This document shows positions 1-64,000 of a DNA stretch of 64,000 nucleotides, one piece after another. This stretch comes from Cellulomonas chitinilytica (GTDB lineage Bacteria; Actinomycetota; Actinomycetes; Actinomycetales; Cellulomonadaceae), in contig NZ_BONK01000002.1 in assembly GCF_016862675.1 (NCBI RefSeq), positions 248,001 through 312,000 on the forward strand, read 5' to 3'. The notes beneath the pieces are model-generated. The model did not search any database, had not been told where the DNA came from, and was given only the letters and a program-made list of their open reading frames with translations. Made by a program: the position numbers and the translations under genes. The stretch's first letter is position 1. Each line of letters starts with the position of its first letter.

Positions 1-1446
1 GAGCCTCCCGACGGGGCGCAGCACGAGCAGCGGGGCGCCGAGCGCGGTGAGGGCGCCGCGCGCGACGACGGGCGCGACACCGAGGACGCCGAGCACGACC
101 GCGCACGCGCCGAGGCCGAGCATCCGGTCCGCGCCGTCCGCCTCCGGTCGCAGCAGCGCGCGGGAGATCGCGGCCGCCCCGACGAGGAGCAGCGTCGCCC
201 CGACGAGCGCCCGGCGCACGAGCGACCGCTCGGGCAGCGTGACCTCGTCGCGCAGGGCGTCGACCGGCGGGACGAGGGCCGCCCGCCGCGCCGGCACGGC
301 GGCGGCCGCGACGCTCACCAGCGTGCCGAGCAGCACCGAGACGACCACCGTGAACGCGTCGAGCGGCACCCGCCCGGTGAGGTCCATGCCGAACGACGCC
401 ATCACCCGGCGCAGCAGCACCACGAGGCCGAGCCCGCCGGCGACGCCGAGCACGGCACCGACGACGCCGACGAGGGCGGCCTGCAGCACGATCGACCCGA
501 ACACCTGCAGCGGGGAGGCACCGACGGCGCGCAGCAGCGCGAGCTCGCGCGTGCGCTGCCGGACCCACATGGCGAACGTGTTCGCGATGATGAACGCCCC
601 GACGAACAGCGACACGCCCGCGAACACCAGCAGGAACGTCGTGACGAACCCGAGCACCTCCTCGATGCTCTCGGTCGCCTCCGCGCGCATCTCGTCGCCG
701 GTGATCGCGACGGCGGGCGGCGCACCGGGAGTCGCGTCCTGGCGCAGCACGGGTCCGAGCCGGTCGGCGAGCTGCTGCTCGGTGACCCCCGGTTCGGCGT
801 TCACGGCGATCGACACGGCCGTCCCGTCCGGCGCGAACGCCGCCTCGGCCGTCGCTCGGTCGACGAACACCACGGTGGCACCGGCGAGCGCGGCACCGAT
901 CTCGGCCACGCCGACGACCCGCACGGGCCGCAGCTCACCACCGACGACGAGCGTGGTGTCGTCCCCGACGGCGAGGCCGGACGCGTCGAGCGTCGTCTGC
1001 TCGACCACGACCTCGCCGGGGCCGCGCGGCGGGTGGCCCGCGACGAGGCGCACCGCCCGGTCCCGCGAGTCGTAGGCGAACGCGAAGCTCGGCGCCTGGG
1101 TGCTCTGCACGGCCGTCCCGTCGGCGCCGACGAGCACGACGGGCCCCTGCAGGTCGGGCAGCGCGGCGGCGACACCGTCGACCTGCTCGATGGGCCCGAC
1201 CAGCGACAGCGGGACGCGGTTGTGCGTGCCGGCTCCCGGTCCCGCGGCCCCACCGGCGTCGTCGGCACCTCGCACGTACGCGTCGCCGAGCGTCGTCGTC
1301 GCGATGATGTCCGCGAACGTGGACCCGAGCATCGTGCGCAGGGCGAACGTGCCCGCGACGAACGCCACGCCGAGCGCCACCGCGAGCACGGAGAGGCAGA
1401 ACCGGACGAGGTGCGCCCGGATCGCCCGCACCGCGACGCGGTTCAC
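1..1446 (-). CDS. FtsX/MacB-type ABC transporter permease (3' end beyond window)
   Basis: Membrane subunit of a MacB/LolD-type ABC exporter, paired with the ATPase gene just upstream. The GTG start at 1446 overlaps the ATPase stop in a GTGA, so the two are translationally coupled. About 482 codons lie in the window and no stop is reached, so the C-terminus is missing. Residues 15-37 form a first membrane helix. Residues 40-260 are an extracytoplasmic domain of the MacB periplasmic-core type. Residues 266-294 form a second helix, followed by the FtsX-family motif ELALLRAVGAS near residue 301 and further helices. The family couples ATP hydrolysis to extraction or mechanotransmission across the envelope; the substrate cannot be read from the sequence. 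Confidence 0.9.
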   Translation of the reverse strand, partial: MNRVAVRAIRAHLVRFCLSVLAVALGVAFVAGTFALRTMLGSTFADIIATTTLGDAYVRGADDAGGAAGPGAGTHNRVPLSLVGPIEQVDGVAAALPDLQGPVVLVGADGTAVQSTQAPSFAFAYDSRDRAVRLVAGHPPRGPGEVVVEQTTLDASGLAVGDDTTLVVGGELRPVRVVGVAEIGAALAGATVVFVDRATAEAAFAPDGTAVSIAVNAEPGVTEQQLADRLGPVLRQDATPGAPPAVAITGDEMRAEATESIEEVLGFVTTFLLVFAGVSLFVGAFIIANTFAMWVRQRTRELALLRAVGASPLQVFGSIVLQAALVGVVGAVLGVAGGLGLVVLLRRVMASFGMDLTGRVPLDAFTVVVSVLLGTLVSVAAAAVPARRAALVPPVDALRDEVTLPERSLVRRALVGATLLLVGAAAISRALLRPEADGADRMLGLGACAVVLGVLGVAPVVARGALTALGAPLLVLRPVGRL

Positions 1447-2171
1447 CGTCCGGCCGCCCCGAGCTGCTCGAGCACGGTCGCCGGCGTGGGGTCCCGCAGC
1501 TCCCCGACGAGCCGGCCGTCGGCGAGGAACAGCACGCGGTGCGCGAACCCGGCGGACGTCGGGTCGTGGGTGACCATCACGACGGACTGGCCGAGCTCGT
1601 CGACGCTGCGGCGCAGGAAGCCGAGGACCTCCGCCGACGAGGCGGAGTCCAGGTTTCCGGTCGGCTCGTCCGCGAACACCACGGCGGGCCGGGCGATGAG
1701 GGCCCGCGCGCACGCGACCCGCTGCTGCTGCCCGCCGGACAGCTCGCTCGGCTTGTGGTCGAGCCGGTCACCGAGACCGAGCGTGCGGACGACGAGGTCG
1801 AGGTGCTGCCGGTCGACGGGCCGGCGCGCGATGTCGAGCGGGAGCGTGATGTTCTCCAGCGCCGTGAGCGTCGGCACGAGGTTGTACGACTGGAACACGA
1901 ACCCGACCCGGGTGCGCCGCAGGTGCGTGAGGCGCCGCTCGGACCACCGGCTGACCTCGGCGCCGTCGACCACGACCGAGCCGGACGTGGGCCGGTCGAG
2001 CCCGGCCAGGCAGTGCATGAACGTCGACTTGCCGGAGCCGGACGGCCCCATCACGGCGGTGAGCTCCCCACGGACGAGGTCGACGTCGATCCCGTCGAGC
2101 GCGCGCACGGCCGTGGGACCTTCCCCGTAGACCTTCACCAGGTCGTTCGCCGACGCGATCACGTCACTCAT
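1443..2171 (-). CDS. ABC transporter ATP-binding protein, LolD/MacB family
   Basis: A 242-residue nucleotide-binding subunit starting at the ATG at 2171 (MSDVIASANDLVKVYGEG). An open frame continues upstream to 2360 but has no family similarity. Walker A is GPSGSGKST (residues 42-50), the signature is LSGGQQQRVACARAL, and Walker B is VVFADEPTGNLDS; the PTGNLDS stretch is typical of the MacB/LolD branch. It drives the FtsX-like permease encoded immediately downstream with a 4-base overlap. The 191-base gap to the divergent helicase gene must hold both promoters; I see no clear operator there. Confidence 0.94.
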   Translation of the reverse strand: MSDVIASANDLVKVYGEGPTAVRALDGIDVDLVRGELTAVMGPSGSGKSTFMHCLAGLDRPTSGSVVVDGAEVSRWSERRLTHLRRTRVGFVFQSYNLVPTLTALENITLPLDIARRPVDRQHLDLVVRTLGLGDRLDHKPSELSGGQQQRVACARALIARPAVVFADEPTGNLDSASSAEVLGFLRRSVDELGQSVVMVTHDPTSAGFAHRVLFLADGRLVGELRDPTPATVLEQLGAAGR

Positions 2172-2362
2172 CCGACCCCCCAGCGGTGTGAGCTTCCTTG
2201 TGTCGATGGTGCCCCGTACAGGCCTCTCGCGCCGAGTGTGCGAGACTTGACCCACCTGAGGGCAGCGCGAGCTGCGCGCCCCGCGTCGTGGAGATCCCCC
2301 AGCACTCGTTCTGGTTGCTCTGGCGGCGGACCCCGACCGACTCTCCCCGAGAGGCTTCACCT

Positions 2363-3817
2363 GTGACTTCCTTCGCCGATCTCGGCGTGCCCGCTCCCCT
2401 CGTCTCCACGCTGGCGGACCAGGGCATCAGCGCTCCTTTCCCCATCCAGACCGCCACGCTCCCCGACTCGCTGGCCGGCCGTGACGTGCTCGGCCGCGGC
2501 CGCACGGGCTCCGGCAAGACCATCGCGTTCGCCCTGCCGCTCGTCGCCCGCCTCGCGGCCGAGCGTCGTGCCAAGGTCGCCCGTCGGCCGCGTGCCCTCG
2601 TCCTCGCCCCGACGCGTGAGCTCGCCTCGCAGATCGACGCGACCGTCGCCCCGCTCGCCAAGGCCATGGGCCTGAACACCACCGTCATCTTCGGCGGCGT
2701 CTCGCAGGGCAAGCAGACGTCCGCGCTCAACGGCGGCATCGACATCGTCATCGCCTGCCCGGGCCGCCTCGAGGACCTGCTCAACCAGAAGGCGCTCACG
2801 CTCGACGGCATCGAGGTCACGGTCCTCGACGAGGCCGACCACATGGCCGACCTCGGCTTCCTGCCGGGCGTCAAGCGGATCATGGACAAGACGCCGCGGG
2901 TCGGTCAGCGGATGCTGTTCTCCGCGACGCTCGACAACGGCGTGGACCAGCTCGTCAAGCGGTACCTGACCTCGCCCGTCGAGCACTCCGTCGACAGCGC
3001 GCAGTCGCCCGTCGCCGCGATGACGCACCACCTGTTCGAGGTGCGGGACGCCGAGACGAAGAAGGCGATCATCCACCACCTCGCGTCGGGCACCGGCCGT
3101 CGCGTGCTGTTCATGCGGACCAAGCACCAGGCCAAGAAGCTCGCCAAGCAGCTGACGGTCGACGGCATCCCCGCGGTCGACCTGCACGGCAACCTCGGCC
3201 AGGGTGCGCGCGAGCGCAACCTCGAGGCGTTCTCGTCGGGCGCCGTGAAGGTGCTCGTCGCGACCGACATCGCCGCCCGCGGGATCCACGTGGACGACGT
3301 CGAGCTCGTCGTGCACGTCGACCCGCCCGCCGAGCACAAGGCCTACCTGCACCGTTCGGGCCGCACCGCCCGCGCCGGCTCCGGCGGCGACGTGGTCACG
3401 CTCGTCCTGCCCGAGCAGCGCGGCGACGTCCGCGCGCTCACGCGGGCCGCGAAGATCACCGCGCAGCCGCAGCACGTCAACCCGGGCGACGCCGTGCTGA
3501 CCCGGCTCGTCCCGGACGTCGCGCCGCACGTACCGTACGTCGCCGCGCCCGTCCAGGCGCCGTCCGGCCGGTCGTCCGGCGGCGGTGGCCGGACCCGCTC
3601 CGGCGGTGGCGCCCGGCAGGGTGCGTCCACGTCGACATCGTCGAGCAGCCGTGCCGGCTCGCAGGGCCGTGCGCCGGGTCAGCAGTTCCGGACCGCTCCC
3701 GCCGCGACCGGCGGCTCCACCGACGGCGGCCCGTCCCGGCGCCGGCGCGGCGGCCGGGGTCGCGGGCGCGGCGGTGTCGGCGGCGGTGTCGGCGGGGCCC
3801 AGGGCCCGCGCGGCTGA
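2363..3817 (+). CDS. DEAD-box ATP-dependent RNA helicase
   Basis: A 484-residue RNA helicase with all the core motifs: Q motif (GISAPFPIQ, 21-29), motif I GRTGSGKT (46-53), Ia PTRELASQI, II DEAD (156-159), III SAT (187-189), and VI HRSGRTARAG. The last 110 residues are a basic Gly/Arg/Ser-rich tail, the usual RNA-tethering tail of actinobacterial RhlE/CshA-like helicases involved in ribosome assembly, mRNA decay or cold adaptation. The GTG at 2363 was chosen because GAGAGG lies 7 bases upstream and the conserved fold begins at residue 3; an ATG at 2198 would add 55 unrelated residues. A strong hairpin follows the stop. Confidence 0.93.
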   Translation: MTSFADLGVPAPLVSTLADQGISAPFPIQTATLPDSLAGRDVLGRGRTGSGKTIAFALPLVARLAAERRAKVARRPRALVLAPTRELASQIDATVAPLAKAMGLNTTVIFGGVSQGKQTSALNGGIDIVIACPGRLEDLLNQKALTLDGIEVTVLDEADHMADLGFLPGVKRIMDKTPRVGQRMLFSATLDNGVDQLVKRYLTSPVEHSVDSAQSPVAAMTHHLFEVRDAETKKAIIHHLASGTGRRVLFMRTKHQAKKLAKQLTVDGIPAVDLHGNLGQGARERNLEAFSSGAVKVLVATDIAARGIHVDDVELVVHVDPPAEHKAYLHRSGRTARAGSGGDVVTLVLPEQRGDVRALTRAAKITAQPQHVNPGDAVLTRLVPDVAPHVPYVAAPVQAPSGRSSGGGGRTRSGGGARQGASTSTSSSSRAGSQGRAPGQQFRTAPAATGGSTDGGPSRRRRGGRGRGRGGVGGGVGGAQGPRG

Positions 3818-3833
3818 ACCACCCGCACCTGAC

Positions 3834-3873
3834 GACGAGGGGACCGTGGCCGACCGGCTGCGGTCCCCTCGTC
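3834..3873 (+). terminator. Rho-independent-like terminator hairpin after the helicase gene
   Basis: A perfect 13-bp inverted repeat, GACGAGGGGACCG at 3834-3846 and CGGTCCCCTCGTC at 3861-3873, separated by 14 bases. The loop can pair further (GCCG with CGGC). It begins 17 bases after the helicase stop. There is no U-tract, which is common for terminators in high-GC actinobacteria. Confidence 0.8.
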
Positions 3874-3957
3874 GCGTCCCGGGCGTCGCACCCTGGCGCA
3901 TCCGCCGCGCCGGCCGCATGATGTGACGCAACAGCCCACCCGCCCCCGGGAGCGCCC

Positions 3958-4014
3958 ATGTCGACCGCTCTGACCTGCACCGCGACACCCGGCCCGGCCC
4001 TCCGATGGCCCTGA
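3958..4014 (+). CDS. Possible 18-residue leader peptide (upstream ORF)
   Basis: An ATG at 3958 preceded by GGGAG at a 6-base spacing opens an 18-codon frame (MSTALTCTATPGPALRWP) that stops at 4014, ten bases past the ATG of the sulfite-oxidase-like gene at 4005. That gene has no Shine-Dalgarno sequence of its own, so ribosomes ending on the leader may reinitiate on it. The peptide is unlike any family I know, and the frame could be fortuitous. It would act by translational coupling rather than through its product. Confidence 0.35.
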   Translation: MSTALTCTATPGPALRWP

Positions 4015-4607
4015 TCTCCCGCGGGTTCCGCGGCAAGCGCGAGGCGGACCCGCGGCTTCCTCCGGGCCAGTACCTGGAACGCGGCTTCCCGGTGCTCTCC
4101 GCGGGCCCGACCCCGCGCGCCGACCTGTCCACGTGGACGTTCTCGATCGGCGGCGCCGACGGGCCGCGCGCGACCTGGTCGTGGGCCGAGCTCACCGCGC
4201 TGCCCGCCGACGACGTCGTCAAGGACATCCACTGCGTCACGAAGTGGACGAAGCTCGACACGTCGTGGCGTGGGGTGTCGCTGGACCGCCTGCTCGACGC
4301 GGTCGTGGTCGCCGACGACGAGCAGTACGCGCTCGCGCACTGCGACGGCGGCTACACCACGAACGTCCCGCTCGCCGACCTGCGCGGCGGCCAGGCGTGG
4401 ATCGCCTACGAGTACGACGGCGCACCGCTCCCGCCGGAGCACGGCGGCCCCGCCCGGCTGCTGGTCCCGCACCTGTACTTCTGGAAGTCCGCGAAGTGGG
4501 TGCGCCGCATCGACCTCCTCACGGACGACGAGTGGGGCTTCTGGGAGAAGCTCGGCTACCACCAGTACGGGGACCCGTGGAAGGAGCAGCGGTATTGGGG
4601 GGACTGA
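4005..4607 (+). CDS. Sulfite-oxidase-like molybdopterin oxidoreductase
   Basis: A 200-residue protein made almost entirely of the oxidoreductase molybdopterin-binding domain of the sulfite oxidase/YedY (MsrP) fold. Cys77 in IHCVTKW is at the position of the Mo-coordinating cysteine. There is no Tat or Sec signal, so unlike MsrP it should act in the cytoplasm, and it lacks the dimerisation domain of true sulfite oxidases. The FAD reductase gene overlapping its 3' end is the likely electron partner. The physiological substrate is unknown. The start lacks a ribosome site and overlaps a small upstream frame. Confidence 0.9.
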   Translation: MALISRGFRGKREADPRLPPGQYLERGFPVLSAGPTPRADLSTWTFSIGGADGPRATWSWAELTALPADDVVKDIHCVTKWTKLDTSWRGVSLDRLLDAVVVADDEQYALAHCDGGYTTNVPLADLRGGQAWIAYEYDGAPLPPEHGGPARLLVPHLYFWKSAKWVRRIDLLTDDEWGFWEKLGYHQYGDPWKEQRYWGD

Positions 4608-5434
4608 CCGGTGACGCCCCGCTCGCGCCCGACGGCGCACCCGCCGTCGAGGACGACGCCGCCGACCTCACCGACGACACCCCGTACGCGCTGCCGTGGC
4701 GGGTCGGCACCGTCGTCGAGCGCCGCCGCGAGACGCCGACGGCCCTGACGCTCGTGCTCGACGTCCCGGGCTGGCGCGGCGCACTCGCCGGCCAGCACGT
4801 CGACGTGCGGCTGACGGCCGAGGACGGGTACTCGACGCAGCGGTCCTACTCGCTCGCGTCGTCCGGCACCATGGGCCTGCCGACGGGGATGCCCGACGAC
4901 GACCGCATCGCGCTCACCGTGCAGGTGGTGGACGACGGCGAGGTGTCCCCCTACCTGACCGAGGACGTCGTGGTCGGCGACCAGCTCGAGCTGCGCGGGC
5001 CCGTCGGCCACTGGTTCGTGTGGCACCCCACCGACCCGCATCCCGTGCAGCTCGTCGCCGGCGGGTCCGGCCTGGTGCCGCTCATGTCGATGGTCCGGAC
5101 CCGGGCGCGGGCCCGCAGCGTCGCACCGTTCCGGCTGCTCGTCTCCGCCCGCACGCCGACCGACGCGATCTACGACGACGAGCTCGCCGCCGCCGGTCCC
5201 GGGGTCGACGTGACCCGGGTGTGGACCCGGCGTGCCCCGGTGGGCTGGGACGGCCCGGTGGGGCGCGTCGACGCCGCGCGGCTCGAGGCGGCGTGCTTCC
5301 CGCCCGACGAGCGCGCCCACGTGTTCGTGTGCGGGCCGACCCCGTTCGTCGAGACCGTCGCCGACCTGCTCGTCGACCTGGGGCACGACCCCGACCGCAT
5401 CAAGACGGAACGGTTCGGACCGACCGGCCCCTGA
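4595..5434 (+). CDS. Ferredoxin-NADP reductase-like FAD-binding oxidoreductase
   Basis: A 279-residue flavoprotein. The FAD signature RSYS lies at residues 83-86 (RxYS type). The nucleotide-binding start VAGGSGLVPLMSM lies near 154-166, and VFVCGPTPFVE lies near the C-terminus. There is no 2Fe-2S domain, so it passes electrons between NAD(P)H and a partner protein. I chose the TTG at 4595 because AAGGAG is 8 bases upstream and no ATG or GTG is in frame before the conserved part. The gene starts inside the 3' end of the molybdopterin gene (13-base overlap), and the two probably form one redox unit. Confidence 0.87.
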   Translation: MGGLTGDAPLAPDGAPAVEDDAADLTDDTPYALPWRVGTVVERRRETPTALTLVLDVPGWRGALAGQHVDVRLTAEDGYSTQRSYSLASSGTMGLPTGMPDDDRIALTVQVVDDGEVSPYLTEDVVVGDQLELRGPVGHWFVWHPTDPHPVQLVAGGSGLVPLMSMVRTRARARSVAPFRLLVSARTPTDAIYDDELAAAGPGVDVTRVWTRRAPVGWDGPVGRVDAARLEAACFPPDERAHVFVCGPTPFVETVADLLVDLGHDPDRIKTERFGPTGP

Positions 5435-5474
5435 GACCGCGGCGGCCGGGCGCCCCTGTGCCAGACTCCGCCGC

Positions 5475-5960
5475 ATGGCCGCCCGCTACGCACCCGAGGA
5501 CCACCTGGCCGACCGGACTCTGCTCGTCGCCGCCGCCTACGTGGTGCTGCGCCGCGACGACGCCGTCCTGCTGCACCTGCGGCAGGGCACCGGCTACCGC
5601 GACGGCCACTGGGCCGTGCTCGCCGGGCACGTCGAGCCCGCGGAGTCCGTGCACGAGGCCGCCGTGCGGGAGGCCGCCGAGGAGGCGGGCATCGCGGTGG
5701 CGCCCGAGGACCTGCACCCGCTCACCGTGCTGCACCGGTTCGAGCGGCACGGACCCGCCGTGGAGCAGCGGGTCGACGTGTTCTTCGAGGTCAGGCGCTG
5801 GACGGGCGACCCGTCCGTCCGCGAGCAGGCCAAGGCCGCGGACATGCGCTGGTTCCCGCTCGACGACCTGCCGGACCCCGTCGTGCCGCACGAGCGCCTC
5901 GTGCTCGACGCCCTCGCGGCGGGCCGGGCGCTCCCCGCCGTCATCTCGCTGCCGACCTGA
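5475..5960 (+). CDS. Nudix hydrolase
   Basis: A 161-residue protein with a full Nudix box: G, five residues, E, seven residues, then REAAEEAGI, within residues 53-75. The Glu side chains of REAAEE bind the catalytic Mg2+ or Mn2+. Family members hydrolyse nucleoside diphosphates linked to another moiety (oxidised nucleotides, ADP-ribose, NADH or dinucleoside polyphosphates); which substrate applies here cannot be told. The gene lies 40 bases after the flavin reductase and is convergent with ppc. Confidence 0.9.
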   Translation: MAARYAPEDHLADRTLLVAAAYVVLRRDDAVLLHLRQGTGYRDGHWAVLAGHVEPAESVHEAAVREAAEEAGIAVAPEDLHPLTVLHRFERHGPAVEQRVDVFFEVRRWTGDPSVREQAKAADMRWFPLDDLPDPVVPHERLVLDALAAGRALPAVISLPT

Positions 5961-5988
5961 CGCGCGCCCTCGTCGGTCCGGGCGGACG

Positions 5989-8682
<2,694 letters not shown>

Positions 8683-8820
8683 GTTCGTTTCGGGAGGTCA
8701 CATGGTCCAGGCGATGGGCACCGTGACGAACGTCTCCCCGCGCCCTTGGCAGTGTCGGTGGCCGCCCGCAGGATGGGTGCGTCCGATGTGTCGAGCGACG
8801 TCGAGCAAGGAGGCCAGACC

Positions 8821-9243
8821 GTGACCACGCGTCTCAACCCGTACCTCGGGTTCCGCGACAACGCCAAGCAGGCCCTGGAGTTCTACCAGGGCGTCTTCGG
8901 TGGTGAGCTCAACCTGAGCTCGTTCGGGGACTTCCACGCGAGCGAGGACCCCGCCGAGGTCGACAAGATCATGCACGGCCAGCTCGAGACGCCCAGCGGC
9001 TACACGCTCATGGGCGCCGACACCCCGAACCAGATGCCGTACAACCCGGGCGACAACTACTCGGTCTCGCTGTCCGGCGACGACGAGGGCGAGCTGCGCG
9101 GGTACTGGGACAAGCTCGTCGACGGGGGCACCGTGACCGTGCCGCTCGAGAAGGCGCCCTGGGGCGACACGTTCGGCATGCTCACCGACAAGTTCGGGGT
9201 GGCGTGGCTCGTGAACATCGCGGGCGACCAGCCGACCGCCTGA
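8821..9243 (+). CDS. VOC/PhnB-like glyoxalase-fold protein
   Basis: A 140-residue member of the vicinal oxygen chelate superfamily, PhnB/3-demethylubiquinone-methyltransferase-like type. It opens with LNPYLGFRDNAKQALEFYQ and ends with the typical WGDTFGMLTDKFGVAWLVN. Such proteins bind a metal or small molecule in a paired beta-alpha-beta-beta-beta fold; functions range from drug binding to isomerisation and are not predictable here. The GTG at 8821 has an ideal AAGGAGG 7 bases upstream. A hairpin terminator follows. Confidence 0.9.
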   Translation: MTTRLNPYLGFRDNAKQALEFYQGVFGGELNLSSFGDFHASEDPAEVDKIMHGQLETPSGYTLMGADTPNQMPYNPGDNYSVSLSGDDEGELRGYWDKLVDGGTVTVPLEKAPWGDTFGMLTDKFGVAWLVNIAGDQPTA

Positions 9244-9267
9244 CGCGGCCCCCCCGGGACGGCCACC

Positions 9268-9300
9268 GGTGCCGGCGCGCTGCACGAGCGTGCCGGCACC
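9268..9300. terminator. Bidirectional hairpin terminator between VOC and subtilase genes
   Basis: A 9-bp perfect inverted repeat, GGTGCCGGC (9268-9276) and GCCGGCACC (9292-9300), lies between two convergent genes: the VOC stop is at 9243 and the subtilase stop at 9324. It could end transcription from both sides. There is no U-tract. Confidence 0.7.
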
Positions 9301-9323
9301 TGGCGGTCGGTCGGCCGCTCGTC

Positions 9324-10607
9324 TCAGAGCGGCAGGAAGGGCGGGAGGTACGGTCCGTCGTCCGGGCGGTCGAGCGGCTGGTTCTGGAGGGCGGGCCGGA
9401 GCTCGGCGTACGCGGCACGCGGCGAGATCTGCCTGGCCGACGCGCGAGCGGCGACCTCACCGCTGAGCACCGCCGCGGAGAACGACGTCCCTTCCCACCT
9501 CGCCCAGCCCTCGAAGTCCGCCGACGCGGCGCCGGGCGCGGTGCCGTGACCCGTGAAGTACGTGCTGGTGACGCCCTCGCCCGCGACGAGGACGTCGATC
9601 CACTCGGCGTCCTGCGGTGTGAACGGGGACAGCTTGAAGGTCCCGGCGCCGGACCCCGGCATCGCGGAGCCGACCGCGACCACGTCGTCCAGCGCCGCGG
9701 GCCAGGACGGGACGCGGTGCTCGTCGCCGAGGCCGAGCCTCGGGTCGCCGTGGTTGCCGGCGCACGCGATGACGAGGACGTCCTGCGGCAGGCGGTCGAC
9801 CGCCGTCGAGAGCGCCAGCGGCGGCTTGTTGTCAGCCGTGTAGCAGACGAGGGAGAGGTTGAGGATCTGGATCCCGGTCCTGCCGAGCTCCACGATCGCG
9901 GTCGCGACGTCCCAGGACTTCGCGTTCCCCTTGTCGTCGAGCACGCCGCGCACGCGGACGGTCGCGCCCGGGGCGCGGTCCAGGATGAGCCCGGCGACGA
10001 ACGTGGCGTGCCCGGCCGCGAACGGCAGGGCGTCCGTCGCCGCCGGGACGGCGAGCACGTCTCGCGGCGAGTTCCCGCGGTAGCCCCCCGCCAGGTCGGG
10101 GTGGGCGAACAGGGCGGTGTCCAGGATCCCGACCGACATGCCGTCCCCGGCCGTCCCGAGCCGCCAGGAGGCCGGGCGCTTCGCCCGGGTCGGCGGCTCG
10201 CCGCCGCCGTGCGACACCGACCCGCCGCCACCGCTCACGGAGCCGACGAGCCGGTTCTTGCCCAGGGTGGGCACCCAGCCGGCGTACCGACCCTCGAACG
10301 AGGCGCGCACGCTGGTCAGCACGTCGTCGTCGTTCGCCGCCAGGCCGTGCCGCCGCCGCTTCGCCCAGGCCTGGTAGCCCGGGTGGTCCGGCGGCACGGG
10401 CGGCAGCGAGGCGACCAGGTGGTCGGCGTCCCGCGGTGCGAGCTGGAGCAGCGCGAGCCCCAGGTCGACGCTCGTGCGCTCGTCCGGCACCTCGCACCGC
10501 ACCTCGTGCCGCGCCAGGAGGCGCTGGACCAGACGGAGGTGCTCGAGCGCGACGATGGCCTCGATCGGGTCGTTCTCGGTCCCTGGTCCGTCGTGCGACA
10601 CGTCCAT
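9324..10607 (-). CDS. Cytoplasmic S8 (subtilisin-like) serine protease of the CHAT locus
   Basis: A 427-residue protein with an intact subtilase catalytic set: Asp163 (GILDTALFAHPDL), His200 (GHATFVAGLI), oxyanion Asn285 (CAGNHGDP) and Ser375 (GTSFSAAV). The first 140 residues form a separate N-terminal region not seen in secreted subtilases. There is no signal peptide, cleavable propeptide or membrane helix, so the enzyme should act inside the cell. It starts at the ATG at 10607, divergent from the CHAT gene with a 139-base shared promoter region. The context suggests it acts in a proteolytic cascade with the CHAT protease, possibly activated by it or cleaving the neighbouring regulator; that is inference. 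Confidence 0.92.
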   Translation of the reverse strand: MDVSHDGPGTENDPIEAIVALEHLRLVQRLLARHEVRCEVPDERTSVDLGLALLQLAPRDADHLVASLPPVPPDHPGYQAWAKRRRHGLAANDDDVLTSVRASFEGRYAGWVPTLGKNRLVGSVSGGGGSVSHGGGEPPTRAKRPASWRLGTAGDGMSVGILDTALFAHPDLAGGYRGNSPRDVLAVPAATDALPFAAGHATFVAGLILDRAPGATVRVRGVLDDKGNAKSWDVATAIVELGRTGIQILNLSLVCYTADNKPPLALSTAVDRLPQDVLVIACAGNHGDPRLGLGDEHRVPSWPAALDDVVAVGSAMPGSGAGTFKLSPFTPQDAEWIDVLVAGEGVTSTYFTGHGTAPGAASADFEGWARWEGTSFSAAVLSGEVAARASARQISPRAAYAELRPALQNQPLDRPDDGPYLPPFLPL

Positions 10608-10746
10608 CGTGACCCCCCCGGCAGCGCTGCCCTTGTCGGCCACTATCGCAGCCACTCATACCGGGACGAAAGGGATATCTCGTTTGTCGTTGACGGCCGG
10701 ACCGGGACTCGCGACGCTCGAAGGAGCGACGGACGAAGGGGGTGCC

Positions 10747-13512
10747 GTGACGGAGCTCGACGTGCGGGCCCAGGACGCGATGCGGCTGGCAGCCAGCGAC
10801 CCGGGGGCCGCCGCCCCGCTGGCAGCCGAGGTGTCGCGCGCCGCCAGGCACGAGCGCCGGTGGGACGTCGTCTGCGTCGCGGAACGCGCGCTCGGTGTCG
10901 CGGCGATGCAGCAGTCGAGGTTCGAGGACGCGCTCCGGCACCTGCGGGCGGCCGTCGTCGCGGGCGAGCGGGCCGCGGACCGCACCGTGACGGGTGAGGC
11001 ACGCATGAGCCTCGCGTCGGCGCTGATGCTGAGCGGTCGGCCGCAGCGGTCGTTCCGGGAGATCGACCAGGCGCTCGTCGAGCTCGACGGCCTCCCCGCG
11101 GCGCGCGCCCGGACGCAGCGGGCCGCGATCTACCAGGACCTCGGGCGTCTCGACGAGGCCCTCGAGGACCTGCGGCGCGCGCTGCCGGTCCTGCGCGCCG
11201 CGCACGACGCCCAGTGGGCGACACGCGCGCTCTCGAACCGCGGGCTCCTGCACGCGACCCGTCGTGAGTTCGCGGCCGCCCGCCGGGACCTGCGAGCCGC
11301 CGGGGAGCTGTGCGACGAGCACGGGCTGCGCGTCCCGGCGGCGTTCGTCGAGCACAACCTCGCCTGGGTGGACTCGCAGGCCGGCGACGTGCCGTCGGCG
11401 CTGCAGCACATGGCCGCCGCGACGCGCATGTTCACCGAGCTGGGCCTGTCGCCGGGCTCGCTGCTGACGGACCACGCGGAGCTGCTGCTGTCCGTCCGGC
11501 TCGTCGCCGAGGCCCGGTCCGTGGCCGAGGACGCCGTGGCCGCCGACGAGCGCGACGGGCGCCGCAACCACCTGCCGGAGTCGCGGCTGCTGCTGTCGAC
11601 GATCGCGCTCGTGCAGGGCGACACCGGCGCCGCCCTGCGCTCCGCGGAAGCCGCCTCGCGGGAGTTCGCCCGGCTGCGGCGCCGCGAGTGGGCCGCGCTC
11701 GCCGACTTCTCCCGGGTGCAGGCGCTGGCCGCCGCGGACGGACCGGTGACACCGGCGCGGTGCCGTCGCGCCGCCGACGCCCTGTCGGAGGCGGGCTGGA
11801 CGGTGCCCGCGCTCGAGGCGCGGCTGCTGGCCGGCCGGCTCGCGCTCCGCCGCGGCCGGGCCGCCGACGCGCGGCGCGACTTCGCGATGGCCGGGCGCGC
11901 ACGGCACCTCGGTCCGGCCGACGCCCGGGCGCGCGCCTGGCTCGGCGAGGCCATGCTGCGCGAGGCCGACGGCCGGCGTGGTGGCGCGGTGTCCGCCTTG
12001 CGCGCAGGCATCCGGGTGCTCGAGGACCACCGGGCCACGATCGGCGCGACGGAGCTGCGTGCCCACGTCTCGATCAACCGTGGCGCCATCGCCCGGATGG
12101 GGATGCAGCTCGCCGTCGAGGACCACGACGCACGCGCGTCGCTGTGGTGGGCGGAGTGCGCCAAGGCGACCGCCGCCCCCGCGCGCGACGCCCGGCCACC
12201 GACCGACGCCGCGCTGGCGGACCTGCTCGCCGACCTGCGCGGCGTGATGGACTCGGTCGACGAACGGCGCAGCTCCCAGCAGCCGACGGGCGCGCTCGTC
12301 GCCCGGCAGGTGGCGCTCGAGCGGGAGATCCGCGACCACTGCCGGCGGCACCCGGGCAGCAGCGCGCGCAGCGTCCTGCCGCCCGACGTGGCGACCCTGG
12401 CGGACGCGCTCGGCGACGCGGCGCTGATCGAGTTCGTGGAGCTCGCCGACGAGCTCCTCGCCGTGACCGTGGTCGGGGGCCGCGCGAGGCTGCACCGTCT
12501 CGGCCCGACGGCGCACGTCGCCGCGCTCGTCGAGCAGATCCCGTTCGCGCTGCGCCGGCTGGCCCGCGACCGCGGCGGCGACGGGAACGGTGCCGAGCAC
12601 CACCGCACCGGCGCCCGCAACGGCGCCGCGAGCGTCGTGGCGGCCGCCGGCCTGCTCGCGCAGGCCTGCGCCGCGCTCGGCGAGGCGCTCCTGCGCCCGG
12701 TGCTCACGGCCGTCGCCGACCGGCCGCTCGTCGTGGTCCCGACGGGGTCGCTGCACTCCGTCCCGTGGTCGCTGCTGCCGGCCTGCACCGGCCGTGCGGT
12801 CAGCGTGAGCCCGTCCGCGACGCTCTGGCACGTCGCGTCCGGGTCGACGAGCCCGGCGGGCCGGACCGTCGTCGTCGCCGGCCCCGGGCTGCCCGGGGCC
12901 CGGGCGGAGGCGGAGGTCGTGGCCGGTCTGCACGAGTCCCCCGTCGTCCTCGTCGGCGACGAGGCGACGGCACGGAACGTGTCGCACGCGATGGACGGAG
13001 CCGCGCTCGTGCACCTGGCGGCCCACGGCCGGGTCAGGTCGGACAACCCGCAGTTCTCGTCGCTGGCGCTCGCCGACGGGCCGTTCACGGTGTACGACCT
13101 CGAGCGGCTCGACCGCGCGCCGCACCAGGTCGTGCTCGCCGCGTGCGACACCGGGAGGTCCGCGCTGGTCGCCGGCGGCGAGATCCTCGGGTTCACCTCG
13201 GCGCTCCTGGCCGGGGGCACGGCCACGCTCGTCGCGCCCGTCGTGCCCGTGCCGGACATCGCGACCGTCGACCTGATGCGGGCGTACCACCGCGGGCTCG
13301 CGGCGGGTCACCCACCGGCCCACGCGCTCGCCGCCGCGCAGGAGGCGATGGGTCGGCGGGACCACGCCTCGCTCGCGGCGGCGGCGGGGTTCGTCCAGCT
13401 CGGGTACGGCGGGCAGCCGCACGCCACGGCGCCCGGGGTATCACCGGTGCCCGCTCGGCGCTCCTCCGTTCATGACACGCTGCTGACCATCCCTGGGGGC
13501 GCCAGGACTTGA
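10747..13512 (+). CDS. TPR-CHAT domain protein (caspase-fold protease)
   Basis: A 921-residue soluble protein. Residues about 1-480 are TPR-like helical repeats, for example FEDALRHLRAAV and LDEALEDLRRALPVL. Residues about 650-890 form a CHAT domain (caspase HetF associated with TPRs) with the predicted catalytic pair His760 (VHLAAHGRV) and Cys800 (LAACDTG). CHAT proteins are clan CD cysteine proteases; the TPR part usually senses a partner or ligand and releases protease activity. There is no signal peptide or membrane helix. The GTG at 10747 is preceded by GAAGGGGG. The next gene begins 28 bases downstream. Bordering subtilase and sigma genes suggest a regulated proteolysis module with an unknown trigger. 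Confidence 0.92.
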   Translation: MTELDVRAQDAMRLAASDPGAAAPLAAEVSRAARHERRWDVVCVAERALGVAAMQQSRFEDALRHLRAAVVAGERAADRTVTGEARMSLASALMLSGRPQRSFREIDQALVELDGLPAARARTQRAAIYQDLGRLDEALEDLRRALPVLRAAHDAQWATRALSNRGLLHATRREFAAARRDLRAAGELCDEHGLRVPAAFVEHNLAWVDSQAGDVPSALQHMAAATRMFTELGLSPGSLLTDHAELLLSVRLVAEARSVAEDAVAADERDGRRNHLPESRLLLSTIALVQGDTGAALRSAEAASREFARLRRREWAALADFSRVQALAAADGPVTPARCRRAADALSEAGWTVPALEARLLAGRLALRRGRAADARRDFAMAGRARHLGPADARARAWLGEAMLREADGRRGGAVSALRAGIRVLEDHRATIGATELRAHVSINRGAIARMGMQLAVEDHDARASLWWAECAKATAAPARDARPPTDAALADLLADLRGVMDSVDERRSSQQPTGALVARQVALEREIRDHCRRHPGSSARSVLPPDVATLADALGDAALIEFVELADELLAVTVVGGRARLHRLGPTAHVAALVEQIPFALRRLARDRGGDGNGAEHHRTGARNGAASVVAAAGLLAQACAALGEALLRPVLTAVADRPLVVVPTGSLHSVPWSLLPACTGRAVSVSPSATLWHVASGSTSPAGRTVVVAGPGLPGARAEAEVVAGLHESPVVLVGDEATARNVSHAMDGAALVHLAAHGRVRSDNPQFSSLALADGPFTVYDLERLDRAPHQVVLAACDTGRSALVAGGEILGFTSALLAGGTATLVAPVVPVPDIATVDLMRAYHRGLAAGHPPAHALAAAQEAMGRRDHASLAAAAGFVQLGYGGQPHATAPGVSPVPARRSSVHDTLLTIPGGART

Positions 13513-13540
13513 CGCGACCGTCGTCGGGTGGAAGGTAAGG

Positions 13541-14062
13541 GTGTCGGGCCCGCCGGGCACGACGGCGGACCACGACGACGAGCGACGGGTGACGCACATG
13601 ACGCAGCCACGGTGGTCCGACGACGACCAGCTGCTGGCGGACGTGCAGCGAGCGCTCGCCGCGGCGGCGGTCGACGACCACGTGCTCGAGTCGGGCAAGG
13701 CCGCGTTCGCCTGGCGCACCGTCGACTCGGAGCTCGCCGAGCTCACCTACGACTCCCTGCTCGACGACGGCGCCGCCGTACGGGGCGGGACGTCCGAGAG
13801 CGGGACGGTCGAGATGCGCAGCCTCGCGTTCGAGGCGGGATCCGTCACGGTGGAGCTCGACGTCAGCCCGACCCGGATCGTCGGCCAGCTCGTCCCCGGA
13901 CGGCAGGGCGTGATCGTCCTGCAGGCGCCGACCGGTGAGGTCGGGCGCGTGGCGTCGGACGAGTCCGGCTACTTCGCGATCGCGGCACCCGCCGAGCCGC
14001 TGGTCCGCGTGCGGTGCACGACCGATCTGGGGTCGGTCGTCACGGACTGGGTGCGACTCTGA
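13541..14062 (+). CDS. Small unknown protein of the CHAT-subtilase-sigma locus
   Basis: A 173-residue soluble protein with two parts. The N-terminal half contains SGKAAFAWRTVDSELAELTYD. The C-terminal half resembles a carboxypeptidase-regulatory/Ig-like beta sandwich (GQLVPGRQGVIVLQAP, ending SVVTDWVRL). I recall proteins of this pattern beside sigma factors and CHAT genes in other actinobacteria, but none with a proven function. It follows the CHAT gene by 28 bases on the same strand, and its last 23 bases overlap the 3' end of the sigma gene on the other strand. An anti-sigma role is possible but only inferred. The GTG at 13541 follows GGAAGG; an ATG at 13598 is an alternative start. Confidence 0.75.
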   Translation: MSGPPGTTADHDDERRVTHMTQPRWSDDDQLLADVQRALAAAAVDDHVLESGKAAFAWRTVDSELAELTYDSLLDDGAAVRGGTSESGTVEMRSLAFEAGSVTVELDVSPTRIVGQLVPGRQGVIVLQAPTGEVGRVASDESGYFAIAAPAEPLVRVRCTTDLGSVVTDWVRL

Positions 14063-14654
14063 CGTCGGCGCCCTCGCCGATCGCACCGGCGATCGCCGGG
14101 TGCTCGCGGAGCCTGCGCAGCGCACGGCTGCGCGTCGGCCCGATGCTGCCCACCGGGATGCCGAGGCGGCGTCCGATCTCCACGTAGCTCAGCGGCGGGT
14201 CGTGGAGCAGCAGCAGGAGCAGCTCGCGGTGCGCCGACGGCAGGTCCGCGAACGCCCGGAGCAGCATCTCGTGGCGGTCCGCCTCGGTGAGGCCGTCGAC
14301 GACCTCGGTGTCGACGGGCACGACGTCGGGGTCCTCCCGCTCGGCGGTCGCGTCGAGCGGGTCGAACGGCTGGGAGCGCCGGCGCAGCCGGAGGGTCCGG
14401 AGGCACTCGTGCCGGACGGTCGTGACGATCCAGCCCGGCAGCGCCTCGGGTTCCCGGATGTCCGCCAGGTGCTCCACGAGCCGCAGCCACAGGGTCTGGA
14501 CGACGTCCTCGACGTCGGCGCGGGCGAGGCGGAAGCGGTGCGCGACGGACAGCACCAGGGGGCTGAACCGTTCCACGAGGCCGTTCCACGCGACCTGGTC
14601 CCCCTCGGCGGCGCGACGCACGAGGTCGGCCACGCTGGAACCGTCGAGGTCCAT
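14040..14654 (-). CDS. Sigma-70 family RNA polymerase sigma factor, ECF-like
   Basis: A 204-residue sigma factor with region 2 at about residues 10-85 (VEDVVQTLWLRLVEHLADI) and region 4 at about 130-185, including the helix-turn-helix SYVEIGRRLGIPVGSIGPTR. There is no sigma-3 domain, so it is ECF-sized. The ATG at 14654 has a strong GGAGGAAGG upstream. It converges with, and overlaps by 23 bases, the small unknown gene that follows the CHAT protease; this arrangement argues that it controls, or is controlled by, that locus. Likely targets include the 139-base divergent region between the subtilase and CHAT genes, where I could not find a confident ECF promoter. Confidence 0.9.
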   Translation of the reverse strand: MDLDGSSVADLVRRAAEGDQVAWNGLVERFSPLVLSVAHRFRLARADVEDVVQTLWLRLVEHLADIREPEALPGWIVTTVRHECLRTLRLRRRSQPFDPLDATAEREDPDVVPVDTEVVDGLTEADRHEMLLRAFADLPSAHRELLLLLLHDPPLSYVEIGRRLGIPVGSIGPTRSRALRRLREHPAIAGAIGEGADVRVAPSP

Positions 14655-14749
14655 GACCTTCCTCCGTGCCGCTCGCGTCGCAGGACACCGGGCCACCGAC
14701 GTGCGGTGTGGTGACGACGTTACGCCTCGGGGCGCGAGCGGCGCGCGTG

Positions 14750-15976
14750 TCATGACCTGGACGGCGACCTCCCGACCGACGCGCACAGCGCCTGCTCGGT
14801 GAGCGCGTCGGCCGCCGCGACGACCGCGTCCGTCGACTCGGTGGGGGTGAACACCTCGACGCTGCGCCGGCCCGCCGCGTCCGAGAAGCTCCGGCTCTTG
14901 TAGCCCGGGATCGACCCGTAGTGCCCCCAGAACGTGCCGCACGGGGTCGTGAACGACATGAGCCCGAGCCCGTACGACGCGTCCGGCACGACCTGGCCGG
15001 TGCTCGCCGAGACCGTCGTGCGCATCTGCGCCAGCAGCGCCGGCGGCAGCAGCCACCCCGCCTGCAGGGCTGTCGTGAACCGCGCGAGCTCGTCGACGGT
15101 CGACACCATCGCCCCCGCGGCCCCTGCCCACGTCGCGTCGTCGCGGCCGCTGAGGTCGAGGTACCCGTCGCCGGTGTCGGCGGGCGTCACGTACCCGTGC
15201 GCGTACCGTCCCCGGAACGCCTCCGAGGTCTGCAGGTAGGTGTGCCGCAGGTGCAGGGGCCGCGCGATCCGGCGGTCCACCAGGTCGCCCACCGTCTGGC
15301 CGGTGGCCCGTTCGAGGACCATGCCCAGCAGCACGTAGTCGGTGTTCGAGTACGCCCAGCCGGTGCCCGGCGCGAACGTCGGCGGGTGCGCGGTCGCGTA
15401 CCCGACGAGGTCCGCGGGCGTGAACGTGTGCTCGACGCGCTCGGCCTCGGCGAACACGATCGCGAGCAGGTCCTCGTCCTGCGCGTAGTCGAACACACCG
15501 CCCGTGTGGTCGAGCAGCATCCGGAGGGTGATCCCGGCGCCGCCGGGGACGACCCCGGGCAGCCACCGCTCGACGCTGTCGTCGAGCGACAGCCGGCCTT
15601 CCGCGACGAGCTGCAGCACCACGGTCGCGACGAACATCTTGGTGTTGCTGCCGACCCGGAACTCGTCGTCCGGGGACAGCGGTCGCCACGGCGAGAGGCG
15701 TCCGGCGCCGACGGCGAACCGGGTCACGCGGCGCCCGTCGTCGACCCGGACGATCACACCTGTGGCACCCGCGGCGACGACCTGGCGGGCTGCCGCCCGC
15801 AGCGCCGCGTCGGCGGCGGGCCACCCGGGTGCGACGGGATGCGTCGCCGGGGTGACCCGTTCGGGGACGGCCGCCGCGGCCGGGCCCTGGGCCAGACCGA
15901 CGGCGAGCGCGAGGACGGCCGACGCGGCGACGCAGCGCACGGCGAGTCGGCGATGACGAGCGGCTGTGGTGGTCAT
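14750..15976 (-). CDS. Secreted beta-lactamase-family serine hydrolase (D-Ala-D-Ala carboxypeptidase-like)
   Basis: A 408-residue exported class C-type serine hydrolase. The signal peptide covers about residues 1-36 (hydrophobic core VAASAVLALAVGLA, then AAAA). SNTK at 110-113 is the SxxK nucleophile/base pair, YSN gives the YxN motif, and HYGSIPGY takes the place of KTG (HxG), as in Streptomyces R61 DD-peptidase and many esterases. Peptidoglycan DD-carboxypeptidase or esterase activity are both possible. It lies 95 bases upstream of the sigma gene on the same strand, so co-transcription is conceivable but unproven. Confidence 0.9.
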   Translation of the reverse strand: MTTTAARHRRLAVRCVAASAVLALAVGLAQGPAAAAVPERVTPATHPVAPGWPAADAALRAAARQVVAAGATGVIVRVDDGRRVTRFAVGAGRLSPWRPLSPDDEFRVGSNTKMFVATVVLQLVAEGRLSLDDSVERWLPGVVPGGAGITLRMLLDHTGGVFDYAQDEDLLAIVFAEAERVEHTFTPADLVGYATAHPPTFAPGTGWAYSNTDYVLLGMVLERATGQTVGDLVDRRIARPLHLRHTYLQTSEAFRGRYAHGYVTPADTGDGYLDLSGRDDATWAGAAGAMVSTVDELARFTTALQAGWLLPPALLAQMRTTVSASTGQVVPDASYGLGLMSFTTPCGTFWGHYGSIPGYKSRSFSDAAGRRSVEVFTPTESTDAVVAAADALTEQALCASVGRSPSRS

Positions 15977-16051
15977 GCGCCCAGGCTCGACCCGGCGGGC
16001 CGGCGCGTCAGTCGTGCTGCCCCACGGGCACGGCTCGGGACAGCCCCCGGG

Positions 16052-17023
16052 CTACTCGTCCGCGGCCAGGTAGAAGTTCCGCTCCCAGCGGTGACGCCCG
16101 ACGGTCTCGCGCTGCTCGGGGGTGAGCCGGCGCCCGTCGCTGGTGGCGGCGTTGCGCTCGACGTTGCGCACGGTGCGCATCCCCGCGATCACCGTGGACA
16201 CGGCCGGCTGGTCCAGGACGTACCGCAGGGCGAGGTCGGGCAGCTCGTCGGTGCCGATGCCGAGGTCACCGGCGAGCGCGTCGACGTGCCGCTCGACCTG
16301 CGCGGCCCGGTCGCCGCCGAAGTAGGTGTTGCGGAAGTCGCCCTCGGGGAACGTCGAGCCCGCCGTGATGCGCCCGGTGAGGCCGCCCTCGTCCAGCGCG
16401 ACCCGGACGATCACGCCGACGCCGTGCTCGGCGCACGCAGGCAGCAGGTGCTCCTCGGGCTGCTGGTGGAACGCGTTGAAGATCACCTGGACGGTGTCGA
16501 CGGTGCCGCTGCGCACGAGGTCGAGCGCGTTCTCCGGCTGGTAGTCGTTGATCGAGACCCCGAAGAACCGGATCTTGCCCTGCTGGCGCAGGTCCGCGAT
16601 CGTCTCGAGCCAGTCGCCCTTGCCGACCCACTCGTCGCTCCACACGTGGAACTGCAGGAGGTCGAACGCCTCCAGGCCCGACGCGGCGAGGCTCGTCTCC
16701 AGGCTCCGCCTGATGTGGTCGCCGGGGAACGTCTCGTCCGGGTGCAGGCCGCCGGGCGCGGGCCAGACGAAGTTCTTCGGCGGGACCTTCGTGGCGACGA
16801 GCACGTCCGGGTGGTCCCGCACGACGCCGCCGACGATCCGCTCGCTGTCGCCGTAGCCGCGTGCGGTGTCGATGAGGTTGACGCCGAGCTCGATCGCCCG
16901 GTGCAGCGCCGCGACCGACTCGTCCTCCTGGGCGCCGATCCACATGGAGCCACCGATGCCCCAGGCGCCGTAGCCGATCTCGGACACCGTGAGGCCGGTC
17001 CGGCCCAGCTGGCGGTACTCCAT
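16052..17023 (-). CDS. Aldo/keto reductase
   Basis: A 323-residue NAD(P)H-dependent TIM-barrel oxidoreductase. The family tetrad is visible as Asp52 and Tyr57 ([10 protein letters not shown]), Lys79 (VATKVPP) and His126 (LLQFHVW). The N-terminus [25 protein letters not shown] is typical of the YajO/Tas-like group acting on aldehydes, ketones or sugars. The ATG at 17023 has GAGGAG upstream. It is divergent from a histidine phosphatase gene, with 152 bases between them. Confidence 0.92.
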
Positions 17024-17175
17024 CGTTCGCTCCTCGTGGGTGAGTGCCGTCGCGCGACGGGCACCGTACAGCCTCCCCCGCGCAGCCCGGCGGTGCGAGC
17101 CGCGCGTCGGACCGCTCGGGGCGCGACCTCGGACGTCCCGGCCGCCCGCACCCGGACGGCGGGAGGATGCCACTC

Positions 17176-17838
17176 ATGCGCCTCCTCCTGATCCGCCACG
17201 GCCAGACCCCGTCGAACGTCCACGGCCTGCTCGACACCGCCGCCCCCGGCCCGGGGCTCACCGTGCTCGGCGAGCGCCAGGCCGCCGCGGTCCCGCACGC
17301 GCTCGACGGACGCGGCATCGACGCGATCGCCGTCTCGCCGCTGGTGCGGACCTCGCTCACCGCCGCCCCGCTCGCCGAGGCCCGCGGCCTGGCTCCCGTG
17401 ACCTACGACGGGCTGCGGGAGGTCGAGGCGGGCAGCCTCGAGATGGAGAGCCACCACGAGGCGCACCAGCGCTACCTCGGCACGGTGTTCGCCTGGGCGC
17501 GGGGCGACGTCACCCGGCGCATGCCGGGCGGGCCGGACGGGGTGGAGTTCCTCGGACGGTACGACGACGCCGTCGCCCAGATCGCGTCCGCAGGCGGGGA
17601 CACCGTCGTCGCCGTCTCGCACGGCGCCGCGATCCGGTGCTGGGCGTCGGCCCGTGTGGCGGGGATCGACGTCGACGTGGTCGAACGGACCTCGCTGCAG
17701 AACACCGGCCTCGTGGAGATCGACGGCGACCCCACCCGCGGGTGGGAGCTCGTCAGCTGGCACCCGGACCCGCTGGGCGGGCTCCGGCTCGCGGCACGCG
17801 CGGCCGACGACCCGACCGGCGAGGCCGTCGACCGCTGA
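17176..17838 (+). CDS. Histidine phosphatase family protein (phosphoglycerate-mutase-like)
   Basis: A 220-residue member of the histidine phosphatase superfamily. LLLIRHGQT carries the phospho-accepting His8, and VAVSHGAAI carries the second catalytic His. Substrate is unknown (sugar phosphates, cobalamin precursors and others occur). The ATG at 17176 was preferred over one at 17167 because GGGAGG at 17161-17166 is 9 bases upstream of the former and directly abuts the latter. The stop codon lies in a run of tandem heptamers. Confidence 0.9.
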   Translation: MRLLLIRHGQTPSNVHGLLDTAAPGPGLTVLGERQAAAVPHALDGRGIDAIAVSPLVRTSLTAAPLAEARGLAPVTYDGLREVEAGSLEMESHHEAHQRYLGTVFAWARGDVTRRMPGGPDGVEFLGRYDDAVAQIASAGGDTVVAVSHGAAIRCWASARVAGIDVDVVERTSLQNTGLVEIDGDPTRGWELVSWHPDPLGGLRLAARAADDPTGEAVDR

Positions 17839-17858
17839 CCGCTGACCGATGACCGATG
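17831..17858 (+). repeat. Tandem heptanucleotide repeat over the histidine phosphatase stop
   Basis: Four consecutive 7-base units, ACCGCTG twice then ACCGATG twice, start just before the stop codon of the histidine phosphatase gene and run into the gap before the Ppx stop. Each unit junction creates a TGA. Copy number could vary by slippage, which would barely affect the coding sequence. Confidence 0.7.
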
Positions 17859-17864
17859 ACGCCG

Positions 17865-18791
17865 TCAGCGCATCTCGTCGAGGTGCAGCAGGATCAGCCC
17901 CTCGCGCAGGGCCCACGGCGACACGTCGAGCTCGTGGACGCCGAACGCCCGCATGGCCTCGGACAGCACGACTCCCCCGGCGACGATCTGGAACGTGCGG
18001 TCGGCGGTGATGCCGGGCAGCGCCGGACGCGCGTCGGCGGGGATGCGGGCGATGCGCGGCACCCAGTTGTCGAGCGCCGAGCGGCGCAGGACGCTGCGGT
18101 CGTGGACGCCGATGCCGTCGCTCGTCGCCCCGGCGAGCCGCGCGAGCGAGCGGATCGTCTTGGACGAGCCGACGACGTGCGCGGGTCCGGGCTCTGCGGC
18201 GAACCGCTGCGCCGCCTCGGCGAGCACCTCGCGGGCGTGCGCCCGGAGCGTCGCGACCTGCTCGGGGGTCGGCGGGTCGTCGGGCAGGAACAGGATGGTC
18301 GAGCGACCGGCACCCAGCGGCAGCGACACGGCGACGTCCGGGTAGTCGGCGTCGCCGGCGGCGATCTCCAGGGAGCCGCCGCCGATGTCGAGCACGAGCA
18401 GGCGCCCGGCGGACCACCCGTACCAGCGGCGCACCGCGAGGTAGGTGATCCGGGCCTCCTCCTCGCCCGTGAGCACCCGCAGCCGCACCCCGGTGGTCGC
18501 GGCGACCTCGTCGAGCACCTGCACGCCGTTGGCGGCCTCGCGGATCGCGGACGTCGCGAACGGCAGGAGCTCGTCGACGCCCGCGGCTGCCGCCTGCTCG
18601 GCGGCCTGGGCGACCGAGTCGACGATCGCCCGCACGCCCTCGTCGGTGATCGCGCCCGCGGGGTCGAGGTAGCGCATGAGGCGCAGCACGGACCGGTGCG
18701 ACGACTGCGGCAGCGGCGGACCGCCGTGGCGCGCGTCGACGACCAGCAGGTGGACGGTGTTGGACCCGACGTCGAGCACCCCGAGCCGCAT
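17865..18791 (-). CDS. Ppx/GppA phosphatase family protein
   Basis: A 308-residue actin/ASKHA-fold phosphatase: MRLGVLDVGSNTVHLLVVD is the phosphate-1 motif and LLVLDIGGGSLEIA the phosphate-2 motif. Family members hydrolyse polyphosphate (Ppx) or pppGpp (GppA). The single-domain length of about 310 matches the short actinobacterial exopolyphosphatases (Rv0496/Rv1026-like). The ATG shares one base with the stop of the molybdopterin oxidoreductase gene (TGATG), indicating translational coupling with that redox operon. Confidence 0.92.
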   Translation of the reverse strand: MRLGVLDVGSNTVHLLVVDARHGGPPLPQSSHRSVLRLMRYLDPAGAITDEGVRAIVDSVAQAAEQAAAAGVDELLPFATSAIREAANGVQVLDEVAATTGVRLRVLTGEEEARITYLAVRRWYGWSAGRLLVLDIGGGSLEIAAGDADYPDVAVSLPLGAGRSTILFLPDDPPTPEQVATLRAHAREVLAEAAQRFAAEPGPAHVVGSSKTIRSLARLAGATSDGIGVHDRSVLRRSALDNWVPRIARIPADARPALPGITADRTFQIVAGGVVLSEAMRAFGVHELDVSPWALREGLILLHLDEMR

Positions 18792-21112
18792 CAGGGCGTC
18801 ACCCGACCGTCGTGGGCGGCACGCGAGACCGGTTCGAGCCGGACCACGATCGCCTTCGACACGGGTGTGTTGCTGCCGAGCGCGGTGCTCGCGAGCGGGA
18901 CCAGCACGTTCGCCTCCGGGAAGTACGTGGCGGCGCAGCCGCGGGCGGTCGGGAACGCGACGACGCGGTAGTACGGCAGGACGCGGTCGGGCTCGTCCTT
19001 CCACTCGCTGACGATGTCGACCCGGTCGCCGTCGGCCAGGCCGAGCTCCGCGAGGTCGTCGGGGTGCACGAAGACGACGTCGCGTCCGCCGCGGATGCCG
19101 CGGTAGCGGTCGTTGAGGCCGTACATCGTCGTGTTGAACTGGTCGTGGGAGCGCACGGTCTGCAGGATCAGCCGCCCCTCGGGGCACTCGACGTGCAGCA
19201 GCTCGTTGACCGTGATCATGGCCCTGCCGGTCGGCGTCGGGAACGTCCGTGAGTCCCGCGGGCCGTTCGGCAGGACGAACCCGCCGGGGCGGCGGGCGCG
19301 CGCGTTGAAGTCCTCGAAGCCGGGGACGACGCGTGAGATGGAGTCCCGGATCGTGTCGTAGTCCCGCTCGAAGCCCGCCCAGTCGACCGGGTTGTCGTCG
19401 CCGAGGACGGCGCGGGCGAGGCGGGTGACGATCGAGACCTCCGACAGGAGCTCCGGCGAGGCGGGCAGCAGTGCGCCGTGCGTCGCGTGCACGGCGCAGA
19501 CGGAGTCCTCGACGGTGACGAACTGCGGGCCGGACTCCTGCAGGTCGACGTCGGTGCGGCCGAGCGTCGGCAGGATGAGCGCCTCGGCGCCGGTGACGAC
19601 GTGCGAGCGGTTGAGCTTCGTCGACACCTGCACGGTCAGGTCGGTCCCGCGCATCGCGGCCTCCGCCGCGCGGGTGTCGGAGATGGCCCCGACGAGGTTG
19701 CCGCCGAGCGCGAACCAGACCTTGATCTCGCCGCGCCCCATCGCCTCGATGCAGCGCACGGAGTCGACGCCGTGCGTCCGTGGCGGGTCGAACGAGAACT
19801 CGGCGGCGAGCGCGTCGAGGAAGGCGTCGGGCATCTTCTCCCAGATGCCCATCGTGCGGTCGCCCTGCACGTTGCTGTGCCCGCGGATCGGGGACGCACC
19901 GGCCCCCGGCTTGCCGATGTTCCCGCGCAGGAGCAGGAGGTTGACGATCTCCTTGATCGTGTCGACGCCCTTGCGGTGCTGCGTCAGGCCCATCGCCCAC
20001 GTGATGATCACGCGGTCCGCGGCCAGGTACCGCTCGGCGAGCCGGTCGATCTCGTCGATCGCGAGCCCGGTCGCGAGGGCGACCTCCCGCTCGTCGAGGT
20101 TCCGCACGTGGTCCCGGAAGTCGTCGAGCCCGAGGGTGTGCTCGTCGAGGAAGGCGTGGTCGAGCACCGTCCCCGGCGCGCGGTCCTCGGCCTCGAGCAC
20201 CCGCTTGGACAGCCACTGGAGCAGCGCCATGTCGCCGCCGCTGCGGATCTGCAGGAACTGGTCCGCCATCTCGGTGCCGCGGCCCGCGATCCCCCGCACG
20301 GTCTGCGGGTTCTTGTAGCGCTTGAGGGCGACCTCCGGCAGGGGGTTCACGGCGACGATCGCCGCGCCCCGGCGCTTGGCGGCCTCGAGCGCGGTGAGCA
20401 TGCGCGGGTGGTTCGTGCCCGGGTTCTGGCCCATCACGACGACGAGGTCGGCCTGCGCGAAGTCGTCGTACGAGACGGTCGACTTGCCGATGCCGATGGT
20501 CGCGTTGAGGGCGGTGCCCGTCGACTCGTGGCACATGTTCGAGCAGTCCGGCAGGTTGTTCGTGCCGAAGGCCCGGACGAAGAGCTGGTACACGAACGCC
20601 GCCTCGTTGGACGCCCGGCCGCTCGTGTAGAACGCCGCCTGGTCGGGCGAGTCGAGGCCGCGGAGCCTGTCGGCGACGATCCGGAACGCCTCGTCCCACG
20701 TCACCGGGACGTAGTGGTCGCTCCCGGCGGCCTTGTGGACGGGCTCGACGAGCCGGCCCTGCTGGCCGAGCCAGTACTCCGACCTGTCCTGCAGCTCGGA
20801 GACCGGGTGCTCGGCCCAGAACGTCGTCGGGACGGTGAGCGGGGTCGCCTCCCACGCCACCGCGCGGGCGCCGTTCTCGCAGAACTCCGCCGGGGAGCGG
20901 TGGCCGGGGTCCGGCCACGCGCAGCTCATGCAGTCGAAGCCGTCCTTCTGGTTGATCTTGCTGAGCAGCTTCAGCGTCCGCACCGGACCGAGGTCGCGCA
21001 GCGCGGACACCATCGCGTTCGTGACGGCCGACGGGCCGGCCGCCGAGGTCTGCGGCGTCTCGACGACGAGACCGTCGTACGTCGGGTCGTCGACAGGTGG
21101 CTTGCGGACCAT
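18791..21112 (-). CDS. FdhF/YdeP family molybdopterin oxidoreductase
   Basis: A 773-residue molybdopterin-guanine-dinucleotide enzyme related to formate dehydrogenase H and E. coli YdeP. The N-terminal Cys61, Cys64 and Cys78 (CMSCAWPDP and EFCENG) form the family's iron-sulfur-like cluster. The active-site region reads NLPDCSNMCHESTGTAL (Cys190, Cys194); there is no selenocysteine TGA. The C-terminal MoCo-binding part contains LQTVRSHDQFNTTMYGLNDR. The substrate of YdeP-type enzymes is not settled, so formate oxidation is only one possibility. The start at 21112 overlaps the fdhD stop by one base, and fdhD would supply the sulfurated cofactor. Confidence 0.93.
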   Translation of the reverse strand: MVRKPPVDDPTYDGLVVETPQTSAAGPSAVTNAMVSALRDLGPVRTLKLLSKINQKDGFDCMSCAWPDPGHRSPAEFCENGARAVAWEATPLTVPTTFWAEHPVSELQDRSEYWLGQQGRLVEPVHKAAGSDHYVPVTWDEAFRIVADRLRGLDSPDQAAFYTSGRASNEAAFVYQLFVRAFGTNNLPDCSNMCHESTGTALNATIGIGKSTVSYDDFAQADLVVVMGQNPGTNHPRMLTALEAAKRRGAAIVAVNPLPEVALKRYKNPQTVRGIAGRGTEMADQFLQIRSGGDMALLQWLSKRVLEAEDRAPGTVLDHAFLDEHTLGLDDFRDHVRNLDEREVALATGLAIDEIDRLAERYLAADRVIITWAMGLTQHRKGVDTIKEIVNLLLLRGNIGKPGAGASPIRGHSNVQGDRTMGIWEKMPDAFLDALAAEFSFDPPRTHGVDSVRCIEAMGRGEIKVWFALGGNLVGAISDTRAAEAAMRGTDLTVQVSTKLNRSHVVTGAEALILPTLGRTDVDLQESGPQFVTVEDSVCAVHATHGALLPASPELLSEVSIVTRLARAVLGDDNPVDWAGFERDYDTIRDSISRVVPGFEDFNARARRPGGFVLPNGPRDSRTFPTPTGRAMITVNELLHVECPEGRLILQTVRSHDQFNTTMYGLNDRYRGIRGGRDVVFVHPDDLAELGLADGDRVDIVSEWKDEPDRVLPYYRVVAFPTARGCAATYFPEANVLVPLASTALGSNTPVSKAIVVRLEPVSRAAHDGRVTP

Positions 21113-21954
21113 CAGACGCTCACCTCGACGAGCACGCGCTCGGGCCGCGAGTAGACGACCATCGACGGCCCCCGCAGGAACCCGACGAGCGTCAGGCCCG
21201 CCTCGTCCGCGAGGTCGACGGCGAGGGACGACGGCGCGGACACGGACGCGAGCATCGGGATGCCCGCCATGAGCGCCTTCTGCGCCAGCTCGAACGACGT
21301 GCGTCCCGAGACCAGGAGCACGGTGCCCCGCAACGGCAGCCGCCCGTCGAGCAGCGCCCAGCCGATCACCTTGTCGACCGCGTTGTGCCGGCCGACGTCC
21401 TCCCGCAGCACCAGCAGCTCGCCCGTGGCGGCGTCGAACAGCCCGGCAGCGTGCAGGCCACCGGTCGAGTCGAACACCTTCTGGCCCGCGCGCAGCCGGT
21501 CGGGCAGCGTCGTGAGCAGCACGGACGGCACGCGGAGCTCCTCGTCGGCGACCGCCCACCGGGAGCGCGTCCGGACCGTGTCGATGCTGGTCTTGCCGCA
21601 CAGCCCGCACGCCGACGTCGTGTAGAAGCTCCGCTCCAGGCTCGGCGCCGGCTCCGGCACGCCCGGTCCGAGCGTCACGCTCAGCACGTTGTACGTGTTC
21701 GGCTCCCCGTCGGCCGCTCCCCCGCAGTACCGCGCCCCGGCGACGTGCTCCGCCTCGGAGACGACCCCCTCGGAGACGAGGAAGCCGGCGGCCAGCTCGA
21801 CGTCGTTCCCGGGCGTGCGCATCGTCACGACGAGCGACCGGCCGCCGATCCGGATCTCCAGCGGCTCCTCCGCCGCGAGCACGTCCTCCGTGCGACGGGA
21901 ACCGAGGTCACCCGTGATCCGCGTGACCCGCCGACGAATCGCGATCCGTTGCAT
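21112..21954 (-). CDS. fdhD: Formate dehydrogenase accessory sulfurtransferase FdhD
   Basis: A 280-residue sulfur carrier that passes sulfur from a cysteine desulfurase to the Mo-bis-PGD cofactor of formate-dehydrogenase-type enzymes. The catalytic CxxC is Cys116-Cys119 in TSACGLCGK, and DVGRHNAVDKVIG is the conserved cofactor-binding motif. It is the first gene of a tightly coupled operon, with the FdhF/YdeP protein and then a Ppx/GppA phosphatase after it. Its presence supports the molybdoenzyme being active and sulfurated. Confidence 0.96.
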   Translation of the reverse strand: MQRIAIRRRVTRITGDLGSRRTEDVLAAEEPLEIRIGGRSLVVTMRTPGNDVELAAGFLVSEGVVSEAEHVAGARYCGGAADGEPNTYNVLSVTLGPGVPEPAPSLERSFYTTSACGLCGKTSIDTVRTRSRWAVADEELRVPSVLLTTLPDRLRAGQKVFDSTGGLHAAGLFDAATGELLVLREDVGRHNAVDKVIGWALLDGRLPLRGTVLLVSGRTSFELAQKALMAGIPMLASVSAPSSLAVDLADEAGLTLVGFLRGPSMVVYSRPERVLVEVSV

Positions 21955-22169
21955 TGCCCACCACTCCGACCATCGACTCGTGCCTCACGACCTCCCCGCA
22001 CGGTAACCATCTCGAGCGGCGAAAGAGCCCTCGTCCGGCCGGGTTTCCCGCCGACGTGCGCCGTGGCGGTCCCGCACGGGCGTCGACGCCCGGCACGTGA
22101 CAGATGTCAGTCCGGGGCGATGGCGGATCGCAGGTCCGCCGCACCGCGCTGACCAGCACGATCGTCCTC

Positions 22170-22691
22170 ATGACGACTTCCACGATGTCCGCCGCCAACG
22201 CCGTCCTCGGTCTCGCCGTCCTCGCCTGGGTGCTGTGGCGCCAGGTGGAGGTCCGGGAGGTCGCCGCCGACCGCAGCCCCCGCGGTCTGCTCGTGCTCGC
22301 CGCGTTCGGCGCGTGGACCGCCGCGCAGGCGCTCGACGGGGCGGCGGTGTCACCGGTGGCCCTGGCCCTCGTCGTCGCCGGGGTGGCGGTCTCGGCCGGG
22401 TTCGGGGCGCTGCGCGGACGGCTGCAGCCCGTGTGGCGGGATGCGTCCGGACGGGTGCTGCGACGCGGCAACGCCCTGACGGTCGTCCTGTGGCTCACCG
22501 CGATCGCGGTCCACGTCGGCGTCGACGCCCTGGTCGCCCGCGTCGACCCGGGTGCGGCCGGCCTCGCCGGCGGGAGCCTGCTCGTGTGCCTTGCGGTGTC
22601 GCTCACCGCGCAGCGGCTCGTCGTCCGCGAGCGCGCGGCCCGGCTCGCCGGCGACGCCGCCGTCCCCGCCCCGTTCGCCGTCGCCGCCTGA
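22170..22691 (+). CDS. Unknown integral membrane protein
   Basis: A 173-residue protein with about five hydrophobic helices (for example NAVLGLAVLAWVLW, LVVAGVAVSAGFGAL and LTVVLWLTAIAVHVGV) and a short basic tail. I do not recognise the family. None of the candidate starts (ATG at 22104, 22170 or 22185) has a clear ribosome site; 22170 places the first helix near the N-terminus. It is divergent from fdhD, with about 215 bases between them. Confidence 0.6.
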   Translation: MTTSTMSAANAVLGLAVLAWVLWRQVEVREVAADRSPRGLLVLAAFGAWTAAQALDGAAVSPVALALVVAGVAVSAGFGALRGRLQPVWRDASGRVLRRGNALTVVLWLTAIAVHVGVDALVARVDPGAAGLAGGSLLVCLAVSLTAQRLVVRERAARLAGDAAVPAPFAVAA

Positions 22692-22732
22692 CCGGTCCTC
22701 CGGGTCGGGCCCGGCCGTCGCGCGCCGGACGG

Positions 22733-23419
22733 TCAGCTCCCGTGCGGGACCTCGCCCGGGTCCAGGCGCACGACGGTCTCGGCCGTGTGCGGCTCGACGA
22801 CGTGGGTCAGGCTGTACTGGATGAGTCCGAGACGGCGGCTGAGCCTCAGCAGCGCCCGCTGCGGGCGGTCGGGCCGTTGGGCGTACTCGAACGACCCCCA
22901 CGCGAGGACGTAGCGGGCGTCGGCGGGCACGCTCGTCGCGAACCGGTACGTCTGGTCGACGCCCGCCTGGACGAACGTGTCGTGCTCGAGGAGCCGGAAG
23001 CCGCGTCCCGTCCGCCCCGGGCCGGTCGTCCCTCCGGCGCGGTCGACCGCGGGCGCCGCCGGCTCCACGTCCCGACGGACCGAGCCGGTGAACAGCACCC
23101 GACCGAACAGCGGGTGGCTGGGGTCGGTGCCGAGCACGATCGGCGCGCCAGCCGACAGGTAGCGCAGGTCCACGCGGAGGTTCGTCAGGACGAGCGTCGA
23201 CGTCCCGTGGTTGTGCAGCGTCAGCACGGCCACGACGACGCGCCGGTCGTGCGCGTCCGCACGGTCGGAGCCGAGGGCCACGACGTCGACGTCGAACGTC
23301 GCAGGCGCCAGCAGCCCGCGTTCGAGCGCGTAGCGCGTGTAGGCCCAGAGCGCACCGACCGCGACCACCACCAGCGCGACGAGCTGGAACACCAGGTACA
23401 CCCAGCTGTTCGCCTCCAT
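22733..23419 (-). CDS. Unknown membrane-anchored protein
   Basis: A 228-residue protein with one N-terminal helix (VYLVFQLVALVVVAVGALWAY) followed by a soluble, probably beta-rich domain (VVVAVLTLHNHGTSTLVLTNLRV) that resembles a small immunoglobulin-like fold. The family is not recognised. GGAGGAGG lies 8 bases before a GTG at 23422 and 11 bases before the ATG at 23419, so the start may be one codon earlier. It converges with the preceding membrane-protein gene, with a weak CCGGG/CCCGG hairpin in between. Confidence 0.65.
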   Translation of the reverse strand: MEANSWVYLVFQLVALVVVAVGALWAYTRYALERGLLAPATFDVDVVALGSDRADAHDRRVVVAVLTLHNHGTSTLVLTNLRVDLRYLSAGAPIVLGTDPSHPLFGRVLFTGSVRRDVEPAAPAVDRAGGTTGPGRTGRGFRLLEHDTFVQAGVDQTYRFATSVPADARYVLAWGSFEYAQRPDRPQRALLRLSRRLGLIQYSLTHVVEPHTAETVVRLDPGEVPHGS

Positions 23420-23593
23420 CACGTGCCACACCTCCTCCGGCCCAGGATCGACGCCGCGAGCTGCTCGGCGACGTGCGAACCCGGCCCACCTGAGACCGTC
23501 CGGCAGATGGTCCCGACACCGGTCCGATGCCACCGCGTCGGGGCGTGATACATGGGCGTGATACGTCGGTGCCGGTCCGAGTACCGTGAGCGG

Positions 23594-23791
23594 GTGACCA
23601 CTGCGACGGCCGGCTGGTACCCCGATCCGCAGCAGCCCACCCAGCTGCGCTACTGGGACGGTGCGCGGTGGACCGGCTACCTGGTCGACACCGCACGCCC
23701 CGACGTCGTGCGGTACGAGCGGCCGCCGTGGGAGTCGTCCGTGCCGGGCGTCGACTGGCCGCTGACGATCGCCGTGACGTCGGCGCTGTGA
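23594..23791 (+). CDS. Small DUF2510 domain protein
   Basis: A 65-residue protein that is almost only a DUF2510 motif (GWYPDPQQPTQLRYWDGARWT). DUF2510 is common in actinobacteria, normally at the N-terminus of membrane proteins; here it stands alone with a short tail and no helix. Function is unknown. A 37-base gap separates it from the next small gene, and a mini-operon with the next two genes is plausible. Confidence 0.7.
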   Translation: MTTATAGWYPDPQQPTQLRYWDGARWTGYLVDTARPDVVRYERPPWESSVPGVDWPLTIAVTSAL

Positions 23792-23828
23792 CCACCCCGC
23801 CCGCGCACGGCGCGACGGCCGGTGCCGC

Positions 23829-24293
23829 GTGACGACCGCCGCGATCGGTGAGGTCGTGCGGGAGCTGTGGGAGCTCGGCGCGCGTCACGGTCGGGTCCCG
23901 GAGCCGACGCCCGAGGTGGACCCGTGGGAGGACGACGACCCGTACCCGGACCGCGCGGTGGCCGCGGTCGTCGTCTTCACGGGTCGCCCGTCGATCGTGG
24001 TCCGCCTCGCCGACGACGGGCTGGACACGGTCACCGTCGAGGACGTCCTGGTGTTCGACGTCCCCCGTCGCGACACCGTCGCCGTCGTCGGGTCCGTCAT
24101 GAGCGGGCGCGCCCGGCTCGACGGACCGGGCGGGATCCTGACGCGGTGGTCGTCCGTGCTGTTCGGCTCGGCCGCCGGCTGCTCGGTGCGGGTCCCTCTC
24201 GACGACGGCCGCGCGTACTCGTGCCAGCTGCCGTCGCTCGCGTGGAGCTCGTGGATCGGGTCGCTCCCGGTCGGGACGAGACCGGCGCGATGA
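23829..24293 (+). CDS. Hypothetical protein
   Basis: A 154-residue protein with an acidic N-terminal stretch (PEVDPWEDDDPYPD) and a mixed alpha/beta remainder; there is no signal peptide or helix. I recognise no family. Its TGA overlaps the ATG of the SRPBCC gene (ATGA), so the two are co-translated. Codon use matches the neighbours. Confidence 0.65.
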   Translation: MTTAAIGEVVRELWELGARHGRVPEPTPEVDPWEDDDPYPDRAVAAVVVFTGRPSIVVRLADDGLDTVTVEDVLVFDVPRRDTVAVVGSVMSGRARLDGPGGILTRWSSVLFGSAAGCSVRVPLDDGRAYSCQLPSLAWSSWIGSLPVGTRPAR

Positions 24294-24754
24294 GCACGCT
24301 GCGCTTCACCAGGACGACGACCGCCACGCCGCAGCAGCTCCTGGAGGCCCTGACGGACTTCGGCCCCGGCCGCTCGGAGGTGTTCCCGAACAGCCGCGAC
24401 GACGCACTCACGGTGCACGAGCTGGGCCCGGGGTTCGCGGACGTCACCGAGGGCGGCAGCGGGTTCTGGGAACGGCTGCGCTACGACTGGTCGGACCCGA
24501 CCCGGGTCGTGATGACCACGACGGACTCGAACGTGTGGGGCGGCCGGTCCGGGCACACCTACACGTTCACCGCCCTGCCCGACGGGACGACCCGGTTGGA
24601 CGTCGTCGTCGTGCGCGAGGGGAAGAACCTGCGGGGACGGGTCGTGGGAGTCCTGGTGGGCACGGTCGCGAGACGCGTCATCGAGCGCGCCCTCGACACC
24701 ACGGTGAGCGCCGTCGAGGCCCGCGGAGGTCCGCGCCCGACCGCGTCCGCCTGA
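24290..24754 (+). CDS. SRPBCC (START-like) family protein
   Basis: A 154-residue protein with the polyketide-cyclase/START-like layout: an opening strand MSTLRFTRTTTATPQQLLEAL, the middle WERLRYDWSDPTRVVMTTTDSN, and the C-terminal helix VARRVIERALDTTVSAVEA. The fold makes a hydrophobic cavity for small lipophilic ligands. The ligand is unknown. The start overlaps the previous stop by four bases. Confidence 0.8.
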   Translation: MSTLRFTRTTTATPQQLLEALTDFGPGRSEVFPNSRDDALTVHELGPGFADVTEGGSGFWERLRYDWSDPTRVVMTTTDSNVWGGRSGHTYTFTALPDGTTRLDVVVVREGKNLRGRVVGVLVGTVARRVIERALDTTVSAVEARGGPRPTASA

Positions 24755-24915
24755 CGCCCCGCCGGCACGGCCCACCGGCACGCGTCACGGGCCGGTCGCG
24801 GACAGGATCCCAGGTCAGGCCGCTCGCCCGAATGGGGGGCCCTGCTTCACATCGGGGCGGGCCGAGCCGATGGGGAAGGTGGACCCACTGCGCCCACCCC
24901 CAGGAGCCGACCCCG

Positions 24916-26181
24916 ATGCGAGCTGCGAGCCGCGGCAGCCACGCCGCGCCGCGTCGGCTGCGCGCGCCCGCAGGGCGCAGCACCGCCGGGCGGCACTCCG
25001 CGGCGACGGTCGCCGGCGGCGACGGCATCGCCGCCCTGGGTGCGGTCCTCCGGTCGGTCCCGGGCACCCCCCGCCAGCTGGTCGTCACGTCCGTCGTGTT
25101 CTGGGCGATCGCGGGCGGGATGTTCAGCGGGCACGAGGTGGCCGCCCACCGGCACGCCGTCGCGGCCGAGGCCCGCCGGCACGCCGTCGTCGCGGAGCAG
25201 GCGCAGATCGCGTCCGACGACGTGCACACCCTGGACCGGATGGCGGACGCGTCCCGTCGGCACGAGTCCGCACGGATCCTCGTCTCGAACCGGCAGGCCA
25301 TGTTCGACACCGCCGGTCGGGCGCAGAAGGTGGTGCTCGCCGCCTCCACGCTCGCGACCGGCACGGTGGACGCGTTCGACGACCCGCAGCTGCCCGCGGA
25401 CCTGCCGCCCGACCTGGCGGGCCTCGACGAGGCGCTCGCCCGGGTGCGGGACGCGCTCGCCGCCCAGGACGCCGTCACGGCCCGCGCTCTCGTCGGCGAC
25501 ATGGAGCAGCGTGTGCTCGCGGCCGCGCAGACGCACGCGAGCACGGCGGCGGAACGGATCGTGACCGACGTCGCGGTCGTGCCGGACGACCAGCACGCCG
25601 TCGTGGTCGGCGACATGGTCGCCCGGGTCCAGCAGGCGGCCGCGGTCATCGACGTCGTCGGGGCGGCGCAGGCCGCGGTGTCCGCGGACGGTGCGGCGAC
25701 CGCGGTGGCCCAGGCCGCCTCCGTCGAGCGGGCCCGCGTCGCCTCGAGCGCCGCGACGGCCCGCAGCGGCGTCGACCGGGGTGCGTGGGGCGGCAACGTC
25801 AACGGGAAGATCCCGGTGAGCGCGCTCAGCAGCCCGACGTTCGACCCGAAGGTCAAGCTGCGCGACGACGCGGCCCGCGCCCTCGACCGCCTGAACACCG
25901 CGTTCCGGGCCAAGTTCGGTCGCGACGTCGTGGTCGGCGACTCCTACCGGTCGCTGGCGGCCCAGTTCTCCACGAAGGAGCAGCGGCCCACGCTGGCGGC
26001 GGCGCCGGGCACGTCGAACCACGGCTGGGGCCTGGCGGTCGACCTCACGGGCGGCATCGACGACGCGGCGTCGGCCCAGCACCGCTGGATGGACGCCCAC
26101 GCCGGCGAGTTCGGGTGGGTCAACCCGGACTGGGCGAAGGCCGAGCGGTTCGAGCCGTGGCACTGGGAGTACGTCGGCTGA
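24916..26181 (+). CDS. M15 family D-alanyl-D-alanine carboxypeptidase (VanY-like), membrane anchored
   Basis: A 421-residue cell-wall peptidase. Residues 1-50 are basic and residues 53-70 form one membrane helix. A long Ala-rich, probably coiled-coil stalk spans about 75-300, and the VanY domain is at the C-terminus. Zinc ligands are visible as His369 and Asp376 in SNHGWGLAVDL and His416 in EPWHWEY. It would trim D-Ala from stem peptides outside the membrane. The ATG at 24916 has CAGGAG 9 bases upstream. It ends 7 bases from the convergent pflA. Confidence 0.9.
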   Translation: MRAASRGSHAAPRRLRAPAGRSTAGRHSAATVAGGDGIAALGAVLRSVPGTPRQLVVTSVVFWAIAGGMFSGHEVAAHRHAVAAEARRHAVVAEQAQIASDDVHTLDRMADASRRHESARILVSNRQAMFDTAGRAQKVVLAASTLATGTVDAFDDPQLPADLPPDLAGLDEALARVRDALAAQDAVTARALVGDMEQRVLAAAQTHASTAAERIVTDVAVVPDDQHAVVVGDMVARVQQAAAVIDVVGAAQAAVSADGAATAVAQAASVERARVASSAATARSGVDRGAWGGNVNGKIPVSALSSPTFDPKVKLRDDAARALDRLNTAFRAKFGRDVVVGDSYRSLAAQFSTKEQRPTLAAAPGTSNHGWGLAVDLTGGIDDAASAQHRWMDAHAGEFGWVNPDWAKAERFEPWHWEYVG

Positions 26182-26188
26182 CCGCCCG

Positions 26189-27073
26189 TCAGTACGTCGT
26201 CAGGCCGAGCGAGCGGAACTGCCCCCGCACGCGCTCCATCAGCTCGAGGCTCGGCTCGCGGACGTCGTCCAGCTCGTACGTCATGCCGAGCTCGGCCCAC
26301 TTGTCGCGGCCCATCTGGTGGAAGGGCAGCACCTCGACCCGGGTGACGACCGCGCCGAGCGAGGCGACGTACTGCGCGACGGCCTCGACGTTGTCGACCG
26401 CGTCGGTGAGGCCGGGGACGAGCACGAAGCGGATCCACACCTCTTCCGTGCCACGGGCCGCCAGACGACGGCCGAACGCCAGCGTCGGGGCCAGCTCCTG
26501 ACCGGTGACGCGCCGGTACGTGTCGGGCAGGCCGGACTTCACGTCGAGCAGGACGAGGTCGATGTCGTCGAGCATCTCGTCGGTGCACTGCGCGCCGAGG
26601 AAGCCGGACGTGTCGACCGCGGTGTGGACGCCCAGCTCCTTCGCGCCGCGCAGCAGCGTGCGCACGTACGGGGCCTGCATCATCGGCTCACCGCCGGACA
26701 GGGTCAGCCCGCCGCCGGTCGCCTTCATGACCCCCCGGTACCTCTTGACCCGCCGGAGCAGCTCCTGGGACGTCACGCTCTTGCCCCGCCGGATCTCGAG
26801 GGTGTCGGGGTTGTGGCAGTACAGGCACCGCAGCAGGCAGCCGGCCAGGAACACGGTCAGCCGTGTGCCCGGGCCGTCGACGGCCGTCACCAGCTCCCAG
26901 GAGTGCACCGACCCGAGCTCGCCCGCGCGCACCGCCGCGAGCCGGCCGCCGTGGTCGTACTCGACGTCGTCCAGCCCCGCGGTGCCGTGGCCGACGGGTC
27001 GCTCGGTGGAGCCGCCGACGAGCGGGTGCCCCAGGGGCACGACCTGGGCGCCCGTGGACTCGTTGCTGCTCAT
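26189..27073 (-). CDS. pflA: Pyruvate formate-lyase activating enzyme
   Basis: A 294-residue radical SAM enzyme that installs the glycyl radical on PflB. The 4Fe-4S cluster cysteines are Cys79, Cys83 and Cys86 (GCLLRCLYCHNPD), followed by GGGLTLSGGEP. Compared with E. coli PflA it carries about 50 extra N-terminal residues of unknown role before the conserved VDGPGTR. It lies 12 bases after pflB on the same strand, so both should be made from one transcript. The iron-sulfur cluster makes it active only when oxygen is low. Confidence 0.95.
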   Translation of the reverse strand: MSSNESTGAQVVPLGHPLVGGSTERPVGHGTAGLDDVEYDHGGRLAAVRAGELGSVHSWELVTAVDGPGTRLTVFLAGCLLRCLYCHNPDTLEIRRGKSVTSQELLRRVKRYRGVMKATGGGLTLSGGEPMMQAPYVRTLLRGAKELGVHTAVDTSGFLGAQCTDEMLDDIDLVLLDVKSGLPDTYRRVTGQELAPTLAFGRRLAARGTEEVWIRFVLVPGLTDAVDNVEAVAQYVASLGAVVTRVEVLPFHQMGRDKWAELGMTYELDDVREPSLELMERVRGQFRSLGLTTY

Positions 27074-27085
27074 GGTCGCGACGGC

Positions 27086-29338
27086 TCAGACGGAGCCGTG
27101 GAAGGTGCGGGACAGCACGTCGAGCTGCTGCTCGCGGGTGAGCCGCACGAAGTTCACGGCGTAGCCGGACACCCGGATGGTGAGCTGCGGGTAGTTCTCC
27201 GGGTGCTCCATCGCGTCGAGCAGGGTGTCCTCGTTCAGCACGTTGACGTTCATGTGGTAGCCCTCGGACATCATCTGCGCGTCCAGCAGGCCGACCAGGT
27301 TGTGCACCTGCTCGTCGCGCGTGCGGCCGAGGCCCGGCGGGGTCACGGTGCTCGTCAGCGAGATGCCGTCCTGCGCCTCGTCGAACGGCAGCTTCGCGAC
27401 GGACAGCGCGGAGGCGAGCATGCCGTGCGAGTCGCGGGCGTTCATCGGGTTGGCCCCCGGCGCGAACGGCTCCCCCGCGCGGCGGCCGTCGGGGGTGTTG
27501 CCCGTGGCCTTGCCGTAGACGACGTTCGACGTGATGGTCAGCACCGACTGGGTGTGCACGGCCTTGCGGTACGTCGGGTAGCGCCGGATCTTCTCCATGA
27601 ACGTGCGGACCAGCTCGACGGCGATCTCGTCGACCGCGTCGTCGTCGTTGCCGTAGGTCGGGTAGTCGCCCTCGACCTCGTAGTCGACGACCAGGCCCGA
27701 CTCGTCGCGGACCGGGTGGACCGTGGCGAACTTGATCGCCGACAGGGAGTCGGTCACGACCGACAGCCCGGCGATGCCGCACGCGAGGGTGCGCAGGATC
27801 GTGCTGTCGTGCAACGCCATCTCGATGCGCTCGTAGGCGTACTTGTCGTGCATGTAGTGCACGCAGTTGAGCGCGTCGATGTACGTCTGGGCCAGCCAGT
27901 CCATGGTGGCGTCGAACTTGGCGGACACGTCGTCGTAGTCGAGCACGTCGCCCTCGACCGGTGCCGACACGGGTGCGACCTGCTTGCCGGACACCTCGTC
28001 GCGGCCGCCGTTGATCGCGTACAGCAGCGCCTTGGCGAGGTTGACCCGCGCGCCGAAGAACTGCATCTGCTTGCCGACCGTCATCGGCGACACGCAGCAC
28101 GCGATCGCGCCGTCGTCGCCGCAGACGGACGAGATGTGCGCGTCGGACTCGTACTGGACCGCCGACGTGTCGATCGAGACCCGGGCGCAGAAGTCCTTGA
28201 ACCCCTCCGGGAGCCGCTCGCTCCAGAACACCGTCATGTTCGGCTCGGGCGCCGGACCCAGGTTGTACAAGGTCTGCAGCAGCCGGAACGAGCTCTTCGT
28301 GACGAGCGTGCGCCCGTCCTGCCCCATGCCGCCGATCGACTCCGTCACCCACGTCGGGTCGCCCGAGAACAGCTCGTCGTACTCCGGGGTGCGCAGGAAG
28401 CGCACGATCCGCAGCTTGATGACGAAGTCGTCGATCAGCTCCTGCACCTGCTCCTCGGTGAGCACGCCCGCCGCGAGGTCCCGCTGCAGGTAGACGTCGA
28501 GGAACGTCGAGGTGCGGCCCAGCGACATCGCCGCGCCGTTCTGCTCCTTCACCGCCGCCAGGTACGCGAAGTACAGCCACTGCACGGCCTCACGACCGCT
28601 CGCCGCCGGGCCCGAGATGTCGTACCCGTAGGACGCGGCCATCGCCTTGAGCTCCCCGAGCGCGCGGACCTGCTCGGCCAGCTCCTCCCGGTCGCGGATG
28701 ACGTCCTCGACCGAACGCTCCATGTCGAGCATCGCGCGGTCGCGCTGCTTCGCGGCGACCAGCGCGTCGACCCCGTACAGCGCGACGCGGCGGTAGTCGC
28801 CGATGATCCGCCCACGCCCGTAGGCGTCCGGAAGGCCGGTGATGACGTGCGCCGAGCGTGCCTTGCGCACGTCCGACGGGTACGCGTCGAAGACGCCGTC
28901 GTTGTGGGTCTTGCGGTACTTGGTGAAGATGTCGCGCACCCGCTCGTCCGGCTCGTAGCCGTACGTCCGCAGGGCACCCTCGACCATCCGGTAGCCGCCG
29001 TTCGGCATGATCGCCCGCTTGAGGGGCGCGTCCGTCTGCAGCCCGACGATCAGGTCCAGGTCCTGGTCGATGTACCCGGGCGCGTGCGACGTGATGGTCG
29101 ACGGGGTGTGCGCGTCGACGTCGTAGATCCCCTTCGCGCGCTCCTGCGGGAACATCGCGGCGATCTTCGCCCAGACGGCGCTCGTCCGCGCCGTCGGGCC
29201 GGCCAGGAACCCGTCGTCACCCTCGTACGGGGTGTAGTTGCGCTGGATGAAGTCGCGGACGTCGATGCCGTCCACCCACGGCCCGGAGGTGAACCCGGAC
29301 CACGCCGCGGAGGTGACCGGGTCGATGGTGGTGGTCAT
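27086..29338 (-). CDS. pflB: Pyruvate formate-lyase (formate C-acetyltransferase)
   Basis: A 750-residue glycyl-radical enzyme that splits pyruvate with CoA into acetyl-CoA and formate during fermentation. The catalytic cysteines are Cys414-Cys415 (IACCVSPM), and the radical-bearing Gly725 is in RVSGYAVNF near the C-terminus, all as in E. coli PflB. Length is near the usual 755-760. The ATG at 29338 has AGGGAG about 5 bases upstream. The gene marks a facultatively anaerobic lifestyle. A 10-base direct repeat lies between the start and the upstream lysX gene. Confidence 0.97.
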
Positions 29339-29349
29339 CGGTGCTCCCT

Positions 29350-29371
29350 ACGAACCTCGGCACGAACCTCG
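29350..29371. promoter_or_regulatory. Direct repeat upstream of pflB, possible regulatory site
   Basis: ACGAACCTCG occurs twice, at 29350-29359 and 29362-29371, a 12-base period, 12-33 bases before the pflB start codon. That is one helical turn, a spacing usual for tandem regulator binding, but no known consensus (Rex, FNR/Crp) matches. It overlaps the leader and ribosome-site region, so it could equally act on the RNA. Confidence 0.4.
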
Positions 29372-29494
29372 ACGAAGGGCTGAGCTCCACGGTAGACCTC
29401 GGGCCGGCAGGCGGCGCCGGCGGGCTGCGTGCGGTCGGTGCATGCCGTTCTTCACCACTCCGCACTTCGACGGGCACGGGCCGACGCCGTGAGG

Positions 29495-32400
29495 TCACCG
29501 GGTGGGGCGCACGAGCGGGAACAGGATCGTGTCGCGGATGCTCAGCCCGGTGAGGTTCATGACGAGCCGGTCGACCCCCATGCCCATGCCACCCGTCGGC
29601 GGCATGGCGTACTCCAGGGCGGTGAGGAAGTCCTCGTCGACCTGCATGGCCTCGGGGTCGCCGGCCGCCGCGAGCAACGACTGGGCGACGAGCCGGCGGC
29701 GCTGCTCGAGCGGGTCGACGAGCTCGGAGTAGGCGGTGCCCTGCTCGGACGCGAAGATCACCAGGTCCCACTTCTCGGCGAGGCGGGGGTCGACCCGGTG
29801 CTGGCGGGTGAGCGGTGCGTTCTCCTTGGGGAAGTCGGTGTAGAACACGGGGGTCGTGGTGGTGCTCTCGCAGAGCTCGCCGTAGATCTCCTCGAGGACC
29901 ACGGCCCAGGTGGCGTCCGGGTCGAGCTCGAGCCCGATCGTGACGGCGTGCCGGCTGAGCACCGCGAGCGGGGTGTCGGCCGTGACCTCCTCGCCGAGCT
30001 TCTCGGAGACTGCCTGGCAGACGGTCTTGACCGGCCACTCGCCCGACAGGTCGAACTCGGTCACGGTCCCGTCCGCGTCGGCGCGACGTGCCACCGGTGA
30101 GCCGAACACGGCGGTCGCGGCCTCCTGGATGATCTCCTGCGTGACGACCCGCATGGTGTCGTAGTCGCCGTACGTCTCGTACAGCTCGAGCGACGTGAAC
30201 TCCGGGTTGTGCTTGAAGTCGACGCCCTCGTTGCGGAACTGGCGCCCGATCTCGAACACCTTCTCCATGCCCCCGACGACGAGCCGCTTGAGGTGGAGCT
30301 CGGTGGCGATGCGCAGGTAGAGATCCATGTCGTACGCGTTGATGTGCGTCTCGAACGGCCGCGCGTTCGCCCCGCCGTGGATGACCTGGAGCATCGGCGT
30401 CTCCACCTCGGTGAAGCCGCGCGCGTGCAGCGAGTCCCGGATGCTGCGGACGACGGTCGCCCGCGTGTACGCGACGTCCCGCGCGGCGGGTCGCACGATG
30501 AGGTCGACGTAGCGGGCACGGATCCGCGCCTCGGGGTCGGTCAGTCCCTTGTGCTTGTCCGGCAGCGGGCGCAGCGACTTGCTGGTGATCTGCAGGGACT
30601 CCGCCCGGACGGACAGCTCGCCGCGCCGCGTGGTGACGATCTCGCCGGTCACCCCGAGATGGTCGCCCAGGTCGACGTCGTGCCGCCACAGCTCCAGGTC
30701 GTCGGCACCGACGACGTCCGCGCCGACCATGACCTGCAGGTCGCCGGTCCCGTCGCGCAGCGTGCCGAAGCCGAGCTTTCCGCCGTCGCGCTTGCGGATC
30801 AGCCGGCCGACGACGGACACCCGACGCCCCGTCGACGTGTCGGGCGCGAGCTCGCCCGCGTCGTCGCGCACGGCGGCGAGGGTGTGGGTCCGCGGGTACG
30901 TCACCGGGTACGGGTCGATCCCTCTCGCCCGCAGCCCCTCGACCTTCGCTCGACGCACGCGCTGCTGCTCGGGGAGCCGGTGCGCGGACATCGCCTCCTC
31001 GACCGCGTCGGGCGCTGCCGGGATCTGCGCCCCGACCAGCGCGGCGTACTCCTCCCCCGCCCGGTCCAGCGCGTCCACCTCCGACGAGCGGCCCCCGCGC
31101 CGGTTGAGGAGCCGCAGCGAGGGCCGCCGGAGGAACCCCTCGGCGCTGCCGGCCGCCGTCCCGACGCGGGCCAGGTCCGAGGTGTACTCGAAGCAGATGA
31201 ACCGGGGCTGCCACTCGGGCTGGTACTTCGCGTTCGAGCGGTACAGCGACTCGAGCTGCCAGTTGCGGGAGGCCAGCACGAGCGACTGCCGCCACAGGCG
31301 CGCGATCGGGCCGGCCCCGACCTCCGCCCCGCGCGCGAACGCCTCCCGGAACATCGCGAAGTTCAGCGACACGCGGCCCGCACCGAAAGCCGTCGCACGC
31401 TCGGCGAGCGAGGCGACCATGAGCTCGACGAGCCCGTTGTCGGCCGTGGGGTCGCGTCGCATGAGGTCCAGGGAGACGCCCGTGCGACCCCACGGCACGA
31501 AGCTGAGGAACGCGCGCAGCCTGCCCTCCTCGTCGAACGCCTCGACCAGCACGCACCCGCCGTCGAGCCGGTCGCCGAGCCGCCCGAGGGCCATCGAGAA
31601 CCCGCGCTCGTCCCCGCCGTCCCCGCGCCACCGGGCCGCCGCGGCGTCGAGGGTCGCGAACTGCGCCGCGTCGAGCTGCTCGTGCCGGGACACGCGGGTC
31701 GTGTACCCGCGGCGCTGCAGCCTGGTCACCGACTGCCGGACCGCCTTCATCCCCGGCCCGGCCAGGGAGAACGCCCGCATGTCGAGGATCGCCTCGTCAC
31801 CGATCTCCCACGCGGTCAGCCCGGCCTGCGCGTACGCCAGCGCGCCCGCGGTGCCCGCACCCATCACCGCGAGCGACCAGCCGTTCTTCCGGGCCTGCCT
31901 GCGCCACTCGTCGATCGCCGCCGCCCAGTGCAGGGGGTCCCCCACGGGGTTGCCGCTCGCGAGGCTCACCGACCCGACGACGCGGTAGGACACCCCGGCC
32001 CGGGCGGTCTGGGCCACCCCGGAGTCCCACACGACGGCCTTGTCGCGGCGGGTCGCGAAGTACCCGAGCGAGTCCTCCGCCCCGTAGTCGCGCAGCAGGG
32101 TCCGCACGCGGGCCTCGTCGGCCGCGTCGAGCGTGTGCGTGTACGGCGGGGACCGGAACAGGAGCACGGTTGCCCCGACGACGGTCGCCGCCGCGATCAG
32201 GTTGATGACGGCCCGCACCCACAGCGGCGCGCTCGCGTCGCTGGCGTGGTCGACCGCACCGAGGTCCCCGACCATCGTGTCCCACACGAAGAGCGCCGAC
32301 GACCCGCCGTCCGGCGCGTGCCCGAACGTGCTGACCAGCCACGACCCGACGACGAGCACGACGACGCCACCGGCCAGGAAGAACGCGAGCGCCTGCAGGA

Positions 32401-32869
32401 AGCTGCCCCGGACCGCCTTCGCCCCGAACTGGCGACGCGCACGCAGCAGGACGAAGAGCACGGCGGTGACGAGCACGAAGCCGACCAGGCTGGCCGGGGA
32501 GCCGCCCTCGAGCAGCCGGACGATCCTCGCGAGCTGCGGGAGCACGACCCACCAGACCAGCAGGATCCACCAGGCGGACCGCATGCGGCGGTGCAGGGCG
32601 ATCCCGACGCTGGCGAGCAGCGCCGAGTACACGAGGTTCGGGATGATCGGCAACGTCAGCTCGGAGACCACGTCGTCCGGCGCCGCGAAGTAGCGCCGGA
32701 ACGGCGGCACGGCGGACACGACGAGGACGAGCCCGCTCGCCAGGAACATCACGGCCGCGAACCGGTCGGGCCACCGGTCGTCGAGCCGGTCGCTGCCCCG
32801 CACCGTGGGGCGGCGGTCGGGCGGGCCGGTGACAGGCGACTTCTCGGCAGTGGTGGAGACGTCGGACAT
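29495..32869 (-). CDS. lysX: Bifunctional lysylphosphatidylglycerol synthetase/lysyl-tRNA synthetase LysX
   Basis: A 1124-residue fusion. Residues about 37-290 hold about six membrane helices of the MprF type. Residues about 300-600 are the DUF2156 transferase domain (GNAT-like, with FAMFREAFARGAEVG). Residues 627-1124 are a complete class II LysRS, including an OB fold (VSVVGRLIRKRDGG), motif 2 (FRNEGVDFKHNPEF) and motif 3 (GMGMGVDRLVMNL). In Mycobacterium LysX such a fusion charges tRNA with lysine and moves it to phosphatidylglycerol, adding positive charge to the membrane and giving resistance to cationic peptides. The ATG at 32869 was chosen because upstream residues are unrelated. Confidence 0.94.
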   Translation of the reverse strand: MSDVSTTAEKSPVTGPPDRRPTVRGSDRLDDRWPDRFAAVMFLASGLVLVVSAVPPFRRYFAAPDDVVSELTLPIIPNLVYSALLASVGIALHRRMRSAWWILLVWWVVLPQLARIVRLLEGGSPASLVGFVLVTAVLFVLLRARRQFGAKAVRGSFLQALAFFLAGGVVVLVVGSWLVSTFGHAPDGGSSALFVWDTMVGDLGAVDHASDASAPLWVRAVINLIAAATVVGATVLLFRSPPYTHTLDAADEARVRTLLRDYGAEDSLGYFATRRDKAVVWDSGVAQTARAGVSYRVVGSVSLASGNPVGDPLHWAAAIDEWRRQARKNGWSLAVMGAGTAGALAYAQAGLTAWEIGDEAILDMRAFSLAGPGMKAVRQSVTRLQRRGYTTRVSRHEQLDAAQFATLDAAAARWRGDGGDERGFSMALGRLGDRLDGGCVLVEAFDEEGRLRAFLSFVPWGRTGVSLDLMRRDPTADNGLVELMVASLAERATAFGAGRVSLNFAMFREAFARGAEVGAGPIARLWRQSLVLASRNWQLESLYRSNAKYQPEWQPRFICFEYTSDLARVGTAAGSAEGFLRRPSLRLLNRRGGRSSEVDALDRAGEEYAALVGAQIPAAPDAVEEAMSAHRLPEQQRVRRAKVEGLRARGIDPYPVTYPRTHTLAAVRDDAGELAPDTSTGRRVSVVGRLIRKRDGGKLGFGTLRDGTGDLQVMVGADVVGADDLELWRHDVDLGDHLGVTGEIVTTRRGELSVRAESLQITSKSLRPLPDKHKGLTDPEARIRARYVDLIVRPAARDVAYTRATVVRSIRDSLHARGFTEVETPMLQVIHGGANARPFETHINAYDMDLYLRIATELHLKRLVVGGMEKVFEIGRQFRNEGVDFKHNPEFTSLELYETYGDYDTMRVVTQEIIQEAATAVFGSPVARRADADGTVTEFDLSGEWPVKTVCQAVSEKLGEEVTADTPLAVLSRHAVTIGLELDPDATWAVVLEEIYGELCESTTTTPVFYTDFPKENAPLTRQHRVDPRLAEKWDLVIFASEQGTAYSELVDPLEQRRRLVAQSLLAAAGDPEAMQVDEDFLTALEYAMPPTGGMGMGVDRLVMNLTGLSIRDTILFPLVRPTR

Positions 32870-33014
32870 GTGCCCCTCGCCCTCCGAGCCGGGCCGAGGC
32901 GCGCGCTCGTCGTTCCTCACCGGTGGCGGACTCCCCCGCCGCCGGGATGCCTGCCAGGAACATAACTGCGGGTCAGGACCGGCGCCATCCCCGGCCGACT
33001 CCGCCGCGCCGCGA

Positions 33015-33020
33015 TACGTT
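33015..33020 (+). promoter_or_regulatory. Leaderless -10 element before the DUF998 gene
   Basis: TACGTT fits the TANNNT -10 consensus and ends 6 bases before the ATG at 33027, so transcription would start at or next to the A of the start codon. No ribosome site precedes the ATG. No -35 match is seen. The same hexamer and spacing occur at the ABC-2 operon (48555-48560). Confidence 0.5.
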
Positions 33021-33026
33021 GCCCAG

Positions 33027-33683
33027 ATGGTCAGGCCCACGCCTCGGCTCGTCCTGGGCGTCGCCGTCGTCGCGGCCGTGCTCTACAGCAACTTCCTCAT
33101 CGACTGGGTCCTGCGCGGCTTCGAGGGCATGGACCAGATCGTCAGCGAGCTCGAGTCCCCCGGCGAGCCCCACGCCGCCCTGCTGCGCGTCACCGACTGC
33201 GTGGCCGCGGTCCTGGTGGTGCAGCTCACCGTCTGGGTGCGCGCGGCGCTGCCCCGCGGGGTGTGGCGCGAGGTGTTCGCGTGGTCGACGGTCCTCTTCG
33301 CGGTCGGCGCGGTCGTGGCCGCAGTCATCCCCGAGCCGTGCGGACCGGGCGTGACGTGCGACGCCCCCGCCCAGGTGCTGCAGCACGACCTCCACGTCTA
33401 CGGCAGCGTCGTCTCCGACACGGCCCTGTACGTCGGCGTCTTCGCCGTGATCCTGGCGACCTGGCGCACCGGGCCCGTGTGGTTCCGACGCGCGGGGTGG
33501 TGGTCGCTGGTCGTCGGCGGGCTGCTGTCGAGCCTGCTCTTCGGGTGGTTCCAGATGACGGAGGACCCCCCGTGGGCCGTCGGCATCAGCCAGCGGGTGC
33601 ACATCGTGTGCATCAGCGCCTGGATCGTCTGCCTCGGGCTGTTCGCCGCGTCGGCCGCCCGCACCGAGGACCGCCCGACCTGA
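33027..33683 (+). CDS. DUF998 family membrane protein
   Basis: A 218-residue protein with about six membrane helices (for example LVLGVAVVAAVLYSNFLIDWV and WSTVLFAVGAVVAAVIP) and the DUF998 pattern of a conserved helix plus IPEPCGPGVTCDAP loop. Function is unknown. It is divergent from lysX with 157 bases between them, which may reflect a link to membrane lipid charge or stress, but that is inference. It seems to be read from a leaderless transcript. Confidence 0.8.
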   Translation: MVRPTPRLVLGVAVVAAVLYSNFLIDWVLRGFEGMDQIVSELESPGEPHAALLRVTDCVAAVLVVQLTVWVRAALPRGVWREVFAWSTVLFAVGAVVAAVIPEPCGPGVTCDAPAQVLQHDLHVYGSVVSDTALYVGVFAVILATWRTGPVWFRRAGWWSLVVGGLLSSLLFGWFQMTEDPPWAVGISQRVHIVCISAWIVCLGLFAASAARTEDRPT

Positions 33684-33695
33684 CCCGCCGGCGGC

Positions 33696-34490
33696 TCACG
33701 CGTGACCGCGGGTCGTCTCCACGAGCACCTCCCGGCCGGTGCCGCCCGCGATCTGCACGGTCATCACGGGGCCGACCCCCGGGGCGTAGAGCTTCAGCTC
33801 GGCGACGTCCGGCTCCAGCGGCGTGGTGTCCCGCGTGAGCAGCGCGCCGGTGTACGCACCCACCGGGGTCTGCACCGCCTCGTCGACGGACAGCACGACC
33901 GCCTGGTCCTCCGCCTCGCCGGCCAGGTGCTCCTGGCGGTACTCCGTGCCGGGCCGCGGCCGGGCGGGGACGACGACCCCCGGAGACGCACCGTCCACCC
34001 CTGCCTCCCACGAGCCGGACGTGGACACCACGGCACCGTTCTCGTACTCCTTGGTGTCCTCCCCGAGGTACCAGACGTTCCCGGTCGCGTCCTGGGCGTA
34101 CAGGTCGTACGTGTCCTCCACCGCGGCCCCGCCGTCGGTCACCAGGTCGTGCACCACGCGCGCCTCGATGCCGAGGGCCACGGTCACGGTCCGGTCGAGC
34201 ACGGTCACCTCGACCCGCAGGTCGCCACCCTCGTCGTCGGTCTCCCGGTAGACCCAGCGGTCGCCGACCGCCATCGGCCAGTACGGGTTCGAGATGTCGA
34301 CCGTGAAGTCGGCGGGGTCCAGCCGGACCGCCTCCGAGCCCTGCGGAAGCGGCACCTGGCCCGCGGCCGGTGGGCTGCCCGACGCCGACGGACCCGACGA
34401 CGGGTTCGCCGTGCACGCGCCCAGCGTCCCGCCCAGCACGGCACCCATCAGCACCCCTGCGACGACGGTCCTCGTCGTGGTCCGCGGCAT
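33696..34490 (-). CDS. Putative lipoprotein
   Basis: A 264-residue exported lipoprotein: signal core VVAGVLMGAVLGGTLGAC with the lipobox LGAC, then a Pro/Ser/Gly linker and a beta-rich domain (NPYWPMAVGDRWVYRETDD, later EVTVLDRTVTVAL). The NPYWPM/GDRWVYRE pattern recurs in secreted actinobacterial proteins of unknown role. It converges with the DUF998 gene, 12 bases apart. The ATG at 34490 puts the signal peptide at the N-terminus; a GTG one codon earlier is possible. Confidence 0.8.
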   Translation of the reverse strand: MPRTTTRTVVAGVLMGAVLGGTLGACTANPSSGPSASGSPPAAGQVPLPQGSEAVRLDPADFTVDISNPYWPMAVGDRWVYRETDDEGGDLRVEVTVLDRTVTVALGIEARVVHDLVTDGGAAVEDTYDLYAQDATGNVWYLGEDTKEYENGAVVSTSGSWEAGVDGASPGVVVPARPRPGTEYRQEHLAGEAEDQAVVLSVDEAVQTPVGAYTGALLTRDTTPLEPDVAELKLYAPGVGPVMTVQIAGGTGREVLVETTRGHA

Positions 34491-34783
34491 CACGCACCCC
34501 CGGTCTCGGTCGGTCGAACCTGTGCCCGGCTCGATCGTGCGCGCCCGAGCCTGACGGCAGGCTGACGGCCACGGACCATGTCGGCGACCTTGCGCCGTTG
34601 TCCCCGGTGGCCCGCTTCTCGTTGCCGACTTGAATTCCGGTGGGAACCTGGAACGGTCTGAACACAGCGGGTGCCAGCCTTCGACGCAACCGGTGAGGCC
34701 TTGAACGCGGCGCGACGCCAACCCCAGCACCCACGAGATTGGCGGCCAAAGTCAGCGCCATCTCGAGCGCTTTGCCCTTGGTG
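34491..34783. other. Intergenic stretch between lipoprotein and RHS remnant
   Basis: About 290 bases without a credible gene on either strand. It holds the promoter of the lipoprotein gene. I saw no terminal inverted repeats or transposase fragment. Together with the remnant next to it, it makes a 455-base gap downstream of the RHS immunity gene, the usual place where displaced RHS tips accumulate and decay. Confidence 0.5.
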
Positions 34784-34942
34784 TACTACACCTTCGGACA
34801 TCCGGGTGTAGGTGCGCGCGGTCGGCACCCGGGCGGGTCGTATATCAGGGTGCGGCGGACTCCGCCGGGCCACGTCTGGGTCTCCAACTGCCCGTCCGCC
34901 GCCCAGGTCGGGGTGACGATCCCGGCCACCGCTGTCGACCTG
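34784..34942 (-). pseudogene. Orphan RHS core fragment, frameshifted
   Basis: About 155 bases clearly homologous to 37464-37622 inside the full RHS gene, same strand. Read on the minus strand it gives TPTWAADGQLETQTWPGGV, matching TPTWGPDGQLESQALPGGV of the intact protein; after a one-base deletion near 34836 it continues as ARVPTARTYTRMSEGVV against ARVPTARTYTRISDGVV. Homology begins right at the stop codon of the immunity gene and ends abruptly. It looks like the broken trace of an earlier RHS core left when a tip/immunity cassette was exchanged. Confidence 0.85.
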
Positions 34943-34945
34943 CGG

Positions 34946-35455
34946 TCATCTCCAGGGTTTCAGCACCTCCGCACCTTCGAAGACCGGGCTACCGTCGACC
35001 CATTCGAAAAGAACCTCGAAGTAGGTCAATCGGTGCCCATCTTCATCATCGACGTACGGACTCTCGGTTCGACAGAGTTCGTCGCCGATGTAGCGAATGC
35101 CCAGCGACTCCATCCGCCGCGCCAGTTTTGCTTCGGGCAATTCAAGTGCGTCCAGACTAATCGCGTGTCCTTCCGTCGCATCGTAGACCGTCATGGAGGG
35201 AAAGAGTGTGGACAAAAACACGCTCACACGCCCCGCAGCGTCCCGGATCGAATAGACGCAGGCGTTGTTGATGTTCGAATCGGTCTCACGTGCGTATCGT
35301 TCAATCCCGTCCCCGACGAGCACAAATCGGTCCCAGACGTTTCTCATCGCAACTTCTCGAGCACGCCCAAAACTCCATCCGGGAACGCGATGCGAACCGG
35401 CTGCAGACTCGATGAACGTGTTCAAAACGTAGGCTTCATTTGACAGGCCAGCCAT
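34946..35455 (-). CDS. Candidate immunity protein for the RHS toxin
   Basis: A 169-residue soluble acidic protein, no known family recognised. The ATG at 35455 lies 20 bases inside the 3' end of the RHS gene, so it is co-transcribed and probably coupled, the canonical place for the immunity gene of a polymorphic toxin. Its base composition (about 55% GC in the stretch I counted) is far below the window average and matches the toxin tip, pointing to joint acquisition. By analogy it should bind and block the toxin tip in the producer cell. Confidence 0.75.
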   Translation of the reverse strand: MAGLSNEAYVLNTFIESAAGSHRVPGWSFGRAREVAMRNVWDRFVLVGDGIERYARETDSNINNACVYSIRDAAGRVSVFLSTLFPSMTVYDATEGHAISLDALELPEAKLARRMESLGIRYIGDELCRTESPYVDDEDGHRLTYFEVLFEWVDGSPVFEGAEVLKPWR

Positions 35456-38400
35456 GCCATCCCTTCTTCGACTCTTGGACCATCACGCGGGTCAGCCGCT
35501 CACCTTGCGGGGACGTTCCGACGGTCACCCCTGCGTCCCAGATTTTCCGGCCACCTCTGCCCACACTAGTGCCCCGCCTGACTGCGAGTTCCACGGCTCT
35601 CCGGGCACTCTGGGGGCCAACGAACAGACTCTTTCCTAGCGTGTCGGCCTTCGACGCCACCGAATGCTCGTTCGTACCTCGGATGTGCTTGTTAAGAGCG
35701 CCCTGAGCGATCTCGCACGCATCTCCGGCGTTGTGGACCAATTGATCCGCATCGTCCGGCGACGCTGTGACGAAGTACGTGTGGTCGCCCGACGCGTGCA
35801 GGTTGTAAACATCCTGCCTGGCGAACCATCCGAGGTCGACAGCAGACTCGAGCTCGTGCCGCTCGCCGTCCGAACCAAGCGTGACGTCGCCGACTTCCAG
35901 GTTTCCGGCCGCGACCCAGCCTTTGCTCTCGATCCAGTACGGGTGATTGTCGGTTGCCACGACCGCCGAGTCGCTGCCGTCGAACGTCAGCGCGACGAGA
36001 CGCTTGTCTCCAATACTCGACAAAGGCTCGATCACCACCTCGGCGAAAGTCTCTCCGCTGGCGGGGTCTGCCCCGAGGATTGCATCACCGAGCTTGAGTG
36101 ACTCGATCGGCTTGAGCGACCCGTCAGCCATGCGGACCAACGTGCCGGCCACGAACGAGCACTTCGACCTCTTTAGCTGACCGACAGCTCGCTCGATCTT
36201 GGGTGCGGCACGGGTGGCGAGCTTGCCAACGGTCTGGCTGGTCTTGACCAGCCTGGCGACCTTGACGGCTCCGGCGGCGACGCCGAGTCCGACGAGGGTG
36301 GCGGCGGCGCCGATTGCGGCCATCTTGGCGGCTTGCTTGTCACCGACGGCGAGGTAGGCACCGGCGGCGATGGCCCCGACGGCGGCGCCTGCTGGTCCGG
36401 GGATAAAGCTAGATGACAGGTCCGCAACGACAGCGACGACTTTGAGGGCGCCCTTCCACGAGAACGTGCCTGCCAGGTCGGTGCAGTTAACCGGGTCGGC
36501 GTTGCAGTAGTCGTAGGCGTTGGCGGACCCGCCCGCGACGGGGTCGGTCTGCAAGAATCGTCCAAGGGCGGGCGCGTAGAGCCGGACGCCCATGAGGATG
36601 GTGCCGGTGGGGGTGTCGGCGGACCGTTGGGCGGCGCCGAGCCACCCGTAGCGAGCGGGTGGTGCGTTGCCGGTCTGCCCTGAGGTCATGGGCTGGGGGA
36701 CGCCGAACTCGTCGAACGAGGTGAACTGCAGCGCGGCCCAGGTCGCGTCCGGAGCGCCGTCGGCGATGGGCAGGGTGGCGGTGATGTCGCCGTGCAGGTC
36801 AACCAGCTGCAAGACAAGGCTGCCGGCCTTGCCGGTCTGGACCGCGACGGCGCCGTCCATGCCTTCGACGTACCGGGAGACCTTGTCCGGCTGGGTCAGG
36901 TCTTCGGCGATCCACGATGGTTCGTCGCTGTCCCCGTCGTAGTGGTTCAGCGACTCCGTCGAGTTGGCCCAGGCGTCGTTGACCCACGCGAACGTGGACT
37001 GTTGAGCGAACCGCTGCAGCGGGTCCAAGGTCCACGTCGAACGCTGGACGCCCGGCACCTCCTGGGAGGCGACCAGGTCGTTGACGAAGTATCCGGTCGA
37101 CGCGACCGCGGCACCGTCGGCAGTGGGCATCGCGACGATCCGGCCGAGCTTGTCGTACGTCCACGCCGACCCGTTCGCGCCGCTGGTGGTCACCAGCCGG
37201 TCCGCGCTGTCGTACGTCGAGGTCGTCGACATCGCCCCGGTCGTGCCCGGGCAGCTGGACGCGGCCGCCGAGGACAGCGACGTGCGGTTGGTGTGGGTGT
37301 CGAACCCGTACCGCCGCGACGTGCACGCCCCGGTCGCCATCGAGGTGTCGTCCACTGCCGTCAGGCGTCCGAGACGGTCGTACGTGTAGGTGCGGGCCCC
37401 GGCGTCGGAGGTGTGCGCGATCCACTGCCCGCGTTGGTTCTCTACGACGGAGTCCGAGGCGATGACGACGCCGTCGGAGATCCGGGTGTAGGTGCGTGCT
37501 GTCGGCACCCGGGCGGTGTCGTAGGTCAGGGTCAGGCGCACCCCGCCGGGCAACGCCTGGGACTCCAGCTGCCCGTCCGGTCCCCAGGTCGGAGTGATCG
37601 CCCCGGCCACGGAGTCGGTCATCTTGGTGACGAACCCGCGCGACTCGACCGTCCGGTCGTACTCGTACGTGCGGGTGGCCCCGATCGAGTCGGTCACGGT
37701 CAGCGGCTGGCCCAGCCGGTCGTACGTCGTAGCAGTCCACGCCCCCGCGGCGTCGGTGTACTTGGTGAGCCGGCCGAGCTTGTCGTACTCCTTGCTGACC
37801 GCTGCGGTCACCGCACCAGTCGAGTCGACCGAGGCGTTGCGCACGACGTCACCGGTGGTCGGCTCGTAGGTCGTGGTCGTCTTCGCGATCGACGCGCCCA
37901 CGCCGGTGCCGGTACCCGTGAGGGACACCGAGGTGACCCGGTCGGCAGCGTCGTAGGTGGTGGTCGCGGTCCGCTTGACCAGCCCGGAGCCCGACCCGAC
38001 CGAGTCCGTGACGACCGTCGGTGACCCGTACCCGTTGTATGCCTCGACCCGCTTGACCGGCAGGTCCGAGCTCATGCGCGCCGCGTCGTGCCCGGTCACC
38101 GCACCGGCGGCACGGGTCAGGCAGGGTTGTCCGGCCCATTCCGGCTTGTTTGCGCACGACGCGTCGTCAGCGTTGGAGCCGGCGGTGTAGAACACGGACG
38201 TCGTCGTGCCGGCGTCCGTCCCCGTCGAGCCCGGCTTGGAGGACCGGATCGCCCGGCCGCGCGCGTCGTAGACGACGGTCGAGGTCAACGCGTCGGGCTG
38301 GCCCGCGTCGACCGTCACCGCGGTGGGCTGCTTGTGCACCCACCCCGAGGTGGCCCCGAGCGCGGGAGCGCCGTCGATCGGCGCGTACCCGTTCGTCGTG

Positions 38401-41400
38401 ACCAACGGGTCGAGGTTCTCGCCGGTGGTCGGGTCGAGGCCGGTCGTCGTGGCCGTGGTCAGCAGGTGGTAGCTCGCCCCGTCGGGCTTGCCCTCGTCGT
38501 AGACGTTCACGGTTCGGGGACGCAGGGTCCGCACGTCGGCCGGGTCGTTGCCCACGGCCAGACGCTGGACGGGGCCGATCGACGTGAGCAGGTCCAGCCC
38601 GTCCTCGCTGTACGTCGAGCGTGAGTCGAGCAGCTGGGACAGCTCGACGGAGCCCTTTGCCTGCAGGCCCCACGCGGCGAGCATGGGCTGGGCGTTGGGC
38701 AGCTTCTTGAGGGCCAGCAGCCGGTTGGTCGCGTCCAGGGTGCGCACCACGTTGCCGCGCATGTCGTACTCGGCTGTGTCGATGAACCCTTCGACCGGTG
38801 CGCCCTTCGCGGCCGGCGAGGCTGTGTCGACCTCGAGCCCGGAGGCGTTCAGGTACGACACGGTCGCAGGCCCGTACCCGTCCTCGCCGGGACTGGTGGA
38901 CGTGGCCGAGGTGACCGCCGGGACGTCGAGCGGACCGAAGATCGCGGTCGCGTCGGTCGGGCCGTCGCTCTGGGCCCACGTGCCGATCGCGGTCGCGTCC
39001 AGGTCGTAGGGGCCACCGGCGGCGCGGGTCAGCGGGACCCCGTACACCACGGTGGTGGTGTTGTCCGGGCCCCAGGTGGCGGTTGTGCCGGGCACCAGGG
39101 ACGCCCGGGTGACCTTGAGCAGACGCCCGGGCAGCGGGTCGATCCAGTCGCCGGCCCCCGTCTTCATCGTGCCGCCGACACCGTACGTGTACCGGTAGGG
39201 AGCATCACCTGGTGCCGTGACCGAGGTGAGGCGACCCGCCGTGTCGTAGTCGTACACGGTGACCAAGGCAGGAGCGCCCGAGGCCACGATCCGCGGGTCG
39301 TGCACCTGGGCGAGCCGCCCCGCTGCGGTGTAGGCGTAGGACGCCACCGGGATCCTGACCATCCCGGTGCCGGAGTCGGGGGTCCACACCGATGCCGTCG
39401 AGACCCGACCGGCATAGGAGCCGACAGCGGCGCCCACGGCGGTCGTGGTGGCTGCGTAGTCGAGGTCCATGACCTCGCACCCGCGCGCCGGGACAGGGGT
39501 CGTGCACGCTGTGGTGTTGGTCGGCCAGCCGTCCACGCCCGGTTCGACGGGCGCGATGATCCGCGCGAGCCGGGCCACTCCGGGAACCGCCGCGACGTCG
39601 TAGACGTACCGCGCAGCCCCCGCCGCGCCCGGGGCCGAGGTCACCTCGATCGGGAAGTCACCGCGGGCCGCGTTCTGGCGGAAGTCGGTGACCGTGCCGT
39701 CGAGCTCGGTGACACGCCACGTCGTGGCCGACGTCTCGGTCAGTGTCAGCGACTCCGCGCCGGGTTCGGGCCACCACTTGCCCCCGGAACCGGCGGTGAA
39801 CCACACCTCGCCGCCACCGGTGAGCTCGAGTGAGACGACGTCGTCGTACGCCCGGGTGATGCGGGTGTACGCGGTGCCCGAAGCGCCGTCGACCGTGCCC
39901 AGCGACCACTCGGGCCCGAACGGGGACCACAGCTCCTGCACGGTGACATCGTCGAAGTAGACGACCTTCGAGCTGGACGAGAACCCGTCGTACATCCGCA
40001 CGAACGCCTCGGTCGCTCCGGCGGGGATGGTGACGTCGACGCTGATCTGCTGCCAGGCGTCCACGACCGTCGGACGGGGGCTCTGACCAGCGACGGCGTA
40101 CGCGCCGTCGCGGACATAGGTCACCAGCCGCAGCCCGCGCGGGTCCTCCGGCGACAGACCGGTCGCGGCGGGCACGTAGATCCACCCCGAGACCCGGTAG
40201 GTGCGCCCCGGCCGCATCGACAACCGCAACCCGCCGGCGTCTCCCGCGATCCCGACGTAGGAGTCGGACCAGTCCCGCGGGGTGATCTTGGAGGACGTCG
40301 TCCCGGAGTGGAAACGGGTGCTGTCCACGCCGACGGCTGCGCTGCCGGTGTGACCGGCGACCGTGGTCGCCTCCTCCTGCGCCTTGGTGAGGGCGTTGGG
40401 CTGCAGCTCGAACCCGCTGTCGACGTCCCGCGAGGACGTCGTGCGCACCAGGGACAGGCCGAACTCCTCCGCGTCGGTGACCGACAGCGTGTGGTCGCCC
40501 GTCAAGAGGTTGACCGAGCCCGGGCCGATCGCGGACGTCGCCGCACCGCCGGCGTCCGGGTCGACGACGACCGTCACCCACTGCCCGTTCTCCGGGGACG
40601 ACCCGTCGGCGCTGGCGGACACCTGCGCGCGCACCTGCGCCGGTCCGCCCTGGTACCCCAGGGCCGCGCCCACGTCCCAGGTCGTGTAGCCCGACCCGGT
40701 CGGCAGGGCCCGCCACGACGTATCCCACGTCGTCCCGTCCGAGGTCGCCAGCAGCGAGGCCGGCACGTCCTGGATCTCCGACTCGGGTGAGTCCGGGCCA
40801 CGGCGCCACTGGAAGTGCATGTACGCCATGTCGGGCATGGCCTCGACCGTCAGCCGGACCCGGCGCACGACCTTCGTCGCCTCGGTGGGGCTGACGATGC
40901 CGACCTTCCCGACGCGGAACGTGTACTTCGAGACACCCGAGACGTTCCCTGCACGGTCGACCGACTGGACCTGCAGCGTGTGGCGCCCTGCGTCCGCCGG
41001 CGTGATGCTGAGGCTCGCCGCCGCGCCGGCTTCGGTCGTCACCTGCTGCGCCGGGTCGGGTGCCTTGTCCAGGCCCCACCGGTACGCCGTGACCGTCGAG
41101 TCGGACGTCGGCAGCGAGAGGGTGAACGTACCGGCCTGTCCTGGTGCGCCGTGCCAGGCGTCGTCGCTGGGGAAGGTCGCGGACGTGACGTTCGGTGCCG
41201 GTGGTGGGGTCAGGTCGACGCCGAACCAGAACCACTCGGCCTGTGGACCGAGCACAGCTCCGTCGTGGGCCTGGACGGCCACCGCGTACTGCGTGCCCTC
41301 GTGAAGCACCCCCGCGGGGACGTCGAGCGACGCGACGCTGCCGCTCGGCACCTCGCCGGTGTAGGACCCGTAGACGACGACCTGGGCGGCGACGTCCACG

Positions 41401-43208
41401 AACGTGAACGCGCCGCGCAGGTACCCACCGTCCGGGTCGGACAGCGTCGCCGAGATCCGCGGGGTCGCAGTCGTCGCCCAGGTCCGCTGAGTCGAGGGCG
41501 TCGACGACGGCGTGACCTGGACACCGGTCGGCACGTTCGGCGTGGAGTTGTACGTCACCCAGATCGAGGGAATGTCCCTCCCGTGGTTGGCCGAGAAGAA
41601 CTTCTTCCACCCGAAGTTGTCGGCTTCGTTCTCCGCCTTGAGGCCGACGTTCCCCTCGGAGCCCTCACCGACGGCCCAGTCCTGGGCCAACCGGGTGATG
41701 TCGACGCTGGTCCATGCCCCGGCGCAGCTCGAGGAGTACCCGTGCGTGTCAGACACGGTCGCGTACAGGCCGCCCCAGGCCGGCTGGTTGTCCCAGACGG
41801 TGCCAGGTCCGGCGGGCCAGGCGGACCAGACCTGCCAGTTGCGGGGCTGGCACGACCACGAGTAGAAGTTCGCCAGGTCGAGGTACGCGGCGGTCACCGC
41901 CTTGCCGGCGATCGCCGACGTGTCGAACGTCAGGAACGCGCGGCCGACGTGCGCGCCACCGTCGTAGGTACCCACGTCGAGCTCGGCCTCGCCGGAACGG
42001 TCACCGCTCGTGCCCTTGAGCACGTAGGTGTCGAATCCCAGGGCGAAGCTGACGTCGGGGTCGACCACGACCGGGTACGTCGTGGCGGGGTCCTGGAGGA
42101 AGTCAGCCTGTGGCGACAAGGTCACCGTCGCCGTCTCCGCATCAGGCTGGACGGCCTCACGCTCGACCTCGACGACCCCGGCGACAGAGTCCACCGAGCC
42201 GTCGCCGACCACCGGCGCGGGGGCAGCCTCGCTGTCCGCGTCGGGCGGCGCGGCGCTCCCATCCGTGGCCGTCGTCGCACCGTGGTCCTTCGCCGTCACC
42301 CACGCCGGCATCGGGGACAGCCGCTCCCCGGCGGCCGCTTCGACCGGACGGGCCTGGGTGATCGGGAACGCCCGGCCCTCGTCGCTCGTGGCGTCCCACA
42401 TCTGCGCGGGTGGGGCCGTCGCGACCACGGCTCCGTCGTCGACGACCTGCAGCCCGCCGTCGGCGGCCGCGGCGAGCTCCGCGCCGTCGGTCTCGACCGT
42501 CAGGGACAGATCCAGCGCCTCGTCGACGGCGGGACGCTCGTTGATCACGAAGAACTGCTCGTACCCCGTGCTCGTGGCCTCCATGACCAGGTCGACACCG
42601 GGCCGGACGTCCGGGTAGACCGCCCTGCGGCCCTCCAGGCGCGGCGCGGGCAGGGGCCCTTCCCACAGCACACGCGTCGTGACCTCGGTCGCCGGCTCGG
42701 TCATCGTCGCGATCGCGACGGGCGCGTCGGACGATGTCGGACCGGCCCCCGTCCCCCCGGACAAGGTCAGGTCACCACTCTGGGCGACTGGACGGACCGT
42801 GCCGTCGGGCTGCGCAACAAGAGTCAGGTCGACCGGTGCCCAGTCCTCGACGTGGGTCCCGTCGCCTCCCTCGCGGACCCACACCGGGCCGGACCCCAGC
42901 CCGGCCGCCATCGTCCCGTCCGGCAAGGCGAAGACCGAGCCGAGCTCGCTGCGCTCACCGACGACCTCGACCGGCTTGCCCTCCAGCCGCGCGATCGCGC
43001 GCGCTGACACCACGTCCGGTGCGGTCAACGGCTCGTCGGCGACCGCCGCGGCCTGAGCCTGCTCGTCGGGCACGACGTCCGCGGTCGCCGTCGCGCCGGC
43101 CGCCGGAGCACCGACGGCCGCCACGGCCAGCGCCGCCGCCACCGCTGCGCCCCGCACCCCCGGGCGCCACGATCGGGGGGTGCCGAACCAGCGCTGCAGA
43201 CCGGGCAT
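35436..43208 (-). CDS. Secreted RHS polymorphic toxin with HINT domain and C-terminal toxin tip
   Basis: A 2590-residue giant. Residues 1-41 are a signal peptide (GAAVAAALAVAAVGAPAAGA). About 400-620 is a DNRLRE-like beta domain (FDTYVLKGTSGDRSGEAELD). Ig-like and carbohydrate-module-like regions follow, then many YD repeats (about 1300-2200) and the RHS core (GRFLQTDPVAGGSANAYDYC). A hydrophobic stretch (VGAIAAGAYLAV) precedes a pretoxin HINT domain from Cys2350 (KCSFVAGTLV, DNHPYWI) to Asn2493 (LVHNAG), which should self-cleave. The last 97 residues are the toxin tip (NKHIRGTNEHS, ending SKKGWHGWPVK), faintly like Ntox50/BECR-fold RNases; that assignment is weak. The ATG at 43208 has GGAG 5 bases after a short spacer. 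Likely used in contact competition. Confidence 0.92.
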   Translation of the reverse strand: MPGLQRWFGTPRSWRPGVRGAAVAAALAVAAVGAPAAGATATADVVPDEQAQAAAVADEPLTAPDVVSARAIARLEGKPVEVVGERSELGSVFALPDGTMAAGLGSGPVWVREGGDGTHVEDWAPVDLTLVAQPDGTVRPVAQSGDLTLSGGTGAGPTSSDAPVAIATMTEPATEVTTRVLWEGPLPAPRLEGRRAVYPDVRPGVDLVMEATSTGYEQFFVINERPAVDEALDLSLTVETDGAELAAAADGGLQVVDDGAVVATAPPAQMWDATSDEGRAFPITQARPVEAAAGERLSPMPAWVTAKDHGATTATDGSAAPPDADSEAAPAPVVGDGSVDSVAGVVEVEREAVQPDAETATVTLSPQADFLQDPATTYPVVVDPDVSFALGFDTYVLKGTSGDRSGEAELDVGTYDGGAHVGRAFLTFDTSAIAGKAVTAAYLDLANFYSWSCQPRNWQVWSAWPAGPGTVWDNQPAWGGLYATVSDTHGYSSSCAGAWTSVDITRLAQDWAVGEGSEGNVGLKAENEADNFGWKKFFSANHGRDIPSIWVTYNSTPNVPTGVQVTPSSTPSTQRTWATTATPRISATLSDPDGGYLRGAFTFVDVAAQVVVYGSYTGEVPSGSVASLDVPAGVLHEGTQYAVAVQAHDGAVLGPQAEWFWFGVDLTPPPAPNVTSATFPSDDAWHGAPGQAGTFTLSLPTSDSTVTAYRWGLDKAPDPAQQVTTEAGAAASLSITPADAGRHTLQVQSVDRAGNVSGVSKYTFRVGKVGIVSPTEATKVVRRVRLTVEAMPDMAYMHFQWRRGPDSPESEIQDVPASLLATSDGTTWDTSWRALPTGSGYTTWDVGAALGYQGGPAQVRAQVSASADGSSPENGQWVTVVVDPDAGGAATSAIGPGSVNLLTGDHTLSVTDAEEFGLSLVRTTSSRDVDSGFELQPNALTKAQEEATTVAGHTGSAAVGVDSTRFHSGTTSSKITPRDWSDSYVGIAGDAGGLRLSMRPGRTYRVSGWIYVPAATGLSPEDPRGLRLVTYVRDGAYAVAGQSPRPTVVDAWQQISVDVTIPAGATEAFVRMYDGFSSSSKVVYFDDVTVQELWSPFGPEWSLGTVDGASGTAYTRITRAYDDVVSLELTGGGEVWFTAGSGGKWWPEPGAESLTLTETSATTWRVTELDGTVTDFRQNAARGDFPIEVTSAPGAAGAARYVYDVAAVPGVARLARIIAPVEPGVDGWPTNTTACTTPVPARGCEVMDLDYAATTTAVGAAVGSYAGRVSTASVWTPDSGTGMVRIPVASYAYTAAGRLAQVHDPRIVASGAPALVTVYDYDTAGRLTSVTAPGDAPYRYTYGVGGTMKTGAGDWIDPLPGRLLKVTRASLVPGTTATWGPDNTTTVVYGVPLTRAAGGPYDLDATAIGTWAQSDGPTDATAIFGPLDVPAVTSATSTSPGEDGYGPATVSYLNASGLEVDTASPAAKGAPVEGFIDTAEYDMRGNVVRTLDATNRLLALKKLPNAQPMLAAWGLQAKGSVELSQLLDSRSTYSEDGLDLLTSIGPVQRLAVGNDPADVRTLRPRTVNVYDEGKPDGASYHLLTTATTTGLDPTTGENLDPLVTTNGYAPIDGAPALGATSGWVHKQPTAVTVDAGQPDALTSTVVYDARGRAIRSSKPGSTGTDAGTTTSVFYTAGSNADDASCANKPEWAGQPCLTRAAGAVTGHDAARMSSDLPVKRVEAYNGYGSPTVVTDSVGSGSGLVKRTATTTYDAADRVTSVSLTGTGTGVGASIAKTTTTYEPTTGDVVRNASVDSTGAVTAAVSKEYDKLGRLTKYTDAAGAWTATTYDRLGQPLTVTDSIGATRTYEYDRTVESRGFVTKMTDSVAGAITPTWGPDGQLESQALPGGVRLTLTYDTARVPTARTYTRISDGVVIASDSVVENQRGQWIAHTSDAGARTYTYDRLGRLTAVDDTSMATGACTSRRYGFDTHTNRTSLSSAAASSCPGTTGAMSTTSTYDSADRLVTTSGANGSAWTYDKLGRIVAMPTADGAAVASTGYFVNDLVASQEVPGVQRSTWTLDPLQRFAQQSTFAWVNDAWANSTESLNHYDGDSDEPSWIAEDLTQPDKVSRYVEGMDGAVAVQTGKAGSLVLQLVDLHGDITATLPIADGAPDATWAALQFTSFDEFGVPQPMTSGQTGNAPPARYGWLGAAQRSADTPTGTILMGVRLYAPALGRFLQTDPVAGGSANAYDYCNADPVNCTDLAGTFSWKGALKVVAVVADLSSSFIPGPAGAAVGAIAAGAYLAVGDKQAAKMAAIGAAATLVGLGVAAGAVKVARLVKTSQTVGKLATRAAPKIERAVGQLKRSKCSFVAGTLVRMADGSLKPIESLKLGDAILGADPASGETFAEVVIEPLSSIGDKRLVALTFDGSDSAVVATDNHPYWIESKGWVAAGNLEVGDVTLGSDGERHELESAVDLGWFARQDVYNLHASGDHTYFVTASPDDADQLVHNAGDACEIAQGALNKHIRGTNEHSVASKADTLGKSLFVGPQSARRAVELAVRRGTSVGRGGRKIWDAGVTVGTSPQGERLTRVMVQESKKGWHGWPVK

Positions 43209-43505
43209 GTGCTCTCCAACCGAGGGGGTACGAGACGTCGCGGTTCCACGGAAGCAGCTGCACAGAGCCCCCAGGATCACGCCGGGACGAGGCTGAGCTC
43301 CTGCCGGCAGCCGGAAACTATCGGAGTCACGCACCTCATGACCTGCGGTTTTGCACAGTCATCAACCACGCGCGCCGGTTCACCCGTTCGGGTGTACTGA
43401 GCCGCGAGGGGCTCTGCTGGTACCGGTCACGGCAGGGACTCCCGACATCGCGCCGGTTCCGCTTGTGTGGTCGGTACCGACGTTCCCACCCATCAGAGGA
43501 GAACC

Positions 43506-43898
43506 ATGCGCGTCGACCCGCAGCCGCCCACCGCCCGAGGACCGGCCGAGTGGTTCACCGGCACCGTCCACCTCGACGCGATCCGCACGCCGGACTCCCA
43601 GTCCGCGGTCGGCGCCGCGCACGTCCGGTTCACCCCCGGCGCCCGGACCGCCTGGCACCACCACCCGCACGGGCAGACCCTCTACGTCACGGACGGCGTC
43701 GGGTACGTCGCACGGCGCGGCGGCCCCGTGCAGGAGATCCGACCCGGCGACGTCGTCTACATCGAGCCCGGCGAGGAGCACTGGCACGGCGCCACCCCGC
43801 AGCGGTTCATGGCGCACGTCGCCATCCAGGAGGCGGACGACGACGGCCGCGTGGTGACCTGGCTCGAGCACGTCACCGACGACGAGTACCCGGGCTGA
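43506..43898 (+). CDS. Cupin domain protein
   Basis: A 130-residue single cupin. Motif 1 is seen in WHHHPHGQTLYVTDGVGYV (metal-binding His cluster) and motif 2 in GDVVYIEPGEEHWHGA. It resembles the small (R)-hydroxynitrile-lyase-like/carboxymuconolactone-associated cupins; the reaction is unknown. The ATG at 43506 has a perfect AGAGGAG upstream. It is divergent from the RHS gene, with 297 bases between them in which I found no other gene. Confidence 0.88.
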   Translation: MRVDPQPPTARGPAEWFTGTVHLDAIRTPDSQSAVGAAHVRFTPGARTAWHHHPHGQTLYVTDGVGYVARRGGPVQEIRPGDVVYIEPGEEHWHGATPQRFMAHVAIQEADDDGRVVTWLEHVTDDEYPG

Positions 43899-43908
43899 CG
43901 ATCCGACC

Positions 43909-44979
43909 TCACGTCGTCGTGGCGAGGAGCCGCCGGATCTGGTCCACCACCTCGTCGGGGGCGTCCAGGTAGATCAGGTGCCCGCCGTCGAGGGTCACGA
44001 TCCGGCTCTGCGGGTGCTCGCTTGCGACGGCTTCGTGGACATGCACCCAGTCGGGCATGCCGTACTCGTGCGTCGCGTCGATGGTGTCCTGCGCGAGGAG
44101 CATCAGGGTGGGGATCGCCGGGTCGAAGCGGTGCCCCTGGAGCGCGACGTCGTTGCGCAGGGACCAGCTCACCTCGTCGTCGAGCAGGCGCAGGTCCAGG
44201 TGGGTGTTGTCGAGCAGCCAGTCCTCGTCCTGCTCGGCGTCGTCGAGCAGCGGGTTGGCCGGGAGGAGGGAGGAGTCGTCGCCGTTGATCCACCGGTCGA
44301 CGCGGACGAAGCCCAGGAACCGCAGCACCGTCATGGTGGGGTGGAGGCCGCCGTCCTGGGCGAGGTCGCCCTCGTAGTCCGCCGCGGCCTGCTGACCGGG
44401 TGCCGTGCTGTCCAGCCCGACGAACCCCGCCACCTCGTCCGGGTACAGCTCCGCGAACTCCATCCCGTACAGGCCGGCGATCGAGTGGGCCACCAGCACG
44501 TACGGGCCGTCGACGCCCGCCCCGTGCAGCGCGGCATGGATCTCGGTGGCGACGTTCCGGCTCGACCGATCCCTCGTCGTCGAGCCGGAGAAGCCGTAGC
44601 CCAGGTAGTCGACGGTCGCGATGTTCACGTCCTCGGCGAGGGGCTCCCAGACGCTCTTGAGCTCGTAGTACGCGCTGCCCAGGCCCAGGCCGGTCAGGAA
44701 CACCAGGGTGGGCCCGTCAGGGTGCTCCGCCTGCGAGTAGACGTGCATCCGGGCGCCGCCGGGCACCTCGACCAGCTCCCCCGGGACGTCGAGCCGCGCC
44801 AGGCCGACGGCGTTCGCCGCCTGGTTGACGCCCGTCGAGAGGGCGAGCACCGCGACCACGACGGCGACGACCGCGACGGCGATGCGTCGCAGGCGCCTCG
44901 TCCACCGCCTCCGCCGCGTCGGCCCGGGTCGGTCCGGTGCCGGCTCGGGCGCCACGGGCACGACAACGCTCTCGGTCAT
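43909..44979 (-). CDS. Membrane-anchored alpha/beta hydrolase
   Basis: A 356-residue alpha/beta-hydrolase-fold enzyme with one N-terminal membrane helix (IAVAVVAVVVAVLALSTGV, about 32-50), so the catalytic domain faces outside. The nucleophile elbow is AHSIAGLYG, and the catalytic His is in LDGGHLIYLD. A short cap lies between. Lipase, esterase or haloperoxidase-like roles are all possible. It is convergent with the cupin gene, 10 bases apart. Confidence 0.88.
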   Translation of the reverse strand: MTESVVVPVAPEPAPDRPGPTRRRRWTRRLRRIAVAVVAVVVAVLALSTGVNQAANAVGLARLDVPGELVEVPGGARMHVYSQAEHPDGPTLVFLTGLGLGSAYYELKSVWEPLAEDVNIATVDYLGYGFSGSTTRDRSSRNVATEIHAALHGAGVDGPYVLVAHSIAGLYGMEFAELYPDEVAGFVGLDSTAPGQQAAADYEGDLAQDGGLHPTMTVLRFLGFVRVDRWINGDDSSLLPANPLLDDAEQDEDWLLDNTHLDLRLLDDEVSWSLRNDVALQGHRFDPAIPTLMLLAQDTIDATHEYGMPDWVHVHEAVASEHPQSRIVTLDGGHLIYLDAPDEVVDQIRRLLATTT

Positions 44980-45073
44980 GGCCCGAGACTCGCACCCCGG
45001 ACGGCGCCGCCACATCGGGGAACCACCTGAACCCCACCCCGAACGTGCGTCAGGGTCCCGCCGTCGTCGGGGC

Positions 45074-46270
45074 TCAGACGGGGCGGAACCTGGCGAGGAC
45101 GTGGCACTCGAACGGGTCGCGAGCGGCCAGCCCGACCTCGTTCAGGTAGCGCACGACCGTGACGTACGACCGCCACAGGCTCGTCTCCGTGTAGGGCACG
45201 TCCAGCGTCCGGCACTGCTCACGCACCAGCGTGCGGGCCCGGGCGAGGTGGGAGCGCGGCATGCTCGGGAACAGGTGGTGCTCGACCTGGTAGTTCAGCC
45301 CGCCCATGAGCCAGGTGGCCCACCAGCCGCCCCGCACGTTCCGGGACGTGCGGACCTGCTTGGAGAAGAAGTCGAGCTTCACGTCACGTGCGATGACGGG
45401 CATGCCCTTGTGGTTCGGGGCGAACGACGCACCCATGTACACGCCGAACACGGCGAGCTGGACGCCGAGGAAGGCGAACGCCATGCCGACCGGCAGCACC
45501 AGGAACAGTGCTCCGAGCACGACCGCGAACCGCACCAGCGTGAGCGTCAGCTCGGTGCGGCGAGCCTTGACCGGCCCGCGGCCGAGCAGGTGCTGCACAC
45601 CGAGCCGGTGCAGGTTGAGGCCTTCGAACGTCAGGAGCGGGAAGAACAGCCACCCCTGACGACGGGTGATCGTCGCGAGCAGCCCTGTCGCCTTCGCCGC
45701 GTCCTCCTCGAGGAACGAGATCGTGTCGACGTCGATGTCGGGGTCCCGTCCGACCTGGTTCGGGTTGGCGTGGTGCCGGTTGTGCTTGGACGTCCACCAG
45801 GAGTAGCTCACCCCGACGACGCCGCACGCGAGCCAGCGACCGAGGCGCTCGTTCGCCGGCCCGGAGGCCAGCACCTGCTTGTGCGCGGCCTCGTGCGTGA
45901 GGAACGCCGTCTGGGTCAGCACGATCCCGAGCGCACCGGCGATCAGCAGCTGGAACCAGCTGTCCCCGAGCAGCACGAACCCGGTGACGCACCCGGCGAG
46001 CGCGAGCACGAGCCCGGCGCCGACGGCCGCGTAGAACGCGTAGGCCCGCCGCAGCAGGCCCTGCTCGCGCACCTGCTGCGCGACCTCGGTGTACGCGTGC
46101 GTGAGCTGCGGGAACGACTCCCCGCGAGGACGGGTCGGTCGGAAGCCTGGAGGGAGGGTGGGCGCGGAGGTACCGGATGAAGGGGTGATGACACACCTGA
46201 CCGATCGGTGCCGGCACGCGCTGCGTGCGGGGCTTGGGCGCCAAAGGCGGATGCCGATCGCTGCAGCCAC
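45074..46270 (-). CDS. Acyl-CoA/fatty-acid desaturase
   Basis: A membrane di-iron desaturase with the three histidine boxes HEAAHK, HNRHHANPN and QVEHHLFP and about four helices (for example VLALAGCVTGFVLLGDSWFQLLI). It inserts a double bond into membrane acyl chains using O2 and electrons from a reductase; the actinobacterial homologue DesA3 is of this type. The start is unclear: the conserved part begins around TLPPGFRPTRPRGESFP, yet the nearest in-frame start codon I find is GTG at 46270 without a ribosome site, adding about 45 poorly conserved residues. Confidence 0.88.
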   Translation of the reverse strand: MAAAIGIRLWRPSPARSACRHRSVRCVITPSSGTSAPTLPPGFRPTRPRGESFPQLTHAYTEVAQQVREQGLLRRAYAFYAAVGAGLVLALAGCVTGFVLLGDSWFQLLIAGALGIVLTQTAFLTHEAAHKQVLASGPANERLGRWLACGVVGVSYSWWTSKHNRHHANPNQVGRDPDIDVDTISFLEEDAAKATGLLATITRRQGWLFFPLLTFEGLNLHRLGVQHLLGRGPVKARRTELTLTLVRFAVVLGALFLVLPVGMAFAFLGVQLAVFGVYMGASFAPNHKGMPVIARDVKLDFFSKQVRTSRNVRGGWWATWLMGGLNYQVEHHLFPSMPRSHLARARTLVREQCRTLDVPYTETSLWRSYVTVVRYLNEVGLAARDPFECHVLARFRPV

Positions 46271-46371
46271 GGTAACCCGGCCAGGTCGCGCGCGGGGGGA
46301 TCGCCCCGGATCGTCGACGGTCGCCCACGCTTTGCGCACATCGTCACCGCCCCGCACGGACGCGGTCCCGG

Positions 46372-47280
46372 CTACCAGGTGAGCGTGCCGTCTCCGCGGA
46401 GCACGGCGTGGTCGGACACCCACAGGGCCGTCGACACACCCCGGTAGTCCGTGCCCCACCGTCGGGCGACGAAGAAGACGTAGTCGCACTTGCTCGTCCC
46501 GCAGGTCGGGGCGTTGTACGTGCCGTCACCGCCGGTGCGCCACTGGTCGGCCTCCACCATGACGCCGGTCCCCGTCTGGCAGGTGCTGCTGGACGTCCCT
46601 GCGAACCCGCCCTCGTAGAGCGGCCGGAGCGCCGCCGCCGCCGGGCAGCTGCGCACGTCGATGTTGGTGTCGACCCCGAGCAGGGCGGCACCACCGCCGC
46701 CCGCGTGCGTCGAGAGCACGCTCCCGACCGCGGTGGCCTGCTCGCCGTTCGCCACAGCCTTGACCGAGAAGTGCGAGCTGCACACCCGGAACGTCGCACC
46801 GATGACGACGTCCCCGCAGAGCAGGTACCGCCGCTCGGTCTCGCCGAGCGGGTTCGGCAGCAGGGTCGCGGTGACGCCGGTCGGCGCCGGGGCGCGCGCC
46901 AGCAGCGCGATCCCCCAGCTCCGTGCACCGGGCGCGCAGCGGTCGTCGCCGATCGCGACGGTCTGGAAGAACGTGCCGTGCCACGCGGAGCCGAGCCGCT
47001 GGAGCAGCCGGTCGAAGGTGTAGCGGCACACCTCCTGGAGCGTGACCACGTTGCTGCCGGCGAACAGCACGCCGCTCGCGATGACGTCCGCCCGCTGGGC
47101 GGCCGTGGCGTCGCACTCGGGGTCGCGCCCGTACTGGTCGCACGCGTTGAAGTCGAAGACCTTCGTCCGCAGCGTGGCGGCCTGGGCGGCGTCCGGGTGG
47201 GCCGCCAGCGACCCGACGAGCAGCACGAGGATCGCGAGGAGGCACGGCACGTATCCCTGCCGACGGCGTCGGACGCTCAT
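46372..47280 (-). CDS. Secreted endonuclease/exonuclease/phosphatase family protein
   Basis: A 302-residue exported protein: signal peptide about 1-35 (CLLAILVLLVGSLAAHPDAAQA), then an EEP fold recognisable by LRTKVFDFNACDQYG, NVVTLQEVCRYTFDRLL (metal-binding Glu), GVDTNIDVRSC and SDHAVLRGDG (catalytic Asp-His). Many Cys suggest disulfides, as usual for secreted nucleases. DNA, phosphoesters or lipids are possible substrates. Its ATG overlaps the stop of the upstream lipoprotein gene (ATGA). Confidence 0.88.
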   Translation of the reverse strand: MSVRRRRQGYVPCLLAILVLLVGSLAAHPDAAQAATLRTKVFDFNACDQYGRDPECDATAAQRADVIASGVLFAGSNVVTLQEVCRYTFDRLLQRLGSAWHGTFFQTVAIGDDRCAPGARSWGIALLARAPAPTGVTATLLPNPLGETERRYLLCGDVVIGATFRVCSSHFSVKAVANGEQATAVGSVLSTHAGGGGAALLGVDTNIDVRSCPAAAALRPLYEGGFAGTSSSTCQTGTGVMVEADQWRTGGDGTYNAPTCGTSKCDYVFFVARRWGTDYRGVSTALWVSDHAVLRGDGTLTW

Positions 47281-48398
47281 CGCAGTGCGCACCGCGGGAT
47301 GTCGAGCCGGTCGGCGCTCACCACGCCCACCTCGGTCCCGATCGGCGCCTCGGACGTCGTCACGAACCGCCCGCCCGCGGTGCGCGACCACGTGCGGGCG
47401 ACGGCCGACCCCTCCGGGCCGTTGTCGAGCGCCGTCAACCGGGAGCCGTCGGCGGCCGAGTACACCAGGTCACCGTGGACGCCCCGCAGCACGGTCGCCG
47501 ACCGCCCGGTCGCGACGTCGATCTCGACGGCCCTGTCCCGCGCGCCACCGGAGCCGGTGGGCGCGCCCCCCTCGACGGTCAGCAGTGTGGTCCCGTCGGG
47601 CGACCAGTCCAGCGAGAGCAGGGCGACCGTCGCGTCGGACCGGTGGACCGCGGTGCTCGCGCCGCTCGCCAGGTCCGTGACCCGGACCTCCTGCGTCGCG
47701 TCGGGCAAGGTCGTGACGAACGCCAGCCGCCGCCCGTCAGGGCTCCACGCCAGCTCACGCGTCGCGACGGCGACCGGCTCGGCCCGGCTCGTCGCCGCAG
47801 CCGGGGGCAGGCTGCGCGGGGCCGCCTCGGCGGGCAGGTCGACGACGGCGGGCACCGAGGCTCCGGCGCCCGTCGGCCCCCCTGCCGTGAAGACGGTCAG
47901 CCCCAGCCGGGAGCCGTCCGGGGCGGGCGACACCCCGCCGACGTCCGACGCTTCCAGCACGACCGTCCACCGCCCGGTGGCCGGGTAGATCGCCACCACA
48001 CGGTCCGCCGTCGGTGCGAGCGCCGCCGTCGGCCCGACGACCGAGGTCGGCGACGCGTAGACGGTCGCGGCGTCGTCGGCGATGCCGAACTCGTACGAGC
48101 CGAGATCCGTGGTCACCGGGGACACCGATCCGTCCGGACGCACCCCGTAGATGTCGGACGACGGTGACGACCCGGGCTGCTCCGCCTGCTCGCCCTCGGC
48201 CGTGAAGCCCCGGAACACGGCGACGAACGGCTGGTCGTCGCAGGGGGCGAGGCCCGCGAACGGGTCGCCGTCGACCCGTCGCGCGCCGGGGCCGTCGAGA
48301 GGCTCGGCGCCGACGGTCGACGCGCAGCCCGTGACGAGCATCGCGATCCCGAGGACCAGACCGGCGTGCGCGGGCCGAGCTCTGGTCGTGGATGTCAT
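47277..48398 (-). CDS. Lipoprotein with WD40-like (TolB-type) beta-propeller
   Basis: A 373-residue lipoprotein: signal core GLVLGIAMLVTGC with lipobox VTGC, then PD40-type blades (LAWSPDGRRLAFVTTLPD, LDWSPDGTTLLTVEGG) that would form a beta-propeller for protein binding. Translationally coupled with the secreted nuclease-like protein downstream, so the two may work together at the cell surface. It is divergent from the ABC-2 operon. Confidence 0.87.
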   Translation of the reverse strand: MTSTTRARPAHAGLVLGIAMLVTGCASTVGAEPLDGPGARRVDGDPFAGLAPCDDQPFVAVFRGFTAEGEQAEQPGSSPSSDIYGVRPDGSVSPVTTDLGSYEFGIADDAATVYASPTSVVGPTAALAPTADRVVAIYPATGRWTVVLEASDVGGVSPAPDGSRLGLTVFTAGGPTGAGASVPAVVDLPAEAAPRSLPPAAATSRAEPVAVATRELAWSPDGRRLAFVTTLPDATQEVRVTDLASGASTAVHRSDATVALLSLDWSPDGTTLLTVEGGAPTGSGGARDRAVEIDVATGRSATVLRGVHGDLVYSAADGSRLTALDNGPEGSAVARTWSRTAGGRFVTTSEAPIGTEVGVVSADRLDIPRCALR

Positions 48399-48501
48399 CT
48401 CGGGCCCCCGCCATCCGTCCGTTCGACACTAGGTCGCGACCTCACCGGCCCACAAGGTCGACCGGGCGGACGGGTCGACGTCCTGCCCCGGGCGCGCTCC
48501 T

Positions 48502-48517
48502 CCGGACGTCCGTCCGG
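48502..48517. promoter_or_regulatory. Inverted repeat, possible TetR operator
   Basis: CCGGAC (48502-48507) and GTCCGG (48512-48517) form a 6-bp inverted repeat with a 4-base centre, 15 bases upstream of the -35 element of the ABC-2 operon, which ends in a tetR gene. Size and symmetry suit a TetR dimer. A second perfect palindrome, GAAGGCCTTC (48534-48543), overlaps the -35 element and spacer. No experimental support. Confidence 0.4.
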
Positions 48518-48531
48518 CTATTCCTCACCTG

Positions 48532-48560
48532 TTGAAGGCCTTCGGGGCGTCCGTTACGTT
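48532..48560 (+). promoter_or_regulatory. Leaderless sigma-70-type promoter of the ABC-2 operon
   Basis: A -35 TTGAAG (48532-48537), a spacer of exactly 17 bases and a -10 TACGTT (48555-48560). The start codon at 48567 is 6 bases after the -10, so the mRNA should begin at the ATG without a leader; no ribosome site is present. A 10-base palindrome overlaps the -35 element. Confidence 0.65.
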
Positions 48561-48566
48561 CCGAAG

Positions 48567-49628
48567 ATGAAGGCGATGATCGTCAAGGAGTTCCGCGAGC
48601 TCGTCCGCGACCACCGCACGCTCGCGATGATCGTCGTCCTGCCGCTGCTGCTGCTGGTGATCTTCGGGTACGCCGCGAACTTCTACGTGTCGTCCGTCGA
48701 GACGGCGGTCGTCGGGCCGCAGGCCGAGGAGCTCGCCTCCCAGCTGCCCGACTTCTTCGACGTGACCGTCACGGAGCCGTCGGGCACCCGGGCGGACGCG
48801 GAGCAGCTGCTGCAGGACAACAAGGTGGACGTCGCGTTCGTCGCGGACGCGGCACCGGTGACCGCCCTGGTCGACGGGTCGAACCTGTTCGCCGCGCAGT
48901 CGATCGTCGGCACCCTGAACGCGTTCGGCGACGCCGTGCACACCGAGGTGCTCTACAACCCCGACCTGACGACGTCGTGGGTGATGATCCCGGCGATCAT
49001 CGGCCTGATCCTCACCTTCATCGGCACGATCGTCACGAGCATCGGCCTGGTGCGGGAGCGCGAGGCCGGGACGCTGGAGCAGCTCGCGGTCATGCCCATC
49101 AAGCCGAGCTCGGTGATCCTCGGCAAGATCGTGCCGTACTTCCTGCTGGCGTCGTTCGACATGGTCGTCGTGACCGTGCTGGGGATGGTGCTGTTCGACG
49201 TCCCGTTCAACGGCAACGTGCTGGTGTTCGCCCTCGGCGCGGCGCTGTTCCTGTTCGTCGTGCTCGGGATCGGGGTGTTCATCTCGACGATCTCGAGGAC
49301 GACGGGACAGGCCATCCAGACGGCGTTCCTCGTGATGATGCCGTCGATCCTGCTGTCCGGGATGATCTTCCCGCTCGACGCGATGGCCGCGGGCGTGCGC
49401 TGGATCGGGTACCTGCTCCCCCTGACGTACTTCACGATGATCTCGCAGGGCGTCATGCTGCGCGGCGCCTCGCTGAGCTCGCTGTGGCTCGCGTTCGTCG
49501 TCCTCGCGGTCATGGCGGCCGTGGTGTTCACCGCGGCGACCCTGCGGTTCCGTCGAGATCTCGCGCCCGGCGGCCGGAAGCGCGCGGAGCAGGCCGCCGG
49601 CCCCGCGCCCGTCGGGGAGCGCGCGTGA
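48567..49628 (+). CDS. ABC-2 type transporter permease
   Basis: A 353-residue permease: first helix near 17-37 (LAMIVVLPLLLLVIFGYAA), a long extracytoplasmic loop to about 130, then five helices (for example IPAIIGLILTFIGTIVTSIGLV and LGAALFLFVVLGIGVFISTI), the ABC-2 membrane layout seen in YbhR/YhhJ and drug exporters. The motif VREREAGTLEQLAVMPIK is the family's coupling region. It is the only permease of the operon and so should act as a homodimer with the two ATPases that follow. The ATG at 48567 has no leader. Confidence 0.92.
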   Translation: MKAMIVKEFRELVRDHRTLAMIVVLPLLLLVIFGYAANFYVSSVETAVVGPQAEELASQLPDFFDVTVTEPSGTRADAEQLLQDNKVDVAFVADAAPVTALVDGSNLFAAQSIVGTLNAFGDAVHTEVLYNPDLTTSWVMIPAIIGLILTFIGTIVTSIGLVREREAGTLEQLAVMPIKPSSVILGKIVPYFLLASFDMVVVTVLGMVLFDVPFNGNVLVFALGAALFLFVVLGIGVFISTISRTTGQAIQTAFLVMMPSILLSGMIFPLDAMAAGVRWIGYLLPLTYFTMISQGVMLRGASLSSLWLAFVVLAVMAAVVFTAATLRFRRDLAPGGRKRAEQAAGPAPVGERA

Positions 49629-50452
49629 GCTACGGGGTGCGGTCCGCCGTCGTGCGGTTCGGGGACACGGTCGCGCTCGACGACGTCACCGTGGACGTCC
49701 CCGCCGGCACGGTCGTGGCCGTCGTGGGCGGCGACGGTGCCGGCAAGACGACGCTGCTGCGGGCCCTGGTGCGCGAGCAGCGGCTGGTCGCCGGTGAGGT
49801 CGAGGCGCCCGGCAAGCAGCACATCGGGTTCCTGCCGGCGTCGTCGGGCAGCTGGGCCTCGCTGTCGGTCACGCAGAACCTCGACTTCGTCGCGGGCATC
49901 TACGGCCTGTCGGGGGCCGCGCTCGACACCCGCCGCACCGAGCTCCTGGCAGGCGCCGGCCTGGCCAGGGCGTCCGACCGTCTCGCCTCGCAGCTGTCCG
50001 GCGGGATGCGCCGCAAGCTCGGCTTCTGCCTGGCGTCCGTGCACCGGCCCGGGCTGCTGGTGCTCGACGAGCCGAGCACCGGCGTCGACCCCGTCAGCCG
50101 CATCGACCTGTGGCGGATGATCTCGCAGGCCGCCGCCGACGGCGCCGCGGTCATCATGTCCACCACCTACCTCGACGAGGCCGAGCGCGCCGGGCACCTC
50201 GTCGTGATGGACGCCGGCCAGGTCCTCGTCCAGGGGTCGTACGACGACGTGCGCGCCCACTTCTCCGGGACCGTCACGCGGGTGGCCGCCGCGGCCCGGC
50301 CCGCGTGGTCGTGGCGCCGCGGACCCGAGCGCCACGAGTACTGGCCCGCCGGGCAGGCCCCACCCGGCAGCCAGGTCGTCGAGCCCGACCTCGAGGACAT
50401 CGTCATCGCCCTGTCCCTCGTGCGACGGTCCACGGCGGGGGTGCGCTCGTGA
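49625..50452 (+). CDS. ABC transporter ATPase 1 (degenerate Q- and H-loops)
   Basis: A 275-residue nucleotide-binding subunit. Walker A GGDGAGKTT, signature LSGGMRRKL and Walker B LLVLDEPSTGVD are normal. The Q-loop reads FLPASSGSW with Ala for the usual Gln, and the H-loop reads STTYLDEAE with Thr for the catalytic His. These losses would weaken the ATP site built on its own Walker motifs. The GTG at 49625 overlaps the permease stop by four bases. Together with ATPase 2 it resembles one half of the fused double ATPase YbhF. Confidence 0.9.
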   Translation: MSYGVRSAVVRFGDTVALDDVTVDVPAGTVVAVVGGDGAGKTTLLRALVREQRLVAGEVEAPGKQHIGFLPASSGSWASLSVTQNLDFVAGIYGLSGAALDTRRTELLAGAGLARASDRLASQLSGGMRRKLGFCLASVHRPGLLVLDEPSTGVDPVSRIDLWRMISQAAADGAAVIMSTTYLDEAERAGHLVVMDAGQVLVQGSYDDVRAHFSGTVTRVAAAARPAWSWRRGPERHEYWPAGQAPPGSQVVEPDLEDIVIALSLVRRSTAGVRS

Positions 50453-51315
50453 GCGGCGTGCTCCTGCGAGCCGCGTCGGTCACCCGCAGGTTCGGGAGCG
50501 TCACCGCCGTGTCCGACGTCTCGATGCACGTCGGTCGGGGCGAGGTCGTCGGCCTGCTCGGCGCGAACGGCGCCGGCAAGACCACCCTCATGCGGATGCT
50601 GCTCGGCCTGCTCGAGACGAGCGACGGCACCGTCGAGGTCCTCGGCGGGCCGCCGGACCGCGAACGGCGCCGTCGCATCGGCTACGTGCCGCAGAACCTC
50701 GGCCTCTACCCCGACCTGACCGCCGCGGAGAACCTGCGCTTCGCCGCCGACTCCTACGGCACCCCCGTGCCGGCCCTGCCGACCGACCTCGCCCGCTACG
50801 CCGGCACCCTGGTCGGCGCCCTGCCGCTCGGCGCGCAGCGGCAGCTCGCGTTCGTCGTCGCCCTCTCGCACGACCCGGAGGTGCTGCTGCTCGACGAGCC
50901 GACGTCGGGCGTCGACGCGCTGTCGCGGGCGGCGCTGTGGGACACCATCCGGGAGCAGGCCGGCACCGGCACCGGTGTGCTCGTCACCACGCACTACATG
51001 CAGGAGGCGCAGCAGTGCGACCGGCTCCTGCTGATGTCCGACGGGCTGCTCGTCGGGCAGGGCAGCGAGGCCGACATCATCGGCTCGACCAGCGCCGCCG
51101 CCGTCCGCACCGACGACTGGGCCACCGCGTTCGCCACGCTCAACGCCGCCGGTGTCCCGGTGATCCTCGACGGCCGCGACGTCCGCGTCGCCGACGTCGA
51201 CCTCGACGAGATCCGCCGCATCCTGGCCGACGCCCGGCTGCCCGCGACCGTCACCCCGGTCCCCGCGACGATCGAGGAGCGCATGCTCGTGCTCGCCCGC
51301 GGGACAGCCGGATGA
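50449..51315 (+). CDS. ABC transporter ATPase 2 (degenerate signature motif)
   Basis: A 288-residue subunit. Walker A GANGAGKTT, Q-loop VPQNLGLYPDL, Walker B VLLLDEPTSGVD and H-loop VTTHYMQEAQ are intact, but the signature is LPLGAQRQL instead of LSGGQ. It therefore lacks the motif that ATPase 1 keeps and keeps the loops that ATPase 1 has lost, so the pair should form a heterodimer with one good and one poor ATP site. The GTG at 50449 overlaps the previous stop (GTGA); the following tetR overlaps by ATGA. Confidence 0.9.
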   Translation: MSGVLLRAASVTRRFGSVTAVSDVSMHVGRGEVVGLLGANGAGKTTLMRMLLGLLETSDGTVEVLGGPPDRERRRRIGYVPQNLGLYPDLTAAENLRFAADSYGTPVPALPTDLARYAGTLVGALPLGAQRQLAFVVALSHDPEVLLLDEPTSGVDALSRAALWDTIREQAGTGTGVLVTTHYMQEAQQCDRLLLMSDGLLVGQGSEADIIGSTSAAAVRTDDWATAFATLNAAGVPVILDGRDVRVADVDLDEIRRILADARLPATVTPVPATIEERMLVLARGTAG

Positions 51316-51944
51316 GCGCAGGGCGCGGGCGCCCGCGGACGACCGACACCACCGACCGGCGGGCCGCCGTGCTGTCCAGCGCCCGTCGGCTGTTCGCCGA
51401 GCGCGGGTTCCACGGCACGACCATGCGTGCCGTCGCGGACCTGGCCGACGTCGACGTCAAGCTCGTCGGCTACTACTTCCGGAACAAGGCCGGCCTCCTC
51501 GACGCAGCGCTCGCACCCCCCGCCGCGGCGGTGCTCATGCTCGGCGGCATCGAAGGACCGCGCGAGCGGGCCGGAGAGGAGCTCGTCCGCCGGTTCGTGC
51601 ACGTGTGGGACGAGAACGACGAGCTGCGCGAGCAGGGCATCGCGATCGCGCGCGTCGCGCTCGGCGACGCCGGCGTGCGCCCGCAGCTCAGCCGGACCCA
51701 CCGCTCCTACGTGGCCGCGATGATCGCCGACGTCGTCGAGCCCGACCACCGCGACCTTCGCGTCGGGCTCGTCGGCGCCCAGCTCCAGGGCCTGCTGCTG
51801 ACCCGGTACGTCATGAGGACACCGGCTCTCACCACGGCCACCCCCGACGAGCTGGGCGCCGTCGTGGGTCCCGCCATCCAGGCGTACCTCACCGGGCCGA
51901 TCCCTGCCACCACCCACCACGACAGGGTGCTGACCAGCGGGTGA
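51312..51944 (+). CDS. TetR family transcriptional regulator
   Basis: A 210-residue repressor. The N-terminal helix-turn-helix spans about residues 17-62 (RRLFAERGFHGTTMRAVADL, then VKLVGYYFRNKAGLLDAAL), and the rest is the ligand-binding helical domain (TetR_C_17-like). It is the last gene of the ABC-2 operon with a 4-base overlap, so it most likely represses the operon's promoter at 48532-48560 and is released by an exported compound. The arrangement recalls the CecR-YbhFSR operon of E. coli. Confidence 0.92.
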   Translation: MSAGRGRPRTTDTTDRRAAVLSSARRLFAERGFHGTTMRAVADLADVDVKLVGYYFRNKAGLLDAALAPPAAAVLMLGGIEGPRERAGEELVRRFVHVWDENDELREQGIAIARVALGDAGVRPQLSRTHRSYVAAMIADVVEPDHRDLRVGLVGAQLQGLLLTRYVMRTPALTTATPDELGAVVGPAIQAYLTGPIPATTHHDRVLTSG

Positions 51945-51973
51945 CACGACGGACGGCGGCGACCCTCGACGTC

Positions 51974-51994
51974 GGCGGCGGTCCCCTCGCCGCC
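51974..51994. terminator. Bidirectional hairpin terminator
   Basis: GGCGGCG (51974-51980) and CGCCGCC (51988-51994) with a 7-base loop lie between the tetR stop at 51944 and the convergent gene ending at 51999. It can stop transcription from both directions. Confidence 0.6.
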
Positions 51995-51998
51995 CCGG

Positions 51999-52607
51999 TC
52001 AGTGGGCGAAGATGTCGTCGACCTTCTGGGCGTTCCCGAACAGAGGCACAGGCCCGAGCGCTGCGCGCATGGTGCGCTCGGCGTACTGGAACGTGCCGCT
52101 GATCTCGGCGTGCGAGTCGCCCCAGTGCTCCGGCTCGGCGCCGTACTCGTGCAGCGCGGTGGTCCAGACCCGTGCGTGGTCGAGGTACCGGTCGCGGGCC
52201 CGCCGCTGGGCGACGTGCCAGGGCGCGAACCACTCGTCCTCCAGTGCGCCCGTCGCCGCGATGAGCGAGGCGCCGTTGAAGTCCGCGGCGTCGTTGACCG
52301 TCTTCCGGAACTCGGCACGGTCGTCATCGGTCGTCGCGTTCCCCTTCTGGTCCAGGGTCTTCGACGCGCTGCTGGCTCGGGCGTTGAAGCCCTCCATCGG
52401 CACCTCACTGGCCCGCACGTCTGCCAGCAGGTGGCTCATCTCGACGTTGCGCCAGAACCAGTCACCGACCACGAGCGCGGCCAGCACGCCCACGACGACC
52501 AACGCCCGCACCAGTCCACGTCGGGACCGCCTCGACGACACCGGGTCGGGCGCGGGCACGGGCTCGCCGAGGGCGGCGGCGTCGGCGTCGTTGCTGGCAG
52601 CGGTCAT
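51999..52607 (-). CDS. Hypothetical membrane-anchored protein
   Basis: A 202-residue protein: cytoplasmic tail, one helix (VRALVVVGVLAALVVGDWFW, about 32-51), then a soluble helical domain (EVPMEGFNARASSASKTLDQ, WHVAQRRARDRYLDHARVW) with four or five helices. I do not recognise the family. The ATG at 52607 has GAGGAGGG upstream. It is monocistronic and converges with the ABC-2/tetR operon. Confidence 0.65.
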   Translation of the reverse strand: MTAASNDADAAALGEPVPAPDPVSSRRSRRGLVRALVVVGVLAALVVGDWFWRNVEMSHLLADVRASEVPMEGFNARASSASKTLDQKGNATTDDDRAEFRKTVNDAADFNGASLIAATGALEDEWFAPWHVAQRRARDRYLDHARVWTTALHEYGAEPEHWGDSHAEISGTFQYAERTMRAALGPVPLFGNAQKVDDIFAH

Positions 52608-52827
52608 GCGGCCCTCCTCGAGTGTCGCGCGAACTCTGGCACCGAGAACGACCCCTCCGAGCCGCGGGGCCCCGAATCCGGCATTTCGGGCTAGCGGTTT
52701 CACTCGTTCGAGTGCGCGGGGCCGCAGCCCGTCTCCTCGGTCACGCGCGCCGACGTCGGGTCGAGCGCGGGGCAGGTGGCAGGAGGAGGCTCGTCGTGTC
52801 CCCGTCACCGCTCGAGAAAGGCCGGAC

Positions 52828-53498
52828 ATGAGCACCACGGACAGCACCCACCCCGCTGATGGCGCCTGGTCGAGGACCTGAGGCTCGAGGCGGTCGTCGT
52901 CCCCGTCGCCGACGTCGACCGTGCGAAGGCGTTCTACGTCGGCCTCGGCTGGCGACTCGACGCCGACTTCGCGTTCGACGACGGCTTCCGGGTCGTCCAG
53001 CTCACGCCGCCGGGGTCGTCGGCCTCGGTGCAGTTCGGCGACCGGATCACCACCGCCCCGGCGGGCTCGGCGCAGGGCCTCTACCTCGTCGTCTCCGACA
53101 TCGAGACGGCCCGCGACCTGATCGCGGCACGCGGGGTCGAGATCAGCGCGGTGTTCCATCCCGTCGTGCCGGGCGCGCAGTTCGTGCCCGGGGACGGTGC
53201 GGGACGTGCGACGGGTCGTGCGCCGGAGGGAGCCAGCTACAGCTCGTTCGCGACGTTCGCCGACCCCGACGGCAACACCTGGCTGCTGCAGGAGGTCACG
53301 ACCCGGCTGCCGGGTCGGGTCGACGCCGCGGCCACGTCGTTCACGTCCGTGCACGACCTCGAGCAGGCGTTGGTCCGGGCGGCCACGGCCCACGGCGAGC
53401 ACGAGAAGCGCAACGGGGGCGCGTACGACGAGCAGTGGCCCGCCTGGTACGCGGCGTACCTCGTCGCGGAGCAGAGCGGCGCCGAGCTGCCCCGGTGA
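52828..53498 (+). CDS. VOC family (glyoxalase-like) protein, 5' end disrupted by a frameshift
   Basis: From about 52866 the frame reads a typical VOC protein: VVVPVADVDRAKAFYVGLGW, then VVSDIETARDLIAARGV and FADPDGNTWLLQEVTTRLPG, with a C-terminal extension to SGAELPR. The only good start, the ATG at 52828 with AAAGG 6 bases upstream, is in another frame and stops after 17 codons (52879-52881); a shift of -1 near 52864 would join them. Without it only CTG codons or an internal GTG at 53028 can start the frame. This is a mutation or a sequence error; no slippery heptamer is present. Confidence 0.7.
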
Positions 53499-53543
53499 CG
53501 GCGACAGGGCCCGTCCCCCAGGAGAGGGCCCCGTCGTCCTCGG

Positions 53544-55781
53544 TCAGCCGACGGTGGCGGCGGCCACGTCCGGGTTGTCGCTGAACAGGCCGTCCATGCC
53601 CGCCCGCACGAACACGCGGATCTCCCCGGCCAGGTCACCGACCGCGTTCGGGTCGGTGCTGCTGCGGAAGTCCGCCGGGAGGAACTGGTTCTCCCGCCGG
53701 AACGTCCAGCCGTGCACCTCGAGGCCCACGCGGTGGGCGTCGCGGATGACCGGCGTGGGGGTGCTCAGCGTGGCGTCCGCGTTGCGCGGGATCATCAGGT
53801 CCTTGCACAGGCCGACGCCGTCCGCGTACCCGGCGACCTGCGCCAGGCCCGCGCGGGTCACCAGGTCGCGGTAGGTGCGCGGGTCGCCGGCGGCCACCAG
53901 GTCGTACGGTGCGCCCGAGCAGTCGACGAGCTGGACGAGGCGGACCCTGGTCAGCCGGTCGAGCTGGCGCAGGTTGCCCGTCTCGAAGCTCTGGATGATC
54001 ACCGGCGACCGGCGGTCGTCCAAGCCGTTCGCCCGCAGCTGCGCGAGCAGCGGCTCCTCGAGGGACAGCCCGACCGAGTCGAAGTACGTCGGGTGCTTGG
54101 TCTCCGGGTAGACCCCGACGGGCTGGCCGTCGCAGGTCGTCGAGTGGCGGGCCAGGTCGAGCACCTCGTCGAAGGTCGGGATCTCGTAGAGACCGTCGAA
54201 GGCCGTGTTGGCCGGCCGCACCGCGGGCAGCCGCTCCTTCGCGCGCAGCGTCTTGAGCTCGGCGAGCGTGAAGTCCTCGGTGAACCAGCCGGTCACGCTG
54301 TGCCCGTCGACGACCTTGGTCGCCTTGCGCGCGGCGAACTCGGGGTGGTCGGCGACGTCGGTCGTCCCGCTGATCTCGTTCTCGTGCCGGGCGACGAGCA
54401 CGCCGTCCTTCGTCGAGACGAGGTCCGGCTCGATGTAGTCGGCGCACTGCAGGATCGCCGTCTCGTAGGACGCGAGGGTGTGCTCGGGCCGGTACCCGCT
54501 CGCACCGCGGTGCCCGATGACGGTGACGTCGCCGGCCCGGGGTGCGCGGACCTGTCGCAGGTCGACGAGGTCCATCTCCGTGTCGTCGGGGGTCCCGGCG
54601 ACGCGTGCGGCGTTGCCGGGGTAGTTGTTGTCGTTGGCGATCAGCAGCCGGCCGTCGCGCAGCTGCACCACCGTCTCGAACGACTGCACCGGCAGCGAGA
54701 ACGGGTCGTCGGTGCCGTACCCGTCACCGGCACCGAGGTGGTCCGGGTTGGCGATCTTCAGGGCGTCCATGACCAGCGTCTTCTCGACGAACCCGTCGGT
54801 GCCGGTCGTGTCGAGGTCGACCCGGTAGACGCGCTTCATGACGGACGCGGCACCCTGGAAGTCGTCCCGTTCGATGAGCAGCAGCTCGTGCCGGCCGGTC
54901 ATGAACGCGTCGCCGACGACGTTCGCGTCCTGGTGCGTCTGGTACGCCCAGGTGCGCCCGGTGTACGCCCCCGCGGTCGTGTCGTACTCGTAGATCGTGC
55001 GGCGCCGCTGCACCGGGTCGTCGACGAACGCGCCCTCGGTGATCGGGTACAGGAACCGCCCGTCACGGGAGCCGGCCATCGCCTCGAACCCGCGGCTCGC
55101 ACGGACCCGCGGCGTCTCCCCCGGCTGCAGGTACGGGTTCTGCGGGGACTTCCCGTCCGGGAACGGCACGGGTGCCGCGAGCAGCCTGCCCGTCCGGTCG
55201 ACGTGCAGGAGGAACGGGCCGAACTCCTCCCCGATCCAGAAGCTGCCGTCCTTCGCCCGCACGATCGACTCGACGTCGAAGTCGGCGCCCGTGAGGAGGC
55301 GGTCAGGCGTCGCGTCGTTGACGATCGGGAAGTCGATCCGGTGGTCCGGGTCGCTCAACGACAGGAAGTCCCCGACCGCGATGGCACCTTCTCCCCCGCC
55401 GGCGGTCTGCCACCGGGGTGTCACGTGGTAGATCCGCAGCAGGAAGTCGGCGGAGTTGGCCTTGGACCCGAAGCCGTTGTCCGGCAACGCCCAGAACGTG
55501 CCGTCGCCGGCGTCGACCATCCCCGAGAAGCCGGGGACCACCTGGCCCGCGAAGGGCCCCTGCCGTCCGTTGGCGGCGGTGGCCAGCGCCCCCGAGGGCG
55601 GTCCGGGCGCGAGGAAGTCGGCGGACAGCGTCGCGCGGCCGACGAGCGTCGGCACGGTGACCTGGTGGCGACCCTGGCCGGCCGGCGCGTCGTCGCGGCC
55701 TCCGGCGAGGGCGGGTGCCGGGGCGAGGAGGGCGACGGTCAGGGCCGCCGCGAGGACAGGGAGTACCGACGTGCGTCTCAT
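53544..55781 (-). CDS. Secreted phytase-like esterase / glycerophosphodiester phosphodiesterase fusion
   Basis: A 745-residue exported two-domain enzyme. The signal peptide is about 1-26 (VLPVLAAALTVALLAPAPALA). About 45-400 is the esterase-like-activity-of-phytase domain (GFSGMVDAGDGTFWALPDNG, ESIVRAKDGSFWIGEEFGP). About 418-745 is a GDPD TIM barrel with catalytic HRGASGYRPEHT (His424, Arg425, His434) and EPDLVSTKDG. The GDPD part releases glycerol-3-phosphate from lipid-derived diesters. Lying next to ppk2 and the Pit transporter, it probably scavenges phosphate outside the cell. The ATG at 55781 was chosen because it starts the signal peptide; there is no clear ribosome site. Confidence 0.92.
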   Translation of the reverse strand: MRRTSVLPVLAAALTVALLAPAPALAGGRDDAPAGQGRHQVTVPTLVGRATLSADFLAPGPPSGALATAANGRQGPFAGQVVPGFSGMVDAGDGTFWALPDNGFGSKANSADFLLRIYHVTPRWQTAGGGEGAIAVGDFLSLSDPDHRIDFPIVNDATPDRLLTGADFDVESIVRAKDGSFWIGEEFGPFLLHVDRTGRLLAAPVPFPDGKSPQNPYLQPGETPRVRASRGFEAMAGSRDGRFLYPITEGAFVDDPVQRRRTIYEYDTTAGAYTGRTWAYQTHQDANVVGDAFMTGRHELLLIERDDFQGAASVMKRVYRVDLDTTGTDGFVEKTLVMDALKIANPDHLGAGDGYGTDDPFSLPVQSFETVVQLRDGRLLIANDNNYPGNAARVAGTPDDTEMDLVDLRQVRAPRAGDVTVIGHRGASGYRPEHTLASYETAILQCADYIEPDLVSTKDGVLVARHENEISGTTDVADHPEFAARKATKVVDGHSVTGWFTEDFTLAELKTLRAKERLPAVRPANTAFDGLYEIPTFDEVLDLARHSTTCDGQPVGVYPETKHPTYFDSVGLSLEEPLLAQLRANGLDDRRSPVIIQSFETGNLRQLDRLTRVRLVQLVDCSGAPYDLVAAGDPRTYRDLVTRAGLAQVAGYADGVGLCKDLMIPRNADATLSTPTPVIRDAHRVGLEVHGWTFRRENQFLPADFRSSTDPNAVGDLAGEIRVFVRAGMDGLFSDNPDVAAATVG

Positions 55782-55868
55782 GCACGCGACCCAACCGGCC
55801 GTGCACGACCGGTGCCCGACGACCCGGCGAGAACCGGACGTCGCCCGCATGAACCTCCCGCGACGACG

Positions 55869-56798
55869 TCAGTCGCCGGCCGTGACCCGGCCGCGCTGCA
55901 CGATGAGCGGGTCGACCTCGCCGATGACGTCCTCGTTCTTCCCCTCGTAGGAGAACTGGCTGAGGAAGTGGCGCATCGCGTTGAGCCGGGCGCGCTTCTT
56001 GTCGTTGCTGCGGACCCAGATCCACGGCGCGTGGTCGGTGTCCGTGCCCGCGAACATCGCCTCCTTCGCCGCGGAGTACTCCTCCCACCGGCCCAGCGAC
56101 TCTAGGTCCATCGGTGACAGCTTCCAGCGGCGGACGGGGTCGATCTGCCGGATCGCGAACCGGGTGCGCTGCTCGCGGCGGGTGACCGAGAACCAGAACT
56201 TCGTCAGGTGCGTGCCGTCGTCCACGATGAGCTTCTCGAAGTCGGGGGCCTGCCGCATGAACGCCGCGTAGTCGTCGTCGGAGCAGAAGCCCATCACGCG
56301 CTCCACTCCCGCGCGGTTGTACCAGGACCGGTCGAACATCACGATCTCGCCCTGCGTGGGGAAGTGCTGGACGTAGCGCTGGAAGTACCACTGGCCCTGC
56401 TCCGTGGTCGTCGGCCTCCCCAGCGCCACCACGCGCGCCGCCCGCGGGTTGAGGTGCTCGGCGAAGCGCTTGATCGTGCCGCCCTTGCCGGCGGCGTCCC
56501 GGCCCTCGAACACGATGATGTGGCGCTCGCCGGTGTCCTCCGCGGAGTACTGCAGCTTGAGCAGCTCGATCTGCAGCCGGTACTTCTCCGCCTCGTACTC
56601 ATCGCGGTCCATCAGCTCGTCGTACGGGTAGTCCTCGCGCCACGTCTCGACCGCCTTGCCTCCCGGGTCGATGAGCACCGGGTCCGCGCCCTCGCCGCCG
56701 GCGACGCTGTAGCCCTCGGCCACGAGGCGGTCGATGTACTCGCGCAGGTTGTCCTCGGCCTCGGGCTCGATCCGCTCGAGGTCGAACGGGGTGTCCAT
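55869..56798 (-). CDS. ppk2: Polyphosphate kinase 2
   Basis: A 309-residue PPK2 family enzyme, single-domain class I type. Walker A is FEGRDAAGKGGTIKR (98-112) and the Walker B/lid region is IVMFDRSWYNRAGVERVMGF. PPK2 uses polyphosphate to phosphorylate ADP or GDP (or runs in reverse), linking polyphosphate to nucleotide pools. The ATG at 56798 has AGGAGG upstream. It is divergent from the Pit transporter gene; a candidate Pho box lies in the 224 bases between. Confidence 0.95.
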   Translation of the reverse strand: MDTPFDLERIEPEAEDNLREYIDRLVAEGYSVAGGEGADPVLIDPGGKAVETWREDYPYDELMDRDEYEAEKYRLQIELLKLQYSAEDTGERHIIVFEGRDAAGKGGTIKRFAEHLNPRAARVVALGRPTTTEQGQWYFQRYVQHFPTQGEIVMFDRSWYNRAGVERVMGFCSDDDYAAFMRQAPDFEKLIVDDGTHLTKFWFSVTRREQRTRFAIRQIDPVRRWKLSPMDLESLGRWEEYSAAKEAMFAGTDTDHAPWIWVRSNDKKRARLNAMRHFLSQFSYEGKNEDVIGEVDPLIVQRGRVTAGD

Positions 56799-56943
56799 GG
56801 GTCCTCCTGACGGGCCCGACCGGGCCGGCTGCGACGGACGGGACTGTGCCCATGATGACCTCGCGGTGACGCACCCGCAGTCGCTCGGGTGCGGCGGCAC
56901 GTCCGCGTCGAGCAGTCCCCGTCTCACACTGGTCGCGCCCGCC

Positions 56944-56961
56944 GGTGACCTCCGCGTGAAC
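56944..56961 (-). promoter_or_regulatory. Candidate Pho box (PhoP-binding direct repeat)
   Basis: On the minus strand GTTCACGCGGA is followed directly by GGTCACCGGCG, two 11-base units that fit the Streptomyces PhoP half-site G(G/T)TCAYYYR(G/C)G with two and one mismatches. It sits between divergent ppk2 and Pit genes, both phosphate functions, 62 bases before the Pit start. Binding is not proven. Confidence 0.45.
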
Positions 56962-57022
56962 ACTCGGCCAACTCCGCCTCCCGGGGTTGCCGGTCCTCCC
57001 GAGGCGGCACACCGTCGTTGAC

Positions 57023-58165
57023 ATGACCGATGTCCCGTTGCTCGTCCTGGTGGTCGTGACGGCGCTCGTGTTCGACTTCACCAACGGCTTCCACGACACG
57101 GCCAACGCCATGGCGACGTCGATCGCGACCGGCGCGCTCAGGCCGAAGGCCGCCGTGCTGCTCTCGGCGGTCCTCAACGTCGTGGGCGCGTTCCTGTCGC
57201 TGGCGGTGGCCGCGACGATCGCGTCCGGGATCGTCGAGCAGGACGACGCCACGCTGTCCGTCGTGTTCGCGGGGCTCGCCGGCGGCATCCTGTGGAACCT
57301 GGTCACGTGGTACTTCGGCCTGCCGTCGAGCTCGTCGCACGCGATCATCGGCGGCCTGGTCGGAGCGGTCCTCGCCGCCGCCGGGCCGTCGGGAGTCATC
57401 TGGGCAGGGCTGATCGGCAAGGTCGTCGTCCCCGCCGTCGTCGCGCCGGTCGCCGCGGGCGTCGTGGCCCTCATCGGCACCTGGCTCGTGTACCGCATCA
57501 CCCGCGACGTGCCGGGCAGGGAACGCACCCAGGAGTTCCGGTGGGGGCAGATCGGCTCGGCGTCGATGGTCTCGCTCGCGCACGGCACGAACGACGCGCA
57601 GAAGACGATGGGCATCATCCTGCTCGCCCTCATCGCCGGAGGGGCGCTGCCGGACGACGCCGCCGTGCCGACGTGGGTGATCATCGCCTGCGCCCTGGCC
57701 ATCGGGCTCGGCACCTACCTGGGCGGGTGGCGCGTCATCCGCACGCTCGGCAAGGGGCTCGTGGACATCGAGTCGCCGCAGGGCCTCGCCGCCGAGACCT
57801 CGTCGGCCGTCGTCATCCTCGTGTCCAGCAACCTGGGCTTCCCGCTGTCCACCACCCACGTCGCGAGCGGCTCGATCATGGGCTCGGGCGTCGGGCGCGG
57901 CAGCCAGGTCCGCTGGTCGACCGCCCGCCGGATGGCCGTCGCGTGGCTGGTCACCCTGCCTGCCGCGGCGGTCGTGGGCTTCTCCGCGGAGGTGCTGCAG
58001 AGCCGGCTCGGCGGCACCCTCGGCAACCTCGTCGTCCTCGTGCTGCTCGTCGGGGCGTCGACCGCGATCTTCGTCGCCGCTCGACGCAGCTCCGTCAACC
58101 ACGAGAACGTCAACGAGGAGTGGGCCGAACCCGCACGCCCTGCCCGCCGCCCGGCCACGGTCTGA
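57023..58165 (+). CDS. pit: Pit family inorganic phosphate transporter
   Basis: A 380-residue low-affinity phosphate:cation symporter with about ten helices. Both family signatures are present: GFHDTANAMATSIATGA near residue 23, and SLAHGTNDAQKTMG in the second half, plus PLSTTHVASGSIMG. The fold is an inverted repeat. It takes up phosphate, probably as a metal-phosphate complex. The ATG at 57023 lacks a ribosome site, so a leaderless mRNA is possible. Downstream, two small genes follow closely. Confidence 0.95.
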   Translation: MTDVPLLVLVVVTALVFDFTNGFHDTANAMATSIATGALRPKAAVLLSAVLNVVGAFLSLAVAATIASGIVEQDDATLSVVFAGLAGGILWNLVTWYFGLPSSSSHAIIGGLVGAVLAAAGPSGVIWAGLIGKVVVPAVVAPVAAGVVALIGTWLVYRITRDVPGRERTQEFRWGQIGSASMVSLAHGTNDAQKTMGIILLALIAGGALPDDAAVPTWVIIACALAIGLGTYLGGWRVIRTLGKGLVDIESPQGLAAETSSAVVILVSSNLGFPLSTTHVASGSIMGSGVGRGSQVRWSTARRMAVAWLVTLPAAAVVGFSAEVLQSRLGGTLGNLVVLVLLVGASTAIFVAARRSSVNHENVNEEWAEPARPARRPATV

Positions 58166-58177
58166 CCCGGAGGACAC

Positions 58178-58405
58178 ATGAGCGAGTACTTCGACGCCGG
58201 CGCCCTGCTCAGGGTCGTCGTGGTCAGCCTCCTGCTCGGCGCGAGCATCCCCGCGATCTTCGCCCTCGGGGTGCGGGCGCTCGCCACGGACGCACCGTCG
58301 GGCACCCGACCGGTGATCCGCACCGTCGCCGGGTTCGCGTGCTTCGCGCTCGTCGTCGTCGCCGTGCTCCTGGGCATCTACAGCATCGTGAAGGCCAAGG
58401 GATGA
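58178..58405 (+). CDS. Small membrane protein
   Basis: A 75-residue protein with two helices (ALLRVVVVSLLLGASIPAIFAL and VAGFACFALVVVAVLLGIYSIV). The ATG follows GGAGG at a good spacing and lies 12 bases after the Pit stop, so it is in the same operon. It may assist the transporter, but nothing in the sequence shows that. Its stop overlaps the next start (ATGA). Confidence 0.75.
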   Translation: MSEYFDAGALLRVVVVSLLLGASIPAIFALGVRALATDAPSGTRPVIRTVAGFACFALVVVAVLLGIYSIVKAKG

Positions 58406-58701
58406 ACCGACAGAACGCGGTACGTCGCGTCGCCGGGTGGCTCCGCGCGGGCTACCCCGTCGGCGTCCCCGAGAACGACTACGTCGCGCTGCTCGCGCTG
58501 CTGCGCCGCAAGCTCACCGAGGACGAGGTCAGCGAGGTCGCCGACCGGATCATCCTGCTGCACCCCGACGGCGCCACCGAGGACGCCGTCGGCGAGCAGA
58601 TCGGCGCGCTGCTCAGCGACGAGCCCCACGAGAGCGACATCGCGCGCGTCAGTGCCCGGCTCGCCGCCGTCGGCTGGCCGCTGGCCGACGTCGACGACTG
58701 A
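58402..58701 (+). CDS. DUF3349 domain protein
   Basis: A 99-residue helical protein matching DUF3349 (WLRAGYPVGVPENDYVALLALLRRKLTEDE), a family known from mycobacteria and other actinobacteria whose structure is a small helical bundle and whose function is unknown. It is translationally coupled to the small membrane protein and ends the Pit operon. It converges with a histidine phosphatase gene. Confidence 0.85.
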   Translation: MNRQNAVRRVAGWLRAGYPVGVPENDYVALLALLRRKLTEDEVSEVADRIILLHPDGATEDAVGEQIGALLSDEPHESDIARVSARLAAVGWPLADVDD

Positions 58702-58705
58702 CGCC

Positions 58706-58736
58706 GCACGCTCAGGCGATCGGCACGCTCAGGCGA
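58706..58736. repeat. 14-base direct repeat at convergent gene ends
   Basis: GCACGCTCAGGCGA occurs at 58706-58719 and again at 58723-58736, a 17-base period. The second copy contains the stop codon of the histidine phosphatase gene (58729-58731), so the local duplication created a spare in-frame stop region between two convergent genes. Confidence 0.6.
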
Positions 58737-59385
58737 CCGACGGGACGCGGGTGACGCTGCTCATCGGGCGGGCGGCGACGTGCCCCTGGTGCGCCGCGTC
58801 GACGGCGACGCTGGTGAGACGCGTCGTGCCGTCGGCGTCGACCTCGACGGTGGACACCGACGCGTTCGGCAGCGGCACGCGGCCGGCGTCGTCGACGGTC
58901 GCCAGGTAGGCACCGAGGGCCAGGCCGTGCCCGACGACGAGCACGTGACCGTCGTCGTGCTGGGTCGCGATGCGGGCGAACACGTCGCGGGTGCGGGCCA
59001 TGAACTCGGCGGCGTGCTCGCCCCCGGGAAGGCCGGGGTGGCGACCGGCGAGGACCTCGGTCACGAGCTCCGGCCACGAGATGACGTCGTCGAGCGCGCT
59101 CTCCGGTCGCTGCTCGTAGTCGCCGAACGCGAACTCCAGCAGGCCGCGGTCGGTGCGCAGCGGGACGTCGTCGTGCGGTCGCAGCAGCTCGACGGCCGTC
59201 GAGACCGCCCGGCCCGACGGCGAGGACCAGGCGGCCGTGAACGGTGTCGTGGCGAGGTGCTGCGCGGTCCTGCGGACCCCGGCGCGGCCGTCGCGCGTCA
59301 GCGGGGAGTCGCAGCGGCCCTGCAGGATGCGGCGAGCGTTGAAGTGGGTGCGCCCGTGTCGGACGAGCGTCATCGTGAGGGTCAT
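58729..59385 (-). CDS. Histidine phosphatase family protein
   Basis: A 218-residue histidine phosphatase: LVRHGRTHFNARRILQGRCD with the phospho-accepting His10, and VVGHGLALGAYLATVDD with the second His. It is closest in layout to small PhoE/GpmB-like phosphatases. The ATG at 59385 has AGCAGGG upstream; a second ATG four codons on is also possible. The end lies in a duplicated 14-base segment shared with the convergent DUF3349 gene. Confidence 0.9.
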   Translation of the reverse strand: MTLTMTLVRHGRTHFNARRILQGRCDSPLTRDGRAGVRRTAQHLATTPFTAAWSSPSGRAVSTAVELLRPHDDVPLRTDRGLLEFAFGDYEQRPESALDDVISWPELVTEVLAGRHPGLPGGEHAAEFMARTRDVFARIATQHDDGHVLVVGHGLALGAYLATVDDAGRVPLPNASVSTVEVDADGTTRLTSVAVDAAHQGHVAARPMSSVTRVPSVA

Positions 59386-59529
59386 CGTTGCCCTGCTCTC
59401 TGTCGTCGGTGTGGCCGACGGTAGGGAGCGGTGGTGTCCGGTCAGCGACGCGGGGATGACGTGTCGGTGACGGTTGCGCGCTCCGGTGACCGGGTGCCGT
59501 CGCACGACACCCGGTCCCGGGGGCGGCAG

Positions 59530-59814
59530 TCAGGGCGTGGCCGGGGCGTCGTCCGCGGTCTCGCCGTCGCTCGTGCCGTCCTCGACCTCGGTGGCGTCGT
59601 CGTCCGTCTCGCCGTCGGCGGCGTCGCCCTCCACCTCGGTCGCGTCGTCCGCGGTCTCGCCGTCGTTCGTGCCGTCCTCCACGCCGGTCTGCGTGACCGT
59701 GGTCGGGGTGGTCGTGCCGGCCTGCGCGGGCAGGACGAGTGCGGCGACGATGCCGGCCGCAGCCAGCGCACCGCCCGCGGTCAGGGCCACGATCCGCTTC
59801 TTGGTCGTCTGCAT
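59530..59814 (-). CDS. Small exported acidic repeat protein next to a two-component system
   Basis: A 94-residue protein: signal peptide or anchor 1-32 (KKRIVALTAGGALAAAGIVAALVLPAQA), a Thr-rich linker, then two and a half copies of a 16-residue acidic unit (DGETADDATEVEGDAA, then DGETDDDATEVEDGTS) at about 51-94. Such tails can bind Ca2+ or other cations outside the cell. The ATG at 59814 has AAGGA upstream. It ends a row of three same-strand genes with the histidine kinase and response regulator, so it may be a target or accessory of that system. Confidence 0.75.
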   Translation of the reverse strand: MQTTKKRIVALTAGGALAAAGIVAALVLPAQAGTTTPTTVTQTGVEDGTNDGETADDATEVEGDAADGETDDDATEVEDGTSDGETADDAPATP

Positions 59815-59819
59815 GTCCT

Positions 59820-60824
59820 TCAGCTCCTTCGTCGTCGCCCCGAGCGGGGCTTCCGCCACGCTAGGAGCCGGTCGATGACAGGACCGTGACGGTGCAGATC
59901 CATCGGGAGGGACAGCGTCGCCGTCGTGCCGACCCCCGTCCGGGACTCGAGCTGGAGCGTCCCTGCGTGCAGCTCGGCGATCTGCTGCACGAGCGCGAGG
60001 CCGATCCCGTGCCCGTCGGCGTCCGCACGGCCCCGCCAGAACCGCTCCGTCGCCCGCGCGACCTCCTCGGGGCTCATCCCGACGCCGTCGTCGCGCACGG
60101 CCACCTGCGCGCGGCCCCCGGTGGAGGTCACCGTGACGTGCACGTCGCCGCGGCCGGAGATGGCGGCCACGGCGTTGCTCAGCAGGTTCGCCACTGCCGT
60201 CACGAGGAGATCGCGGGACCCGGTTGTCGACACCGCACCCTGTGCGTGCACGCTGGCCCGGACCTCCGTGCTGACCGTGCGGCCGATCGCGTCGTGGACG
60301 ACACCGCCCAGGTCGACGGGGACGAACTCGCCCCGCACCTGATGGTCACCGAGCCGAGCCAGCTCGAGGAGCTGCCCGGTCAGCCGCTCCAACCCGGAGA
60401 CGACCTCGAGCGAGGTGCCGATCGCGGAGCGGTACTCCTGCTGGGTGCGCTCCCGGCTGAGCGCCAGCTCCAGGACCGCCCGCAGGACGCTCAGCGGTGT
60501 CCGCAGCTCGTGCGCCGCGTCGTCGGACAGCCGTCGCTCCCGCGCGTAGGCGTCCCTGACCGGGGCCAGCGCCCGGCCCGCGACCGCGTAGCTGACGACC
60601 GGCAGGACCACGAGCAGCACGGCGAAGGCGACGGACATGCCCTGCCTCAGCGTCGCGAGGCCCCGCTCGGCAGCGTCCGCCGCGACCTCCTCGCCACCCA
60701 CGACGTCGAAGTCGAACGCCGTCGCCGCGTACAGGTAGACACCGACGGCGAATAGGCCCAGGAACGCGAGCGTCACCGCGGCGAACCCCGCCGCAAGGAC
60801 CAGCTGGGCCCTGCGCACGATCAC
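59820..60824 (-). CDS. Sensor histidine kinase
   Basis: A 334-residue membrane kinase: helices at 8-34 and 64-84 flank a short sensor loop, HisKA carries the phosphorylated His105 (DAAHELRTPLSVL), and HATPase_c shows N (NLLSNAVAA), G1 (DDGVGMS) and G2 (GHGIGLALV) boxes. There is no separate HAMP. The extracytoplasmic loop of about 30 residues is small, so signals may be sensed within the membrane. The GTG at 60824 overlaps the response-regulator stop (GTGA). Confidence 0.92.
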   Translation of the reverse strand: MIVRRAQLVLAAGFAAVTLAFLGLFAVGVYLYAATAFDFDVVGGEEVAADAAERGLATLRQGMSVAFAVLLVVLPVVSYAVAGRALAPVRDAYARERRLSDDAAHELRTPLSVLRAVLELALSRERTQQEYRSAIGTSLEVVSGLERLTGQLLELARLGDHQVRGEFVPVDLGGVVHDAIGRTVSTEVRASVHAQGAVSTTGSRDLLVTAVANLLSNAVAAISGRGDVHVTVTSTGGRAQVAVRDDGVGMSPEEVARATERFWRGRADADGHGIGLALVQQIAELHAGTLQLESRTGVGTTATLSLPMDLHRHGPVIDRLLAWRKPRSGRRRRS

Positions 60825-61492
60825 GTGGCCGCTCCGACGCGGTAGCCCACCCCGCGGACCGTGACGATCGGGTCCGGGCCGCTCGTCCGCAGCTTGCCCC
60901 GCAGGTGCCGGACGGTGCTGGCGACGACGTTGCTGCCCCCGTCGTAGTTGCGGTCCCAGGCGTGGTCGATCAGCTCCGACACGGCGACGACGCGACCCGG
61001 GTGCCGCATCAGGTACTCCAGCACCGAGAACTCCTTCGCCGTCAGCTCGACGGCGTCTCCGGCGTACGCCACGACCCGGGTGGCGGGGTCGAGCCGCAGG
61101 GCACCGACCTGCAGCTGGGGCGGGTCGGTGCGCGGGGAACGCCTGAGCAGCGCGCGGACGCGTGCGGTCAGCTCGGCCAGGTGGAACGGCTTGACCAGGT
61201 AGTCGTCGGCGCCGGCGTCCAGCCCGGCCACCCGGTGCCGGGTGGCATCCAGCGCGGTCAGCAGGAGGATCGGCACCGCCGACCCGTCGGCGCGCACCAC
61301 CCGGCAGACCTCGATCCCGCTGATCCCCGGCAGCATCACGTCGAGGACCGCGGCGTCGTACGCCTCCACCTGTAAGGCTTCCAGCGCCTCGTCGCCGGTC
61401 GCGGCGGCGTCGGTCGCGTACCCCGACTCCGACAGCGCCTGGACGAGCACACGCCGGAGCCGGTCGTTGTCCTCCGCCACCAGCACTCGCAC
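60821..61492 (-). CDS. OmpR-family response regulator
   Basis: A 223-residue regulator: receiver domain with phospho-acceptor Asp51 (AAVLDVMLPG) and switch residues (LLLTA, Lys101 in LVKPF), then a winged-helix DNA-binding domain (ELTAKEFSVLEYLMRHPG, VVASTVRHLRGKLR). It acts with the kinase encoded just downstream. The GTG at 61492 begins the receiver fold; the ribosome site is weak. Likely direct targets include its own operon. Confidence 0.93.
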   Translation of the reverse strand: MRVLVAEDNDRLRRVLVQALSESGYATDAAATGDEALEALQVEAYDAAVLDVMLPGISGIEVCRVVRADGSAVPILLLTALDATRHRVAGLDAGADDYLVKPFHLAELTARVRALLRRSPRTDPPQLQVGALRLDPATRVVAYAGDAVELTAKEFSVLEYLMRHPGRVVAVSELIDHAWDRNYDGGSNVVASTVRHLRGKLRTSGPDPIVTVRGVGYRVGAAT

Positions 61493-61578
61493 AGGGGACA
61501 GGATCCGCGCGCCATCCTGAAGAGTGCCTGAGGAGCCGAACGCCCTCGCTCGACGCGCGCCGAAGCCCGTCGTCTGCC

Positions 61579-61932
61579 TCAGGTGGCGCGGCGGAACAAG
61601 TAGTGCGCCTCGATCTGTCCCGAGATCCCCGCGACAGACATCCCCGCGAACCCGGTGTTCGTCGATGTCGTTGTCTGCACGTAGACATGGTCGACGTCCT
61701 CGACGTGCCACCCGACCTTCTCCACGGCTTCGAGCAGGGTGTCGGTCGACACTCTGGTCACCGACGTGGGCCCGTGTGTCGCCTTGATCGGCGCACCGAC
61801 GAACGTCGCGACAGTCACCGAGCACGACCAGAACCGTTGGCCACGCTGGAAAGCCTGGAATGCCGCGGCCAGCAGCGCCTGGCCCACGTCAGCCGCGAGC
61901 TCTTGGGTGGGTTCGACCTTGCCCCGGCTCAC
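61579..61932 (-). CDS. Hypothetical protein
   Basis: A 117-residue soluble protein (SRGKVEPTQELAADVGQALL, later GISGQIEAHYLFRRAT); no family recognised. It may fold as a small alpha/beta unit. It starts at the GTG at 61932, with an in-frame alternative upstream. Codon use is ordinary. It stands between the two-component genes and the truncated synthetase gene on the same strand. Confidence 0.55.
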   Translation of the reverse strand: MSRGKVEPTQELAADVGQALLAAAFQAFQRGQRFWSCSVTVATFVGAPIKATHGPTSVTRVSTDTLLEAVEKVGWHVEDVDHVYVQTTTSTNTGFAGMSVAGISGQIEAHYLFRRAT

Positions 61933-62021
61933 GTGCCCGAAGCTACCAGCGGCGTGTCCAGCGCACTCGAACCGCCAGCCCGGCTCGCCCGAGGAGAGCC
62001 GACGACCACACGTGACCCGGC

Positions 62022-64000
62022 CTACCCGGCGAGCTCGAGCAGGTCCGTCAGACGGTCGAGCTCGAGGATGTTCGCCTCCAGGTCGGCCCGCGCTTTCGCC
62101 TGGGCCGCTGCCGGCGCCCGCTCCAGGAACGTCGGGTTGTTCAGTCGCGCAGTCAGCCCGGCGACCAGCCCTCGGGCGTCCTGCTGCCTGCGCGCCAGAG
62201 TGCGCCGCTGCCGGTCGTCGAGCGCCGGCGCCGCCGGGAGGGTCAACGTCGCACCCATCCGGCTGAGGCACGTGCCCGGTCCGGTGTCGGCGTCGACGAG
62301 CCGCGCGATGCGGCACAGCTCCGCCCACAGGACGACGCCGTCCCCGGTCGCCGGCAGCATCGCCCCGGCCGCGAAGCCCTGCCGGCCCCGGTGGGCCCGC
62401 GCGGCGTCGCGCAGCGCTCGCAGCTGGGCACCCGCCGCCTCGGCCTCCTCGTCAGGCGCCAGCGGTGCGGGGCACGAGGACCGGTCCATGATCCCGGACC
62501 ACCCGAGGTCCTCGGCGAGCTCCTCGGTGGCGAACGGCAGCATCGGGTGCAGCGCCAGCAGCAGCGCGGTCCACGCGAACTCCAGCGCAGCACGGGCCTC
62601 GGCATCACCCGCGTACAGCGCGTCCTTGCGGGCCTCCAGGTACAGGCCCGACAGGTCGTCCTCCGCGAAGCGCATCAGCGCACCCGACGCACGAGCCAGG
62701 TCGCCGCCGTCGTACCCCGCGGCGGCCTCCGTGAGCGCGTCGTCGAGGCGGGTGAGCAGCCACCGGTCGAGCAGGTGCGCCGGCGCCGGCCGGGACGGCT
62801 GCCACGCGCACCCGAACCGTCCGGCCAGCCCGGCGACGCTGCGCAGCTTGGTCAGGAAGCCGCGAGCGATCGTCAGGTCGTCGGCACCGAACGGGATGTC
62901 CGCGCCCGGGCGAGCCTTGCGTGCCAGGGCGAGACGCAGCGTGTCGGGTCCGTGCTCGGCGATGAGGGGCAACGGGTCGATCGTGTTCCCGAAGCTCTTG
63001 GACATCTTCTTGCCGTGCTCGTCGCGGATCATGCCGTGGAACAGCATCCGACGGAACGGCGCCTGGCCCGTGAGATGAGTGCAGAGCAGGTTCATCCGCA
63101 GCGCCCAGAAGAAGATCAGGTCGTTGCCCGTGACGAGCAGGTCGTTCGGGTAGAACCGACGAAGGTCGGCGGTGTCGTGAGGCCATCCCAGGGTCGACAG
63201 GGGCCACAGCGCCGACGAGAACCAGGTGTCCAGGGTGTCCTCGTCCTGCGTCCACCCGGCAGGGACGTCCTCGTCGGACGCGCACGCGCGAGCCTGCCCG
63301 GCCGGGCCGTACCAGACGGGGATGCGGTGACCCCACCACAGCTGCCGCGACAGGCACCAGTCGCCCAGGTTCTCGGCCCATCGCAGGTAGTCCCGCCGGC
63401 CCTCGGCAGGCGAGATGGTCGTCGCTCCGCTCGTGATCGCGTCGGTCGCCGCGGCCGCCAGGTCGCTGGTCCGCAGGTACCACTGCGGGGTGCTGCGGGT
63501 CTCCAGTGCCGTGCCGCACCGCGAGCACGCCCACCCGTCCGGTGTCCCGTCGGCCTCGACGTCCGACAGGGTGGTCGCGCATCCGGGGCACCACAGGGTC
63601 TCCCGCTCGGCGCGGTAGACGAGGCCCTCGTCGAACAGCCGGGTGAACGCCGTCCGGGTCGCACGGCTCGGACCGTCGTCGAGGGTGAACGTCAGCCGGT
63701 CCCAGTCAGGGCTGGCACCGAGCTCGCGCATCTGGGTGGTGATGCCCGCGGAGCACTGCGCCTTCCAGTCCCAGGCGCGGCGTGCGAACTCCTCCCGCCC
63801 GATCTCGTCACGGCTCGTGCCTTCCGCCCGCAGCCGACGCTCCAGGAGCGCGTTCGTGGCGATGGCGGCGTGGTCCAGGCCGGGCAGCCACAGGGTCTCG
63901 GCGCCCTGCATCCGCCGCCACCGCGTCATGGCGTCGGACAGGGTGTGCTCGTAGGCGTGCCCCATGTGCAGGTCGCCGGTGATGTTCGGAGGGGGAAGGA
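62022..64000 (-). CDS. ValRS-like class I aminoacyl-tRNA synthetase without CP1 editing domain (5' end beyond window)
   Basis: About 659 codons are inside the window; the N-terminus is cut off. It begins in the HIGH region (PPPNITGDLHMGHAYEHT), and KMSKSFGNTIDP is the KMSKS loop; the anticodon-binding helical domain follows. Where normal ValRS carries a CP1 editing domain of about 180-200 residues, this protein has only about 25 residues with a zinc-ribbon pattern (WCPGC and ACSRCG). It ends with a short helix-rich tail (LEANILELDRLTDLLELAG) like the ValRS coiled coil. It is most likely a paralogue with a special role or a resistance form, rather than the main ValRS. Confidence 0.85.
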   Translation of the reverse strand, partial: LPPPNITGDLHMGHAYEHTLSDAMTRWRRMQGAETLWLPGLDHAAIATNALLERRLRAEGTSRDEIGREEFARRAWDWKAQCSAGITTQMRELGASPDWDRLTFTLDDGPSRATRTAFTRLFDEGLVYRAERETLWCPGCATTLSDVEADGTPDGWACSRCGTALETRSTPQWYLRTSDLAAAATDAITSGATTISPAEGRRDYLRWAENLGDWCLSRQLWWGHRIPVWYGPAGQARACASDEDVPAGWTQDEDTLDTWFSSALWPLSTLGWPHDTADLRRFYPNDLLVTGNDLIFFWALRMNLLCTHLTGQAPFRRMLFHGMIRDEHGKKMSKSFGNTIDPLPLIAEHGPDTLRLALARKARPGADIPFGADDLTIARGFLTKLRSVAGLAGRFGCAWQPSRPAPAHLLDRWLLTRLDDALTEAAAGYDGGDLARASGALMRFAEDDLSGLYLEARKDALYAGDAEARAALEFAWTALLLALHPMLPFATEELAEDLGWSGIMDRSSCPAPLAPDEEAEAAGAQLRALRDAARAHRGRQGFAAGAMLPATGDGVVLWAELCRIARLVDADTGPGTCLSRMGATLTLPAAPALDDRQRRTLARRQQDARGLVAGLTARLNNPTFLERAPAAAQAKARADLEANILELDRLTDLLELAG

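Follow-up and report, generated by a model that had tools for sequence, protein, structure and literature searches.

The question raised by this locus is whether an ECF-type sigma factor encoded beside two proteases and a small protein could be controlled by proteolysis inside the cell and, if so, which protein would be cut. The locus lies in a stretch of 64,000 nucleotides of the Cellulomonas chitinilytica genome, here called the window, and the four genes that the initial annotation had described at positions 9324 to 14654 are all present (Table 1). It had been regarded as likely uncharacterized, which, in the sense of unnoticed, is not supported: its group, ECF54, is named in a review, and the part of that review at hand gives a context of CHAT, subtilase, and "carboxypeptidase" genes and proposes control by proteolysis (PMC8999054). 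Experimental demonstration of such control is ascribed there only to another group, ECF282 (AntA). With both the set of genes and the idea of proteolysis already published for ECF54, the locus is not a new kind of system, and what we add to this part of the review is a reassigned small protein and a promoter-like motif (PMC8999054).

Table 1. Features of the locus (feature, positions in the window, strand, remarks)
S8 subtilase	9324-10607	-	start MDVS; Pfam PF00082 Peptidase_S8, 4.2e-17
CHAT promoter-like site, housekeeping type	10690-10718	+	TTGACG-N17-GACGCT; judged by eye
TPR-CHAT protease	10747-13512	+	Pfam CHAT, 4.7e-40, and TPR; His760/Cys800
Promoter-like site	13438-13463	+	GTATCA-N17-CTC; in low-confidence C-terminal CHAT tail, 160 bases upstream of small gene
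Small protein gene, 154 aa	13598-14062	+	MTQPRW start; candidate sigma partner or inhibitor
ECF-type sigma factor, ECF54-like by gene context	14040-14654	-	Pfam PF04542 (r2), 4.3e-14, and PF04545 (r4), 7e-7; NCBIfam sigma70-ECF, 8.6e-21

The small gene had been placed 28 bases behind the CHAT gene. Its start is probably the ATG at 13598 instead of the GTG at 13541, because relatives likewise begin with MTQPRW, and the gap between the two genes would therefore be 85 bases. The 3' ends of the sigma and small genes share 23 bases. As had been stated, no signal peptide or membrane helix was seen by hydropathy in any of the four products, the best 19-residue Kyte-Doolittle means being 1.27 for S8, 1.76 for CHAT, and 0.89 for both the small protein and the sigma factor. 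The site in front of the CHAT gene was judged against what we take to be the housekeeping promoter consensus; read by eye as TTGACG-N17-GACNNT, it is also present before CHAT in loci L054, L055, and L036 and was not seen there in locus L034. The flanking genes encode a glyoxalase-type protein and a beta-lactamase-type hydrolase, without evident link to the locus. The genome has 4.9 Mb, the window being positions 248001 to 312000 of its contig C2, and nearest to it among the named loci are those from Cellulomonas. We refer to the locus as ECF54-like, an assignment made by architecture and gene context: Pfam finds regions 2 and 4 of the sigma factor within 204 amino acids, with no large extension, and the context of CHAT, subtilase, and carboxypeptidase(-like) protein is represented by the four genes, which occur together in 37/40 rows of the conservation table described below.

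The catalytic residues that the initial annotation had picked out are right and are conserved in relatives. Numbered from the MDVS start, Asp163, His200, Asn285, and Ser375 of the subtilase correspond to Asp179, His216, Asn301, and Ser391 of P0001 and are kept in 40/40, 45/45, 45/45, and 45/45, respectively, of the aligned rows that have a residue at that position. In the CHAT protein, His760 is kept in 47/48 and Cys800 in 47/47 aligned rows. The window proteins carry the Asp/His/Ser triad of S8 subtilases and the His/Cys dyad of CHAT peptidases. An identification of the subtilase as a T7SS mycosin was rejected, as NCBIfam model TIGR03921 scored 74.6 bits against a cutoff of 278.75 and the protein is without a signal or membrane helix by hydropathy. 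An AF2 model of the window CHAT protein, made from 16 sequences, reached a pLDDT of 83.7 and a pTM of 0.75, with values of <50 in the loop right after Cys800 (residues 802 to 811) and in the tail (residues 891 to 921). Foldseek placed separase and Csx29 at the top ranks for this model, and by Z score the values were 28.0 over 317 residues for the TPR protein LGN, 27.5 for separase, and 26.4 for Csx29. In addition, DdvA, which is represented in the PDB, is a sequence relative across the CHAT part (4.8e-8). Through the matches of the CHAT profile and model to Csx29 and DdvA, a link between CHAT proteins and the control of sigma factors is seen in two or more settings besides this one.

The initial annotation had stated that similar gene sets occur in other actinobacteria, which proved correct, and had named the absence of a conserved four-gene order as a refutation; this applies by half, since the content is conserved and the order is not. 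The conservation table was built with profiles from the four proteins and comprises the window and loci L034 to L072 (40 rows and 39 distinct loci, as L035 and L055 are the same contig stretch); its rows were picked for the small protein, except for the window and L047, and its figures are therefore conditional. CHAT is present in 39/40 rows (missing in L061) and S8 in 37/40 (missing in L047, L061, and L068), and all four families were also found together in 16/20 held-out stretches. The 19 named loci comprise 2 from Cellulomonas, 7 from Pseudonocardia, 7 from Streptomyces, 1 from Candidatus Microthrix, and 2 less defined actinobacterial records. The gene set recurs across Actinomycetota in variable order, with at least four arrangements among the 40 rows. 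In the window-type order, S8 is divergent from CHAT-small and the sigma gene is convergent, and apart from the window, the loci with this order were limited to L034, L036, L054, and L055 (L055 and L035 are one contig stretch). Other arrangements are CHAT divergent from S8-sigma-small, sigma-small-S8-CHAT all in the same direction, and further ones. Sigma-small pairs without CHAT or S8 in the stretch read occur at L110 to L113 and at the hold-out loci L174 and L176, and small genes without a matching sigma gene at L103, L106, and L107 and at the hold-out locus L171, and therefore, the four-gene set is not obligatory. At L108, two of the three small genes adjoin CHAT and S8 without a sigma gene of their own; together with the pair-only loci, this links the small protein to both the sigma and the protease sides.

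The genome of C. chitinilytica itself has three copies of the module, one in the window, one on contig C3, and one on contig C1. Identity to the window proteins is 65% for sigma and 65% for CHAT in the C3 copy and 37% and 31%, respectively, in the C1 copy, in which S8 was not found and which is adjoined by a divergent trypsin-like gene with FTEP repeats. The C1 copy is one of 17 out of 20 stretches (L037 to L053) that lie beside or between rplA and rplJ, the other 3 being window-type; the contigs of L040 and L052 cover just one of the two sides. Ribosomal proteins L1, L10, and L7/L12 were confirmed by Pfam in L047 and by phmmer elsewhere, and neighbors of the rplA/rplJ type were not seen in the stretches read around the named loci L054 to L072. 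Such a common location next to ribosomal protein genes favors a role in regulation over a mobile killing system.

The small protein is probably the "carboxypeptidase" of the ECF54 literature, and one relative (P0150) is named carboxypeptidase(-like) by NCBI. Its AF2 model consists of three helices, a low-confidence flexible linker, and a CarboxypepD_reg-like (Ig-like) beta-sandwich, with residues 53 to 62, between the helices and the sandwich, at a pLDDT of <50. The PF13620 carboxypeptidase regulatory-like domain was found at an E value of ≤0.05 in 12 of 30 family members scanned and was not matched by the window's own small protein in Pfam. No peptidase family appeared among the Pfam matches of the window small protein (E ≤0.1) or of the 30 family members (E ≤0.05), and a catalytic carboxypeptidase was rejected for a protein of 154 amino acids with a predicted fold of helices and an Ig-like sandwich and without such a match. 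Likewise, neither the small protein nor the 30 family members had a Pfam match to anti-sigma families, and a membrane or zinc anti-sigma factor was rejected, given also that a hydrophobic helix is missing. No Csx30 chain was among the PDB hits of the small-protein profile at an E value of ≤1, and a fold comparison with Csx30 covered mainly the sandwich. Matches to the small protein were obtained in 49/150 genomes of the family, many of them weak and near the 1e-3 limit, and in 45/396 genomes of the phylum sample and 130/394 genomes of the class sample.

By adjacency and co-varying divergence, the small protein is the gene product most tightly tied to the sigma factor, as far as sequence comparison can tell. 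The sigma gene adjoins the small gene in 40/40 rows, a figure that reflects the choice of rows for the small protein (except for the window and L047), and it lies beside the small gene in 26/29 phylum loci for which short flanks were read. Among the six protein pairs, divergence across 40 loci was best correlated for sigma and small (Pearson r of 0.895; partial correlation of 0.624 given the other two proteins), followed by CHAT-small (0.845), CHAT-sigma (0.838), S8-CHAT (0.796), S8-sigma (0.740), and S8-small (0.733). The partial correlations were 0.434 for S8-CHAT, 0.328 for CHAT-small, and 0.059 for S8-small. The species tree is left in for all of these values.

The small protein and the sigma factor are also linked by a shared promoter-like motif, to judge from the placement of this motif in the DNA. 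In a first count of dyads upstream of the sigma gene in 45 loci, GTATC-N16-CCTC came out on top with 8 loci, and the highest shuffle also reached 8. The wider pattern GTATC[ACT]-N16/17-CTC was set by reading all discovery loci, and for this reason, the hold-out set is the sole fair test of the motif. Near module starts, 42 sites (spacers of 14 to 17) in 38/54 loci compare with an expectation of 1.8 derived from the remaining parts of these loci; 28 sites were counted at a spacer of 16, 14 at 17, and 0 to 7 at the others between 8 and 24. Across all long loci, there were 67 sites at a spacer of 16 and 30 at 17, versus 2 to 19 at spacers of 12 to 15 and 18 to 21. The first module gene behind the 42 sites with spacers of 16 and 17 is sigma in 21 cases, S8 in 13, small in 8, and CHAT in none, and at 39/42 of these sites, the small gene is among the same-strand downstream module genes, gaps ignored. 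In all five distinct window-type loci (the window, L034, L036, L054, and L055), where the sigma gene is convergent, a site precedes the small gene, and the window site at 13438 is the only match to the wider pattern in the 64 kb.

The hold-out set consisted of 20 longer stretches from class genomes outside motif discovery, 7 of them from one genus resembling the discovery Streptomyces. Within a strict 350-base zone, it gave 6 near sites in 6/20 loci versus 1.2 expected; this zone missed sites further upstream because the profile begins well inside S8. When counted per unit, in a zone of 1,000 bases upstream plus the transcription unit, sites were found for 18/20 hold-out small-protein units (19 sites versus 0.75 at control spacers) and for 45/56 discovery units (45 sites versus 3.5), and they were absent from the other 2/20 and 11/56 units, respectively.

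Beyond the module, the genome of C. chitinilytica contains 18 GTATCA-N16/17-CTC sites, compared with 2 for the reversed pattern, 4 at spacers of 12 to 13, and 10 at spacers of 20 to 21; 5 of these 10 coincide with sites among the 18 in which CTC is repeated. Of 60 genomes from the genus, this one has the highest count; in most of the others, 0 to 8 sites were counted, and eight have 9 to 14, a group in which one genome has 9 in its own control. By eye, 14/18 sites lie shortly before an open reading frame, the start codon having been chosen by hand in several cases; some of the 18 are bound to be chance matches. The genes behind them include both window-type small genes, the trypsin-like gene, and two genes near the C3 copy without a Pfam match. 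The others encode a LuxR-type ATPase (AAA_16 and GerE), a P450, a MIR-domain protein, a DoxX-type protein, and an AMP-ligase unit headed by an apparent acyl carrier protein, besides several products without a Pfam match. In hold-out loci L165, L166, L167, and L170, a second site precedes a LuxR-type ATPase gene beyond CHAT (Pfam was run for L166, and the gene in L165 reads as two pieces). Together with the site in the genome of C. chitinilytica, this puts a LuxR-type ATPase gene behind the motif in two groups that are far apart. In some genomes, then, the motif also precedes the genes for the subtilase, the trypsin-like stand-in, or the LuxR-type ATPase regulator.

Sigma control by proteolysis, as put forward in the initial annotation, is plausible; both proteases keep their catalytic residues, and such control is proposed for ECF54 in the part of the review at hand (PMC8999054). 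We see an even chance that this is a module of the ECF54 type, with the ECF sigma factor gated by proteolysis in the cytoplasm and the small protein as the cleavable partner. In such a module, the small protein would use its N-terminal helices to bind and restrain the sigma factor until a signal read by the TPR part switched on the CHAT protease. CHAT, alone or with the subtilase, would cleave the small protein at its flexible linker or dispose of it in some other way, and the freed sigma factor might then start transcription at GTATCA-N16/17-CTC promoters. These promoters would drive the small protein gene, providing feedback, and, in most arrangements, presumably also the sigma gene or the subtilase gene, along with some other genes, including that for the LuxR-type ATPase regulator.

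Several alternatives bear on this model. The proposal published for ECF54 does without an anti-sigma factor: the system is kept off through degradation of the sigma factor by the proteases until they are halted by a signal (PMC8999054, section 3.3, as far as this section of the review goes). We consider this unlikely for the present locus; it is stated for the very group in question and fits with the intact catalytic residues of both proteases, but the small protein, probably the "carboxypeptidase" of that proposal, has no peptidase domain by Pfam and model, so that a dedicated sigma partner may exist, and it is the small gene that is most tightly tied to the sigma gene and the small-protein unit that carries the motif. 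A quite unlikely alternative is that the small protein does not inhibit the sigma factor, which is activated in some other way and induces the small protein as a product or helper that serves CHAT and the subtilase as adaptor, carrier of substrates, or effector. The motif before the small gene even where the sigma gene is outside the unit, as in the five window-type loci, would agree with this, as would L108 with its small genes beside the proteases and not beside a sigma gene; however, an inhibitor under feedback would look identical, and the top divergence correlation is with the sigma factor, the partial correlation of S8 and small being close to nil.

The initial annotation had also considered a suicide system, and a cell-suicide or antiphage function in which CHAT and the subtilase kill the cell would be in keeping with the occurrence of CHAT in bacterial conflict systems, as described in the part of PMC10907252 at hand, and with the match of a PADLOC subtilase model to S8 (8.2e-10). 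Nothing found here points to killing, and we hold this function to be very improbable: the remaining PADLOC matches reach E values of only 0.01 to 0.03, the place at rplA and/or rplJ is stable in L037 to L053, three copies sit in one genome, and the sigma factor comes with a promoter logic. That the four are unrelated genes that became neighbors by chance in this genome could be argued from the differing gene order between loci but is contradicted by the joint occurrence of the families in table rows and held-out stretches alike, and its probability is negligible.

The model of a protease-gated sigma factor can be set against several known systems. Of these, separase is eukaryotic, and its likeness to the window CHAT protein is in the fold of the model. 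DdvA (PDB 8rot and 8rw5) is titled a transmembrane anti-sigma factor, whereas the window CHAT protein has no membrane helix by hydropathy. In the CalpL-CalpT-CalpS system, according to the part of PMC12751052 at hand, CalpL cuts the anti-sigma factor CalpT, and the protease thereby frees the sigma factor, as we propose here; unlike the locus, that system uses a Lon-SAVED protease driven by cyclic tetra-adenylate, and no Lon-SAVED-type domains were matched by Pfam in the four proteins. With ECF54 as presented in the accessible part of the review (PMC8999054), the locus shares an actinobacterial ECF sigma factor, CHAT, the subtilase, a "carboxypeptidase," and the proposed control by proteolysis; it differs in a small third protein with a predicted noncatalytic fold that is a candidate sigma partner and in a common promoter-like motif. 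Our results point to a probable partner of the sigma factor, cast doubt on the carboxypeptidase idea, and supply a concrete promoter motif, and with this, the central questions on ECF54, namely, which proteins the proteases target and which genes the sigma factor activates, become testable with a few proteins and one reporter.

The closest parallel is with the Csx29-Csx30-CASP-sigma system of type III-E CRISPR, in which the TPR-CHAT protease Csx29 cuts Csx30, an inhibitor of the ECF sigma factor CASP-sigma (PMC10028731, in the part considered). In a comparison based on the four proteins of the locus, both have a TPR-CHAT protease, of a Csx29-like fold in the window CHAT model, an ECF sigma factor, a third protein between them, and motif sites in their own locus; in contrast, a subtilase is present here, and the small protein of 154 amino acids has no sequence match to Csx30. 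We tentatively suggest, at somewhat less than even chances, that ECF54 loci represent a chromosomal, CRISPR-independent counterpart of this system, in which a soluble CHAT protease and a subtilase, or its trypsin-like stand-in, remove by destruction an anti-sigma factor of a new cytoplasmic class, built of three helices and a CarboxypepD_reg-like sandwich and made from sigma-driven GTATCA-N16/17-CTC promoters. If this is true, the label "no anti-sigma factor" would no longer fit ECF54, which would instead be a large family of sigma switches that are gated by proteases and have a predictable regulon, and if the parallel with Csx29 and Csx30 holds, a protease-sigma switch widespread in bacteria may have been taken over by CRISPR systems.

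The sigma factor-small protein-protease module lies among core genes, with the order nusG-rplK-rplA-module-rplJ-rplL found at 17 of 17 loci in the Cellulomonadaceae family set (stretches L037 to L053), 2 of which are visible on one side only. In the third copy of the own genome, on contig C1, the position held by the subtilase in other copies is taken by a gene for a trypsin-like protein with long FTEPFTEP-type repeats, and a GTATCA-N16-CTC site lies upstream of it. The two genes flanking the C3 copy (see the table) are without a Pfam match and are possible targets.

Features at other copies and loci (motif, promoter-like GTATCA-N16/17-CTC)
Feature	Stretch	Position	Arrangement
Trypsin-like gene	L047	12735-14705 (own genome C1, about 254734-256704)	divergent from third sigma-small-CHAT copy
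Flanking gene	L148	own genome C3, 9409	motif upstream
Flanking gene	L150	own genome C3, 20854	motif upstream
Three small-protein genes	L108	genome G502, contig C77, 22000-41000	all inside 10 kb
Small-protein gene	L103	8675-11194	motif upstream; AMP-binding enzyme follows

Two of the L108 small-protein genes adjoin S8 and CHAT genes, and one adjoins a sigma factor gene. Around the L103 small-protein gene, no matching sigma factor, CHAT or S8 gene was found in a stretch of 18 kb. The motif also precedes an AMP-ligase unit in the own genome (L153, L185).
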